NCBI GenBank assembly: GCA_030447385.1
Contig: JAUJOY010000002.1
Span: 308,224-372,223 of the forward strand
Source of the DNA: Mycobacteriales bacterium
Lineage (GTDB): Bacteria; Actinomycetota; Actinomycetes; Mycobacteriales; SCTD01
Direction: 5' to 3'
Length of the DNA: 64,000 nucleotides
The notes under the pieces are model-generated. The model saw nothing but the letters and a program-made list of their open reading frames with translations, did no database searches and was not told the DNA's origin. Numbering within the stretch: position 1 is the stretch's first letter; every line of letters begins with the position of its first letter. Both the position numbers and the translations under genes were made by a program. Of this stretch, positions 1-64,000 are shown piece after piece.

Positions 1-90
1 CGCCTGAGCCGGATGCCACAGCCGACTGCCGGCTGAGCCGGATGCCACAGCCGACTGCCGGCTGAGCCGGAAGCCCCGCGGCCGGCTGAA
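1..90. repeat. Tandem repeat, 29-bp period (ctgagccggatgccacagccgactgccgg), about 2.3 copies, then degenerate
   Basis: ctgagcc recurs at positions 4, 33 and 62; period is not a multiple of 3. Confidence 0.8.
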
Positions 91-192
91 GCCCGGCCGG
101 GTCAGGCGGAACCCGCCCAGCCGACCGCCGCCTGATCTGGAAGGCCCGGACCCGGCACGGCCCAGAAGCGGTGCGAAGCGAAGAACGCGAAG

Positions 193-1737
193 CTACGGCG
201 CCAGCACCGGACCGGCCGGGACGCCCAGCCGCATCGCGCGGGACCGGTAACGGTTGTCCTTGCCGAGGATGCGCTCCGCGGCGAGCCGGCCGGACAGCAG
301 CACCATCGGCACCCCCACCCCGGGCTGCGTGCCGGACCCGGCGAACACGACGCCCTCCACCTTCGGCGCCAGGTTCGCCGGGCGGAACGGGCCGGTCTGC
401 AGGAACGAGTGCGCGGCCGCGAAGGGCGCTCCCCGCTCCATGCCGCGGCGCTGCCAGTCCGCCGGCGTCGTCACGTCCTCCACCTCGATGGACTTCCCGA
501 AGCCGATGTAGCCAAGGGCTTCCAGTCGGGCGACCGCCTCGTCGCGGTAGCGGGGCCCGACGACGTTCCAGTCGATCCCCGAGCCGGTGTGCGGAGTGGG
601 CAGCAGCACGTAGTAGATCTGCTTGCCGTCAGGGGCGAGCGACGGGTCGCTGCGCGTGGGGTTGGTGACCAGGATCGACGGGTCGGTCATCAGGACCTCC
701 TCGTCGATCAGCTCCCGGAACACCGACTTCCACGCCCTGCCGAAGTGGATGTTGTGGTGTGCCGTCTTGCTGTACGACGCGGAGGAGCCGGCCAGCAGCA
801 GGAAGCAGCTCGGGGAGTAGCGCAGGCTCCGCACCCGCCGCGGGGTCGCCTCCGGCGGCAGCAGCTCCCGGTAGGCGACGGGCAGGTCGGGGTTGAGCAC
901 GACCACGTCGGCAGGGATGCGCTCCCCCTCAGCAGTTTCCACCCCCACGGCACGGCCGTGCTCCACCAGCACCCGCCGCACGGTTGTGCCGTAGCGCAGC
1001 TCGACGCCGTGCTTCTCGGCCGCGCCGGCGAGGGCGCGTGGGACCGCGTGCATGCCGCCCTTGGGGAAGAACACGCCTGCCACGGAGTCCATGTAGGCGA
1101 TGACGGCGTAGATGGCGAGGGCGTCGTACGGGGACAGCCCGGCGTACATCGACTGGAAGGACAGCACCCGCTGCGTGCGGGGGTCCTTGAGGTAGCTGCC
1201 GACCTTCGGAGCGAGCCTGCCGAAGCCACCAAGAGCGACGAGCCGGGCCAGGTTGGGCGTCAGCAGGTCGAGCGGGGAGTCGATGTTGCGGTCGATGAAG
1301 TCCTGCATCTCGTAGCGGTAGAGCTTGGAGACGAAGTCGACGTAGGCGAGGTAGCCCTTCGCCTCGGCACCGCCGCAGACGCGCTCGACCTCCGCGGCCA
1401 TCGCCTCCGGATCGGCCTTGACGTCGAGCGTGGAGCCGTCCGGGTAGTAGGCGCGGTAGAGGGGGTCGACCGGCGTCAGCTCCAGCCAGTCCTCCAGCCG
1501 CTCCCCGACGCAGTCGAGCGCGTCCGCGATCAGGTCCGGCATTGTCAGGACGGTGGGGCCGGTGTCGAAGGAGAACCCCTCGCGCTCGAGCAGGCCGTTG
1601 CGCCCACCAGGGATGGACTCCCGCTCCAGGACGACCACCTCGCGGCCCGCTCCGGCCAGGCGCAGGGCTGCGGACAGGCCCGCCAGCCCGGCTCCGACGA
1701 TGACGACGCGGTCGGTCTTGCCGGGGACGGTGCGCAC
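193..1737 (-). CDS. crtI: Phytoene desaturase (CrtI family)
   Basis: N-terminal FAD motif VVIVGAGLAGLSAALRLAGAGREVVVLE; C-terminal motif GVVFAGSGTQPGVGVPMVLLSGRLAAERI. Confidence 0.88.
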   Translation of the reverse strand: MRTVPGKTDRVVIVGAGLAGLSAALRLAGAGREVVVLERESIPGGRNGLLEREGFSFDTGPTVLTMPDLIADALDCVGERLEDWLELTPVDPLYRAYYPDGSTLDVKADPEAMAAEVERVCGGAEAKGYLAYVDFVSKLYRYEMQDFIDRNIDSPLDLLTPNLARLVALGGFGRLAPKVGSYLKDPRTQRVLSFQSMYAGLSPYDALAIYAVIAYMDSVAGVFFPKGGMHAVPRALAGAAEKHGVELRYGTTVRRVLVEHGRAVGVETAEGERIPADVVVLNPDLPVAYRELLPPEATPRRVRSLRYSPSCFLLLAGSSASYSKTAHHNIHFGRAWKSVFRELIDEEVLMTDPSILVTNPTRSDPSLAPDGKQIYYVLLPTPHTGSGIDWNVVGPRYRDEAVARLEALGYIGFGKSIEVEDVTTPADWQRRGMERGAPFAAAHSFLQTGPFRPANLAPKVEGVVFAGSGTQPGVGVPMVLLSGRLAAERILGKDNRYRSRAMRLGVPAGPVLAP

Positions 1738-1764
1738 CGGCTGATGGTAGGTGCGCCGACCCCG

Positions 1765-2778
1765 CTACGCCGACGTGAGGATCTGCGCGCCGTCCTCGGT
1801 GACGAGCAGCGTGTGCTCGAACTGCGCGGTGCGCGACCGGTCGGCGGTGACCGCGGTCCAGCCGTCGTCCCACATCTCGTGGTGCCAGTCGCCGATCGTG
1901 ATCATCGGCTCGATCGTGAAGGTCATCCCGGGCAGGAGCTCGGTGCGAGCCTGCGGGTTGTCGTAGTGGAACACCTGCGGCTCGCAGTGGAAGCTGCGGC
2001 CGATGCCGTGGCCGACGAAGGCGCGGACGACGCCGTAGCCGCGCTCCTCCGCGTGGCTCTGGATCGCCCGGCCGATGTCGCGCACGGAGCCGCCGGGGCG
2101 TACGGCGTCGATGCCGACGTGCAGGCACTGACGGGTGACGTCGACCAGCCGGCGGGACTCCTCGTCCACGTCGCCGACGAGGAAGGTGGCGTTGGTGTCG
2201 CCGTGGACGCCGTTGAGGAAGATCGTGACGTCGGCGTTGACGATGTCGCCGTCCTGCAGGACCGTCGAATCCGGGATGCCGTGGCAGATGACCTCGTTGA
2301 CGCTGGTGCACAGCGACTTCGGGAAAGGCATCACCGAGCCGCCGTAGCCCAGCGGCGAGGGGTAGCCGCCGCGGGCCACGCACTCCTCGTGGGCGATCGC
2401 ATCCAGCTCGTCGGTCGTGACGCCCGGCCGCACCGCCGCGCCGACGGCCTGCAGCACCTCCGCCGCCGCTCTCCCGGCGATGCGCATGAGCGCGATGGTC
2501 TCCGGGTCCTTGGGACGGCCGGTCTCGCGGTGGCGTGGGCGGCCGTGCGGGTCCAGCGCGTAGTCCGGGCGCGGGATGTCGGCCGGCACGCTGCGGCGGG
2601 GCGTGCGCGTGCCCGGACGGACGTACGCGGCGGAACGCCGCTCCACCTCCGCGCGGCGGGCCTGCTCGGCGGCGGCCCGGCCGGGGTCGAGGTCGGCGAG
2701 GCGGTGGCACCGCTTGTAGCGGCGGCCGCTCCCGCACCAGCACGGGTCGTTGCTCGCCAGCATCGGAAGGGTGGTCAC
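1765..2778 (-). CDS. map: Type I methionine aminopeptidase with N-terminal SEC-C zinc motif
   Basis: N-term [61 protein letters not shown]. Confidence 0.93.
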
Positions 2779-2796
2779 CGGCTCAGGGTAGTTCGC

Positions 2797-3864
2797 TCAG
2801 ACCGTCCGGGCGGTGGCGGCGACCGCGAGCTCCTCGAGCACCTCGCACGCCTCCGGGTCCAGGGGAGCTGCGCGGACGGCGGCGAGGCACTCGTCCATCC
2901 GCCGCTCGATGAGCGCCTCGATCCGGCGCAGGGCCCCCGTCTCCTCGAGCACCTCGCGCAGTGCGGCGACGCCGTCCCCGGACAGGTGCGGGTCGCCGAG
3001 GTGCCGGCGTACGACCGCTGCCTGCGCACCGTCGGCCGCCTCCAGCGCCATGGCGACCAGTGCCGTCCGCTTTCCCTCACGCAGGTCGTCGCCCGCCGGC
3101 TTGCCGGTCGCCGACGGGTCCCCGAAGACGCCGAGCACGTCGTCGCGCAGCTGGAACGCCTCGCCGAGCGGCAGGCCGTACGCGGAGTAGGCCCTCAGGA
3201 CGTCCGGCCCGGCGCCGGCCAGGACGGCGCCGAGGTGCAGGGGCTTCTCGATGGTGTACTTCGCGCTCTTGTAGCGGGCCACCCGCAGCGCCCGCTCCAC
3301 CGAGCCGCCGCCCCTGGCCTGCTCGAGCAGGTCGAGGTACTGCCCACCCATGAGCTCGCTGCGCATCTCGTCGTACACGTGGTGCCCGGCGAGCAGTCGC
3401 TCTCTGTCGAACCCGCTGGTGGAGAGCATCTCGTCCGACCAGGCCAGCGCGAGGTCGCCGAGCAGGATCGCCGCGCCCCGGCCGAAGGACTCCGGGTCGC
3501 CGGCCCACGACTCGCCGCGGTGCATGCTCGCGAAGCGGCGGTGCACGGCGGGCAAACCCCGCCTCGTGTCGCTGCCGTCCATCACGTCGTCGTGGATCAG
3601 CGCGCAGGCCTGGAACAGCTCCAGCGCGGAGGCCGCCACGACGATGTCCTCGCCGTCGACGCCGCCGGCTCCGCGAAACCCCCAGTAGCAGAAGGCCGGC
3701 CGGAGCCGCTTCCCGCCGGCGACCAGCTCGGTGAGGGCATCGGTGAGTGGCGTCAGCTCCTCGCTGATCGCGTCCAGCAGGGGCAGCTGGCCGGCCAGGA
3801 AGGAGCTCAGCGCCTTCTGCACGCGCTGGCGCAGGTCGTCGCGGTCCAGCGGCGAAGACCCCAT
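2797..3864 (-). CDS. Polyprenyl (geranylgeranyl) diphosphate synthase
   Basis: [28 protein letters not shown] and second motif [12 protein letters not shown]; start chosen at [10 protein letters not shown] inside the longer ORF. Confidence 0.9.
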
Positions 3865-3922
3865 GGAGCGGGATCGTACGGCCTGGCGCCGCACCTGCGG
3901 CTGCGCCGTTAGCCTGGCAATC

Positions 3923-4810
3923 ATGACCGGCCGCACCATCAGGGACATGCTCGCGACCGGCCGGCCGCTGTTCTCCTTCGAGTTCTTCCCGGCGAAGACC
4001 GCGGAGGGCGAGCGTCAGCTCTGGCAGGCGATCCGCCGGCTGGAGCCGCTTCGGCCGGCCTTCGTCTCGGTCACGTACGGGGCCGGCGGGTCGACCCGCG
4101 ACCGGACCGTCGCCATGACCGAGCGGATCGCCACCGAGACGACCCTGACCCCGCTGGCGCATCTGACCGCTGTGGACCACTCCGTCGCCGAGCTACGCCG
4201 CATCATCGGCCAGTTCGCCGATGCCGGGGTCCGCAACGTCCTCGCGCTGCGCGGGGACCCGCCGGGTGTGGATCCGCAGGCGGAGTGGGTCCCGCACCCA
4301 CGGGGCCTGTCCTACGCCGACGAGCTCCTGCGCCTGGTGAAGGCGTCAGGAGACTTCTGCGTCGGTGTCGCGGCCTTCCCGGAGAAGCATCCGCGGTCAC
4401 CGGACCTGGACACCGACGTCGAGCGGTTCGTCGCGAAGTGCCGCGCCGGCGCCGACTTCGCCATCACGCAGATGTTCTTCCGGACCGAGGACTACCTGCG
4501 GCTGCGCGACCGCGTGACCGCCAGGGGATGCGACACCCCGATCCTGCCCGGGATCATGCCGGTCACGAACGTCGCGCAGATCGAGCGGATGGCGGCGCTG
4601 TCCGGGGCTGCCTTCCCCGAGGACCTCGCCGCCCGGCTGCACGCGGTCGCGGACGACCCTGCTGCCGTGCGCGAGCTGGGGGTCGCGACGGCGAGCGAGA
4701 TGTGCGAGCGACTGCTGGCCGAGGGCGCACCGGGTCTGCACTTCATCACCCTCAACCGGTCCACGGCGACCCGGGAGATCTGGTTGCGCATCGGGCTGCG
4801 CGCGGCATGA
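3923..4810 (+). CDS. metF: Methylenetetrahydrofolate reductase
   Basis: [47 protein letters not shown]; start [10 protein letters not shown] inside the longer ORF. Confidence 0.93.
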
Positions 4811-5253
4811 GGCTCGTGCAGCGCGTCCACACGGCGGCGAGTCCCGCGCAGGTGTGGGCCCTGCTGGCGCTGCCCTCCTCGTGGCCGCAGTTCGACCTGC
4901 GCTTCCGCTCCCTGAGGGACGCCCGCCGGCCGGCGGCCCCCGGGCAGCACCTCATGGGCCTGGCCCGCTTCGGGCTCGTACGCCTTCCGGTCGACATCGT
5001 CGAGGCCGTCGAGGAAAGGCGGCTGGTGCTCGTCGTCCACACCGCCCCCGGGGTGCGGGAGCAGGTCGCGTACGACCTGACGGAGGGCCAGGACGGCGGC
5101 TGTCACGTGCAGATCTCGCTCACGGTGGACGGCTTGTTCGCCCCCGTCGCCGTGTTGCCCCTGTTCCTCAGCGGGGGGGTGACGGTGCGGCTTCTCGCTG
5201 CCCGGGCGGAGCGGGCAGCGCGGGTGGCGGCGCGGCGGCCGGGCGCCGCGTGA
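4807..5253 (+). CDS. SRPBCC (START/Bet v1-like) family protein
   Basis: [34 protein letters not shown] overlap with metF stop. Confidence 0.7.
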
Positions 5254-6032
5254 CCGGCATCGCGCTGCTCGGCGGTTCGGGGATGCTGCTCGTGGTCCTC
5301 GGCCTGATCACCGCCCGCCGCCCGGATCACGAGATCCCCGACAAGGACGGCTACTTCGACCGGTGGTCGGTCCTGCACGGCGGCTACGACCCGCGCAGCG
5401 GGAGCCGGTGGCTGCGCGGCTGGCTCACGATGGTCTACGTGATCGCTCGGCCGTTGGCGCGGCGCGGCGTGCAGCCCGATGTCCTGACGATCAGCTCGAT
5501 CTGGCTTGCCGGTGCGGTGTTCGTCCCGGCGGCGGCCGGCGGGCGGTGGGCGATGTTCGCCGGCTGGGTGCTCGTCGCGAGTGGGCTCTTCGACACGCTG
5601 GACGGCTGCGTCGCCGTGCTGGAGGACCGCACCACCCGGTGGGGGTACGTCCTCGACTCGGCCGTCGACCGCATCAACGACGCGATCTACCTGGCCGCTG
5701 TCGTGTCGGTGGGCGCGCCGATCGAGCTGGCCATCGTGTGCGGCTTTCTGTTCTTCTTCCTCGAGTACGTCCGGGCGCGCGCCGGAAACGCCGGTGGCGA
5801 CGAGGTCGGCAAGGTCACGTTGGGGGAGCGGCCCAACCGCGTCATCTTCCTGTCGGCCTCCATCCACTTCGGCGGCGTCTTCCTCGGCTCGCGCGAGCTC
5901 GTCGCGACCACCGGGATGGCGCTGATCACCGTTCTGACGCTGATCGCGGTCGGGCAGCTGCTGGTGGCGGTGCGCCGGCAGCTGCTCGCACCACCGGCTC
6001 AGGAACCCGCGGTCGTCGTCCCGGAGACCTGA
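5250..6032 (+). CDS. CDP-alcohol phosphatidyltransferase family membrane protein
   Basis: Hydrophobic protein with signature FDTLDGCVAVLEDRTTRWGYVLDSAVDR (D-DG-A-R-G-D-D type); GTGA overlap with preceding gene. Confidence 0.8.
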   Translation: MTGIALLGGSGMLLVVLGLITARRPDHEIPDKDGYFDRWSVLHGGYDPRSGSRWLRGWLTMVYVIARPLARRGVQPDVLTISSIWLAGAVFVPAAAGGRWAMFAGWVLVASGLFDTLDGCVAVLEDRTTRWGYVLDSAVDRINDAIYLAAVVSVGAPIELAIVCGFLFFFLEYVRARAGNAGGDEVGKVTLGERPNRVIFLSASIHFGGVFLGSRELVATTGMALITVLTLIAVGQLLVAVRRQLLAPPAQEPAVVVPET

Positions 6033-6128
6033 CTGGCGGGCAGCGCGACGCTCGCGGGGCGCGAAGCCGTCCGAAAAGGATGTACGGCGCGGGGCTACAG
6101 CAAACGCCCGGGCTGTCGAAGGGGGTGC

Positions 6129-7349
6129 ATGAGACTTAGCCAACTCCTCGTGAGCTCCGGGCGCACCCGCACCGCCACCGCCTCCACCGCCGCGCTGGTC
6201 GCACTCGCCTCCGCCGGGCTGCTCCTGCTCCCAGGCGTGTCCTCGGCGCAGTCGCGGGTGCAGGTCAGCCCCAACACGGTTCTGCTGGGCACGGCGGGCA
6301 CCTTCGCCGTGCTTGCCGGCTCCGGCATCACCAACACCGGGGTGACGACGCTCGTCGGCGACTCGGGGTCGTCCCCCACGTCGGCGCAGACGGGCTTCAC
6401 GCCCTGCCCCGCAGCGAACTGCGTCACCCAGACCGGTGCCAACCACACCGATCCGGATCCCAACGACGGCCCCACGCAGGGCGCCAAGGCCGCGCTGCGC
6501 ACGGCGTACGCCGACGCCGCCGGCCGGACGCCCACCGAGGTGCCGACCGAGCTCGCCAGCGAGCAGCCGCTGGTCGCCGGGGTCTACAGCTCCGCCTCGG
6601 GCACCTTCGGGATGACCGGGACGCTGATCCTCGACGGCGAGAACAACCCGGACGCCGTGTGGATCTTCCAGACCGACTCCACCCTCATCACCGGCAGTGC
6701 GGCCAACGTCAGCCTCGTGCGGGGAGCCCAGGCCTGCAACGTGTTCTGGAAGGTGGGCAGCGCCGCCACGCTCGGTGCGCGCTCGACGTTCCGGGGCACG
6801 ATCATGGCCCACGACGACATCTCGCTCGGCGATGCGGTCACGGTCGACGGCCGGCTGCTGGCGGGCGCTCAGCCCTCGGGTGCCGGGGCGGTGACCCTCA
6901 TCCACGACACGATCGTCCGCCCGACCTGCGCGACGCCGGCGACGACCCCGGTCGTCACACCGACCGAGCCCGTGGTGACGCCGACCGAGCCCACGGTCAC
7001 GCCGACCGGGCCGGTCACGGCCACGGGGCCCGCGCCGGGAACGCCCCCCGGCGGGACGACCACCGGCACCACCACCGGCAGGACGACGGGGAGGACCACC
7101 GGTACGACGCCCGGGACGACGTCGCAGCGGTCGACCACGCCTGGCCTGCCCCGCTCCCCGGGCGACAGCACGAGCCGCCAGCTGACCAGGGTGCCGGCCG
7201 GCTCGGTCCCGGCTGGTGACGGGAGCGCCGCGTCCGGAGGCGGCAGCGCTGAGACGCCGGCACTGCTGGCTACGGCCGCCAGCGTCGGCCTGCTCGCGCT
7301 CTTCCTCCTTCCTGCGACGCGAGCACGCGGTCGGCACCGGAGCAGCTGA
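6129..7349 (+). CDS. Secreted ice-binding-like (DUF3494) protein, Thr/Pro/Gly-rich linker, C-terminal TM segment
   Basis: Signal peptide; LGTAGTFAVLAGSGITNTG, AVWIFQTDSTLITGSAANV, FRGTIMAHDDISLGDAVTVDGRLLAG; C-terminal LLATAASVGLLALFLLPATRARGRHRSS. Confidence 0.85.
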   Translation: MRLSQLLVSSGRTRTATASTAALVALASAGLLLLPGVSSAQSRVQVSPNTVLLGTAGTFAVLAGSGITNTGVTTLVGDSGSSPTSAQTGFTPCPAANCVTQTGANHTDPDPNDGPTQGAKAALRTAYADAAGRTPTEVPTELASEQPLVAGVYSSASGTFGMTGTLILDGENNPDAVWIFQTDSTLITGSAANVSLVRGAQACNVFWKVGSAATLGARSTFRGTIMAHDDISLGDAVTVDGRLLAGAQPSGAGAVTLIHDTIVRPTCATPATTPVVTPTEPVVTPTEPTVTPTGPVTATGPAPGTPPGGTTTGTTTGRTTGRTTGTTPGTTSQRSTTPGLPRSPGDSTSRQLTRVPAGSVPAGDGSAASGGGSAETPALLATAASVGLLALFLLPATRARGRHRSS

Positions 7350-7354
7350 CCTCC

Positions 7355-8050
7355 ATGCGGCACGCAGGGGAAACACAGCGTCGGGTCTGGCGCTGCGCGG
7401 CCAGGGGTGCCGTCACCGTCCTCGCCACCTTGAGCCTGGGCCTCGGCTGGATGTCGCACACGGGTGACCCCGCGAGCCCGCCGCGGCCCGAGCCGCACCT
7501 GGTCGCAGCCCCCCTGGCTGCACCGCTCGCAGCGGCCCCCGCTGCACCGCTCGCAGCACCCGCCGCGGTGCCCGTGCTGGCGCGGTCCGCTCCGGTACGA
7601 CTGCAGGTCCCTGCCATCGGGGTGGACACCGCACTGATGGACTTGGGCCTGCGGGCCGACGGCGCCATGCAGGTGCCGCCCACCGGCTTCCCGGCCGGTT
7701 GGTACACCGGTTCACCCACCCCGGGTGAGCTGGGCCCGGCCATCCTCGCAGGTCACGTCGACTGGGCGCGCGCGCCGGGAGTCTTCTTCGAGCTGCGCGA
7801 GCTGTCACCGGGCGACGAGATCCGCGTGGTGCGACAGGACGGCGGGACGGCCGTGTTCCGGGTCACCCGGGTCGAGTCCTTCGCGAAGGACTCCTTCCCC
7901 ACCGAGACCGTCTACGGCGACATCGACCACGCGGGCCTGCGCCTCATCACCTGCGGCGGTGTCTTCGACCGGCAGGCCCGCAGCTACGTGGACAACCTCG
8001 TCGTCTTCGCCGAGCTCGTGGGTGCGGACGAAGCGACGCCGGCCGCCTGA
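7355..8050 (+). CDS. Class E/F-type sortase
   Basis: N-terminal hydrophobic segment; catalytic triad candidates AGHVDW (His), LITCGG (Cys), RSYVDNLVV (Arg). Confidence 0.85.
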   Translation: MRHAGETQRRVWRCAARGAVTVLATLSLGLGWMSHTGDPASPPRPEPHLVAAPLAAPLAAAPAAPLAAPAAVPVLARSAPVRLQVPAIGVDTALMDLGLRADGAMQVPPTGFPAGWYTGSPTPGELGPAILAGHVDWARAPGVFFELRELSPGDEIRVVRQDGGTAVFRVTRVESFAKDSFPTETVYGDIDHAGLRLITCGGVFDRQARSYVDNLVVFAELVGADEATPAA

Positions 8051-8148
8051 GCGCGGATCGGCAGCCGTCCAGCGGCGCCGGTGCAACGGCATCATGTGGT
8101 GGAACGGGGCTGGTCCTCGACGCGACGCCCGCGGCCGCCGCCGGCCGC

Positions 8149-9639
8149 TCAGGCCGGCCCGATCAGCCCCGCGGTGATCTGTGCGGACAGCGCCACCAGC
8201 GGAAGCCCCCCGCCCGGGTGCGACGAGCCGCCGACGAGGAAGAGCCCCGGAATGGGGGATCGGTTCGCGGGGCGGAGGAAGGCGGCGGCGGAGCCGTTGG
8301 AGGAGGTCCCGTAGATGGCCCCGCCCGCGGCGCCCGTCCGTTGCTCGAGGTCGGCGGGTGAGAGCGTCGCCGACCACAGCACCCGCTCGCCGGTGGGCAG
8401 GCCGCGCTGCGCCAGCAGCTCCAGCAGCCGGTCGCCGTAGTCCTTCGCCAGCCCGGGGGAGCTCCAGTCCACCGCGCCTGTTCCGGATCCGTGTCGCGGC
8501 GCGTTCACCAGGACGAACCAGGCCTCGCACCCCTCAGGTCGGATGGCCGGGTCGTCAGGCGCGCTGACGTACAGCGTGGGGTCGGGCACCGGGCAGGCCT
8601 CGCGCCCGAAGACCGCCTCGAACTCGGCGTCGTAGTCGAACGGGAAGAGCACGTTGTGGTGCGCCAGCCCGGCCGTCCTGCCCTTCACCGCCAGCAGGAG
8701 CACGAAGCCGGACAGGGACGGGGTGGCCTTCGCCAGCCGCCGCTCGGCGGCCGGGGCGTGCACGAGCGAGCCGTAGACGTGCGCCGCATCGGTGTTGGCG
8801 ACGACCACGTCGGCGGGCAGCGAGCTCCCGTCCGCGAGCTGCACCCCGCTGGCCCGGCCACCTGCCGTCTCGATGCTCGTCACGCGGGTGCCGAGGCAGA
8901 TCCGTGCCCCGCGCTCGACCGCACGGTCCCGGATCGCGAGGCCCAGGCGGTGCAGCCCACCCTGCACGTACCAGCCGCCGAACGCCTGCTCGACGTACGG
9001 GATGGCGGCCAGCGCTCCGGGCGCGCGGCGCGGATCGGACCCGGTGTAGGTGGCGTAGCGGTCGAGGAAGGTGCGCAGGCGCGGATCGCGCAGGTGGCGC
9101 CGGCCCAGCGAGCGCAGGGAGCGGTACGGCGCGATCGTCGCGATGTCGCGTGGCCGCCGGACCGCGAGCCGCGCGAGGTCCGCCGGACCGTCCAGCGCCG
9201 TCTCGAGGAAGGGGAGCCGGCTGGCCTCCCACATCCGCTGGGCGCGCGCGGAGAAGGACCTCCAGTCCTCGCCGTTGCCCGGACCCAGCGCGACGTCCAG
9301 CCGGGCGCAGAAGTCGTCGAGGTCCGCGACCGCGTCGAACGTCGTGCCGTCCGGGAAGCGGTAGCGCGCGGTGGGGTCCAGCGGCGTGAGCGTCACGTCG
9401 TCCGGCCAGCCGCCGGTCTCCTCGAACAGGTCGCGAAAGACGTACGGCATCGTCACGAGCGACGGCCCGGTGTCGAAGCGGAACCGGCCGTGGCCGGGCA
9501 CGTCGTGCTCGATCAGCCCGAGCTTGCCCCCGACCTCCTCGGCGGCTTCGCACAGCGTCACCTCGTGGCCGAGCGCGGCCAGCCGGGCGGCCGCCGCCAG
9601 GCCGCCCACGCCGGCGCCGATGACCACGATGCGGCTCAC
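8149..9639 (-). CDS. Phytoene desaturase / CrtD-like FAD-dependent carotenoid oxidoreductase
   Basis: MSRIVVIGAGVGGLAAAARLAALGHEVTLCEA...FRFDTGPSLVTMP; C-terminal GLFLVGGSSHPGGGLPLVALSAQITAGLI. Confidence 0.85.
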   Translation of the reverse strand: MSRIVVIGAGVGGLAAAARLAALGHEVTLCEAAEEVGGKLGLIEHDVPGHGRFRFDTGPSLVTMPYVFRDLFEETGGWPDDVTLTPLDPTARYRFPDGTTFDAVADLDDFCARLDVALGPGNGEDWRSFSARAQRMWEASRLPFLETALDGPADLARLAVRRPRDIATIAPYRSLRSLGRRHLRDPRLRTFLDRYATYTGSDPRRAPGALAAIPYVEQAFGGWYVQGGLHRLGLAIRDRAVERGARICLGTRVTSIETAGGRASGVQLADGSSLPADVVVANTDAAHVYGSLVHAPAAERRLAKATPSLSGFVLLLAVKGRTAGLAHHNVLFPFDYDAEFEAVFGREACPVPDPTLYVSAPDDPAIRPEGCEAWFVLVNAPRHGSGTGAVDWSSPGLAKDYGDRLLELLAQRGLPTGERVLWSATLSPADLEQRTGAAGGAIYGTSSNGSAAAFLRPANRSPIPGLFLVGGSSHPGGGLPLVALSAQITAGLIGPA

Positions 9640-9649
9640 GCGGGTGCCC

Positions 9650-10717
9650 TCACAGCGCCCGACCCTTCCACGTCAGGGTCCCCCTGCGCTGCGCCGAGCG
9701 CGAGCGTCCGCTCAGCCACGCGAGCAGGACGACCGACACCGGGTGGGCGAGCGCTGCGGGCAAGGCTCGGGAGCCGGTACGCCGGGCCGCGACCGCCCGG
9801 CCGGCGACCCCGGCGACATACCCGAGTGCGCCCGCCCTGGAGCCGCGCAGCGCCGCCAGCGGCGGCCCGACGTAGAGCAGGAGCAGCAGGGGGATCGCGG
9901 GCGCGGGCAGCGTCCACAGCGACTTCGTGTAGCCGTCCACCAGCTCCGCCCAGCTGCCGTACATCCGGGTCGTCGCCAGGGACGTGCCGTCACAGACGCC
10001 GCCGTGTCCACCGGTCCGCTGGACAGCCCGCAGGAGCTCGACGTCCTCCACGACCTCGGCCCGCACGGCCGCATGACCTCCGGCCCGGTCGTACGCGGTG
10101 CGCCGGACGGCCAGCAGCTGGCCGTTCGCGGCCGACATCGACGGCCGGCTCGAGCGCTCCGCGGCGCGCAGGGGCAGGAACGTCAGCCAGGACCACTGCA
10201 GCAGCGGCTGCACCAGCGCCGTCGCCCCCGGGGCCTCCTGACGGGGGTAGGGGCTGAGCAGGTCGAGCCCGGTCTGCTCGAGCAGCACGACGGTCGCCGC
10301 GATCGCGTGCGGGGCCAGGACGACGTCCGCGTCGAGGAAGACGAGGACCGTGCTGGTGGGGGCGGCGGCATCGGCGAGCTGCTGGCATGCGTAGGGCTTG
10401 CCGAGCCAGCCCTGCGGAGGCGGCCGCCCGGCAAGGACACGTACCCGGAGGTCGCCAGTGGCCAGCGTCCGGACGAGCTCGGCGGTGCCATCGGTGCTGC
10501 CGTCGTCGAGGACCACCACCTCGAGGTCCACGCCCTCCTGGGCCAGCAGTGCCCGAAGGCACGGCGCGATCCGGCCCGCCTCGTCGCGGACCGGCAGCAG
10601 CACGGAGACGGGGGTGCTCGTCGAGCGCCCCGTGGGCGTGCGCAGCAGCTGGGCGTTGACCGCCGCGTGCAGCGCCAGCGCCCCGGCCGCGGCGGAGGCC
10701 AGCGCGACCGGGGTCAT
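9650..10717 (-). CDS. Family 2 glycosyltransferase (CruG-like carotenoid glycosyltransferase candidate)
   Basis: VSVLLPVRDEAGRIAPCLRALLAQEGVDLEVVVLDDGSTDGT, VFLDADVVL, VVEDVELLRAVQ; C-terminal TM segments; embedded in carotenoid genes. Confidence 0.8.
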   Translation of the reverse strand: MTPVALASAAAGALALHAAVNAQLLRTPTGRSTSTPVSVLLPVRDEAGRIAPCLRALLAQEGVDLEVVVLDDGSTDGTAELVRTLATGDLRVRVLAGRPPPQGWLGKPYACQQLADAAAPTSTVLVFLDADVVLAPHAIAATVVLLEQTGLDLLSPYPRQEAPGATALVQPLLQWSWLTFLPLRAAERSSRPSMSAANGQLLAVRRTAYDRAGGHAAVRAEVVEDVELLRAVQRTGGHGGVCDGTSLATTRMYGSWAELVDGYTKSLWTLPAPAIPLLLLLYVGPPLAALRGSRAGALGYVAGVAGRAVAARRTGSRALPAALAHPVSVVLLAWLSGRSRSAQRRGTLTWKGRAL

Positions 10718-11484
10718 GCCCGCCGCAGGGAGATCGCGTAGGGCACCGCGACCAACCCCATGACCGCCCCGCCGATCAGGGCTACCGAGGGGCGGCCGAA
10801 GAAGGCGAGGTTGGCGAGGATCGAGGAGGCGTAGGTCCACAGGAACAGCGCCGCCGGCACCCGGTCGTCGGCCTCGCGCCGCCCGAGCAGCTGCAGCACC
10901 CCGAGCATCAGCGCCGCGACCAGGAACCAGCCGAGGTAGTTCGAGATCGGGATGTCCGGCGCCCCCGGCAGGGCCACCTGCACGTCGAGGAACCGCCAGT
11001 GGCCGGCCTCGACCATCTGCGGGTCGAGGAACAGGTCCCAGGACGCCAGGGCTGCTGCCCCCACGACCGCGGCTCCCACGGCAGTACGCGCCAGCCGCTG
11101 CCCCACCAGCAGGCACGGATAGGCGAACATCGCCCAGGCCAGCGGGATCACGACGGGTACGCCGAGCAGCTTCGGGCCGAGCGAGTCGGCGTACTCGTAC
11201 TGCCCGAACGGAACGCCGGTGGCGGTGCCGACGGCCTCCGCCAGCAGCCCGGACGCGGCGGTCACCAGCACGTACAGCGCCGTCCAGCGCGGGCCACGGT
11301 GCACCAGCGCGTGGCTCACCGAGGCGAGGAAGAAGGCGAGCACCGTGACGATCGTCAGCAGGTCCCTGGCCCGCCCCTGGAGGAGCGGGTAGGCCACCTG
11401 CAGCAGCACCGTGACCCCGGCGAGAAGGACCGGGATCCGCCGCAGCAGCGGCTCCGCGGAGGTCTCCGCGACGGTCGTCGGCAC
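10714..11484 (-). CDS. Carotenoid biosynthesis protein, CruF-like carotenoid hydratase (DUF422-type)
   Basis: Multi-TM; GVPFGQYEYADSLGPKLLGVPVVIPLAWAMF motif; GTG start; overlaps glycosyltransferase start by 4 nt. Confidence 0.8.
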   Translation of the reverse strand: MPTTVAETSAEPLLRRIPVLLAGVTVLLQVAYPLLQGRARDLLTIVTVLAFFLASVSHALVHRGPRWTALYVLVTAASGLLAEAVGTATGVPFGQYEYADSLGPKLLGVPVVIPLAWAMFAYPCLLVGQRLARTAVGAAVVGAAALASWDLFLDPQMVEAGHWRFLDVQVALPGAPDIPISNYLGWFLVAALMLGVLQLLGRREADDRVPAALFLWTYASSILANLAFFGRPSVALIGGAVMGLVAVPYAISLRRA

Positions 11485-11494
11485 GCGCCCGAGC

Positions 11495-11962
11495 CTACGG
11501 CGAGGCGTCCAGGGAGCTCGCCGGCACGAACAGCGCGCGCAGCCGACGCACGGCATCTGCCAGGGCCCTGCGCGCCACCGGGCCGTGCGTGGCGTACCAG
11601 TGCGGGTCCTCCTCGACGAGGTCGTCGTAGGCCTCGCCGAGCTCCTCCCCGGACAGCGCCCGGCCGGCCACCGGGTCGTCGTAGAGCAGGTGCCACAGCT
11701 CGGAGACCTCCGCGGTCGGCGCGAGGGGCAGGCCGCGGGAGAGCCAGCCGCCGAGGTCGAGGTCGATCTCGTCCGGGTCGTCCTCCATCAGGGTGAGGCC
11801 GTGCTCCTGCGCGTGGTGCTCCAGGGCGGCCCGGCTGGTGAACACCGGGACCTTGCCCTGATGCCGCAGCAGCACGTCCGTCTCGGTCTCGTCGTCGACG
11901 ACCCAGCCGACGTGCCAGCGGTCCGCGCCGTCGACGAGGAGCACCTCGTAGAGGTCAGCCAC
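11495..11962 (-). CDS. Hypothetical acidic protein (155 aa)
   Basis: Intact ORF between CruF-like and oxidoreductase genes, overlaps the latter by 8 nt. Confidence 0.6.
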   Translation of the reverse strand: MADLYEVLLVDGADRWHVGWVVDDETETDVLLRHQGKVPVFTSRAALEHHAQEHGLTLMEDDPDEIDLDLGGWLSRGLPLAPTAEVSELWHLLYDDPVAGRALSGEELGEAYDDLVEEDPHWYATHGPVARRALADAVRRLRALFVPASSLDASP

Positions 11963-13571
11963 GAAGCCGGTCCCTTCCGGCCCGGGCTCCTGCCGCCACG
12001 CGGGCGAGCCGCGACGGGGAGCGGTCGCCGAGCGCGACCACCGCGGCCGAGCGGCCGCTGGCGCCGAACACGCCGCCGCCGGGGTGCGTGGACGCGCCGC
12101 ACAGGTACATGCCGCCGACCCCCGGCATCCGGTAGCCGGCCAGCTCCGGCATCGGGCGCCACAGGAACATCTGGTCGAACGCCATCTCGACGTGCATGAC
12201 CTGACCGCGCAGGAGGCCGAGCTCGCGCTCCAGGTCGAGCGGCGTCTGCACGTGCATCTGCTCGACGCTCCCGGCGAAGCCGGGCGCGACCCGGTCCACC
12301 GCCTCCACGAGCTTGGTCCCCTCCCGCTCGCGGATGGCGTCCCAGCTCTCGCCGTTGGACAGCGCGTACGGGTGCCACTGCCCCCACACGGTGACGTTGT
12401 GCTTGCCCGGCGGCGCGATCGTGTCGTCGAACGCGCTGAACGTCATGGCGAGCGCGGCCGGCTGCTCAGGGGGGAGCCCGGCGCTGTACTCGCCGTGCGC
12501 CTTGCGCAGGAACTGCCGGCTGGGCGCGATCAGCTGCAGGGCGCGGTAGGTCTGCGGTGTGCCGGCCGCGTAGGCCGGCAGCGCGCTCGTCGCGAGCCGT
12601 ACCACCATCCCGATCCCGTTGCCGGTGCGGACGCTGCGCCGGGCCCGGCCGGCGAGGTCAGCAGGCAGCCCGTCCCCGAGCAGGTCCAGGGTGGTCAGGA
12701 CGTGGCAGCCCGCGACGACCAGACCGGCCGGCAGATGCTCGCCGGAGGAGGTCAGCACGCCGGTCGTACGGCCCCCGCTCGTGGTGATGGCCGCGGCGCC
12801 GTCGCCGAGCCGGACCCTGCCGCCGTAGGACTCGAGGCGCCGCTGCAGCGCCTCGGAGAGCATCCCGCTGCCGCCCTTGGGGTGGCCGGGCGGGACCAGG
12901 TGCATGACCGTGTTCCAGCCGACGAGGTCGGCGGTCGCGACCTCGTGCGTCGGCGGGCCGGACTGCGCGCCCAGCCACGCCAGCGCGGTCTTGAGGCGCT
13001 CGTCGTCGAAGTGCTCGTCGAGCAGCCCGTCGGCACTGGTGAGGAACTGACGCGAGAGCTCGAGGCCGTCCAGGCCGGTGGACGTGCCGATGCCCCAGAG
13101 GGTCCGGCCGAGGTGGGTCATCGTCGGCGGCCCCTGGAACGCCTGGAAGACGCGCAGGTTGCGGGCCGACCAGTCGAGGACGAAGGCGCGGTAGGCCGCC
13201 GCGTCCCGGCTGCCGCAGACCGCCTCGATCGAGGCGCACGTGCGGTCGAGGTCGACGTGGAAGTGGATGCCCTCGTCCCCGAACGGCGCAAAGCCCCAGG
13301 GGTCGAGGTCCTGGTACTCCAGGCCGGCGGAGACGAGGTCGAGGTCCTCGACGATCCCGGTGTGGCGCACCATGATGTGCGCGCTCGAGCCGCGGTCCAT
13401 GCGGTAGCCGGGGAATCGCTCGACGGTGCTCACCGCCCCGCCCACGACGCTGTCGCGCTCCACGACCTCGACGTCCAGGCCCGCCCGGGCCAGGTAGCAG
13501 GCGGCGACGAGGCCGTTGTGCCCCGCGCCGACGACGACAGCGCGATCCCCTCCCGGCAGGACACCCTTCAC
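11955..13571 (-). CDS. NAD(P)/FAD-dependent oxidoreductase, phytoene dehydrogenase-related
   Basis: RAVVVGAGHNGLVAACYLARAGLDVEVVERDSVVGGAVST; C-term GMYLCGASTHPGGGVFGASGRSAA; GTG start assumed. Confidence 0.82.
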   Translation of the reverse strand: MKGVLPGGDRAVVVGAGHNGLVAACYLARAGLDVEVVERDSVVGGAVSTVERFPGYRMDRGSSAHIMVRHTGIVEDLDLVSAGLEYQDLDPWGFAPFGDEGIHFHVDLDRTCASIEAVCGSRDAAAYRAFVLDWSARNLRVFQAFQGPPTMTHLGRTLWGIGTSTGLDGLELSRQFLTSADGLLDEHFDDERLKTALAWLGAQSGPPTHEVATADLVGWNTVMHLVPPGHPKGGSGMLSEALQRRLESYGGRVRLGDGAAAITTSGGRTTGVLTSSGEHLPAGLVVAGCHVLTTLDLLGDGLPADLAGRARRSVRTGNGIGMVVRLATSALPAYAAGTPQTYRALQLIAPSRQFLRKAHGEYSAGLPPEQPAALAMTFSAFDDTIAPPGKHNVTVWGQWHPYALSNGESWDAIREREGTKLVEAVDRVAPGFAGSVEQMHVQTPLDLERELGLLRGQVMHVEMAFDQMFLWRPMPELAGYRMPGVGGMYLCGASTHPGGGVFGASGRSAAVVALGDRSPSRLARVAAGARAGRDRLRG

Positions 13572-13581
13572 CGGCAGGAGA

Positions 13582-14121
13582 CTAGGACCCAGCAGTGCCC
13601 AGGGGCAGTCCCAGCACCGCGAAGGGCCGTGGGTCACCGGGGAAGTGCAGGTCGCGGACCAGGTCGACCCATCCTCCGCAGCGGTAGAACCGGCGCGCCC
13701 TCGTCTCGCGGTCGGGGGTGGTGAGGACCGCGGTAGGCGTCTCGACCTCCGCAAGCAGCCGGCTCACGAGCCGCCGGCCGAGCCCGGTGCCCTGGTAGGC
13801 CGGGCGCACGTGCAGCTCGCACACCTCGAACGCGCCGTCCAGCCAGCTCGCCGCGACGGGAGGTGACAGCGCCGCCCGCACCTGGTCGTGCCACCACTGG
13901 CCCGGCGCACCGACGTAGCCGTAGGCGATGCCGACGAGGCGCTCGCCGTCCATCGCCGCCACCGCCCGCAGCCCGGTGCAGTCGAGGTGGCTGGCCAGGA
14001 TGCCGCGCCGCGACAAGGCGGCCTCCGTGTGCACCTCCATGGCCTCTGCGTAGACATCGAGCACCTCCTCCTGGCAGGCGGCCAGCTGCGCACGGTCGAG
14101 GTCGACCACGACGACGCTCAT
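13582..14121 (-). CDS. GNAT family N-acetyltransferase
   Basis: ELHVRPAYQGTGLGRRLVSRLL acetyl-CoA motif. Confidence 0.8.
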   Translation of the reverse strand: MSVVVVDLDRAQLAACQEEVLDVYAEAMEVHTEAALSRRGILASHLDCTGLRAVAAMDGERLVGIAYGYVGAPGQWWHDQVRAALSPPVAASWLDGAFEVCELHVRPAYQGTGLGRRLVSRLLAEVETPTAVLTTPDRETRARRFYRCGGWVDLVRDLHFPGDPRPFAVLGLPLGTAGS

Positions 14122-14834
14122 CCGAGGGGGTCCCGTCCGTCGAGCGTGCCCGCGCCGCCGACGACGGCGAAGCGGGCGAACAGCTCCTCGGCGTACCAGC
14201 GCTCCGGCTCGGTCCGCGCCACGACGGCGGCGTGCGCCGGGCCGCGGGCGAACTCCCGCACCGCCCGGTCGGAGCTCCACACGCTGAACGTCCCCTGCAG
14301 TCCGAGCGGCGCCTCACCGATCCCGATCGCGGCGCGCAGCCCCTCGCGGCTGCGCAGGTCGTCCGAGACCGGTGGCACCGACCGCCAGAACCCGCGGGCG
14401 CTGCCGGCGCGGAGCCGGGCGCGCGTGAGCGCGGCGACCGGCCCGTCGGTGCGCACGGGCACCGGGTCGCCGAAGGGCTCGCGCCCGCTCCACCGCCCCC
14501 GGGAGGCCAGCGGCCGCAGGTCCACGCGCCAGCTCTCCTGCGCGATGTCCCGCCAGGCGGATGCCACGGGCGAGCTCCGCTCGAAGTCGGCGGCGGCCTC
14601 GGGTGAGGTCCACGTGGCCAGCAGCGCCCAGCGCTGCGGGTCGGCGTCGCGGATCGTGAAGGTGCGCCCGTCGCCGGTGCCCATCAGCTTGGCGAAGCGC
14701 AGGCCGGCCGTCCGCCGGACGCGGGTCCGGTCGCGTCCCATCCGCAGCAGGGCCGTCGGGACGGCGCCCGTCGCCACCCGCCACACGTGCAGCGTCACCA
14801 GCGCCGGCACGGGCTCGCGAACTGCCTCGCTCAT
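14118..14834 (-). CDS. Spheroidene monooxygenase-like (CrtA family) protein
   Basis: HVWRV...LRFAKLMGTGDGRTFTIRDADPQRWALLATWTSPEAAADFE and FSVWSSDRAVREFA; overlaps GNAT start. Confidence 0.75.
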   Translation of the reverse strand: MSEAVREPVPALVTLHVWRVATGAVPTALLRMGRDRTRVRRTAGLRFAKLMGTGDGRTFTIRDADPQRWALLATWTSPEAAADFERSSPVASAWRDIAQESWRVDLRPLASRGRWSGREPFGDPVPVRTDGPVAALTRARLRAGSARGFWRSVPPVSDDLRSREGLRAAIGIGEAPLGLQGTFSVWSSDRAVREFARGPAHAAVVARTEPERWYAEELFARFAVVGGAGTLDGRDPLG

Positions 14835-14906
14835 GGCCGGGTCCGCGGGCGGCGGGTCACCCGGAGGCAGCAGCCCATCCGGTGACGCGCTCCTGCCCGC
14901 CGCTGG

Positions 14907-15065
14907 TCACGGGGTGGGGGCGCCGGTCGGCTCTTTCCCGGGCGCACCCGGTGCCTGGTCGGTCTGGTTGTCGCTGTTGGTGTCACCGGACTGATTGCCG
15001 CCGCACCCGGCCAGCAGGAGGCCGAGGGCGAGGAGCAGGGCGGTGGCGGCACGTCTCATAGTCAT
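14907..15065 (-). CDS. Small lipoprotein, 52 aa (below ORF-track size cutoff)
   Basis: Read directly: MTMRRAATALLLALGLLLAGCGGNQSGDTNSDNQTDQAPGAPGKEPTGAPTP*, lipobox LLAG-C. Confidence 0.75.
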   Translation of the reverse strand: MTMRRAATALLLALGLLLAGCGGNQSGDTNSDNQTDQAPGAPGKEPTGAPTP

Positions 15066-15097
15066 CCACTTCCCTGGGAAGCCCCACCTGCACCTGC

Positions 15098-15802
15098 GTG
15101 TTGGATCCGGTCGTGGACACGGCGCAGCTGGAGCAGACGGCCCAGCAGGCCGGGCGTGACCTGGAGGGTGCCTCCGCGCAGGACATCCTGCGCTGGGCGG
15201 TCGACACCTTCGGGGACCGCTTCGCGATCGCCTCCTCCATGGGGGACGGGGTGCTCGCCTCCCTGGTGGCCTCCGTGGCGCCCGGCGTCGACGTCGTGTT
15301 CCTCGACACCGGCTACCACTTCGCCGAGACCCTCGGGACCCGCGACGCGGTGGCGTCGGTCTACGACGTGAAGGTCCGCACGATGCTGCCGCTGCGCACT
15401 GTGGCCGAGCAGGACGCCGAGCACGGCGAGCGGCTGTACGAGCGCGACCCCGGTGCCTGCTGCGCCCTGCGCAAGGTCGAGCCGCTGGCCCGCGGGCTGG
15501 AGCCCTACCTCGCCTGGGCGTCGGGCATCCGCCGCGACGAGGCGGCCACGCGCCGGGACATCGGCGTCGTGGAGTGGGACGCCAAGCGGTCGAAGGTGAA
15601 GGTCAACCCCCTGGCCGCCTGGACGCAGGACGACGTCGACACCTACGTGGCCGCCTACGGGGTGCTCGTCAACCCGCTGGCCTCCGACGGCTACCCCTCC
15701 ATCGGCTGCGGGCCGTGCACGCAGCGCGTGGCGCCGGGGGCCGACCCGCGCTCCGGCCGCTGGGCCGGCTCGGCGAAGACCGAGTGCGGCCTGCACGTCT
15801 GA
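15098..15802 (+). CDS. cysH: Phosphoadenylyl-/adenylyl-sulfate reductase
   Basis: IASSMGDGVLASLV, VFLDTGYHFAET, CCALRKVEPL, IGCGPCTQ and C-terminal KTECGLHV. Confidence 0.92.
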   Translation: MLDPVVDTAQLEQTAQQAGRDLEGASAQDILRWAVDTFGDRFAIASSMGDGVLASLVASVAPGVDVVFLDTGYHFAETLGTRDAVASVYDVKVRTMLPLRTVAEQDAEHGERLYERDPGACCALRKVEPLARGLEPYLAWASGIRRDEAATRRDIGVVEWDAKRSKVKVNPLAAWTQDDVDTYVAAYGVLVNPLASDGYPSIGCGPCTQRVAPGADPRSGRWAGSAKTECGLHV

Positions 15803-15815
15803 CGTCGCCCGAGCC

Positions 15816-15986
15816 TCAGCCGTCGCTGCCGGCAGTCCCGGTCAGGCCGACGAAGCGCAGCCGGAACACCCGCAGGCAGTCCTCGCACCGCCACTCGCCG
15901 TGGCCGCTGGCTGGGTCGTCCCCCCACGGGCGCAGCGACACCTCGCCGCAGTACGGGCAGTACAGCGGCGCGGCCCGCTCACTCAC
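15816..15986 (-). CDS. Small zinc-ribbon-like protein, 56 aa (absent from ORF track)
   Basis: Read directly: (GTG)VSERAAPLYCPYCGEVSLRPWGDDPASGHGEWRCEDCLRVFRLRFVGLTGTAGSDG*; CPYC and CEDC pairs; directly downstream of sir. Confidence 0.8.
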   Translation of the reverse strand: MSERAAPLYCPYCGEVSLRPWGDDPASGHGEWRCEDCLRVFRLRFVGLTGTAGSDG

Positions 15987-15992
15987 CTGCCC

Positions 15993-17627
15993 TCACCGCA
16001 GCAGCGACTCGTCGGCCCGTCGCACCCAGGTGGCGAAGCGGTCGCCGTCCCGGCGTTCGGACAGGTAGGTCCGCAGCAGGCGCTCGACGTAGTCCGCCGC
16101 GTCGTCGGCGGTCACCTTGAGGCCGCGCGACTTGCGGCCGAAGCCGGCGTCCTCACCCAGCCGGCCGCCGAGGTGGACCTGGAAGCCCTCCACCCCGTCC
16201 ACGATCGAGCCCTTGAGGCCGATGTCGCCGGTCTGGAAACGCGCGCAGGAGTTCGGGCAGCCGTTGACGTTGATCGTGAGCGTCTCGTCGAAGTCCGGCA
16301 GCCGCTTCTCGAGCTCGGCGTAGAGGTCGACCGAGCGCGCCTTGGTCTCCACGATGGCCAGCTTGCAGAACTCCAGGCCGGTGCAGGCGAGCATCCCCCG
16401 GCGAAAGCGCGACGGCCGAATCGGCAGGTCCTCCGCAGCCAGCTGCTCGACCAGCGCGTCGATGGAGCTGCCCGGCACGCCCAGGACCACCAGGCCCTGC
16501 TGGGCGGTCGTCGACACGCGCCCGTCGCCGTACTGCTCCGCCAGGCCCGCCACGCTCGTGAGCTGGCGTCCGCTCGTACGTCCGGCTCGGGTCACCACCC
16601 CGACGTAGCTGTTGCCGTCGGACTGCCGGTGCACCCCGACGTGGTCGCGGTCCGGCGTCGCGGGGGTCCCCGGCGGCGGCCCGTCCGGCAGCGGGCTCTC
16701 CAGGTACTCGCTCTCGAGCACCGCGCGGAACTTCTCCGCACCCCAGTCCGCCAGCAGGAACTTCAGCCGGGCGTGCATGCGCGACCGGCGGTAGCCGTAG
16801 TCGCGGAACACCGACGTGACCCCGGCCCAGACCTCGGCCACCCGGGCCGGCTCCACGAAAGCGCCCAAGCGCAGACCCAGCTTGGGGTTGGTCGACAGGC
16901 CGCCGCCCACCCACAGGTCGTAGCCGACCGTCCCGTCCGGGAGCCGTACACCCACGAACGCGACGTCGTTGATCTCGTGATTGGTGCAGTGGACGGCGCA
17001 CCCCGAGATGGAGGTCTTGAACTTGCGGGGGAGGTTCGAGAAGGCCGGGTCACCGATGTAGCAGGCGCGGACCTCCTGCAGAACCCCGCTGGCGTCCAGG
17101 ATCTCGTCGCAGTCCACGCCCGCGAGCGGGCACCCGACGATGACGCGCGGGCAGTCGCCGCAGGCCTCCGTCGTGTCGAGCCCGACGGCCTCGAGCCGCT
17201 CCCAGATGTCCGGCATGTCCTCGATGCGGATCCAGTGCAGCTGGATGTTCTGGCGGTCGGTGATGTCCGCGACGTCCCGGCCGTACGTCGTCGCGAGCTC
17301 ACCGATGGTGCGCAGCTGCTCGCAGGTGAGCTGCCCACCGTCGACCCGGATGCGCAGCATGAAGTACGGCGCCTCGAGCTCCTCGGGCTCGAGGACGGCG
17401 GTCTTCCCGCCCGGTATCCCCTCCGCGCGCTGGGTGTAGAGCCCGAACCAGCGGAACCGGCCGCGCAGATCGCCGCCGTCGATCGAGTCGAAGCCGTTCC
17501 GGGAGTAGATGTCCAGGATCCGCTTCTTCACGGTCAGCGGGCTGCTGTCCTTCTTGGCCTGCTCGTTGGGGTTGAGGGGCTCGCGGTAGCCGAGCGCCCA
17601 CTGCCCCTGTCCGCGCGCGGCGGGCAT
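15993..17627 (-). CDS. sir: Ferredoxin-dependent nitrite/sulfite reductase
   Basis: RNGFDSIDGGDLRGRFRWFGLYTQR, GCAVHCTNHEINDVAFVG, NVNGCPNSCARFQTGDIGLKGS; start MPAARGQGQWALGY. Confidence 0.92.
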   Translation of the reverse strand: MPAARGQGQWALGYREPLNPNEQAKKDSSPLTVKKRILDIYSRNGFDSIDGGDLRGRFRWFGLYTQRAEGIPGGKTAVLEPEELEAPYFMLRIRVDGGQLTCEQLRTIGELATTYGRDVADITDRQNIQLHWIRIEDMPDIWERLEAVGLDTTEACGDCPRVIVGCPLAGVDCDEILDASGVLQEVRACYIGDPAFSNLPRKFKTSISGCAVHCTNHEINDVAFVGVRLPDGTVGYDLWVGGGLSTNPKLGLRLGAFVEPARVAEVWAGVTSVFRDYGYRRSRMHARLKFLLADWGAEKFRAVLESEYLESPLPDGPPPGTPATPDRDHVGVHRQSDGNSYVGVVTRAGRTSGRQLTSVAGLAEQYGDGRVSTTAQQGLVVLGVPGSSIDALVEQLAAEDLPIRPSRFRRGMLACTGLEFCKLAIVETKARSVDLYAELEKRLPDFDETLTINVNGCPNSCARFQTGDIGLKGSIVDGVEGFQVHLGGRLGEDAGFGRKSRGLKVTADDAADYVERLLRTYLSERRDGDRFATWVRRADESLLR

Positions 17628-17686
17628 GTGGAACTCCTGTTGTTCGGGAAGGCGGTCGATGTCAGGCCGTACGCAGGGCCGAACCG

Positions 17687-17755
17687 CTAGCGACAGGTGG
17701 CGCTCGAGGTACGCAGCAGGTCGACGTGGCGACGCGACGTGAGCTCGACGGACAT
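17687..17755 (-). CDS. Putative cysteine-type leader peptide (22 aa) upstream of sir
   Basis: Read directly on minus strand: ATG TCC GTC GAG CTC ACG TCG CGT CGC CAC GTC GAC CTG CTG CGT ACC TCG AGC GCC ACC TGT CGC TAG = MSVELTSRRHVDLLRTSSATCR*; SRRHVDLLR..SA.C motif typical of actinobacterial leader peptides before sulfur genes. Confidence 0.8.
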   Translation of the reverse strand: MSVELTSRRHVDLLRTSSATCR

Positions 17756-17815
17756 GCTTCCAGGGTTGCACAGCCCGCGGCGGGCGCCGCCCGCCGGCTG
17801 CGCGATCCTCTACCC

Positions 17816-19003
17816 GTGGCGCTCCTCCCGTTGCACCTGTCCCTTGCGGGCAAGCGCGTCCTCGTCGTGGGAGCGGGTGCGGTGGCCGCCCGCCGCACCC
17901 GGTCGCTGCTCGCCGCCGGCGCCCGGGTCGACGTCGTCAGCTCCGAGGTCGGCGAAGGCTTCCCGGACGTGCCGGTGGCCCGGCGTGCCTTCCGGGACGA
18001 CGACGTCGACGGCGCCTGGCTGGTCCTGTCCTGCACGGGCACGGCCGATGCCGAGGTCGCCCTGGCCTGCGCCGCCCGGCAGGTCTGGTGCGTCCGGGCC
18101 GACACCGCCGCGCTGTCGGACGCCTGGATGCCGGCGACGGCCTCGGTCGACGACGTCGTGCTCTCCGTCACCGCGGGAGGCGACCCGCGCCGGGCGGTGC
18201 GTCTGCGCGACGCCCTCGCGCTGTCGCTCGAGGTCGGGGAGCTGCCGCTTCGCCGGTCGCGCTCCGGGGCCGGCTCGGTCGTCCTCGTCGGCGGCGGCCC
18301 GGGCGATCCGGACCTCATGACCGTCCGCGCGCGGCGGGTGCTCGCCGGCGCGGACGTCGTCGTGTGCGACCGCCTCGCGCCGCTGGTGCACCTGCCCGAG
18401 GACGTCGAGGTCGTGTCGGTCGGGAAGACGCCCGGCGGGCCGTCCTGGTTCCAGCGCGACATCGAGGCGCTGCTCGTCGACCGGGCACGGCAGGGCCGGC
18501 GGGTGGTGCGGCTCAAGGGGGGCGACGTGCACGTGTTCGGCCGGGGCCACGAGGAGGTGACCGCCTGCGTACGCGCCGGCGTCCCGGTCGAGGTCGTTCC
18601 CGGTCTGACCAGCGCGCTCGCCGCACCGACCTACGCCGGGATCCCCGTCACGGCGAGGGGAGTCACGCAGTCCTTCTCGGTCGTGTCCGGCCACCTGCCG
18701 CCGGGCGACCCCGGGTCGACGGTGGACTGGTCGGCCCTCGCCCGCCTCGGCGGGACGCTGGTCCTGCTCATGGCCGTCGGCCGGCTGCCCGCGATCTGCG
18801 CCGCCCTGGTGGACGGTGGCCGCGCGCCCGCCACACCGGTGGCTGTCGTGGCGGACGCGACGATGCCCCAGCAGCGAACCGTCGTGACCACGCTGGAACG
18901 AGCGCCCGTCGACGCGGGCGAGGTGCGCGCGCCCGCGGTCGTGGTGATCGGCGAGGTGGTCGCGCTGCGGCACGAGTGGGACCCGGCCAGGGATCCCCCG
19001 TGA
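17816..19003 (+). CDS. Fused precorrin-2 dehydrogenase-like / uroporphyrinogen-III C-methyltransferase (siroheme synthase)
   Basis: N-term LAGKRVLVVGAGAVAARRTRSLLAAGARVDVV; C-term VVLVGGGPGDPDLMTVRARRVLAGADVVVCDRL, RLKGGDVHVFGRG, PVTARGVTQSF. Confidence 0.9.
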   Translation: MALLPLHLSLAGKRVLVVGAGAVAARRTRSLLAAGARVDVVSSEVGEGFPDVPVARRAFRDDDVDGAWLVLSCTGTADAEVALACAARQVWCVRADTAALSDAWMPATASVDDVVLSVTAGGDPRRAVRLRDALALSLEVGELPLRRSRSGAGSVVLVGGGPGDPDLMTVRARRVLAGADVVVCDRLAPLVHLPEDVEVVSVGKTPGGPSWFQRDIEALLVDRARQGRRVVRLKGGDVHVFGRGHEEVTACVRAGVPVEVVPGLTSALAAPTYAGIPVTARGVTQSFSVVSGHLPPGDPGSTVDWSALARLGGTLVLLMAVGRLPAICAALVDGGRAPATPVAVVADATMPQQRTVVTTLERAPVDAGEVRAPAVVVIGEVVALRHEWDPARDPP

Positions 19004-19833
19004 CGGCCCTGCTCGGCGTCGCGCACGGATCCAAGGACCCCGCAGTGCAGTCGGCCGTCGAGGACCTGCTGGCGCGTGCGGCCGCGCTGCGGCCGGGCGT
19101 GGACGCCGCCGCGGCCTACGTCGACAACGCCTCCCCCTCGATCCGCCGAGCCCTCGAGGACCTCGCCGCCGAGGGGGTCGAGGACGTGGTCGTCCTGCCG
19201 TTGCTGCTCACCGCCGCGTCACACAGCAAGACCGACATCGCCGCGTCCGTGCAGGCGGGTCGCCTCGCTCATCCGGGCATGCGGCTGCGCTACGGCCGCC
19301 CGCTGGGGCCGCACCCGGTGCTGGTCGAGGAGGTCGCCCGGCGGCTGGCCGAGGCCGGAGCCCGCCCCGAGGACCCGGTGCTGCTGACCGCCGGCGGGGC
19401 GCTGGACCCGGACGCGAATGCCGCCGTCGCCGCCACGGCCCGACTGCTGTACGAGGGCCGGCCATGGCCGTGGGTCGACGTGGCCTTCGCCTCCACGGCA
19501 CGACCCTCCGTACCCGATGCCCTGCAGCGCCTGCAGGCGCAGGGGTTCCCGCGGGTGTCCGTGGCGCGGTACTTCCTCGGCGAGGGCGTCCTGCCGCAGC
19601 TGGTGGAGCGGCAGGCTCGCTCGGTGGAGGGGCTCGAGGTGCTCGTCGCCGCGCCGCTCGGCGCCAGCGACCCCCTGGCCGCCCTCGTGGCCGAACGCCT
19701 CGACGAGGCGGTGCACGGTGACATCCGCATGAACTGCGACGCGTGCCTGTACCGCATCCCGCTGCCCGGGCGGGAGGCCGCGGTCGGCGCGGCGCAGGAG
19801 CCGCACACGCATCCGGACGACGGGCCCGGGTAG
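19000..19833 (+). CDS. Sirohydrochlorin chelatase (CbiX/SirB-like)
   Basis: LLGVAHGSKDPAVQSAVEDLLARA; VVLPLLLTAASHSKTDI; GTGA overlap with preceding gene. Confidence 0.88.
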   Translation: MTALLGVAHGSKDPAVQSAVEDLLARAAALRPGVDAAAAYVDNASPSIRRALEDLAAEGVEDVVVLPLLLTAASHSKTDIAASVQAGRLAHPGMRLRYGRPLGPHPVLVEEVARRLAEAGARPEDPVLLTAGGALDPDANAAVAATARLLYEGRPWPWVDVAFASTARPSVPDALQRLQAQGFPRVSVARYFLGEGVLPQLVERQARSVEGLEVLVAAPLGASDPLAALVAERLDEAVHGDIRMNCDACLYRIPLPGREAAVGAAQEPHTHPDDGPG

Positions 19834-19893
19834 GCCGAGGCCCGTCACGTTCCTTGCTTCCCGACGTCGCTGCCCCGTGGCACGCTCGGCAGC

Positions 19894-20319
19894 ATGGGCA
19901 TGACGTTCCAGGTCGCCATCGACGCGGCCGACCCCCACGCGCTGTGCGACTTCTGGGCGCAGGCGCTGCACTACGAGGTGGAGCCGGCCGACGAGGACTT
20001 CGTCCGCCGCATGGTGGCCGCCGGCCACGCGCAGGAGTCGGACACGCTGGTGGTGAAGGGCGTGCTGCGCTGGCGCGGGGGGGCGGCCTGCGCCGACCCG
20101 GACGGCACCGGTCCGCGGATGTACTTCCAGGCGGTGCCGGAGCTGAAGGCCGGCAAGAACCGGGTCCACCTCGATCTGCGCTCGGGAGTCGAGGACCGCT
20201 CTGTCGAGGTGGCGCGGCTCGAGGCGCTCGGGGCGCGGCAGCTGTGGGAGGGGCGGCAGGGCCCGCTGACCTGGACCACGATGGCCGATCCCGAGGGCAA
20301 CGAGTTCTGCGTCACGTGA
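19894..20319 (+). CDS. VOC (glyoxalase-like) family protein
   Basis: FQVAIDAADPHALCDFWAQALHYEVEP ... VHLDLRS ... TMADPEGNEFCVT. Confidence 0.8.
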   Translation: MGMTFQVAIDAADPHALCDFWAQALHYEVEPADEDFVRRMVAAGHAQESDTLVVKGVLRWRGGAACADPDGTGPRMYFQAVPELKAGKNRVHLDLRSGVEDRSVEVARLEALGARQLWEGRQGPLTWTTMADPEGNEFCVT

Positions 20320-20960
20320 GCCGGGGGCCGCACCTGACCGAGGTCTACCTCGAGCAGGGGCGTACGTGGACCTTCGCGTGTGCCCTCGACTGGCCCGGCT
20401 GGGCGCGCCGGGGCAAGGGCGACGAGGCGGCGCTCGAGGAGCTGGTGTCCTACGCCGGGCGCTACACCGCGGTGGTGGCGGACGTGGCGCCGGACTTCGC
20501 GCCCGGCGAGCTGCACGTGGTCGGGACCCTGCGGGGCACGGGCACCACCGACTTCGGCGCGCCGGATGCCCGCGGGCCGTGGGACGACGAGCCGCAGGAC
20601 GAGCGGTCGCGGGCGCGTCTGGCCGACCTGCTCGTCGCCTGCTGGAGGGCGTTCGACCGGGTCGTCGCCGCCTCGCCGGCAGGGCTGCGCAAGGGGCCGC
20701 GGGGCGGCGGTCGGGACCGGGACCAGGTCGCTGCCCACGTCCAGGAGGCCGAGCGGTCCTACGGGCGCACGCTGGGGGTGCGGGTTCCACCGCGTACGCC
20801 GTGGACCGAGCAGCGGGCGGCCGTGGAGACGGCGATCCGGACCGGCGAGCCGGGGAGCTCCTGGCCGCTGCGCTACGCCGTACGCCGGTTCGCCTGGCAC
20901 GTGCTCGACCACGCCTGGGAGATCGAGGACAAGCGGCCGGCGGGAGCTGCCGGGCGGTAG
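20316..20960 (+). CDS. Hypothetical protein (DinB-like four-helix candidate)
   Basis: GTGA overlap with VOC gene; C-terminal PLRYAVRRFAWHVLDHAWEIEDK. Confidence 0.6.
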   Translation: MSRGPHLTEVYLEQGRTWTFACALDWPGWARRGKGDEAALEELVSYAGRYTAVVADVAPDFAPGELHVVGTLRGTGTTDFGAPDARGPWDDEPQDERSRARLADLLVACWRAFDRVVAASPAGLRKGPRGGGRDRDQVAAHVQEAERSYGRTLGVRVPPRTPWTEQRAAVETAIRTGEPGSSWPLRYAVRRFAWHVLDHAWEIEDKRPAGAAGR

Positions 20961-21030
20961 GCGCCGCGCGGTAGGGCGCCGCGCGGTAGGGCACCGCGCG
21001 GTAGGGCGCCGCGCGGTAGGGCGCCCGCGC
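20957..21030. repeat. 15-bp tandem repeat (gtagggcgccgcgcg), about 5 copies
   Basis: Read directly at the stop codon and downstream of the preceding gene. Confidence 0.9.
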
Positions 21031-21175
21031 CCACCTGGTTCTCGGTGCCACGCGTGCCCGCCCTGAGCTCGGGAACGGCACCGAGATCCCGAAGGGGTGA
21101 CCTCCTCGTCAGCAGCCTCGACCCCAGGTCGACGGTTGACGGTCTGTCGGAGCCGAGGTCTACTGTTCCTGTTGT

Positions 21176-21191
21176 TCGAACGCGCGTTCGA
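21176..21191 (+). promoter_or_regulatory. SOS box / LexA-binding palindrome TCGAACGCGCGTTCGA
   Basis: Perfect match to the actinobacterial consensus TCGAAC-N4-GTTCGA; lies upstream of DUF6504/HEPN/dnaE2 and just downstream of a TTGACG...TACTGT promoter-like pair. Confidence 0.92.
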
Positions 21192-21427
21192 TCTTGGGTG
21201 AGCTCGATCGTGTGTCAGAGCAGCATCGACGGGGCCTCGCGGACCCGTCGAGGGCGGACCCGTCCGGTGGTGAGGAGCCTCGACCCTCCCACGTCGCCGG
21301 ACGGACCGCCGGTCCGGGTGGAGCGTGGGGAAGCGCTTCGCCCGGACCGGCTCCCGCCCGCCGCCGCCTTCCCCCGGCACCCGCGGACAGCGCCCGCTGT
21401 CCGCCTTCCGGCTGGGAGGAGGAGCCC

Positions 21428-21847
21428 ATGTCCCGTCTGCACACCGACGTCGTCGAGGTCCAGCGACGCGACGACGAGCCGGCCCAGTTCCTGTGGCGTG
21501 GCCGGCTCTACGTCGTGCGCGAAGTCCTCGCCCGCTGGACCGAGTCCGGCGGGTGGTGGCGCACCGCTGCCGTCCAGGCGGTGTCCTCGGGGGGTGCCGC
21601 CGAGGGGCCGGGCGGGGCGGTGCCGGGCGGGGCGGTGCCGGGCGGGGCGGTGCCGGGCGGTGCTGATGCGCAGGGTCCCGATGCCCAGGCCGGTGCGCAG
21701 GCTGCCGGACCTGCGTCGGTGGACGACGGCGAGCAGGACTGGTTCCGGGTGGAGGCGGGCGCGGGCCGCCTCGGGGGCACCGGCGTCTACGACCTGTGCT
21801 TCTCCTGGTCCTCGGGCAGCTGGTCGCTCGCCCGGGTCCTGGACTGA
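21428..21847 (+). CDS. DUF6504-type protein
   Basis: RDDEPAQFLWRGRLYVVREVLARWTESGGWWRT ... WFRVEAGAG...GVYDLCFSWSSGSWSLARVLD; adjacent to translesion polymerase genes. Confidence 0.75.
   Translation: MSRLHTDVVEVQRRDDEPAQFLWRGRLYVVREVLARWTESGGWWRTAAVQAVSSGGAAEGPGGAVPGGAVPGGAVPGGADAQGPDAQAGAQAAGPASVDDGEQDWFRVEAGAGRLGGTGVYDLCFSWSSGSWSLARVLD
21611..21663 (+). repeat. 15-bp in-frame tandem repeat (ggcggggcggtgccg), 3.5 copies, encoding (PGGAV)n
   Basis: Units at 21611, 21626, 21641 and partial at 21656. Confidence 0.9.
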
Positions 21848-21856
21848 GGGGGCGCG

Positions 21857-22273
21857 ATGGCGACCTCAGCCCGCGGCTCGTCCCCCCTTCCCGCCGACAC
21901 GCTGCTGGCGCTGGCCCAGCACGGGCTGGTCGAGGCCTGCACGGCCGCGACCGCCGGTGAGCGCTACGCCGCCGCCCATCTGAGCGCTCTGCGGGCCGCT
22001 GCCGCGGTGCTGTCCTGCCGGGCTCGTCCCGGTCGTCGGACCCGGCCGACCAGCGCCTGGGTGCTGCTGGCCGACGTCGCTCCCGAGCTGGCCGAGTGGG
22101 CAGGCTTCTTCGCGGCCGGAGCACAGAAGCGGGCTGCCGCCGAGGCGGGCCTGCCGTCGGCGGTCACCTCCCGGGAGGCCGACGACCTCGTTCGCGACGC
22201 CCAGGCGTTCCTCGCCCGGGTGCAGTCCTGCCTGGGTGTGCCCGGGCAGCAGCTGCTCCTGGCCTCGGGCTGA
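21857..22273 (+). CDS. SAV_6107-like HEPN domain protein
   Basis: LALAQHGLVEACTAATAGERYAAAHLSALRAAAAVL ... SAWVLLADVAPELAEWAGFFAAGAQKR. Confidence 0.8.
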   Translation: MATSARGSSPLPADTLLALAQHGLVEACTAATAGERYAAAHLSALRAAAAVLSCRARPGRRTRPTSAWVLLADVAPELAEWAGFFAAGAQKRAAAEAGLPSAVTSREADDLVRDAQAFLARVQSCLGVPGQQLLLASG

Positions 22274-22279
22274 CCTGTC

Positions 22280-25200
22280 ATGTCCGCAGACCCCTTCGTC
22301 CACCTGCACGTCGCCTCGGGCTACTCCCTGCGCCACGGGGCCTCGCATCCTCGGGTCCTCGTCGGGCGGGCGGCCGAGCACGGGATGGACACCCTCGCGC
22401 TGACCGACCGGGACGGGATGTACGGCGCGGTGAAGTTCGCCACCGCCTGCACGGCTGCGGGGATCCGGCCGGTGTTCGGGGTGGATCTGGCCGTCGCCCC
22501 CGTACCGCTCGACCGCACCCTCTCCGCAGCGGGCGGGGCGGGTTCTCCCGGGAGGAGCTCGGGTTCTCCCGGGAGGAGCTCGGGTTCCCCCGGGAGCTCG
22601 GGTTCCACCGGCGGGCCGGTGCGCAGCTCGCCGGCGCGCGGCGGAGCCTTCCTCGACGGACCCCCCGATCCTGAGCACGGCGCCGCCCTGCAGCGGGGGC
22701 TGCCCCGGGTGGTGCTGCTGGCGCGCGACGGCCGCGGCTGGGCCGCGCTGTGCCGGCTCGTCTCCGCGACCCATCTCGCGGGTGAGCGGGGGGTTCCGAT
22801 CAGCAGCCTCGACCTCGTCGCCGAGCACGCCGGCGCGGCCGCGCAGGCCGGGGCGCTCGCCGTCCTGCTCGGACCCTCGTCCGAGCTCGGCCGGTCGCTG
22901 CACCGCCGCCGCGAGGACCTGGCCTCGGCCCACCTGTCCCGCTGGCGCGACGTCCTCGGCCGTGACGCGGTCGTCGTCGAGGTGGTCTGCCACCGCGGGC
23001 CTGGCGACGTCGCCCGGGCCGCGCGGATGCTCGGCTTCGCGCAGGCGCAGCAGGCGAGCGCGGTCCTCACCAACGTGGTGCGCTACGCCGACCGCGCCGA
23101 CGCCCCGACCAGCGACGTCCTCGACGCCTCGCGGCGGCTGGTCGCCCTCGACCTGCGCCATGTCGACCGGCGCAACGCCGAGGCCGCGTTGCTGCCCGGC
23201 AAGGCGATGGCCGAGGTCGCCGAGCAGGTCGCCCGGGCCGCCGGCCTGACCGACGGCGGCCGCGCCCTGCTGGCCCGCACCCGCCACGAGGCGGACCGCT
23301 GCGCGGTCGACCCCGGCCGTGACCTCGGCATCGGGGAGGTCCACTTCCCCGAGCTCGAGACCACCGGTGGGGAGCCTCAGGCCGTCCTTCGCGCCCGCTG
23401 CGAGGCCGGCTTCGGCCGCCGGGCGCTGCGGCGCGATGCCGGCACCCTCGAGCGGCTCGAGGACGAGCTCGGCGTCATCTCGAGCCTGGGCTACCCGTCC
23501 TACTTCCTCACCGTCGCCGACGTGGTCGACCTCATCCAGGGGATGGGGGTGCGGGTCGCCGCGCGGGGGAGCGGTGCCGGCAGCCTGGTCACCTACCTGC
23601 TGGGCATCTCCGACGTCGACCCGATCCGCTACGGGCTGCTGATGGAGCGCTTCCTGTCACCGCTGCGCCACCAGCTGCCCGACATCGACATCGACGTGGA
23701 GTCCGCCCGGCGCACCGAGGTCTACGAGCAGATCCTGAGCCGCTACGGCGGCGAGCGCTGCACGTGCGTGTCGATGATGGACACCTACCGCGCCCGGCAC
23801 GGCATCCGCGATGTCGGGGCCGCTCTCGGGCTGCCGCTCGGAGAGGTGGACGCGCTCGCCAAGGCCTTCCCGCACATCCGGGCCAGCCAGGTGCGAGCCG
23901 CCATGCGCGACCTGCCCGAGCTGCGGGCCAGCGGCCTCGCGAAGGGGGACTCACATGGTGGAGGGCCAGGGCGCATCGACCTGCTGCTGCGCCTCGTCGA
24001 GCGGCTCGACGGGCTGCCCCGCCACATCGCGCTGCACCCGTGCGGGGTGCTGCTGTCCGACCGCACCCTGCTGGACCGCACCCCGGTGGAGTCCAGCTGG
24101 CTGGGCTTCCCGATGAGCCAGTTCGACAAGGACGACGTCGAGGAGCTCGGGCTGCTCAAGCTCGACGTGCTCGGCATCCGCATGCAGTCCGCGATGTCCT
24201 ACGCCGTGCAGGAGGTGGCCCGGGTCGACGGCCTCGACGTGCAGGTGGACGCGGTGCCGCGCGACGACCCGGCGACCTTCGCCCTCGTGCAGTCGACCCG
24301 GACGCTCGGCTGCTTCCAGATCGAGTCACCCGGTCAGCGCGAGCTGGTCGGCAAGTTCGCCCCGGAGACCTTCGAGGACCTCATCGTCGACATCTCGCTG
24401 TTCCGGCCCGGGCCGGTCAAGAGCGACATGGTCCGGCCGTTCCTCGAGGCCCGGCAGGGGTGGAAGCCGGCGGTCTACCTGCACCCCGACCTCGAGCCGG
24501 TGCTGGCCCAGACCCACGGTGTCGTCGTCTTCCACGAGCAGGTGCTGCAGATCGTCAGCGTCCTCACCGGGTGCACGCTGGCCGAGGCCGACGAGGTGCG
24601 CCGTGCCCTCGGGAGCCCGGAGGGGCAGGAGGAGGCGCAGGTCTGGTTCCGGCCGGCGGCTCTTGCCGCGGGCTACCCCGTCGAGGTGGTCGAGCGGGTG
24701 TGGGAGGTGCTGCGGGCGTTCGGGTCGTTCGGGTTCTGCAAGGCCCACGCCGCGGCGTTCGCGCTGCCGACCTACCAGTCGGCCTGGCTCAAGGCCCACC
24801 ACCCGGCGGCCTTCCTGGCCGGGGTGCTCACCCACGACCCGGGCATGTACCCCAAGCGGCTGATCCTCGACGACGCCCGCCAGTTCGGGATCGCGATCCT
24901 CCCGCTCGACGTCAACCTGTCCGACTCCTCCTACCGGGTCGAGCGGGTCGGGGTGCTCGACGAGCCGCCGCCCGCCGTCCTCGACCAGGTGGGCAGCCCG
25001 GCCGCCGAGCCGCTGCGCATCACCGACCTCACCTGTTCCGCTCCCGGTGATCCGCGCGGGCCTGCAGGTGGATCCGGCGTCGGGATCCACCAGGAACTCC
25101 CCGTGGATCACGCCCTGCCGGGGGACTGGGACGACGGCCCGGGCGTCCTCGGCGGGGTCAGCGGCCCACGCAGCGCCCCGTCGGACCCGCGGCTGCCCGA

Positions 25201-26449
25201 CGGCCGCGGCTACGGCATCCGGATCGGCCTGGCCGACGTCAAGGGCATGTCGGAGGCCGAGATCGCCCGGATCGTGGCGGGCCGGCCCTATGCCGCGCTG
25301 TCGGACTTCTGGCACCGGGCTCAGGTTGCGCGACCTCTGGTCGAGCGGCTGGTGGTCGCCGGCGGGTTCGACTCCCTGTACGGCCTGGGCTCGACCCTGC
25401 CGGTGCGGCGCCGGGGGCAGATCACCCGACGGGACCTGCTGCTGCAGGTCGCCGAGCTGGACCGGTGGAGCCGCTCCACGGCCGCGGCGGCCCGCAAGGT
25501 GGCCACCCGCCGCACCTCCGGGCGGGGGCGGAGCGCTGCGGGACGTCCCGGACAGGCTCCGGCCACGGACGGGTCATCGAGGGAGCGGCCTGTCCTGTCC
25601 CTCGACGACGTCCGCGCCCGCGCCGCCCGCCAGTCGCAGGCCGCGGCCGTCCCGGCGCCGGTCGACGTCCAGCTCGCCCTCGACCTGGGCGACGCCCCGG
25701 AGCGCACCGTCTCGAGCGGCCTGCCCGAGATGAGCTCCGCCGAGCGGGTGCGGGCCGAGCTCGACGTGCTCGGCCTGGACGTCAGCTCGCACGTGCTGGA
25801 CGCCTACGCCCCCTTCCTCGCCGAGCTGGGGGTGACCAGGGCGAAGGACCTGCTGGGCTGCCGCAGTCGGCAGGAGGTTCTCGTGGCCGGGGTGAAGGTC
25901 GCGACCCAGACGCCGCCCATCCGGTCCGGCCGGCGGGTGATCTTCGTGACGCTCGACGACTCCACCGGGCCGCTCGACGCGACCTTCTTCGAGGACGCCC
26001 AGGTCGGCTACGCCACGACCGTGTTCCACTCCTGGCTGCTCGTGATCGCCGGAGCCGTACGCCGCACCGGACCCCGCGGGGTGTCCATGCAGGCAGGGGG
26101 CTGCTGGGAGCTGCCAGCCCTGCACGCGGCCTGGCTCGAGGGCGGGCTGGAGGCGGTGTGGGCCTTCATGGACACCCCCGCACTGGTGACCGAGGCCGCT
26201 GTCCAGGGCGCCGCGGCCAGCCGGTCTACCCGCCCCGTCATGGTCGGCCCGCCGGGAGGGGCTTGTGCGGGAGGGGGCGGTCACTCGGGCGTGGGCGGGG
26301 CGGTGCACGTCTACGCGACCGGGTTCCACGCCTCTCCCTACGCCGACATCCTGCCGGCGGGGGACGGCGCCGGCACGTCCCGGGGCCGGCCCACCCCTTC
26401 GTCACCGCGCAAGCTGTGGCACGCCAGCCCAGGGAGCTCCGGCCGATGA
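22280..26449 (+). CDS. dnaE2: Error-prone DNA polymerase III alpha subunit (DnaE2-type)
   Basis: PHP start FVHLHVASGYSLRHGASHP; SLGYPSYFLTVADVVD, GVRVAARGSGAGSLV, PDIDIDVESARR, GPVKSDMVRPFLEARQG, SFGFCKAHAAAFALPTYQSAWLKAHHPAAFLAG. Confidence 0.92.
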   Translation: MSADPFVHLHVASGYSLRHGASHPRVLVGRAAEHGMDTLALTDRDGMYGAVKFATACTAAGIRPVFGVDLAVAPVPLDRTLSAAGGAGSPGRSSGSPGRSSGSPGSSGSTGGPVRSSPARGGAFLDGPPDPEHGAALQRGLPRVVLLARDGRGWAALCRLVSATHLAGERGVPISSLDLVAEHAGAAAQAGALAVLLGPSSELGRSLHRRREDLASAHLSRWRDVLGRDAVVVEVVCHRGPGDVARAARMLGFAQAQQASAVLTNVVRYADRADAPTSDVLDASRRLVALDLRHVDRRNAEAALLPGKAMAEVAEQVARAAGLTDGGRALLARTRHEADRCAVDPGRDLGIGEVHFPELETTGGEPQAVLRARCEAGFGRRALRRDAGTLERLEDELGVISSLGYPSYFLTVADVVDLIQGMGVRVAARGSGAGSLVTYLLGISDVDPIRYGLLMERFLSPLRHQLPDIDIDVESARRTEVYEQILSRYGGERCTCVSMMDTYRARHGIRDVGAALGLPLGEVDALAKAFPHIRASQVRAAMRDLPELRASGLAKGDSHGGGPGRIDLLLRLVERLDGLPRHIALHPCGVLLSDRTLLDRTPVESSWLGFPMSQFDKDDVEELGLLKLDVLGIRMQSAMSYAVQEVARVDGLDVQVDAVPRDDPATFALVQSTRTLGCFQIESPGQRELVGKFAPETFEDLIVDISLFRPGPVKSDMVRPFLEARQGWKPAVYLHPDLEPVLAQTHGVVVFHEQVLQIVSVLTGCTLAEADEVRRALGSPEGQEEAQVWFRPAALAAGYPVEVVERVWEVLRAFGSFGFCKAHAAAFALPTYQSAWLKAHHPAAFLAGVLTHDPGMYPKRLILDDARQFGIAILPLDVNLSDSSYRVERVGVLDEPPPAVLDQVGSPAAEPLRITDLTCSAPGDPRGPAGGSGVGIHQELPVDHALPGDWDDGPGVLGGVSGPRSAPSDPRLPDGRGYGIRIGLADVKGMSEAEIARIVAGRPYAALSDFWHRAQVARPLVERLVVAGGFDSLYGLGSTLPVRRRGQITRRDLLLQVAELDRWSRSTAAAARKVATRRTSGRGRSAAGRPGQAPATDGSSRERPVLSLDDVRARAARQSQAAAVPAPVDVQLALDLGDAPERTVSSGLPEMSSAERVRAELDVLGLDVSSHVLDAYAPFLAELGVTRAKDLLGCRSRQEVLVAGVKVATQTPPIRSGRRVIFVTLDDSTGPLDATFFEDAQVGYATTVFHSWLLVIAGAVRRTGPRGVSMQAGGCWELPALHAAWLEGGLEAVWAFMDTPALVTEAAVQGAAASRSTRPVMVGPPGGACAGGGGHSGVGGAVHVYATGFHASPYADILPAGDGAGTSRGRPTPSSPRKLWHASPGSSGR
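22540..22612 (+). repeat. 21-bp in-frame tandem repeat (gggttctcccgggaggagctc) within dnaE2, encoding SPGRSSG repeats
   Basis: Two perfect units at 22540 and 22561 followed by a shortened 18-bp unit. Confidence 0.88.
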
Positions 26450-26540
26450 GCGGGCTTGCCTGCCGGCGCCGTGGCAGGAGCGGGCGCCTCACTAGGCTCG
26501 GTCCGGAGCGTGGCGTCCCTGTCGCGCCGGGAGGAGTGCC

Positions 26541-27329
26541 GTGCCGCCCGCCGAGCCCTCCCCGCCTGCTCGGGCTCGGCCCTCCCGCGCCGCCGGACCG
26601 GCCAGCTCGGTCCGTACCGCCGTCGTCTGGGAGGTCCTGTCCGCGGTCCTGGCCGAGACCGACCCGGCGGGCAACGGTCTCGACGTGCTCGACGCCGGCG
26701 GCGGCACCGGCGGCTTTGCCGTCCCGCTCGCCGCCGTGGGCCACCGGGTCACCGTCGTCGACCCCAGTCCCGACTCCCTCGCCGCCCTGCAGCGCCGCGC
26801 CGCCGAGAACGAGCTGTCCGGTTCCGTCGTCGGACGCCAGGGCGAGCTCGCCGACCTTCCCGACCTCATCGGAGCGGCCAGCGCTGACCTGGTGCTCTGC
26901 CACAGCGTGCTCGAGGTCGTCGAGGACCCGGCCGGGGCGCTCGCGGCCGTGGCGGCCGTCCTGCGGCCCGGTGGCCGGCTCAGCCTGCTCGTCGCCAACC
27001 GGGCCGCCGCGGTCTTGGCCCGCGCGGTCGCGGGGCACCCGGACGAGGCTGCCCGGGCGCTGCACCACCCCGACGGCCAGTGGGGATCGGCCGACGGGGT
27101 GCGCCGCCGTTTCACCAGCGAGCAGCTCGCCCGGCTCCTGCAGGCCACCGGTCTGGAGGTGGAGCAGCTGCACGGTGTGCGCGTCGTCGCGGACCTCGTA
27201 CCCAGTGCTTCGCTCGACAACGAGCCCGGAGCCGCTGCCGCGCTGCTCTCGCTGGAGCGGGCGCTGTCGGACCGGGAGCCCTTCCGCGAGATCGCGACCC
27301 AGCTGCACGTGCTGGCGCGGCTTCGCTGA
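26541..27329 (+). CDS. Class I SAM-dependent methyltransferase
   Basis: LDVLDAGGGTGGFAVPLAAVGHRVTVVDPSPDSLAAL; VLCHSVLEVVEDPAGALAAVAAVLRPGGRLSLLVAN. Confidence 0.85.
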   Translation: MPPAEPSPPARARPSRAAGPASSVRTAVVWEVLSAVLAETDPAGNGLDVLDAGGGTGGFAVPLAAVGHRVTVVDPSPDSLAALQRRAAENELSGSVVGRQGELADLPDLIGAASADLVLCHSVLEVVEDPAGALAAVAAVLRPGGRLSLLVANRAAAVLARAVAGHPDEAARALHHPDGQWGSADGVRRRFTSEQLARLLQATGLEVEQLHGVRVVADLVPSASLDNEPGAAAALLSLERALSDREPFREIATQLHVLARLR

Positions 27330-27350
27330 TCGAAGCGCCGGAGTGACCTC

Positions 27351-28637
27351 GTGAGCCGGGGCGCCGTGCCGCCGATCGGTCCGCCGCCCGGCCCGCCCGG
27401 TGAGGACCGCGGCTGCACGGTGCTCCACGTGGACATGGACGCCTTCTACGCCGGGGTCTCCCTGCTGGCCCGCCCGGAGCTGCGGGGCGAGCCGGTCATC
27501 GTGGGCGGCGGCGGCACCCGCGGGGTGGTCCTGTCGGCCACGTACGAGGCTCGTGCCTTCGGTGTCCACAGCGCGATGCCGATGATGCGGGCCCGCCGGC
27601 TGTGCCCCCAGGCGGTCGTGCTGGCCCCGGACCATCGCGCCTACGCCCGCGTGTCGGCGGGCGTCATGGAGGTCTTCCGCTCGATCACGCCCCTGGTCGA
27701 GCCGATCTCGCTGGACGAGGCGTTCCTGGACGTCCACGGCGCCGCCCGCCGCCTCGGCGGCCCGACGCAGATCGGCGAGTGGATCCGGGCGACCGTGGAG
27801 GAGGAGCAGGGGGTCACCTGCTCGGTCGGGATCGCGAGCACGAAGTTCGTCGCCAAGCTCGCCTCGGCGCGCTGCAAGCCGGACGGCCTGCTGGTGGTCC
27901 CGGCGCACGAGGTCGTCGCGTTCCTGCACCCGCTCCCGGTGGGGGCGCTGTGGGGTGTGGGCGGCAAGACCGAGGACATCCTGCGCCAGCTCGGCCTGCA
28001 CACCGTCGGCGACCTCGCCCACACCCCCGTCTCCACGCTCGTCCGTGCACTCGGCCCGGCAGCGGGTGCGCACCTGGCTGCCCTGGCGTGGGGCCGCGAC
28101 GAGCGGGCCGTCGTTCCCCATGAGCCCGACAAGAGCATCGGTGCCGAGAACACCTTCTCGACCGACGTCGATGACCCGGCGCTTCTCGCCCGCGAGCTGC
28201 TGCGGCTCTCCGAGCGCACGGCCGCCCGGCTCCGGGCGACCGGTCAGTGCGGGCGGACGGTCTCGATCAAGGTCCGCTTCGCCGACTTCACCACGATCAC
28301 GCGCTCACGGACCCTGCCCGAGGCGACCGATGTCGGGCGGCTCGTCTATGACACGGCGAGAAGCCTGTACGACGCGCTGGGCCTGCAGCGGGCGCGCATC
28401 CGCCTCGTCGGTGTACGGGTGGAGGGCATCGTCGACGTCGACCGCCAGCCACACCAGCTGCAGCTGGGGGAGCGGGAGCACGGGTGGCGATCGGCCGAGC
28501 AGGCCGTGGACCGCGCCACGCACCGCTTCGGGAGCGGCGCGGTGCGCCCGGCCGCACTGGTCGAGCCGGCCCCCGGTGAGGAATCGCGTCCTGAAGGCTT
28601 CACGAAGGAGGGGAGGGTGCCGAAGAGGGGACGGTGA
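27351..28637 (+). CDS. dinB: DNA polymerase IV (Y family)
   Basis: VLHVDMDAFYAGVSLL, YEARAFGVHSAMPM, ISLDEAFLDVHG, CSVGIASTKFVAKLAS; catalytic Asp/Glu residues present. Confidence 0.92.
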   Translation: MSRGAVPPIGPPPGPPGEDRGCTVLHVDMDAFYAGVSLLARPELRGEPVIVGGGGTRGVVLSATYEARAFGVHSAMPMMRARRLCPQAVVLAPDHRAYARVSAGVMEVFRSITPLVEPISLDEAFLDVHGAARRLGGPTQIGEWIRATVEEEQGVTCSVGIASTKFVAKLASARCKPDGLLVVPAHEVVAFLHPLPVGALWGVGGKTEDILRQLGLHTVGDLAHTPVSTLVRALGPAAGAHLAALAWGRDERAVVPHEPDKSIGAENTFSTDVDDPALLARELLRLSERTAARLRATGQCGRTVSIKVRFADFTTITRSRTLPEATDVGRLVYDTARSLYDALGLQRARIRLVGVRVEGIVDVDRQPHQLQLGEREHGWRSAEQAVDRATHRFGSGAVRPAALVEPAPGEESRPEGFTKEGRVPKRGR

Positions 28638-28818
28638 GGCTGCGCGCGGCACGGCAGGTCCCCGCTCTACGCCGCTGCGTCAGGCAGTCCCCGGACTCGC
28701 CGTGACGTATGGGCCGCACCCTCGTATCCTCTATTCGGGAGAGCCACGTACCGCGGATCTCCACCGCATCTGATCCAGTCCTCGACCCTCGTGGCCGACG
28801 TCCTCCGGGAGGGAGCCC

Positions 28819-29280
28819 GTGCCGCTCTCCGAGCACGAGCAGCGCTTGCTCGACCAGATCGAGCGCGCCCTCTACCAGGAGGACCCCAAGTTCGCCTCCA
28901 CGGTGCGGGCCACCGATCTGCGCACCCACATGCGCCGCCGGCTCCGCCGGGCCGCGCTGGTGCTGGCACTGGGCTTCCTCCTCCTGCTGACCGGCGTCGT
29001 GATCAGCAAGGCGGCCATCGGTATCGCCGGGTTCGTCGTCATGGTCGGCGCGCTGCTGCTGGCCATGAGCAGCTGGAAGCGCCTCGGCCAGCCAGGGAGC
29101 GGTAGCGGCGCTGGCACTCCCGGAGTGCACGTCGCGGGCGGATCCTCCCGTCGGGTGGAGCGGCCCACGCGCACCAGGTCCAAGCCGTCCGCCGCCGGCG
29201 CGTCGGGCGGATCGTTCATGGACAAGCTCGAGCAGCGGTGGAAGCGCCGCTGGGAGGAACGCGGCCGAGAAGGCCGCTGA
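28819..29280 (+). CDS. DUF3040-type membrane protein
   Basis: MPLSEHEQRLLDQIERALYQEDPKFA with two following hydrophobic segments. Confidence 0.85.
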   Translation: MPLSEHEQRLLDQIERALYQEDPKFASTVRATDLRTHMRRRLRRAALVLALGFLLLLTGVVISKAAIGIAGFVVMVGALLLAMSSWKRLGQPGSGSGAGTPGVHVAGGSSRRVERPTRTRSKPSAAGASGGSFMDKLEQRWKRRWEERGREGR

Positions 29281-29454
29281 CCCCACCCGCCCCGTCAAGG
29301 GGGGCCCTCAGCACCCGGTCGACCCGGGGGGTGTGCAGGTGCTGGCAGCCTCAGCGGCCTGCCCGGTGACCTCCACCGACCGGCCCGTCCAGCGCTGCCC
29401 ACGGCCATCTGCCCGAGCCGTGCTCCACCGTCCGGCGGCAGGCCGGCCCCACCG

Positions 29455-31839
29455 TCAGCTGACGCGGGAGGCGGCCGTACGCGGGTGACGCAGCCGCCGG
29501 CGACCCCTGGTCAGTGCCTGGTCCAGCCGGTCGAGCGCGTCCGCGATCGCCGTGCCCGTGCTGCTGGCCGCCCAGCGCAGGGCCGAAGGCGGCAGGAGCC
29601 GGGCCCGCCAGCGGGTGCTCCCGCCGCGCGAGCGCAGTAGCGCCGAGCGGACCGCGGCGACGTCCCGCCGAAGAGCAGCCCCGTCCGCCTGGGCCGCCGC
29701 GGCCCCGCGAGGCTGCACCGGCGCGTACCTCGCCCGCTCAGCGGCCGTGGCCAGGCGCTGCAACGCCTCCTGCGGTGCCTCGGGGAGGCGGAAGGACGAC
29801 GCCAGGTGCGCGGCCGCGACCCGCGGGGAGTCGGCCGGCCGCCAGCGGTGGCCCACGTCGGCGGCGTCATCGGACAGGACGCGCCAGGCGGTGATCGGAT
29901 CCGCGGAGCGCCAGCGGGAGCGCCGGCGGGCGCCGGACAGCAGGGCGGGGGCGGCCCCGACCAGCACAGCGGCAGCCAGTCCGAGCAGCACAGCCGGCGA
30001 CGTCCCCTCGTCGGCCGTACCCCCGGCGGCGCCGATCTGGTCGTCCTCGACCTGCTCGTCGACGCCCGGATCCTGCCCGGTGGGGGTGCTGGGCGCGGTG
30101 GACGGCGTGGCGGTGGGGGTGGCGGAGGCTTCGGAGCCGTCGTCGGCCGTCTCGTCGCTCGGCGTCGAGTAGCCGGGCGTGCGTACCTCGCCCTCACGGG
30201 GCGTCGGCTCGAAGCGGACCCAGCCCGCGCCGGCGAACCACACCTCCGGCCAGGCGTGCGCGTCGTCCGTCGTCACCTCGTAGCGGCCGTCGCCGAGCGG
30301 CTGGCCCGGGACGAAGCCCACCGCCACCCGAGCGGGGATGCCGAGGAAGCGCACCATCGCGGCCATCGCCGACGCGTACTGCTCGCAGAAACCGACGCGA
30401 CCGCGCAGGAAGTTCTCCAGCGCGTCCGGTGCGTTCATCCCCGGAGCGGAGGCGCCCTCGTCGTAGCGGAAGCCGTTGGCCGGATTGCGGAACAGCGCCT
30501 GCAGCGCCACCACCCGGTCGAAGTCGCTGAGCTGTCCGGCGGTCGTGCGGGCGACGAGCTGCCGGACGTAGTCCGACACCACCGGCGGACGGGCGTAGCT
30601 CTCCCGGATGCGCTCGGGCAGGCCGGAGGCGGCGCGCAGCAGCTCGGGGGTCGGCTCGAGCGGCGAGGCGTCGACGACGTACGGGCTGTCCAGGTCGCTG
30701 ACCTTCCTGCGGGTGGAGAAGACGGTCTCGGCCTCGGTGTCCCAGATCCAGGGGCCTTCGACGTCGACGTCCGTGGGCGGGAACGAGACCGGCAGCCAGG
30801 GACCGTCCAGCCGCGGCGAGACCTCGATCTCGGTGCGTACGCGGCGCAGCGCCGTGCTCGTCTGACCCTCCGCGGCCGGGATGCCCTTCTGCACCCCGTC
30901 GTCCTCGAGGTCGCCCGACAGCTCCGAGGACGACCACCCGGTCGCCGGGTCGAAGCGGTCGAGGGTGGTCAGCCGCAGGTAGTCCGGAGCGTCGGTCCGA
31001 TAGGTGAGCAGCGTCTTCGGCTCCGGCAGCTGCAGCTGGCCGGCCAGCCGGGTGATGGGGTTGTAGGTCGTGGTGCTCCGGGCCCCGCCCCGCTCCGTCC
31101 CGTTCCCGGATCCGCCGCCGAGCAGGCGGCCGTCCATGCCGGGGACGAGGACGGGCACGACCACCGCCACCCCCAGTGCCGCAGCGCCGATGCGCCGCCC
31201 GACCCGGCCAAGGCTCGGGTCGCTCGACGCGCTGCGCTGCGCCGCCGCCGTCAGCGGCGGGCCCCAGCGCGAGACCTTGTCCCGGCCGTCGGCGAGCAGC
31301 AGCCCCAGCCACCCCGCGGCGGCCAGCACGAAGGGCAGCCACCCCGTGCCGGCCGGGAGGACCGCGCTCGGGACGGCGAACAGCAGCAGCAGGGGCAGGC
31401 CTGCGACGCTGGCCCGGCGCAGGACCACCGCGATCGTGTCGACCAGCACGGCGATGGCGCCGGCGCCGAGCACCGCGAGCAGGACCAGGCCGGGCCGGGT
31501 CGGCACCGGAGGTCCGAGCTCCTCGACGTCCAGCAGGCCGTCGTCGAGGATGCTGCGCAGCGCCGTCAGGGTGTCCCGCCAGGGCAGCGCCCCGTAGTGC
31601 AGCGTCGAGGGCGCGAACACGACCACGACGTACGCCGCGAGCCCGACGAAGCCGGCGAGTGGCTGCAGGACGCGGGGCAGGTGGACCGCACGCGCGAGCG
31701 CCGCCGACCCGGCGACGACGGCGATGGCGCCGAGGACCCGCAGCAGCCAGCCGAGGTCGGCGTAGAGCGGGGTGAGCGCGCTCGCCGCCAGGGCCACAGC
31801 CAGCGCGGCGGTGATCGTCAGGCGGTTCGGGGTGCTCAC
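29455..31839 (-). CDS. Transglutaminase-like membrane protein (TgpA/DUF3488 type)
   Basis: Multiple N-terminal TM segments; GRVGFCEQYASAMAAMVRFLGIPARVAVGFVPG ... TTDDAHAWPEVWF catalytic core. Confidence 0.9.
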   Translation of the reverse strand: MSTPNRLTITAALAVALAASALTPLYADLGWLLRVLGAIAVVAGSAALARAVHLPRVLQPLAGFVGLAAYVVVVFAPSTLHYGALPWRDTLTALRSILDDGLLDVEELGPPVPTRPGLVLLAVLGAGAIAVLVDTIAVVLRRASVAGLPLLLLFAVPSAVLPAGTGWLPFVLAAAGWLGLLLADGRDKVSRWGPPLTAAAQRSASSDPSLGRVGRRIGAAALGVAVVVPVLVPGMDGRLLGGGSGNGTERGGARSTTTYNPITRLAGQLQLPEPKTLLTYRTDAPDYLRLTTLDRFDPATGWSSSELSGDLEDDGVQKGIPAAEGQTSTALRRVRTEIEVSPRLDGPWLPVSFPPTDVDVEGPWIWDTEAETVFSTRRKVSDLDSPYVVDASPLEPTPELLRAASGLPERIRESYARPPVVSDYVRQLVARTTAGQLSDFDRVVALQALFRNPANGFRYDEGASAPGMNAPDALENFLRGRVGFCEQYASAMAAMVRFLGIPARVAVGFVPGQPLGDGRYEVTTDDAHAWPEVWFAGAGWVRFEPTPREGEVRTPGYSTPSDETADDGSEASATPTATPSTAPSTPTGQDPGVDEQVEDDQIGAAGGTADEGTSPAVLLGLAAAVLVGAAPALLSGARRRSRWRSADPITAWRVLSDDAADVGHRWRPADSPRVAAAHLASSFRLPEAPQEALQRLATAAERARYAPVQPRGAAAAQADGAALRRDVAAVRSALLRSRGGSTRWRARLLPPSALRWAASSTGTAIADALDRLDQALTRGRRRLRHPRTAASRVS

Positions 31840-33176
31840 GATGCCGCCGGCTCCGGCCGCGGGGCCGGGTCCGGGCTGTAGCCGCCCAGCCGGGCGCGTG
31901 CGGTGGGCCCGGCTGCCTGGGCCCAGAGCGAGGCGAGGCCCGTGCCGTGCGACGCCGCAAGCACGCGCCAGCCGCTCGCCGCGAGCAGTGCCGTCGCCGA
32001 GGCGTGACCCCCCGCCGCGTCCTGCGCGCCCGACCGCGACGGGGCCCACGTCTCGGTGTCGAGCACCACCGCGACGCCCACGGAGGACCCGGTACGCAGC
32101 CGCGCGAGCCGCTCGGCCGTGCGCAGGTCCAGGGCGCCCACGACCGCCACCAGCACGCCGCCCAGGCCTCCTCGTTGCAGCCGCTCGACCGCGTCGCCCA
32201 GGCTGGCCGCCCGGCTGGTGCCGACTCCCGACAGCACGTCCAGCAGGAGCCCCTCGGTCAGCGGGACCGCCGGGGGTGACAGGAACTCGCCGTTCTCGCG
32301 CAGCAGCGACAGGGCGAACCCCGAGCGGGCGAGGGCGACGCCGATGCTCGCGACCGCGCTGACGGCCCACTCGAACGACGACCCGGGACCCGTCCCCCGG
32401 TGAGCTGCGTCGCGGCCGTCGAGCAGCAGGGTGGCCCGGCTCTGGAAGGGCTGCTCCTCGCGGCGCACCATCAGCTCGCCGACCCGGGCCGTGGAGCGCC
32501 AGTGGACCCGGCGCAGGTCGTCGCCGTGGCGGTACTCCCGGGTCGCCGCGTCATCGGTCCCGCTGCTGGCGATCGAGCGCGCCGCCGCGTCCCCGCCGCC
32601 GGCCCAGTCGCCCCCGAGGCGTACGGCCGGCAGGCGGCTCACGACGGGCGTGACCGTGAGCTCGCTGGTGGCGGCGAACGACCGGCTCAGCTCGCACAGC
32701 CCGAACGGGTCGGTCAGGCGGACCGACAGCGGCCCGATCCGGAACCGCCCCCGCAGCTCGGAGCGGACCGGGTAGGTCACCTCGCGTACGCCCTGCGGCT
32801 CGACCTTGTCCAGCACGAAGCGTGGGCGACCGCCGAGGACGTAGGGCAGGACGTCCTCCATCAGCAGCACCCCCGTGGGGAGCCGCGAGACGTTGTCGAG
32901 GTGCAGGCGCACCGTCGACGTCGAGCCCGCCTCCACCCTCGGCGGGTCCAGCCTGCGCTCGCACGAGAGCCGGTAGCGGGTACGCGCGACGATCGCCACT
33001 GCGGCCAGCGGCAGGGTGAGCAGGAAGACCGCCACCCGCAGCAGGTCGCGCTGGCCGAGCACGAGGGAGCAGGCGGCCAGGGAGACGCCGGCCGCGAACA
33101 GGCAGCGGCCGCGGGTCGTCAGGCCCGAGAGCGCGGCACGCCAGCTCCCGCGCCGGCTGGTGCTCACGCTGCTCAT
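31836..33176 (-). CDS. DUF58 domain protein
   Basis: REYRHGDDLRRVHWRSTARVGELMVRREEQP; two N-terminal TM segments. Confidence 0.88.
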   Translation of the reverse strand: MSSVSTSRRGSWRAALSGLTTRGRCLFAAGVSLAACSLVLGQRDLLRVAVFLLTLPLAAVAIVARTRYRLSCERRLDPPRVEAGSTSTVRLHLDNVSRLPTGVLLMEDVLPYVLGGRPRFVLDKVEPQGVREVTYPVRSELRGRFRIGPLSVRLTDPFGLCELSRSFAATSELTVTPVVSRLPAVRLGGDWAGGGDAAARSIASSGTDDAATREYRHGDDLRRVHWRSTARVGELMVRREEQPFQSRATLLLDGRDAAHRGTGPGSSFEWAVSAVASIGVALARSGFALSLLRENGEFLSPPAVPLTEGLLLDVLSGVGTSRAASLGDAVERLQRGGLGGVLVAVVGALDLRTAERLARLRTGSSVGVAVVLDTETWAPSRSGAQDAAGGHASATALLAASGWRVLAASHGTGLASLWAQAAGPTARARLGGYSPDPAPRPEPAAS

Positions 33177-33212
33177 GGGTTGCTGCTCATCACAGGGGCT
33201 CGCCGGCCGCAC

Positions 33213-34229
33213 TCATCGGCGGCGTCCGGCCGCCACCGCCCCGGACGCCCGCAGGGGGGTGCGCTCGACCAGCCCGGCGACCACGTCCTCCGCAGTGCGG
33301 CGGGACACCGAGGTCTCGGCGGTCGGCAGCAGCCGGTGGGCCAGCACCGAGACGGCCAGGCCCTGCACGTCGTCGGGCAGGACGTAGCTGCGGCCGTCGA
33401 GGGCCGCGCTCGCGCGCGCTGCCCGCACCAGCTGCAGGCCGGCCCGCGGGGAGGCGCCGAGACGCAGCTCCGGGGCGTGCCGGGTGGCGCTGAGCAGGTC
33501 CACGACGTACTGGTTGACCTCGCTGGAGACGTGGATGCTGCGCACCACCTCGATCAGCTTGCGCACCTCCAGCGCGTCCGCGACCGGTTCCAGGTCGTGG
33601 ATGGGCTCACCTGACCCGTGTGACTCCAGCATCGCCAGCTCCGCCGAGGCAGACGGGTATCCCATGGACACCCGGGCGGTGAAGCGGTCGCGCTGCGCCT
33701 CGGGCAGGGGATAGGTGCCTTCCATCTCGATCGGGTTCTGCGTGGCGATCACCATGAAGGGCGTCTCGAGCAGGTAGGTGACCCCGTCGACCGAGACCTG
33801 CCGCTCCTCCATGGCCTCGAGCAGCGCGGACTGCGTCTTGGGGCTCGCCCGGTTGATCTCGTCGCCGACGACGAGGTTGGCGAAGACCGCTCCGGGCTTG
33901 AACTCGAACTCCCGCGACTCCTGGTCGAAGATCGACACCCCGGTGACGTCGCTCGGGAGCAGGTCCGGGGTGAACTGGATGCGGCGCACCGAGCAGTCCA
34001 GGGACCGGGCCAGCGACTTGGCCAGCATGGTCTTGCCGACACCGGGGACGTCCTCGATGAGCAGGTGCCCTTCGGCGAGGAGCACGACCAGGGCCAGCCG
34101 GACGACCTCGGGCTTGCCCTCGATGACCTGCTCGACGTTGCGGCGGATGCGGCCGGCGCACTCCTGCAGGCCGCCCAGCGCCGCCTCGCCCAGCACCCCA
34201 CCCGCAGGGCTGGCGTTCAGACGTTCCAC
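33213..34229 (-). CDS. MoxR-type AAA+ ATPase
   Basis: [73 protein letters not shown] start at [10 protein letters not shown]. Confidence 0.92.
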
Positions 34230-34460
34230 CTGGTCCTCCAGAGCCGGGACGGCGTGCTCCCTGTCAAGTCTGACATCCGGTTTCGGGCGCCGCGACAGAA
34301 GGACAGCGGCGAAGCGGAGCGCTGGACCTGTCCCGGGTCCGACGAGCGGACGGCGCAGCCGGTTCCCGCAGGATGGTGCACAGCAGCGGCCCCACTTCAC
34401 CCCACAGGCTCTGACCTGCGGAGCCACCGGGTTCTGGGCGTGCTGGGGGGCCAGATCTCG

Positions 34461-34501
34461 TTGACCGGGGAGGAAAGTGGGGTACGGTGGGAGAGCAGGG
34501 A
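34461..34501 (+). promoter_or_regulatory. mraZ promoter region with MraZ-type direct repeats
   Basis: TTGACC (34461) N16 TACGGT (34483); TGGG at 34478 and 34488 plus aGGG at 34497, approximately 10-nt period as in MraZ boxes. Confidence 0.65.
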
Positions 34502-34556
34502 GCGACGAGGGAGGTTCGGCCTCGCCCGCGGCTGCACCGAGCCAGAAGGAGGGGCT

Positions 34557-34973
34557 GTGTTCCTCGGCACCCACTCCCTGCGGCTCGACGAGAAGGGCCG
34601 GTTGATCCTGCCGGCCCGGTTCCGCGACCAGCTGGCGGGAGGCGTGGTGATCACCAAGGGCCAGGAGAACTGCCTGTTCGTCTACACCGCCGAGGCCTTC
34701 GCCGCCCGGGCCGGACAGCAGGCCGAGCCGACGACCAAGGCAGAGCGCGACTACCAGCGCATCCTGTTCGCGAGCGCCTTCGACGAGACACCGGACAAGA
34801 CCGGCCGGGTGACCGTCCCGCCGGCGCTTCGGGCCTACGCCGGGTTGACGCGCGACTGCGTGGTCATCGGCACCAACGGCCGGCTCGAGATCTGGGACAC
34901 CGCGACCTGGCGGGCCTACGAGGCCGCGCAGGAGCCCGCGTTCGCCGAGCGGGAGGGGGTGCCCGAGTCCTGA
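34557..34973 (+). CDS. mraZ: Transcriptional regulator MraZ
   Basis: [45 protein letters not shown] start. Confidence 0.94.
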
Positions 34974-35196
34974 CCTGCTGTGGGGCCTGACCGCACACGC
35001 GATCCCGGCCTGCCGCGAGGCCTCCTCCCGCCCCCCTCCTGGCGCACCTTCCCCGGTGCCAGGCGGGTGGCGGGCGGGGACCTGGCGGCAGGGCCTCCCG
35101 CTCCGGTCGCGCCACCTCACATGGGCACAGACTGCACGCCGCACATCCCGCCGGGTCCGCGAGCCCGGCGGGCCGCACCGGTCGAGAGGCACCACG

Positions 35197-35454
35197 ATGA
35201 CGCCCAGCGCGACCCCGCCCAGCGTGACTGCGCCCGACCCGGCTGCGCCCGACCCGGCTGCGCCAGGCCCGGCCTCCTCCGGGCGATCCGGGTCCCCGAC
35301 CCCGGCAGCCGACGGGGCCACCGCCACCGCGGGCAGGGCTTCCGGCAACCTGGGCGCGGAGCTGCGGGAGAGCCTGCTGCTGCTGCTGTTCGCGGCCGGC
35401 ACCACGCTCGGGCTCACCACGGCGGCGCAGGCGGCGCTGGCCGCGCTGGTCTGA
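35197..35454 (+). CDS. Small membrane protein (85 aa) between mraZ and rsmH
   Basis: [29 protein letters not shown]...[34 protein letters not shown] upstream; stop overlaps rsmH start (TGATG). Confidence 0.65.
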
Positions 35455-36413
35455 TGGAGGAGCCCCGGCCGGACCACGTCCCGGTCCTGCGCGAGCGGTG
35501 CGTCGCTCTGCTGGCCCCGGCGCTGAGCGCGCCCGGCGCCGTGGTCGTGGACTGCACCCTCGGGATGGGCGGGCACGCCGAGGCGCTGCTGGAGGCGGTT
35601 CCCGGATGCCGGCTGGTGGGGATCGACCGCGACTCCGAGGCGCTGCTGCGAAGCGGGAAGCGGCTCGCGCGCTACGAGGGCCGCACGTCCCTGGTCCACG
35701 CGGTGTACGACCGGCTGCCCCAGGTCCTGGCCGAGCTCGGGCTCGACTGCGTGCACGGCATCCTGTTCGACCTCGGGGTCAGCTCCCTGCAGCTGGACGA
35801 GGCAGCGCGGGGCTTCGCCTACGCGGTGAAGGCCCCGCTGGACATGCGGATGGACCCGACGCGGGGGACGACCGCCGCGGAGGTGGTCAACGACTACGAC
35901 GGCCGTTCCCTGGTCCGGATCCTGCGGGAGTACGGCGAGGAGCGGTTCGCGCCGCGGATCGCCGACGCCATCGTCCGCGCCCGTTCGCAGGCGCCGATCA
36001 CCGACACCGCGCGCCTGGCCGAGCTGGTCCGCAGCGCCATACCGGCAGCCACGCGACGAACCGGCGGCCACCCTGCGAAACGGACATTCCAGGCGCTCCG
36101 GATAGAAGTCAACGACGAACTCGGCGTGTTGCGCGCCGCTATCCCGGCTGCACTCGACAGCCTGTGCGTGGGCGGCCGGCTGGTCGTCCTGTCCTACCAG
36201 TCGCTCGAGGACAAGATCGTGAAGTCCGTGCTCGTCGCCCGCTCCACCTCGCCTGTCCCGGTGGACCTCCCGTTCGTGCCCGAGGGGGCGGTCGCGGAGC
36301 TCCGGCTGCTCCTGCCGGGAGCCCAGAAGGCCTCTGCAGGCGAAATCGCCGCGAACCCGCGGGCCGCCTCCGTGCGGCTGCGCGCGGTCGAGAAGGTCCG
36401 GGTGGCCGCATGA
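35454..36413 (+). CDS. rsmH: 16S rRNA (cytosine-N4)-methyltransferase
   Basis: [54 protein letters not shown]. Confidence 0.94.
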
Positions 36414-36862
36414 GCGCCGCGGTGGACGTGCTCAGCCCGGCTCCGGCCCCGCCCCGCCGCAGGAAGGACGCGGCGGGCCCGCCGCGATGGCGGGCGCCCC
36501 TCGCGCTGGTTCCGCTCGAGAGCGACAGCTCGGGGCGCGCGCCGTTTCTCGCCGCGGTGGTCTCGCTGCTGGTGGGCGGGCTGCTCGGCCTGCTGGTGCT
36601 CAACACCGTGCTGGCGAGGGATGCCTTCGCGTTGCACAGCCTCAAGGTCGAGGACCGCGTGCTGACCGACCGGGAGCAGGGGCTGCAGCGCGAGGTGGAG
36701 GCGCTGCGCTCGCCGCAGAGCCTGGCCGCGCGGGCCACGCAGATGGGCATGATCTCGGCCGGTCCGCCGGCGTTCCTGCGCCTGGCCGACGGCACCGTGC
36801 TCGGCACGCCCGTCGCCGGTGGCGAGCCCATCCCCGCTGTTCCCCGGGTCCGCAAGCGGTGA
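36410..36862 (+). CDS. ftsL: Cell division protein FtsL-like
   Basis: Single TM segment with coiled coil; position between rsmH and ftsI; ATGA overlap. Confidence 0.78.
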
Positions 36863-38922
36863 CCCCTCCGCAGCAGCCGCCCGCGCGTACGGCGTCCGCC
36901 CGGCCCTCCTCGCGCCCAGCTGTGCGCGGGGAGGGGAGCGCGCGGGCGTCGTCGCGTCGCGGTACGCCCGCCCAGCCCTCCGGACGGCAGCCGGCGGGCC
37001 GCCCGCTCCCCTCCCGGGCGTCCGCGCCACCCCCGTCCCGGTCGAGCACGCGTGGGCTCTCGGGTCGTCCGGCGCCGTCGGCCCCGACCCGCCGCACCTC
37101 GGTCCGCAGCCCCGCCTCTCCGGCGCCTCTCGACCCCTTCCGCCACTCGGGGCGGCGGGTGCGGGGCGGCCTGCTCGTCGTGCTCGTCCTGCTCTCCCTC
37201 ATCGGCGGCCGGCTCGTCTGGCTGCAGGGCTTCCAGGCCGACGCCTACGCCGCGGAGGCGGTCGAGCAGCGCCTGAGCACCAAGACGCTCACCGCGCCGC
37301 GAGGCACGGTGAGCGACCGCTCGGGCCAGTCCCTGGCGCTGTCCGTGGACGCGCGGGCGGTCTTCGGGGAGCCGCGGATCATCGCGAAGGCCACCTGCGG
37401 TCCGGACAGGCGCGCGAAGCCGTGCGACCCCGCCTCCATCGCGGCGGCGGTCGCCCCGGTCCTCGGCCTGCCGGTCGCGGAGATCTCGGAGAAGCTCGGC
37501 CGGCCAGGACCGGACGGGGCCTGCGACAAGGCCACCCCGCTGGGCTGCACCGGCTTCGTCTACCTCGCCCGAGGCCTGGACCCGGAGATCTCGAACCGGA
37601 TCCGCGAGCTCAACCTCGTCGGCGTCGGCACCATCGCCGAGCCCCGGCGGGTGCATCCCGGGCAGGACCTCGCGGCCAACGTCGTCGGCTTCACCACCGT
37701 GGAGGGCAAGGGAGCCGCCGGCATCGAGCTGCAGCTCGACGAGGTGCTGAGCGGCACCGACGGCAGGACGACGGCCCAGGTCGACGGGGCCGGGCGCATC
37801 ATCCCGACCGGAGCCACCCAGAAGGTGGAGCCGCGGCCCGGCCGCGACGTGCAGCTCACCTTGGACCGGGACCTGCAGTGGTACGCGCAGAAGGCCCTGT
37901 CCGACACCCTCGCCTCCGCCGACGCCGAGAGCGGCAGCGCGACGGTCCTCGACGTGCAGACCGGCGAGATCCTGGCCCTGGCCTCCGTGCCGACCTTCAA
38001 CGCCGACGACCCGGGCGCCGCCGATGCGGCGCTGCGCGGCAACCGGGCCATCAGCGACGTGTTCGAGCCGGGCAGCATCGGCAAGGTGGTCGCGGCGGCT
38101 GCGGCGCTCGAGTCGGGCGTGCTCACCCCCGACAGCGTGCTGTCGGTCCCGGACAACATCCAGATCTCCAACAAGCGCTTCAGCGACTCGCACTCCCACC
38201 CGGTGGAGCGGATGACCTTCACCGGCGTCCTGGTGGAGTCGAGCAACGTCGGGACGATCATGGCGGCCCAGAAGGCCGGCGGCCCCAAGCTGTTCGAGAT
38301 GCTGCAGCGCTTCGGCATCGGGCAGCGGACCGGGCTCGGGCTGCCGGGGGAGAGCCCGGGCATCCTGCGTGACCAGAAGGTATGGGCCGGCACCGACTAC
38401 GGCACGCACCCGATCGGCCAGGGCTACTCCGTCAACGGCGTGCAGATGGCGTCGGTCTACGCGTCGGTCGCCAACGACGGCGTACGGGTCACCCCGACGA
38501 TCCTCAAGGCGACCACCGACGCCACCGGCACGGTGGTCCCCGCGCCGCCGCCCCCGAGGACCCGAGTGCTCTCACCGGAGGTCGCCGGCCAGCTGCGGGG
38601 CATGCTCGAGGGCGTGACGAACGACGGCGGCACTGCGGTCACCGCGGCCATCCCCGGCTACCGCGTGGCGGGCAAGACCGGCACCGCCCAGCGCGTGGTG
38701 GACGGCCGCTACGACGGCAGCTACACCGCCAGCTTCGTCGGCTTCGCCCCCGCCGACGCGCCTCGGCTCGCGATCTCGGTGTCCATCCAAGCGCCGAAGA
38801 ACGGCTACTACGGCGGGGCCGTGGCCGGTCCGGTCTTCCGCGACATCATGAGCTTCGCCCTGCGCAGCATGCGCATCCCACCGACAGGCGCAGCGAGCCC
38901 GCTGCTGCGTCTGCGGGGCTAG
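36859..38922 (+). CDS. ftsI: Division transpeptidase (penicillin-binding protein)
   Basis: FEPGSIGKVV (SxxK), ESSNVGT (SxN), VAGKTGTAQ (KTG); N-terminal TM segment. Confidence 0.93.
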   Translation: MTPPQQPPARTASARPSSRPAVRGEGSARASSRRGTPAQPSGRQPAGRPLPSRASAPPPSRSSTRGLSGRPAPSAPTRRTSVRSPASPAPLDPFRHSGRRVRGGLLVVLVLLSLIGGRLVWLQGFQADAYAAEAVEQRLSTKTLTAPRGTVSDRSGQSLALSVDARAVFGEPRIIAKATCGPDRRAKPCDPASIAAAVAPVLGLPVAEISEKLGRPGPDGACDKATPLGCTGFVYLARGLDPEISNRIRELNLVGVGTIAEPRRVHPGQDLAANVVGFTTVEGKGAAGIELQLDEVLSGTDGRTTAQVDGAGRIIPTGATQKVEPRPGRDVQLTLDRDLQWYAQKALSDTLASADAESGSATVLDVQTGEILALASVPTFNADDPGAADAALRGNRAISDVFEPGSIGKVVAAAAALESGVLTPDSVLSVPDNIQISNKRFSDSHSHPVERMTFTGVLVESSNVGTIMAAQKAGGPKLFEMLQRFGIGQRTGLGLPGESPGILRDQKVWAGTDYGTHPIGQGYSVNGVQMASVYASVANDGVRVTPTILKATTDATGTVVPAPPPPRTRVLSPEVAGQLRGMLEGVTNDGGTAVTAAIPGYRVAGKTGTAQRVVDGRYDGSYTASFVGFAPADAPRLAISVSIQAPKNGYYGGAVAGPVFRDIMSFALRSMRIPPTGAASPLLRLRG

Positions 38923-38936
38923 CGACGCGACCCTCC

Positions 38937-40400
38937 TTGCGACCCACGTCCCCGGCAGCCCGGCCGCTGGCCGCGCTGCTCGACCAGCTTCCGGTCCTGC
39001 GCGCCGACCGGCCGGTGGGGGAGGCGGTGGTGACCGGCTGCACGCTGGACTCGCGGTCCGTGCTGCCCGGCGACCTCTACGCCGCCCTGCCCGGCGCCCG
39101 GGCGCACGGGGCCGAGTTCGCCGGCCAGGCTGCCGGGGCGCGCGCCGCGGCGCTGCTCACCGACCCGGCCCGGGCGGCGGACCTGGCTGCCCTCGGCCTT
39201 CCCGTGCTCGTGGCGGACGACCCGCGGGCGGTGCTCGGGCAGGTCGCGAGGTGGGTCTACGGCGACCCAGGCGCGGCGATGCTCCTGTTCGCGATCACCG
39301 GTACCAACGGCAAGACCACGACGGCCTTCCTCCTGGAGGCGGGTCTGCGCGCTGCCGGTCACCGCACCGGCCTGCTCGGGACCGTCCTCACCCGGATCGG
39401 CGAGGAGGTGGTCCCGAGCGTGCGGACCACGCCGGAGGCGCCGGAGCTGCAGGCGCTGCTCGCGGCCATGCGCGAGCGCGCCACCACGGCCGTCGCGATG
39501 GAGGTCAGCAGCCACGCGTTGTCGCTCGGCCGGGTGGACGGCGTGCTGTTCGACGTGGCCGCCTTCACCAACCTGAGCCAGGACCACCTCGACTTCCACG
39601 CCTCGATGGCCGACTACGAGGCCGCCAAGGCGTCGCTGTTCACCCCGGCGCGCGCGCGTACGGCGGTCGTCAACACCGACGACCCCGCCGGGCGGCGGAT
39701 CGCGAGGAGCACCCGGCTGCCGCTCACGACCTACGGCGAGGACGCGGACTGGCAGGCCCGCGAGGTGGACCTGCGCCCCGAGGGGAGCACCTTCCGCCTG
39801 AGCGGTCCCGGCGTCGACCTGCGTACGTCCCTGCGGCTGGCGGGGGCGTTCAACGTGGCCAACGCCGTGGCCGCCGCCGCCTCCCTGGCTGCCGCAGGGG
39901 TGCCCGTGCCGCAGGCCGTCGCGGGCATGGCCGAGCTCGAGGGGGTTCCGGGACGGATGGAGCGGGTCGACGCCGGCCAGCCCTTCCTGGCCCTCGTCGA
40001 CTACGCCCACACCCCCGAAGCGGTCCGCCGGCTGCTGGCGGCGGTGCGGGCGGTCACCCCCGGCCGGGTGATCCTGGTCCTCGGCGCGGGCGGCAACCGC
40101 GACGCCTCCAAGCGTCCCCTCATGGGTGCGGCCGCCAGTGGCGCCGACCTCGTGGTGCTCACCAGCGACAACCCGCGCGATGAGGACCCGGAGGCGATCC
40201 TCGCCGCGCTGGCCGCCGGCGCTCCGGGGGCCGTGCTCGAGGCGGACCGCCGGGCCGCCATCGCCCTCGCCGTGCAGGCGGCCCGGGCAGGGGATGCTGT
40301 GGTGGTGGCAGGCAAGGGGCACGAGACGGGGCAGGAGGTGGCCGGGCGGGTGACGCCGTTCGACGACCGCCAGGTCCTGCGGACGCTGCTCAGCACGTGA
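38937..40400 (+). CDS. murE: UDP-MurNAc-tripeptide synthetase
   Basis: [55 protein letters not shown] start assumed. Confidence 0.92.
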   Translation: MRPTSPAARPLAALLDQLPVLRADRPVGEAVVTGCTLDSRSVLPGDLYAALPGARAHGAEFAGQAAGARAAALLTDPARAADLAALGLPVLVADDPRAVLGQVARWVYGDPGAAMLLFAITGTNGKTTTAFLLEAGLRAAGHRTGLLGTVLTRIGEEVVPSVRTTPEAPELQALLAAMRERATTAVAMEVSSHALSLGRVDGVLFDVAAFTNLSQDHLDFHASMADYEAAKASLFTPARARTAVVNTDDPAGRRIARSTRLPLTTYGEDADWQAREVDLRPEGSTFRLSGPGVDLRTSLRLAGAFNVANAVAAAASLAAAGVPVPQAVAGMAELEGVPGRMERVDAGQPFLALVDYAHTPEAVRRLLAAVRAVTPGRVILVLGAGGNRDASKRPLMGAAASGADLVVLTSDNPRDEDPEAILAALAAGAPGAVLEADRRAAIALAVQAARAGDAVVVAGKGHETGQEVAGRVTPFDDRQVLRTLLST

Positions 40401-41803
40401 TCCCCACGCCTGTCGCGGACGTCGCGCGCATCACCGGGGCCCGGCTCGTGGGCGGCCGGCCGGGGCCCGACCCGGTGAGCTCCGTCGAGGTGGACAGCCG
40501 GCTGGCGCGGCCGGGCACCCTGTTCGTGGCGCTGCCCGGCGAGCGCAGCGACGGCCACGACCACGCCGCCGGCGCCGTCGCCGCGGGAGCCGTCGCGGTG
40601 CTGGCTGCCCGACCGGTCGACGGCGTCGCGTGCCTGGTGGTCGCCGACCCGCTGGCGGCGATGCAGGCGCTGGCCAGCGACCGCTACGCGCTGCCTCCCG
40701 AGCCGCTCACCTTCGGCATCACCGGCAGCAGCGGGAAGACCTCGACCAAGGACCTGCTCGCCCAGGTCCTCGCCGGCTTCGGTCCGACACTCGCGCCCCA
40801 GGGGTCGTTCAACAACGAGATCGGGCTCCCGCTGACCGCGCTGCGCCGAGAGCCGGACACGACGTACGCCGCCCTGGAGTACAGCGCCCGCGGGGTCGGC
40901 CACATCGCCTTCCTGTGCGGACTCGTGTCGCCGCACGTGGCGATCGTGCTCAACGTGGGCTCCGCACACCTCGGCGAGTTCGGCAGCCGGGAGGGCATCG
41001 CGCGAGCCAAGGGCGAGCTGGTGGAGGCCGCCCGGCAGCGGGTCGTGCTCAACGCCGACGACCCCTTGGTGCTGGGCATGCGGGAGCGGACCGGACGCCC
41101 CGTCGTGACCTACGGCCTGTCGCGGGATGCCGACGTCTGCGCCTGCGAGGTCTCGGTCGACGAGCGTGGCCGGGCGTCGTTCACGGTGCGCGGCGAGCAG
41201 GTGCGGCTCCAGCTGACCGGGGAGCACCACGTGCACAACGCGCTCGCCGTCCTCGCCGGGGTGCTCGGGACGGTGACCGACGACGTGACGCGGGTGGCCG
41301 AGCTGCTGTCGGCCGCGCGGCCGGTGAGCCGATGGCGCATGGAGGTGACCGACCGGCCGGACGGCGTGACCATCGTCAACGACGCCTACAACGCCAACCC
41401 CGAGTCGATGCGGGCAGCGCTGAAGACGCTGGCGGTGATGGGCGAGGGCAAGCGGCGCCGGACGGTGGCCGTGCTCGGGACGATGGCCGAGCTGGGGCAG
41501 GACGCGCGCGGGGCCCACATGGAGCTGGGCCGCTACGCAGTGCGCCTGGACATCAGCCAGCTCGTCGTGGTCGGCCCCGGTGCGGGCGGCATCCACGCCG
41601 GGGCCGTCCTGGAGGGCTCCTGGGGCGCGGAGTCGAGGCACGTCCCGGACGTCGCGGCCGCGGTCGACCTGCTCCGGGCCGAGCTCGCGCCCGGCGACGT
41701 CGTCCTGGTCAAGGCCTCACGCAGCGTGGGGTTGGAGCGCGTCGCTGCGGCCCTCCTGGACGAGCCCCTGGGAGGATCCGGTCCCATGAGGGCAGCCCCA
41801 TGA
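40397..41803 (+). CDS. murF: UDP-MurNAc-pentapeptide synthetase
   Basis: [52 protein letters not shown]. Confidence 0.93.
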
Positions 41804-41883
41804 GGCGCACCGCAAGGCCTGTCGAGGCGGTCCGCCCGGATGGGGTGCCGGTGGCGACGCGCCCCGCAGGGTCGCGCCGATGA
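41800..41883 (+). CDS. Micro-ORF (27 aa) linking murF and mraY
   Basis: [31 protein letters not shown] overlap with murF stop and with mraY start. Confidence 0.45.
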
Positions 41884-42965
41884 GGTCGGTGCTGGTCGCG
41901 GCCATGACCTCGCTGCTGGTGGCACTGCTCGGGACCCCCGCAGTGGTCCGGCTGTTCCGCCGCCGCGGCTACGGCCAGGAGATCCGCGAGGACGGCCCGA
42001 GCAGCCACGCCACCAAGCGCGGCACCCCCACCATGGGCGGCGTCGTGATCGTCGCCGCGACGCTGGCCGGCTACGGCATCGCCCACCTGCTCCTGATCAA
42101 CCAGCCCGGCCGCGGCCCGACAGCGAGCGGCCTGCTTGTGCTCGGGCTCATGGTCGGGCTCGGGCTCGTCGGCTTCCTCGACGACTTCATCAAGATCCGC
42201 AAGCAGCGCTCGCTCGGCCTCACCGCCGCGGCGAAGTTCGGCGGCCAGTTCGTCGTGGGCGTGGCCTTCGCGATCGCCGCCCTGCAGTTCCGCAACAACG
42301 CCGGCCTCACCCCGGCCTCGGACAACCTGTCCTTCGTCCGCGACTACGCGGCGGCCAGCCTCGGCGCCATCGGGTTCGTGATCTTCGCCTACCTCGTCAT
42401 CACCGCCACCTCCAACGCGGTCAACCTCACCGACGGCCTGGACGGCCTGGCCGCGGGCTCGTCGATCATGGTCTTCGCGGCCTACGTCGTGATCGGGTTC
42501 TGGCAGTTCCGCAACTCGTGCGTGCTGCAGCCCGAGCTCGTCCAGTGCTACACCGTCCGCGACCCGCTCGACATCGCGCTGGTCGCGGCGGCCGCGATGG
42601 GTGCCTGCTTCGGCTTCCTGTGGTGGAACGCCTCGCCGGCCAAGATCTTCATGGGGGACACCGGCTCGCTCGCGATCGGCGGCGCCTTCGCGGGCATCGC
42701 GATCGTCACGCAGACCGAGCTGCTGCTGATCGTCCTCGGCGGGCTGTTCGTCATCGAGACGGTCTCGGTGATCCTGCAGATCGGGGTGTTCAAGCTCACC
42801 CGCAAGCGGGTGTTCAACATGGCCCCGATCCACCACCACTTCGAGCTCGCCGGCTGGGTGGAGAACACCGTCATCGTCCGGTTCTGGATCATCGCCGGGC
42901 TGGCGGTCGCCTTCGGCCTGGGGGTCTTCTACGCGGAGTACCTGTCCGCCGGCCCGCTGCTGTGA
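41880..42965 (+). CDS. mraY: Phospho-N-acetylmuramoyl-pentapeptide transferase
   Basis: [49 protein letters not shown]. Confidence 0.95.
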
Positions 42966-44335
42966 CCGCCCGCCTTCCTGGGGGGGCGTACGCCGGGATG
43001 CCCGTCCTCGTCGCCGGCGCGGGTGTCAGCGGCGCCGCCGCCGCCCGGGTGCTGCGTGAGCTCGGCGCCCGGGTCACCGTGGTCGAGCGCAACCCGCAGC
43101 AGGCCGAGCCGCTGCGCGAGGAGGGCGTGCGGGTCGTGGCCGACGACGTCCCCCCGCCGGGGACGGCGCTGGTGGTCACCTCGCCGGGCTGGCGGCCCGA
43201 CGCGCCGCTGCTGAGCGCCGCGGCCGCCGCCGGCATCGAGGTGATCGGCGAGGTCGAGCTCGCCTGGCGGCTGCAGGGCCACGCCGCTCCGGCCTGGCTG
43301 GCCGTCACGGGCACCAACGGCAAGACGACGACCGTGCGCATGCTGGCCTCGATCCTCGGTGCCGCCGGGCTGCGCACGGTGGCCACCGGCAACGTCGGGC
43401 TGCCGCTGCTCGACGCGGTGCTCGCGCCAGAGGGCCACGCCGTCCTCGCGGTCGAGCTGTCGAGCTTCCAGCTGCACTGGTCGCGCAGCCTGCGCCCGCA
43501 CAGCGCCGTCGTGCTCAACGTCGCCCCCGACCACCTGGACTGGCACGGCTCCCTGGCCGCCTACACCGCGGACAAGGGGCGCATCTACGCGCCGGGAACG
43601 GTGGCGGTGTTCTCGCGCGAGGACGCGGCCTCGACGCAGCTGGCGGCCGCAGCGGCCACCCGGGTGGGCTGCACGCTGCAGGCCCCCCGAGCGGGCGAGC
43701 TCGGCCGGGTCGACGACCTCCTGGTCGACCGGGCCTTTTCTGACGTCCCTGGCGAGGCGACCGAGCTGGCCGGCCTCGCCGACGTGCCCGTGCCGGGCGC
43801 GCACAACGTCACCAACGCCCTCGCAGCGGCGGCGCTGGCCCGCTCCTACGGCGTCCCGGCAGCGGCGGTACGGGCCGGCCTGCGCTCGTTCGTGCCGGAC
43901 CCGCACCGCAACGCGCTCGTGACGACGACCGCCGCCGGCGTGGCCTGGGTGGATGACAGCAAGGCCACCAACCCCCATGCCGCGGCGGCGAGCATCGCGG
44001 CCTACGACTGCGTGGTCTGGATCGCCGGCGGGCTGCTCAAGGGCGCGGACGTCGACGAGCTCGTCCGGCTGGCCGCCCCGCGACTGCGCGCGGTCGTCCT
44101 GCTCGGCACCGACCGGGCCGCCTTCGTCGATGCGCTGGCCCGACACGCGCCCGAGGTCCCCGTCGTTGAGGTCGATCGGCTGAACACTGGCGCCATGCCT
44201 GACGCCGTCGCGCGCGCCCGCGCGCTCGCCCAACCCGGGGACACCGTGCTCCTTGCGCCGGCCGCCGCGTCGATGGACTGCTTCCGCGACTACCGCGAGC
44301 GGGGCGAGCTGTTCGCCGCGGAGGCGGTCCGATGA
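42962..44335 (+). CDS. murD: UDP-MurNAc-L-Ala:D-Glu ligase
   Basis: [59 protein letters not shown]. Confidence 0.93.
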
Positions 44336-45717
44336 CCACGGCGACGCCCGACCGCGTGGTCCGGCGCTCCTCGGGCACCGCCGCGGTGCGGTCCGCCGGC
44401 GCCGCGGGCCGCGCCTCCTCGGGCCGCACACCGGTCCTGCAGCGGCCGCTGGCCTCCTACCACCTGCTCCTGACGAGCAGCCTGCTGCTGCTGGGTCTCG
44501 GGCTGATGATGGTCTTCTCGGCCTCGAGCGTGCGGTCCTACGCCAGCACCGGCTCGGTGCTGTCCATCGGGATCAAGCAGGGCACGTTCATCGCCGTCGG
44601 GCTGCCGCTGATGTTCGCCGCGTCCCGGCTGCCCGTGCGGGTCTACCGCGCCGCCGCCTACCCCCTGCTGCTGGTGACCTTCGCCCTGCTCATCGCGGTG
44701 CTCCTGCCCGGCGTCGGCAACGAGGTGAAGGGCGCGACCAGCTGGATCCCGCTGCCGCTGGGGTTCAACCTGCAGCCCAGCGAGCTCGCCAAGCCGGCCC
44801 TCGCGCTGTGGGGCGCGGACCTGCTGGTCCGCAAGCGCAAGCTGCTCCGGGTCCAACGGCACGTGCTGGTGCCGCTCCTGCCGGTGTCGGGGCTGGTGCT
44901 GCTGCTGGTGCTCCTCCAGCCCGACTTCGGGACCACCGTGGCGCTGGCCTCGATCGTCGTCGCCCTGCTGTGGGTGGCCGGGATCCCGCTGCAGCTGTTC
45001 GGCCTGCTGTGCGTGGGTGTCGCGTCCGCCGGTGGGCTGCTGGCCTTGAGCAGCCCCCACCGCGTCGAGCGGCTCCTGTCCTTCCGGGACCCGTTCGCCG
45101 ACGCGGGCGACACCGGCTACCAGGCGGTCCAGGGGTTCTACGCCCTGTCCTCGGGGGGGCTGTTCGGGCTCGGCCCCGGCGCCAGCCGCGAGAAGTGGGC
45201 GGGTGGGCTTCCCGAGGCGCACACCGACTACGTGTTCGCGATCATCGGCGAGGAGTTCGGGCTGCTCGGCACGCTCAGCGTGGTGGCGCTGTTCGCCGTG
45301 CTGATCTACACGGGGGTCCGCATCGCCCAGCGCTCGGTCGACCCGTTCGTGCGGCTGGTGTCCTTCGCCGTCGCGGCGTGGTTCGCCTGCCAGGCGGTCA
45401 TCAACATGGGGGCCGTGGTCGGGCTGCTGCCCATCACCGGCATCCCCCTCCCGATGGTCTCCTTCGGGGGGTCGGCGATGCTGCCCACGCTCGTCTCGGT
45501 GGGCATGCTGCTGTCCTTCGCCCGTGCGGAGCCGGGAGCGGCGGCCGCGCTGCGCGCGCGGCGCGGGCTGCGCAGCCGGCTGCGCGGGGAGGAGGTCCCC
45601 ACCCCGCGGCAGCGCACGGCGGAGCGAGCGCGTCCCGCCGCGCGACCCGTGGCGCGCACCGCGCCCCGCCGCCCCCGCGGTCCCGGCGCACCCCGCCGCC
45701 CCGCCGGTCGTACGTGA
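44332..45717 (+). CDS. ftsW: SEDS glycosyltransferase FtsW
   Basis: Multi-[68 protein letters not shown]. Confidence 0.94.
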
Positions 45718-46814
45718 CCGCGCTGTCCGTGGTGCTGGCCGGTGGGGGCACCGCCGGCCACGTCGAACCCGCGCTTGCCCTGGCCGATGCCCTGCGCCGG
45801 CGCGACCCCGCGACGGTGCTCACCGTCCTCGGCACCGCGACCGGGCTCGAGGCGCGACTGGTCCCGGCGCGCGGCTACCCGCTGGCGCAGATCCCCCGGG
45901 TGCCGCTGCCGCGCCGTCCGACGCCGGACCTCCTGCGGGTTCCTGCTCGGGTGGCGGGCGCCGTACGCCAGACCCTCGCCCACCTCGACCGGGTGGGGGC
46001 CGACGTCGTGGTCGGGTTCGGTGGCTACGTCGCGCTGCCCGCCTACCTCGCGGCGCGCCGCCGGCGTACTCCTCTGGTCGTCCACGAGGCCAACGCACGA
46101 GCGGGCCTGGCCAACCGGGTCGGGGCTCGGCTCACACCGCACGTCGCGGCGGCGGTCGAGGGCAGCGGCCTGCCCGGGGCCGTGGTGCTCGGCATCCCGC
46201 TGCGGGCTGCCGTGGCCGGGCTGGACCGGGCCTCGTCCCGGACGGCCGCGCGCGCCGAGCTCGGCGTCGGGGCCGGGCCGGTGCTGCTCGTGACAGGTGG
46301 CTCCCAGGGCGCCAGGAACCTCAACACCGCCGTGACGGCGGCCGGCCCGGACCTGGCCGCCGCGGGAGTCGAGGTGCTCCACGTGACCGGCCCGGCGCAG
46401 GCCGACGCGGTACGCGCCGCGCTGGGTCCCTCCGCCCCCGAGACCCACCACGTGCTGCCCTACGTCGACCGCATGGAGCTGGCCTACGCCGCGGCCGACC
46501 TCGCGGTCTGCCGGGCTGGAGCCATGACCTGCGCGGAGCTGGCCGCGGTCGGGCTGCCCGCCGTCTACGTGCCGCTGCCGATCGGCAACGGCGAGCAGGA
46601 GCTCAACGCGGCTCCCACGGTGCGCGCCGGCGGAGGTCTCCTGGTGCCCGACGCCCGCTTCGACCGGGACTACCTGCTCCGGGAGGTCCTGCCGCTGATC
46701 CTGGACCCCGACCGACTGGCCGCGATGGCGGCGGCCGCCTCCACCCTCGGGCACCGGGACGCCGACGAGGAGCTGGCCGACCTCGTGCTGAGGGCGGCCG
46801 GAGCGTCCTCGTGA
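45714..46814 (+). CDS. murG: UDP-GlcNAc lipid I transferase
   Basis: [66 protein letters not shown]. Confidence 0.93.
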
Positions 46815-48199
46815 GCGACGAGCTCGGCCGGGTCCACTTCGTCGGCATCGGCGGCGCGGGCATGAGCGGCATCGCCCGGGTGCTCCTGGCGCGCGGCAGC
46901 GCCGTCTCCGGCAGTGACGCCAAGGACTCGCGCACCATCGCCGCGCTGCGGGCCCTCGGTGCGCAGATCTCCCTCGGGCACGACGCGGCCTCGGTCGAGG
47001 GCGCGGACACCGTCGTGGTGTCCACCGCGATCCGGCCGGACAACCCGGAGCTGGTCGCGGCCCGCAGCACCGGCCTGCCGGTCCTGCTGCGGGCCGAGGC
47101 CCTGGCCGCCCTGCTGCGCGGGCGTCGTGGGGTGGCCGTCGCGGGCACCCACGGCAAGACCACGACCACCTCGATGCTCACCGTCGCGATCCAGCACTGC
47201 GGCGTGGACCCCTCCTTCGCGATCGGCGGCGACCTCAACGAGGCCGGGAGCAACGCCCACCACGGCAGCGGGCAGCTGTTCATCGTCGAGGCCGACGAGA
47301 GCGACGGCTCGTTCCTGGCCTATCGGCCGCACGCCGCGCTCGTGACCAACGTGGAGGCCGAGCACCTCGACCACTACGGCGACGCGGAGTCGGTGCACCG
47401 GGCGTTCGAGCAGTTCGTGGGGACGGTCCAGCCCGCGGGGTTCGTCGTGCTGTGCGCCGACGACCCCGGCACGCGCCGGCTCGCGGGCACCGCCCGCTCG
47501 GCGGGCCTCGACGTGCGCACGTACGGCCTTGCGGCGGACGCCGACCTGCGGATCGACGGGCTGGCCGTCAGCGGCACGACGAGCCGCTACCAGCCGGTCC
47601 TGCGCGGTCGCCGGCTGCCCGCGGTCGCGCTGGCCGTACCCGGGGCGCACCTGGCGCTGAACTCCGCCGGGGCGCTGCTCATGGGCATCGGCCTCGGGCT
47701 CGAGCCGGGCACCCTCGTCAGCGGGCTCGCCGGCTTCAGCGGGGTCCGGCGCCGCATGGAGCTCAAGGGCACCATAGGAGGCATCCGGGTGTACGACGAC
47801 TACGCCCACCACCCCACCGAGGTGCGCGCCCAGCTGGTCGCGGCCCGCGAGGTCGTCGGCACGGGGCGGCTGGTCGTCGCCTTCCAGCCGCACCGCTACA
47901 GCCGCACCCTGGTGTTCGGCGACGAGCTGGGGCAGGCGCTCGGCCTGGCCGACGAGGTGGTGGTGATGGAGGTCTACGCCGCGGGGGAGGACCCGATCCC
48001 GGGCGCCACGGGCGCCACGGTCGCCGCGGCGGTGCCGCTGCCCGGCGACTCGGTCGTGTTCGAGCCGTCCTGGACGGCCGTGCCGGGACGACTCGCCGGG
48101 CGCGCGCAGCCCGGTGACCTCGTGCTCACCCTGGGGGCAGGGGACATCACCGCGGTCGGGCCGGAGGTCCTGCGACTGCTGGCGGGGGAGGCGCCGTGA
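46811..48199 (+). CDS. murC: UDP-MurNAc:L-Ala ligase
   Basis: [59 protein letters not shown]. Confidence 0.94.
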
Positions 48200-48243
48200 G
48201 CCGGGTCCGCGGTCGCCCGCCCCGCCCGAGGCGGCGCAGGTGA
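48196..48243 (+). CDS. Micro-ORF (15 aa, Arg-rich) linking murC and ftsQ
   Basis: GTG AGC CGG GTC CGC GGT CGC CCG CCC CGC CCG AGG CGG CGC AGG TGA; GTGA overlap with murC stop and with ftsQ start. Confidence 0.4.
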   Translation: MSRVRGRPPRPRRRR

Positions 48244-49010
48244 CGGCGCCGAGCGCCGGCCAGCGGCCCGCGCGGGTGCTCCCGGCTGAGCCCCGGCTCG
48301 CGGAGCGGGCCCGCGCGCAGCGCAGCACCCGGCGCCGCTGGTTCCTCCGGCGCTGCGCCGAGGCGCTGGTGGTGCTGCTGCCGCTGGTGGCGCTGGCGTG
48401 GGTGCTGCTGGTCTCGACCTGGGTGATCGTCGACCGTGTCGAGGTCGTGGGCACCGGCCGGCTGACCGTCGAGGAGGTGACCGCCGTCGCCGCCGTGGCC
48501 CCAGGGACACCGCTCGCGCGGGTGGACCTCGACCGCGTGGCGGGCGCGGTGAGCCGCCTGCCCGCCGTGGCCGACGTGCAGGCGCACCGGTCCTGGCCCG
48601 GCACCCTGCGCCTGAACGTCACCGAGCGCTCGCCCGTGGCCGGGGTCCCCTCCGCCGGCGGCGTCACGCTGGTGGACCGGGAGGGCGTGCCGTTCGCGTC
48701 GGCGCCGGTGCTGCCCGACGGGGCGTTCCGGCTGGAGGTCGCGCAGGTCGGACCGCAGGATCCGGCGACGCTCGCCGCGCTGCAGGTCTCGCGCGAGCTC
48801 CCGGCGACCCTGAGGGCACAGGTGCAGGCCCTGCAGGCGGCGTCGCCCTCGTCGGTGGTCCTGCTGCTGGCGGGCGGACGACAGGTGGTGTGGGGCCCGC
48901 CAGGGGACGCGGCGGCGAAGGCCGCAGCGGTCGAGGCGCTGCTGAAGCTGCCGGGACGGGTCGTCGACGTGAGCGCTCCCGGCGTCGCGGTGCGCAGGGA
49001 CAGCCCGTGA
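48240..49010 (+). CDS. ftsQ: Cell division protein FtsQ (POTRA)
   Basis: TM segment then [67 protein letters not shown]. Confidence 0.9.
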   Translation: MTAPSAGQRPARVLPAEPRLAERARAQRSTRRRWFLRRCAEALVVLLPLVALAWVLLVSTWVIVDRVEVVGTGRLTVEEVTAVAAVAPGTPLARVDLDRVAGAVSRLPAVADVQAHRSWPGTLRLNVTERSPVAGVPSAGGVTLVDREGVPFASAPVLPDGAFRLEVAQVGPQDPATLAALQVSRELPATLRAQVQALQAASPSSVVLLLAGGRQVVWGPPGDAAAKAAAVEALLKLPGRVVDVSAPGVAVRRDSP

Positions 49011-49089
49011 CCCGGCTCGCTGAACCCGCAACGGGTAGCCGCAGCCGGCTCTGGGCAGACTCGGGAAGACCCGCCTAGGAGGTCTCGCC

Positions 49090-50049
49090 CTGTCCACGCC
49101 GATCCCGCTGCCGACGCCGACGCCGTCGCCGTACAGGGAGCCTGCCAGGGCCGCACGGGTGACCATGGACGCCTTCGTCACGAGCTCGGACGTGTTCGAG
49201 AGCTTCTTCACCAGTGCCCGCATCGGCCTGGCCCTCGCCGACCTGTCCGGCCGCTTCCTGCGCGTCAACGACAGCTACGCCGACCTGCTCGGCCGGCCGA
49301 GCGAGGACCTCGTCGGCGTCGCGCTGCGCGAGGTCCTGCGGGGGACCGACGGGAAGCCGCTGGACCTCGCGCCGCTGCTGGACGGGACGCGGTCGTGGCT
49401 GCAGTCCGAGCAGGAACACGTGCGCCCTGACCGCGCGGTCGTGTGGGTGCTCCACGGCATCGCGCCCGTGGCAGGTCCGGACGGCGCACCGGGCTGGTAC
49501 GCCCTCAGCGCCCAGGACATCACCGAGCGGCGGCAGGCCGAGCAGAACCTGCGGGACCTGCACGTCGTGCTCAGCGAGCAGGCGGTCCGCGACCCGCTGA
49601 CGGGGCTGGCCAACCGGGCCCTGCTGGCGGAGCGCCTCACCGCCTCCCTGGCCCGCGACACCCGTAGCGGCGAGTCGACCGGCGTGCTCTTCCTCGACCT
49701 CGACGGGTTCAAGGAGGTCAACGACCGCTTCGGCCACGCGGTGGGTGACGCGGTCCTGCGGGCGGTCGCCGACCGGCTGCGGCGGGCCGTCCGGCCCTCC
49801 GACACCGTCGCCCGGCTGGGGGGCGACGAGTTCGTGGTCGTGGTGGAGGGCGCCTCACCCGCAGCCGTGGACGCGCTGGCCCGGAGGCTGACGGGCGCGG
49901 TCGCCGCGCCACTGACCGTGCAGGGGACAACCCTCAACATCGGGGTGAGCGTTGGGGTTGCGCTGGCGGAGTCCGGCCGAGCAGAGGCCTCCGCGCTGCT
50001 CTCCCAGGCCGACTCGCGCATGTACGACGCGAAGCGCCACGCGCGCTAG
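49090..50049 (+). CDS. PAS-GGDEF diguanylate cyclase
   Basis: PAS-like SARIGLALADLSGRFLRVNDSYADLLGRP; GGDEF domain DPLTGLANRALLAERL, VLFLDLDGFKEVNDRFGHAVGD, RPSDTVARLGGDEFVVV. Start taken as CTG at 49090, 7 nt after AGGAGG (49077-49082); alternatives GTG 49159 or ATG 49165. Confidence 0.9.
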   Translation: MSTPIPLPTPTPSPYREPARAARVTMDAFVTSSDVFESFFTSARIGLALADLSGRFLRVNDSYADLLGRPSEDLVGVALREVLRGTDGKPLDLAPLLDGTRSWLQSEQEHVRPDRAVVWVLHGIAPVAGPDGAPGWYALSAQDITERRQAEQNLRDLHVVLSEQAVRDPLTGLANRALLAERLTASLARDTRSGESTGVLFLDLDGFKEVNDRFGHAVGDAVLRAVADRLRRAVRPSDTVARLGGDEFVVVVEGASPAAVDALARRLTGAVAAPLTVQGTTLNIGVSVGVALAESGRAEASALLSQADSRMYDAKRHAR

Positions 50050-50140
50050 CGCGCCGCGCGGCAACTTGGTGACGCGACACGCCGCGGCGTAGTTGACCGC
50101 CGCAACAGCCTCCCCGTACCGTCCCGGCCCAGGCAGCAGG

Positions 50141-50170
50141 TTGACATAACTCTCAGCCTCCGGTTGAGGT
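50141..50170 (+). promoter_or_regulatory. Putative ftsZ promoter/leader element (TTGACATAACTCTCAGCCTCCGGTTGAGGT)
   Basis: TTGACA at 50141-50146 followed by CCTC-CGGTT-GAGG inverted repeat in the 209-bp gap before ftsZ. Confidence 0.45.
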
Positions 50171-50258
50171 CGAGCCTTCCGGAGGCCCCTCCCAGAGCCT
50201 GTTCCTGCCGGCTGCCCGTCTTCTTCTTCCGCCCCCGTACGAGAGGCATCCATCCATC

Positions 50259-51386
50259 GTGGCAGCTCCGCAGAACTACCTCGCGGTCATCAAGGTGGTC
50301 GGCATCGGCGGTGGCGGCGTCAACGCCGTCAACCGGATGATCGAGGTCGGCCTCAAGGGCGTCGAGTTCATCGCCATCAACACCGATGCCCAGGCGCTGC
50401 TCATGAGCGACGCGGACGTCAAGCTCGACATCGGCCGTGAGCTGACGCGCGGCCTGGGCGCGGGGGCTCAGCCCGACGTCGGCCGGCAGGCGGCCCAGGA
50501 CCACCAGGAGGAGATCGAGGAGGTCCTCAAGGGGGCCGACATGGTCTTCGTCACCGCGGGCGAGGGTGGCGGCACGGGCACGGGCGGTGCGCCCGTCGTC
50601 GCCAGCGTGGCGAGGGGACTCGGCGCGCTCACCATCGGCGTGGTCACCCGGCCGTTCTCCTTCGAGGGGCGCCGTCGGGCGCAGCAGGCCGAGGAGGGGA
50701 TCGACGCCCTCCGCGCCGAGGTGGACACCCTCATCATCATCCCGAACGACCGGCTGCTGTCCATCAGCGACCGCTCGGTCAGCGTCATGGACGCCTTCAA
50801 GAGCGCCGACCAGGTCCTGCTCTCGGGCGTCCAGGGCATCACCGACCTCATCACGACCCCGGGCCTGATCAACCTCGACTTCGCCGACGTCAAAGCCGTC
50901 ATGAGCGGGGCCGGCAGCGCCCTCATGGGGATCGGCAACGCCCGCGGGGACGACCGGGCCGCCGTCGCCGCCGAGATGGCCATCGCGAGCCCGCTGCTCG
51001 AAGCCAGCATGGACGGTGCCCACGGGGTCCTGCTCAACATCTCCGGGGGAAGCGACCTCGGCCTTTTCGAGATCAACGAGGCAGCGCAGCTGGTGGCGGA
51101 CGCCGCGCACCCCGAGGCCAACATCATCTTCGGTGCCGTCATCGACGACGCGCTCGGCGACGAGGTGCGCGTCACGGTGATCGCTGCCGGCTTCGACGCC
51201 GGCGCACCCACGCCGGTGCGGCGGGTCGAGACCCGCCGTCAGCCCGAGCCGGCGCCGGAGCCGGTCCCGACGGCCAAGCCGGCGCCGCCCTTCGCCCAGC
51301 AGCGCCCCCGGCCGATCGCACCGCAGCCCACCCGCCGCACCGTCGTCTTCGAGGACGACCTCGACGTGCCCGACTTCCTGAAGTAG
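50259..51386 (+). CDS. ftsZ: Cell division GTPase FtsZ
   Basis: [44 protein letters not shown]-terminal [13 protein letters not shown] start. Confidence 0.97.
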
Positions 51387-51392
51387 CGCTCC

Positions 51393-52142
51393 CTGACGTC
51401 TGCTCCAGCGCTCCAGCTGCTCGCGGCCGGGCTCCCGGCCCCTGCCGTCGGCGGTTTCACGACCCGCCTCGGCGGCACGAGCGCTGCGCCCTACGACAGC
51501 CTCAACCTCGGCCTGCACGTCGCTGACGACCCCGAGCGGGTGGACGCCAACCGGCACCTCTTCGCTGCCGCCGCCGGGGTGGCGGTGGAGTTCCTGGTGT
51601 TCGCCGAGCAGGTGCACGGCAGCGGGGTCGCGGTGGTGCGGGCTCCGGGCGCTCGGGCGGTCGCGGGGGTGGACGCACTCGTGACCGCGACCCCAGGCCT
51701 CGGGCTGGTCGTGCTCTCGGCCGACTGCCTCGGGGTGCTCCTGGTCGATCCGGCCGCCGGCGTCGCGGCCGCGGCGCATGCGGGACGAAGGGGCCTGGTC
51801 TCAGGAGTGCTGCAGGCGACCCTCGCCGTGATGGGCGAGCTCGGCGCGACCGCGGCCGGGACCACGGCGGTCCTCGGCCCGGCTGCCTGCGGCCGGTGCT
51901 ACGAGCTGCCGGCCGAGCTGGCGGACGCGGTCGAGGCCGCCGTGCCCGGCGCCAGGTCGACCACCCGGCAGGGGACGGCGGCGGTCGACCTCGCTGCGGG
52001 GGCCGCCGGGCTGCTCCGGGCGCAGGGCGTACGCGCGGTGGGCGCCGTCGGCGGCTGCACGATCGAGCAGCCGAGCCTGCTGTTCTCCTACCGCCGCAGC
52101 GGCCGCACGGGCCGGCACGCGGCGTTCGTCCGGCTGGCATGA
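51393..52142 (+). CDS. pgeF: Purine nucleoside phosphorylase/polyphenol oxidase family (YfiH/YlmD)
   Basis: VGGFTTRLGGTSAAPYDSLNLGLHVADDP, VFAEQVHGSGV, LSADCLGVLLVD, AAAHAGRRGLVSGVL; no ATG/GTG/TTG between the ftsZ stop and the conserved N-terminus, CTG at 51393 proposed. Confidence 0.85.
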   Translation: MTSAPALQLLAAGLPAPAVGGFTTRLGGTSAAPYDSLNLGLHVADDPERVDANRHLFAAAAGVAVEFLVFAEQVHGSGVAVVRAPGARAVAGVDALVTATPGLGLVVLSADCLGVLLVDPAAGVAAAAHAGRRGLVSGVLQATLAVMGELGATAAGTTAVLGPAACGRCYELPAELADAVEAAVPGARSTTRQGTAAVDLAAGAAGLLRAQGVRAVGAVGGCTIEQPSLLFSYRRSGRTGRHAAFVRLA

Positions 52143-52828
52143 CACGGGCTGCGGCGCTGGCCGCGTCGCTCCAGGCGCTGGAGTTCCGGCTCGCCGCAGC
52201 CTGCGCCGCGGCCGGGCGCGCCAGGGACGACGTCACGCTGGTGGCGGTGAGCAAGACCCGCCCGTACGGCGACGTCGAGGTGCTGCGCGATCTCGGGCTG
52301 CGCGACTTCGGGGAGAACCGCGACCAGGAGGCCTCGGTCAAGGCCCGTGCCGTACCCGACGTGCGGTGGCACTTCGTGGGCAGCCTGCAGACCAACAAGG
52401 CGCGCCGGATCGCGTCGTACGCCTGCGCCGTGCACTCGGTCGACCGAGCGGCGCTCATAGCGCCGCTGGCCGACGGGGCGGCTCGGGCGCAACGCCGGAT
52501 CGAGGTGTTCCTGCAGGTCAGCCTGGACAACGGCCCGAACCGCGGCGGCGCGCCCGCCGCAGACGTGCCCGCGCTGGCGGACGCGGTGGCCGGAGCCGGC
52601 GGCCTGCTGCTGCGCGGGGTCATGGCCGTGGCGCCGCGGCAGGGTGATCCGGCCCGGGCGTTCGCCGCGCTGCACGAGGTCGCCGAGCGCCTTCGTCGCT
52701 ACCATCCGCAGGCCACCGCGATCAGCGCCGGGATGACCGGTGACCTGGAGGCGGCGATCGCCGCGGGCGCCACACACGTGCGTGTCGGAACGGCCTTGTT
52801 CGGCTGTCGGGCACCTGTGCTCCGGTAG
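52139..52828 (+). CDS. YggS/YlmE family PLP-binding protein
   Basis: VTLVAVSKTRPYGDVEVLRDLGLRDFGENRDQE, WHFVGSLQTNKAR, VHSVDR, SAGMTGDLEAAIAAGATHVRVGTALFG. Confidence 0.92.
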   Translation: MTRAAALAASLQALEFRLAAACAAAGRARDDVTLVAVSKTRPYGDVEVLRDLGLRDFGENRDQEASVKARAVPDVRWHFVGSLQTNKARRIASYACAVHSVDRAALIAPLADGAARAQRRIEVFLQVSLDNGPNRGGAPAADVPALADAVAGAGGLLLRGVMAVAPRQGDPARAFAALHEVAERLRRYHPQATAISAGMTGDLEAAIAAGATHVRVGTALFGCRAPVLR

Positions 52829-52908
52829 TCTGCGCGGCACCACCGTGACCTGACCGACCGCCCTGCGGCTCTCCCCGCGCGTCTCCGTTGTCGATCCGAG
52901 GAGCCCGA

Positions 52909-53466
52909 ATGCCCGGCGCCATGCGCAAGTTGGGTCTCTACCTTGGCCTGGTCGAAGACGACGAGGACAACCGCGGGTCGGCCTACGTCGACGACACGGA
53001 CGAGGAGGACGACGACGACGAGCTGGACCCGGCGCCGGTCGCCGTCGGCCCCCGCCGGTGGTCCGCCACCGACGACGCCCCGCGTGCCGCGCCGGTCCGG
53101 CGCCCGGTCGAGGCGCCGCTGCGTCAGTACGGCGCCGTCGCCGTGGACACCGCCCCGCGCGTCACCGCCCCGCCGGTGAGCGAGCCGAGCTACCGGATCA
53201 CGACGCTGCACCCCCGCACCTACAACGAGGCGCGCACGATCGGCGAGCACTACCGCCAGGGGACACCGGTGATCATGAACCTCACCGAGATGGACGACGT
53301 GGACGCCAAGCGCCTCGTCGACTTCGCCGCCGGCTTGATCTTCGGGCTGCGTGGCAGCATCGAGCGGGTCACCAACAAGGTGTTCCTGCTCTCGCCGCAG
53401 CATGTGAAGGTGACCGCCGAGGACAAGGCGCGCATCGCGGAGGGCGGATTCTTCAACCAGTCCTGA
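52909..53466 (+). CDS. sepF: Cell division protein SepF
   Basis: [80 protein letters not shown]. Confidence 0.94.
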
Positions 53467-53547
53467 TCGCGCGGGCGTGCACCGTCGTCGCCCGGCGCCT
53501 CGCCAGCCCCCTGACCCAGAACCCCCGACACCAGGAGCATTGCCCCC

Positions 53548-53835
53548 GTGCCTGCCGTGGCGACCGCGCTCTACTACGTGCTGCTGGTGTTCCTGCTGCT
53601 CCTGATCTTCCGCCTGGTCATGGAGTACGTCTTCCTGCTGGCGCGGTCCTACGAGCCCGCCGGTGCCGTCGCCGTTGCGCTCGAGATGGCCTACTCGGTG
53701 ACCGACCCACCGCTGAAGGCGCTGCGCCGGATCCTGCCGCCGCTGCGGATCGGCCAGGTCAGCCTGGACCTTGGCTTCATCGTGCTGTTCATCGTCGTGC
53801 GCATCCTCATGGGAGTGGTGGGGGAGTACCGATGA
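53548..53835 (+). CDS. YggT family membrane protein
   Basis: Hydrophobic; VTDPPLKALRRILPPLRIGQVSLDLGFIVLFIVVRILM. Confidence 0.9.
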   Translation: MPAVATALYYVLLVFLLLLIFRLVMEYVFLLARSYEPAGAVAVALEMAYSVTDPPLKALRRILPPLRIGQVSLDLGFIVLFIVVRILMGVVGEYR

Positions 53836-53884
53836 CGCGACCGCCTACCTTGCGAGAGCTGTATCCCGAGAGAGCTGGGACCCC

Positions 53885-54865
53885 GTGCCGCTGACTCCGA
53901 CTGACGTCGCCAACAAGCAGTTCCGCATCGCGTTCCGCGGCTACTCCCTCGACGAGGTCGACTCCTTCCTCGACGAGGTCGAGGCCGAGCTCGGCCGGCT
54001 GCTGCGCGACAACTCCGACCTGCGACAGCGGGCGGCCGCGCCGCCGGCGCCGGCTCCTTCGCCTGCGGCCGCACCGGGCGCCGGGCAGGGTGCGCCCACG
54101 CCGATGATGGGCCTGGAGGGGCAGGAGGCGGCCCTGCGCACTCTGCTGCTCGCCCAGCGCACCGCCGACGAGGCCATCGCGGAGGCCCGGGGGGAGGCCG
54201 ACGAGATCGTCTCGACCGCCCGCAACGAGGCCGAGCGCGTCCGCACCGAGGCGGAGCGAGCGGTGGCGTCCGCGCGGGCCGAAGCCGAGCGCCTGCTCGG
54301 AGGGGCCAGAGCAGAGGCCGACAGCGCCCTGGCAGCGTCCAGGAACCGCGCCGCCCGCCTCGACGCGGAGGTGGCCACCCAGATCGAGGCGGCGACCGGC
54401 GACCTCGAAGAGCGGCGCCGGGTCCTCGAGGTCCGCATCGAGGAGCTGCGGGCGTTCGAGCGCGAGTACCGAACCCGCCTCAAGGCCTACCTGACGACCC
54501 AGCTGCGTGAGCTCGACAGCCGGGTGGCTGCGGAGGACGCCGGGGCCGGGGTGCCGGCCGGCGCGCGTACGGCAGCCGTCGGCGCCGCAGGTCGCGGCCC
54601 GCAGGGGACGGGCGGTGCCGCTGCCGGGCCGGGCCCCACCGCGAGGCCGACCGGCGATTCCCGGGGGAACCCCGCGCCCGGGAGGGCCCCGGCCGGCAGG
54701 GAGGACGTCGCGCCGTCAGGACCGCCGCGGGAGGGACCGCGAGGGAGCCTGCGTGCTGTGCCCTACCCGGGCAACCCCGCGGCTCCCGCGTCGGGTGCCT
54801 GGCCCCCGGTGGCCCCACACGCGGAGCAGCCCCGCCGCGAGAAGGAACCCCCCGCGCCGCGTTAG
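53885..54865 (+). CDS. divIVA: DivIVA/Wag31 polar growth protein
   Basis: PLTPTDVANKQFRIAFRGYSLDEVDSFLDEVEAELGRLLRDN then long coiled coil; GTG start. Confidence 0.93.
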   Translation: MPLTPTDVANKQFRIAFRGYSLDEVDSFLDEVEAELGRLLRDNSDLRQRAAAPPAPAPSPAAAPGAGQGAPTPMMGLEGQEAALRTLLLAQRTADEAIAEARGEADEIVSTARNEAERVRTEAERAVASARAEAERLLGGARAEADSALAASRNRAARLDAEVATQIEAATGDLEERRRVLEVRIEELRAFEREYRTRLKAYLTTQLRELDSRVAAEDAGAGVPAGARTAAVGAAGRGPQGTGGAAAGPGPTARPTGDSRGNPAPGRAPAGREDVAPSGPPREGPRGSLRAVPYPGNPAAPASGAWPPVAPHAEQPRREKEPPAPR

Positions 54866-54970
54866 CGGGGGCCGTGCAATCATGCCCGACTTGTCCGGAA
54901 CTTGTCCGCTGCTCCACGGGACTAGGCTGCAGTCGCAGCACGCTCCCGACTGGCCGGAGGAACACTCAGC

Positions 54971-56494
54971 GTGATCGTCATCAGCGGGGTCTTGGTCCTC
55001 GTCGCCCTCATCCTGCTCGTCATCGGCGTGACGATGCAGGAGCTCGACTTCGTCTATGCCTCCATCGTGGTCAGCTTGGTGTCCCTGGTCTTCCTCGTCA
55101 TCGGGATCCTCCAGCGGCGTGGAAGCAGCAGCAGCGCCCCGGCTCCGTCGCGCGCTCCGGTGTCCGTGCCCGCCGGGGGGATCGATCGACCTGCTCCGCG
55201 CGCGGAGGTCACCACGGTGGCGCGGGCTCCCGCTCCCGCTCCCAGCGCGGCGCCGAGGACCTCGAAGCTGTCCGGTGTACCCGGCAAGGGCATGGCGCCT
55301 GCCCCGGCTGCGGCCGCTCCAGCCGCTGCGGTCGAGACGGTTCCCGACGAGGCGATCGAGGGCGGGATCGTGCTCGTCATGAGCGGCCGCCCGCGCTACC
55401 ACGTCGACGGCTGCCGCTACCTGTCGAGCAAGATCGCAGAGGAGATGGACGTTCTCGAGGCTCGCGAGGAGGGCTTCACCCCATGCGGCGTGTGCAAGCC
55501 CGACCAGGCGCTGCTCGAGGCCATCGAGGCAGGGGACTGGGACGACGAGCCGGTCGAGGACGAGCGGGTCGAGGACGAGCGGACCGAGGAGCCGGTGGCG
55601 GTGAGCGCTGCGGCCGGGGGGTCCCGCAAGCCGAGCACGACCCGAGCGCCCGCCGCCGTGACGGCCACGCTGTCGAAGGCGGCCGGGGCCGGCGCGGCCG
55701 TGTCCGGAGCCGCGCTCACGAAGACGCCGCTGGCGAAGACGCCGTTGGCGAAGACGCGGTTCGCGAAGGGCGCACCGGCACCAGCAGCGGAGGACGACGC
55801 AATGCCCAAAAACCCCAGGACCCCCAGAACTTCCACCACCCCGGCGACCGAGGCAGGCCCCGCAGAGTCTGCCGGCGTGACCAGCCCCGGCACCACCTCC
55901 CGTGGGCGCGGCACCGGCAAGGTCACCCCTACCGTGGCTGCACCCGGCGAAGCCTCCGAGTCCAGATCGGTCAGCAGAGGGTCGTCTCGCTCTAAGCAGC
56001 CTGCTCCGCCTGCCCCGCCCAAGCGGGCGGCGGGGGTGCCTGCCAAGCCCGGTGCGGCGAAGCTCGTCACCAAGCAGGGTGCCTCGAAGGTCACCAGCAG
56101 CGGCGGCGCCGACGGTGACACCTCTGGCGGAAGCATCTCCGGGGAGGCGGCTCTCAACTCACCCAGCTCGACCGACGTCTCGCCCCGGGCGATGCGCGGA
56201 GGACCGGAGCTCGCCGAGACCTCCGGCCCTTCGCCGGTCGCCACGAAGCCGGGCGCTCCTCGCCGAACGGCCGCAGCCGCCGCCGCAGCCGCCGGCACTG
56301 GTCCGGCAGTCGCCGGCGCTGGGGCCGCGACCCGCCCCCGTCGGGCGGGCTCGGTGGTTGTCGTCCCTGGTCGCCCCAGGTTCCACAAGCCGGGCTGCCG
56401 CTTCGTCAGGGACGCCGAGGACGCCGAGTCGCTCACGGCGAACCAGGCGGCGAAGAAGGGCTACAGCGCCTGCGGGGCGTGCAAGCCGGGCTAG
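54971..56494 (+). CDS. Membrane protein with two TM helices, Ala/Pro/Lys-rich linker and two Ada/TNase-like Cys-His modules
   Basis: Modules GRPRYHVDGCRYL...EEGFTPCGVCKPDQ and GRPRFHKPGCRFV...KKGYSACGACKPG; N-term MIVISGVLVLVALILLVIGVTM...ASIVVSLVSLVFLVIGIL. Confidence 0.8.
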   Translation: MIVISGVLVLVALILLVIGVTMQELDFVYASIVVSLVSLVFLVIGILQRRGSSSSAPAPSRAPVSVPAGGIDRPAPRAEVTTVARAPAPAPSAAPRTSKLSGVPGKGMAPAPAAAAPAAAVETVPDEAIEGGIVLVMSGRPRYHVDGCRYLSSKIAEEMDVLEAREEGFTPCGVCKPDQALLEAIEAGDWDDEPVEDERVEDERTEEPVAVSAAAGGSRKPSTTRAPAAVTATLSKAAGAGAAVSGAALTKTPLAKTPLAKTRFAKGAPAPAAEDDAMPKNPRTPRTSTTPATEAGPAESAGVTSPGTTSRGRGTGKVTPTVAAPGEASESRSVSRGSSRSKQPAPPAPPKRAAGVPAKPGAAKLVTKQGASKVTSSGGADGDTSGGSISGEAALNSPSSTDVSPRAMRGGPELAETSGPSPVATKPGAPRRTAAAAAAAAGTGPAVAGAGAATRPRRAGSVVVVPGRPRFHKPGCRFVRDAEDAESLTANQAAKKGYSACGACKPG

Positions 56495-56701
56495 TGGGAG
56501 CTACGCCTACCGGGGCTGGTGCGCTCATGCCAGGACCGGTGGGCCGTGGCTGTGGACGCTCACCTGCGTGTTGGCGGCAGGCGCGAAGCCTGCCCGGCTC
56601 TGCGCGACCCCCACTGCCCTGCCCAAGGACGTGGCGTCTCTCGTACGGCGGTGGGGGGTGGAGGCCGTGCGGGACGTCGTCGCCCAGACGCAGGCCCGAG
56701 C

Positions 56702-57202
56702 TCAGCCGGACGAAGACGCGCCGGCAAGTGCGGCCCGGACGCTCGACCGGAAGGGGTCCCGCACGGCCTTGACCCCGTGCTCGAGCATCTCGGGGGACGC
56801 GGGGATACCGGCCAGGTCGAGAACCAGCGCCAGGATCCCCAGTGCGTCGTGGCCGGCGGCGGCGCCCCTGCCGGTGACCAGGACGCGGTAGATGGTGATG
56901 TAGTGCCGGTTCGGGGTGTCGTAGGACCAGTCCACCGAACCGAGGTGCTGTGCGCTGCCGCGACTGCCGACGGCTCCGTTCCAGGGGCCGCTCCACACCT
57001 GGACGCCTGCAGGACCCGCCGAGAAGCGACCACCCCGTGAGACATCTGCGTGCTCCGCAGCGGCGAGCAGCGCGCGGGCCTCGCGATCGGGCAGCACGAG
57101 CGCCGGTCGGACCTGCAGGGCAACGACCGCCGGAGTGGACCGGGTGAGGCGGAAAGAGCGGTGGGCCGGCCGTACAGGCTCTGGGGCGGGGGAGCTGCTC
57201 AC
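56702..57202 (-). CDS. Hypothetical protein (166 aa)
   Basis: Intact ORF with ordered middle region LGSVDWSYDTPNRHYITIYRVLVT, between the Cys-module gene and ileS. Confidence 0.6.
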   Translation of the reverse strand: MSSSPAPEPVRPAHRSFRLTRSTPAVVALQVRPALVLPDREARALLAAAEHADVSRGGRFSAGPAGVQVWSGPWNGAVGSRGSAQHLGSVDWSYDTPNRHYITIYRVLVTGRGAAAGHDALGILALVLDLAGIPASPEMLEHGVKAVRDPFRSSVRAALAGASSSG

Positions 57203-57368
57203 CGGTGCCTCCGGGGGAGGGGCGCTGCTCCAGGTGGAGCAGCGCGGTGCGTCCTGTTCCCCATCGGGAGGCCCGGCCGCGATCTGACGGGGCCAGTCGG
57301 GTGATCATGCGGGTTCGGGCGCTGGCGGCCTGCTGCGGGAGGGAGCCGCTGCTCGCGGCCCCTGTCCG

Positions 57369-62189
<4,821 letters not shown>

Positions 62190-62193
<4 letters not shown>

Positions 62194-62726
62194 GCGACCA
62201 GGCCCAGGTCGCCTCGGCGAGAGCTCCGGCGCGCCGTACGCCTCTGCTGGCCCTCGTCGCGGCCTTCGTCCTCGCGCTGGACGTGGCCACGAAGTCTCTC
62301 GTGGTCGCCGAGCTGGAGGGCCGGCGGACGATCGAGCTGCTCGGCGGCCAGCTGCTCATCCGGGTGACCCGCAACTCGGGGGCGGCCTTCTCCTTCGCGG
62401 AGGGCTACACGCTCCTGTTCACGCTCGTCGCCATCGGCGTGATCGTGGTGATCGTCCGCATCTCACGGCGGCTCTACAGCTCGGCGTGGGCGCTCAGCCT
62501 CGGCCTGCTGCTCGGTGGAGCGACGGGCAACCTCCTCGACCGGCTGCTGCGCAGTCCCGGACCGGGCAGAGGAGCGGTCGTCGACTTCCTCGACTTCCAG
62601 GTCTGGCCCAGCTTCAACGTCGCCGACAGCGGCATCGTCGTCGGCGGCGTGCTGGCCGTGGTGCTGTCGTTCCGCGGGCTCGAGGTGGACGGCACCCGAG
62701 GAGGCCGCAGCTCGCAAGCCGCATGA
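62190..62726 (+). CDS. lspA: Lipoprotein signal peptidase
   Basis: [65 protein letters not shown] start proposed at 62190 with AGGAG (62180-62184). Confidence 0.92.
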
Positions 62727-62733
62727 TGTACGC

Positions 62734-63675
62734 GTGAGCCAGCGCCGGTCCCTGCCCGTCCCCGAAGGGCTCGACGGGATGCGACTGGACGCCGCCATCA
62801 GCCGGCTGTTCGGCGTGTCCCGCACGGCGGCGGCGGACCTGGTCGGCACCGGCGCGGCCAGCCTGGACGGCCAGGTGAGCACCAAGAGCGAGCGCGTGAC
62901 CACCGGCGCCGTGCTCGACGTCGACCTGCCCGATCCGCCGAAGCCGCCCGGCGTGGAGCCGGGCCCGGTCGAGCACCTGAGCGTGGTCCACGCCGACGAC
63001 GACCTGCTCGTCGTGGACAAGCCGGTCGGGGTCGCCGCGCACCCCAGTCCTGGCTGGGAGGGGCCGACGGTGCTCGGCGGCCTGGCCGCGGCCGGGCATC
63101 GCGTGAGCACGAGCGGAGCGGAGGAGCGGCAAGGCATCGTCCACCGGCTCGACGTCGGCACGAGCGGGCTGATGGTCGTCGCCAGGAGCGAGCGCGCCTA
63201 CACCGTCCTCAAGGACGCCTTCCGGGAACGGACGGTCGACAAGCGCTACCACGCCCTCGTGCAGGGCCACCCCGACCCGTCGAGCGGCACCATCGACGCG
63301 CCGATCGACCGCCACCCGAGCTCGGCGTACCGGTTCGCCGTCGTGGCCGGCGGTCGGGACAGCGTCACGCACTACGAGACGATCGAGGCGTTCCGGCACG
63401 CGTCGCTGCTCGAGGTCCACCTGGAGACCGGCCGCACCCACCAGATCCGCGTGCACATGGCGGCGGTGCGGCACCCGTGCGTGGGCGACGTCACGTACGG
63501 GGCGGACCCGACGCTCTCGCGCAAGCTCGGACTGGAGCGGCAGTGGCTGCATGCGGTGCGGCTGTCGTTCGCCCACCCCGCAGACGGGAGCTGGGTGAGC
63601 TTCGACAGCGCCTACCCGGAGGACCTGCGGCGCGCGCTGGAGCGGGTCGCGGAGGCCGACGGCGGCCGGCTGTGA
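62734..63675 (+). CDS. rluD: RluD-family pseudouridine synthase
   Basis: N-terminal S4-like region; [48 protein letters not shown] start. Confidence 0.92.
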
Positions 63676-63721
63676 GGGGCTGGGGAACGGGCGGTGGAGT
63701 GGGCGCTGAAGCCTGGGACGC

Positions 63722-63769
63722 CGTGCCCGGCGCTGGCACGGGCGCCGTGCCCGGCGCTGGGACGGGCGC
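63722..63769. repeat. 24-bp tandem duplication (gtgcccggcgctggcacgggcgcc / gtgcccggcgctgggacgggcgct)
   Basis: Two near-identical units read directly. Confidence 0.8.
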
Positions 63770-63775
63770 TGCCCG

Positions 63776-64000
63776 GTGAGCCTGCGCGATCTCGACGACC
63801 GGTTCGCCGCCAGCGGCCCGCTCGGCCTCGTCCGCGAGGTGCCTCAGCTCGGGCTGCTGGTGGTCACCGCCGTCTTCCTGGCCGGCAGCGCCGCCGCGCT
63901 GACCCTGCGCGAGGACGCGGCACGCCCCACGTCTGCGCGGGAGCAGCCGGGAGCGCCGGGGCTGCTGACCGAGCTCGGGCCGCCCGTCGGCAGCAGCGTC
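63776..64000 (+). CDS. Hypothetical single-TM protein, truncated at window end
   Basis: VSLRDLDDRFAASGPLGLVREVPQLGLLVVTAVFLAGSAAALTLRED...; GTG start, open to window edge. Confidence 0.5.
   Translation, partial: MSLRDLDDRFAASGPLGLVREVPQLGLLVVTAVFLAGSAAALTLREDAARPTSAREQPGAPGLLTELGPPVGSSV

Follow-up and report, generated by a model that had tools for sequence, protein, structure and literature searches.

The stretch of DNA analysed here (64,000 nucleotides of a Mycobacteriales bacterium contig, hereafter the window) raises the question of why a diguanylate cyclase gene should lie between ftsQ and ftsZ, and whether its output is tied to cell division. A single gene, on the same strand as its neighbours, was found between the ftsQ stop codon at 49010 and the ftsZ start codon at 50259, and its Pfam domains (PAS_4, then GGDEF) together with the flanking ftsQ and ftsZ confirmed that this is a PAS-GGDEF gene, as the initial annotation had it; chance is excluded because 20 relatives have the gene in synteny. 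The features referred to below are as follows.

48114 to 49010, plus strand: ftsQ, upstream neighbour (Pfam POTRA_1 and FtsQ_DivIB_C)
49077 to 49082, plus strand: Shine-Dalgarno sequence AGGAGG, read directly, with 7 nt between it and the CTG of the cyclase gene
49090 to 50049, plus strand: PAS-GGDEF diguanylate cyclase gene, coding for 319 aa when read from the inferred CTG, with GTG 49159 as an alternative start
49210 to 49536, plus strand: PAS domain (Pfam PAS_4, E 2e-12; residues 18-126 of the GTG frame)
49582 to 50043, plus strand: GGDEF domain (Pfam GGDEF, E 2.4e-45; AlphaFold model)
49792 to 49803, plus strand: RPSD, primary inhibitory site (RxxD), its R, P and D being the same in all 21 orthologues
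49819 to 49833, plus strand: GGDEF active-site loop, invariant in 21 orthologues
50076 to 50122, plus strand: putative ftsZ promoter, with GACAC (50076), a -35-like TTGACC (50093) and a -10-like TACCGT (50117), the arrangement being kept in the family and more loosely in the order
50141 to 50172, plus strand: FtsR-type box TTGACATAACTCTCAGCCTCCGGTTGAGGTCG upstream of ftsZ, conserved order-wide and resembling the published FtsR site (PMC6683498)
50259 to 51386, plus strand: ftsZ, downstream neighbour (Pfam Tubulin and FtsZ_C)

The gene had previously been taken to begin at 49077, which is actually the first base of the perfect AGGAGG Shine-Dalgarno sequence and lies outside the coding frame. 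The CTG at 49090 is the likely start, because a segment common to the orthologues (ERAxxARxTMxAL) precedes the mechanically assigned GTG at 49159, and that GTG is unlikely to be the true start as its use would remove the conserved segment. Upstream of the cyclase, rsmH, ftsI, murE, murF, mraY, murD, ftsW, murG and murC were confirmed with Pfam, and downstream of ftsZ there are (again by Pfam) an Ala_racemase_N (YggS-like) gene, sepF and a DivIVA gene, so that the canonical dcw order described for the locus stood for rsmH, for ftsI to murC and for ftsQ, but mraZ and ftsL received no confirmation among the window ORFs scanned. The dcw cluster of the window is otherwise an ordinary actinobacterial one. 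A PADLOC search returned nothing.

A survey of the ftsQ-ftsZ interval across relatives, as had been proposed with the initial annotation, was carried out on 24 genomes of the host family from 7 genera, the window's own genome being counted, and it found the cyclase to be kept family-wide: exactly one orthologue per genome was present in 21 of the 24, in all 7 genera and at 56-70% identity. In every one of these 21 carriers it adjoins ftsQ and/or ftsZ (where one neighbour only is seen, the contig ends there), which is the fixed position through a lineage by which a dcw gene may be recognised. A lone recent insertion was rejected on these grounds. Where no orthologue was counted, one genome (G019, locus L118) carries a relic of approximately 56 C-terminal codons with a premature TAG between ftsQ and ftsZ, its sister G020 having the gene intact; in another (G013) ftsZ sits at a contig edge, and in a third (G006) ftsZ itself was not found. 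The cyclase tree and the tree of FtsZ plus FtsQ recovered the same genera and had 8 of 17 splits in common, compared to 0.2 with shuffled labels, and although the deeper branches of both are weakly supported, this agreement supports vertical inheritance, short of proving every branch. Pairwise dN/dS of the cyclase is approximately 0.15-0.4, close to that of ftsQ, and by this measure the 21 copies are under purifying selection, as ftsQ is.

The gap between ftsQ and the cyclase is short in most family genomes, and in G002 the sole plausible cyclase start overlaps the ftsQ stop codon as GTGA. No terminator-like site was found around the cyclase gene in a consensus scan, and it is likely from this arrangement that the cyclase is usually co-transcribed with ftsQ. 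Two genomes (G012 at L123 and G014 at L113) have an antisense frame of at least 470 aa between ftsQ and the cyclase, of which the L113 copy matches Peptidase_M20 and the one at L123 was taken by eye to be of the same kind, and therefore the cyclase there must be independent of ftsQ read-through and must have a promoter of its own. The closest relative of G014 (G015) is without this antisense gene.

Transcription of ftsZ may be a separate matter. The consensus scan for promoters and terminators around the cyclase gene was empty, and conservation served instead to recognise the ftsZ promoter. Upstream of ftsZ, the element TTGACATAACTCTCAGCCTCCGGTTGAGG at 50141 recurs in each of the order's 15 families and in most genomes sampled, and the FtsR-type box pattern TTGACATAACTnTAA...TTGAGGGTGAGGGT is very strongly conserved across these 15 families (window and L126-L165); an FtsR site has been published for both C. 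glutamicum and M. tuberculosis (PMC6683498). As this promoter module is order-wide, it is older than the cyclase, which was inserted upstream of it, and ftsZ can be transcribed without relying on the cyclase. The GACAC at 50076-50080, ahead of the -35-like hexamer, is present in most family members and in several other families and is the motif of WhiA (PMC3781837), but five bases are too few for WhiA control to be claimed.

The GGDEF, FLDLD and ND..GH motifs, which cover the active-site loop and the residues for metal and GTP binding, are invariant in all 21 orthologues, and each of these proteins has RP[SAG]D (RxxD; RPSD in the window) five residues before GGDEF, which bears out the earlier view that active site and inhibitory site are both intact and suggests that the cyclase is catalytically competent and product-inhibited. 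An AlphaFold model (mean pLDDT 83, pTM 0.50) consists of PAS, a linking helix and GGDEF, with the domain folds confident and their mutual arrangement not, and it matches PAS-GGDEF-EAL and LOV-cyclase structures. A helix N-terminal to the PAS domain is conserved among the orthologues.

Outside the family the arrangement was not met with. When 395 genomes of the class were searched with an orthologue profile, the window gene scored 503 bits and the best non-family sequence 268 bits, which marks out a distinct orthologous group; none of the 29 non-family profile matches for which DNA was fetched is near ftsQ or ftsZ. In a contig scan, the relatives among the matches listed are at most 52% identical, over part of the protein, and none of the 80 loci among the matches listed has ftsQ or ftsZ alongside. 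In 80 ftsZ regions drawn from 46 further families of the class, mostly with one or two samples per family, no GGDEF frame was found upstream of ftsZ (4 of these regions extend barely or not at all upstream of the gene), so the impression that a cyclase before ftsZ is unusual held up. No account of a GGDEF gene between ftsQ and ftsZ was found in a search of open-access papers that covered few subscription journals. One assembly (G104) contains two FtsZ genes (L132 and L133), the L132 copy being 53% identical to the window FtsZ.

A possible effector is present in the family. All 10 members tested have a BldD, with 75-81% identity to that of Streptomyces coelicolor, and the RGD-X8-RQED c-di-GMP motif is in all five copies read. 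In Streptomyces c-di-GMP drives BldD binding and ftsZ is in the BldD regulon (PMC4151990). The BldD box TNAC(N)5GTNA is absent from the gap between cyclase and ftsZ in the window, and across 21 genomes one exact copy was found in this gap, compared to 0.37 expected by shuffling; one-mismatch sites occur at approximately twice expectation, most of the recurring ones inside the FtsR box. With no conserved BldD box in the gap, a direct loop from BldD to ftsZ is unsupported by sequence.

The reading that we prefer, to which we give roughly even odds (about 0.5), is that of a family-ancestral, product-inhibited cyclase, the supply from which follows dcw expression and acts partly via BldD. The comparison shows a single acquisition by the family ancestor, at a point after the ftsQ stop codon and ahead of the older ftsZ promoter. 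In most members the cyclase gene probably ends the upstream dcw transcript, such that the capacity for c-di-GMP synthesis would follow the expression of cell-wall and division genes. A signal at the PAS domain may gate synthesis while the RxxD site would cap output, and BldD would be expected to mediate at least part of the action of the c-di-GMP made. Since ftsZ has an FtsR-type promoter to itself, the cyclase would influence division, if at all, by way of its product and not by operon polarity.

The same position could also have been taken up by a general-purpose active cyclase parked in a permissive slot, its signalling unrelated to division, and we regard this as possible, if held to tentatively. 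The ftsQ-ftsZ slot does carry unrelated genes in other families: in f3 a similar-sized insert is present in 4 of 4 genomes (L137-L140; ftsQ-ftsZ gap approximately 1.45-1.5 kb), consisting in L137 and L139 of nitroreductase-like and carboxymuconolactone-decarboxylase (CMD)-like genes (Pfam on L137 only), and further occupants of the slot are genes for a TauE exporter (f4, antisense), a sodium:solute symporter (f46) and an alpha/beta hydrolase (f18), none with an obvious division role, which weakens the argument from position. Decay of the cyclase in G019 and the separate promoter of ftsZ point the same way. The host genome has ten GGDEF matches in approximately nine proteins, mostly GGDEF-EAL hybrids, and of its stand-alone cyclases L004, which is not near ftsZ, is kept nearly as widely as the window gene (19 of 24 genomes compared to 21). 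Against a parked gene, only 5 of 24 genomes keep L006, the third of the stand-alone cyclases, and the window gene holds an identical position in 21 of 21 carriers over approximately 40% protein divergence; it stands out in being fixed through 21 genomes and 7 genera, whereas the adjacent M20 gene is patchy within one genus. A GGDEF-EAL gene outside the window (G000:C9:527300-530030) is spread over several frames, through either a pseudogene or assembly errors.

Closer couplings to division seem less probable. That the cyclase has become a true dcw component in this family, its c-di-GMP rising with ftsQ expression and directly controlling constriction or the assembly of the Z ring as a checkpoint inside the dcw cluster, is unlikely, and it is slightly less likely still that the cyclase feeds a BldD which represses ftsZ and developmental genes, so that dcw expression damps its own last step: the BldD copies with their c-di-GMP motif and the Streptomyces regulon are as this would require, but the lack of a conserved box between cyclase and ftsZ is not. 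Least probable of all, to our minds, is a division regulator of the YfiN/DgcN type that binds FtsZ, FtsQ or SepF at the septum and acts by local c-di-GMP or a block to constriction. It has a precedent in E. coli YfiN, which localises to the Z ring and halts division (PMC4992967), and the helix conserved ahead of the PAS domain could be the sort of element involved; YfiN, though, sits in the inner membrane under repression by periplasmic YfiR and lacks I-sites (PMC10127611), while the cyclase has RxxD and no HAMP or membrane domain among its Pfam matches. On the YfiN/DgcN equivalog model (NCBIfam NF007423) it reached 178 bits against a cut-off of 325, through its GGDEF part only, and control GGDEF proteins reached 107-179 bits, so the match is generic and membership of that group was rejected. 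The claim that a place before ftsZ implies an output tied to division was consequently not supported as stated, given the intervening promoter module, the unrelated genes in the slot elsewhere, the decayed copy in G019 and the want of a conserved BldD box linking cyclase to ftsZ. For the reading of a supply that follows dcw expression, a division-specific output is plausible and a direct division function of the cyclase possible.

The observation is stronger than it was from the window sequence alone, and the comparative data lend the proposed mechanism partial support. Family-wide retention makes a link between c-di-GMP and division testable without proving one, and a dcw-fixed cyclase with a natural loss (G019 compared to the intact G020) offers a clean comparative and genetic test of their coordination. 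The ftsQ-ftsZ boundary also appears to be a place where actinobacteria gain genes with the ftsZ promoter left undisturbed. To our knowledge, where c-di-GMP has been linked to division, as through YfiN in E. coli, the cyclases involved are encoded outside the division gene cluster.

Compared to E. coli YfiN/DgcN, then, the window gene is likewise a diguanylate cyclase connected with FtsZ, with generic GGDEF similarity, but it differs in its RxxD site and PAS-GGDEF architecture. With stand-alone PAS-GGDEF cyclases (PAS_4 plus GGDEF) it shares domain order, fold, catalytic motif and RxxD, and it differs from them in being fixed between ftsQ and ftsZ and in forming its own orthologous group. CdgB and the other Streptomyces cyclases supplying BldD are also actinobacterial GGDEF enzymes found alongside a conserved BldD, and are described as developmental regulators and BldD targets; unlike these, the window gene lies in the dcw cluster and has no BldD box beside it in the window. 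Finally, the region upstream of ftsZ in the window has the same type of box as the FtsR-controlled ftsZ promoter of C. glutamicum (FtsR) and M. tuberculosis (Rv1828), but here a cyclase gene stands directly upstream of the module.
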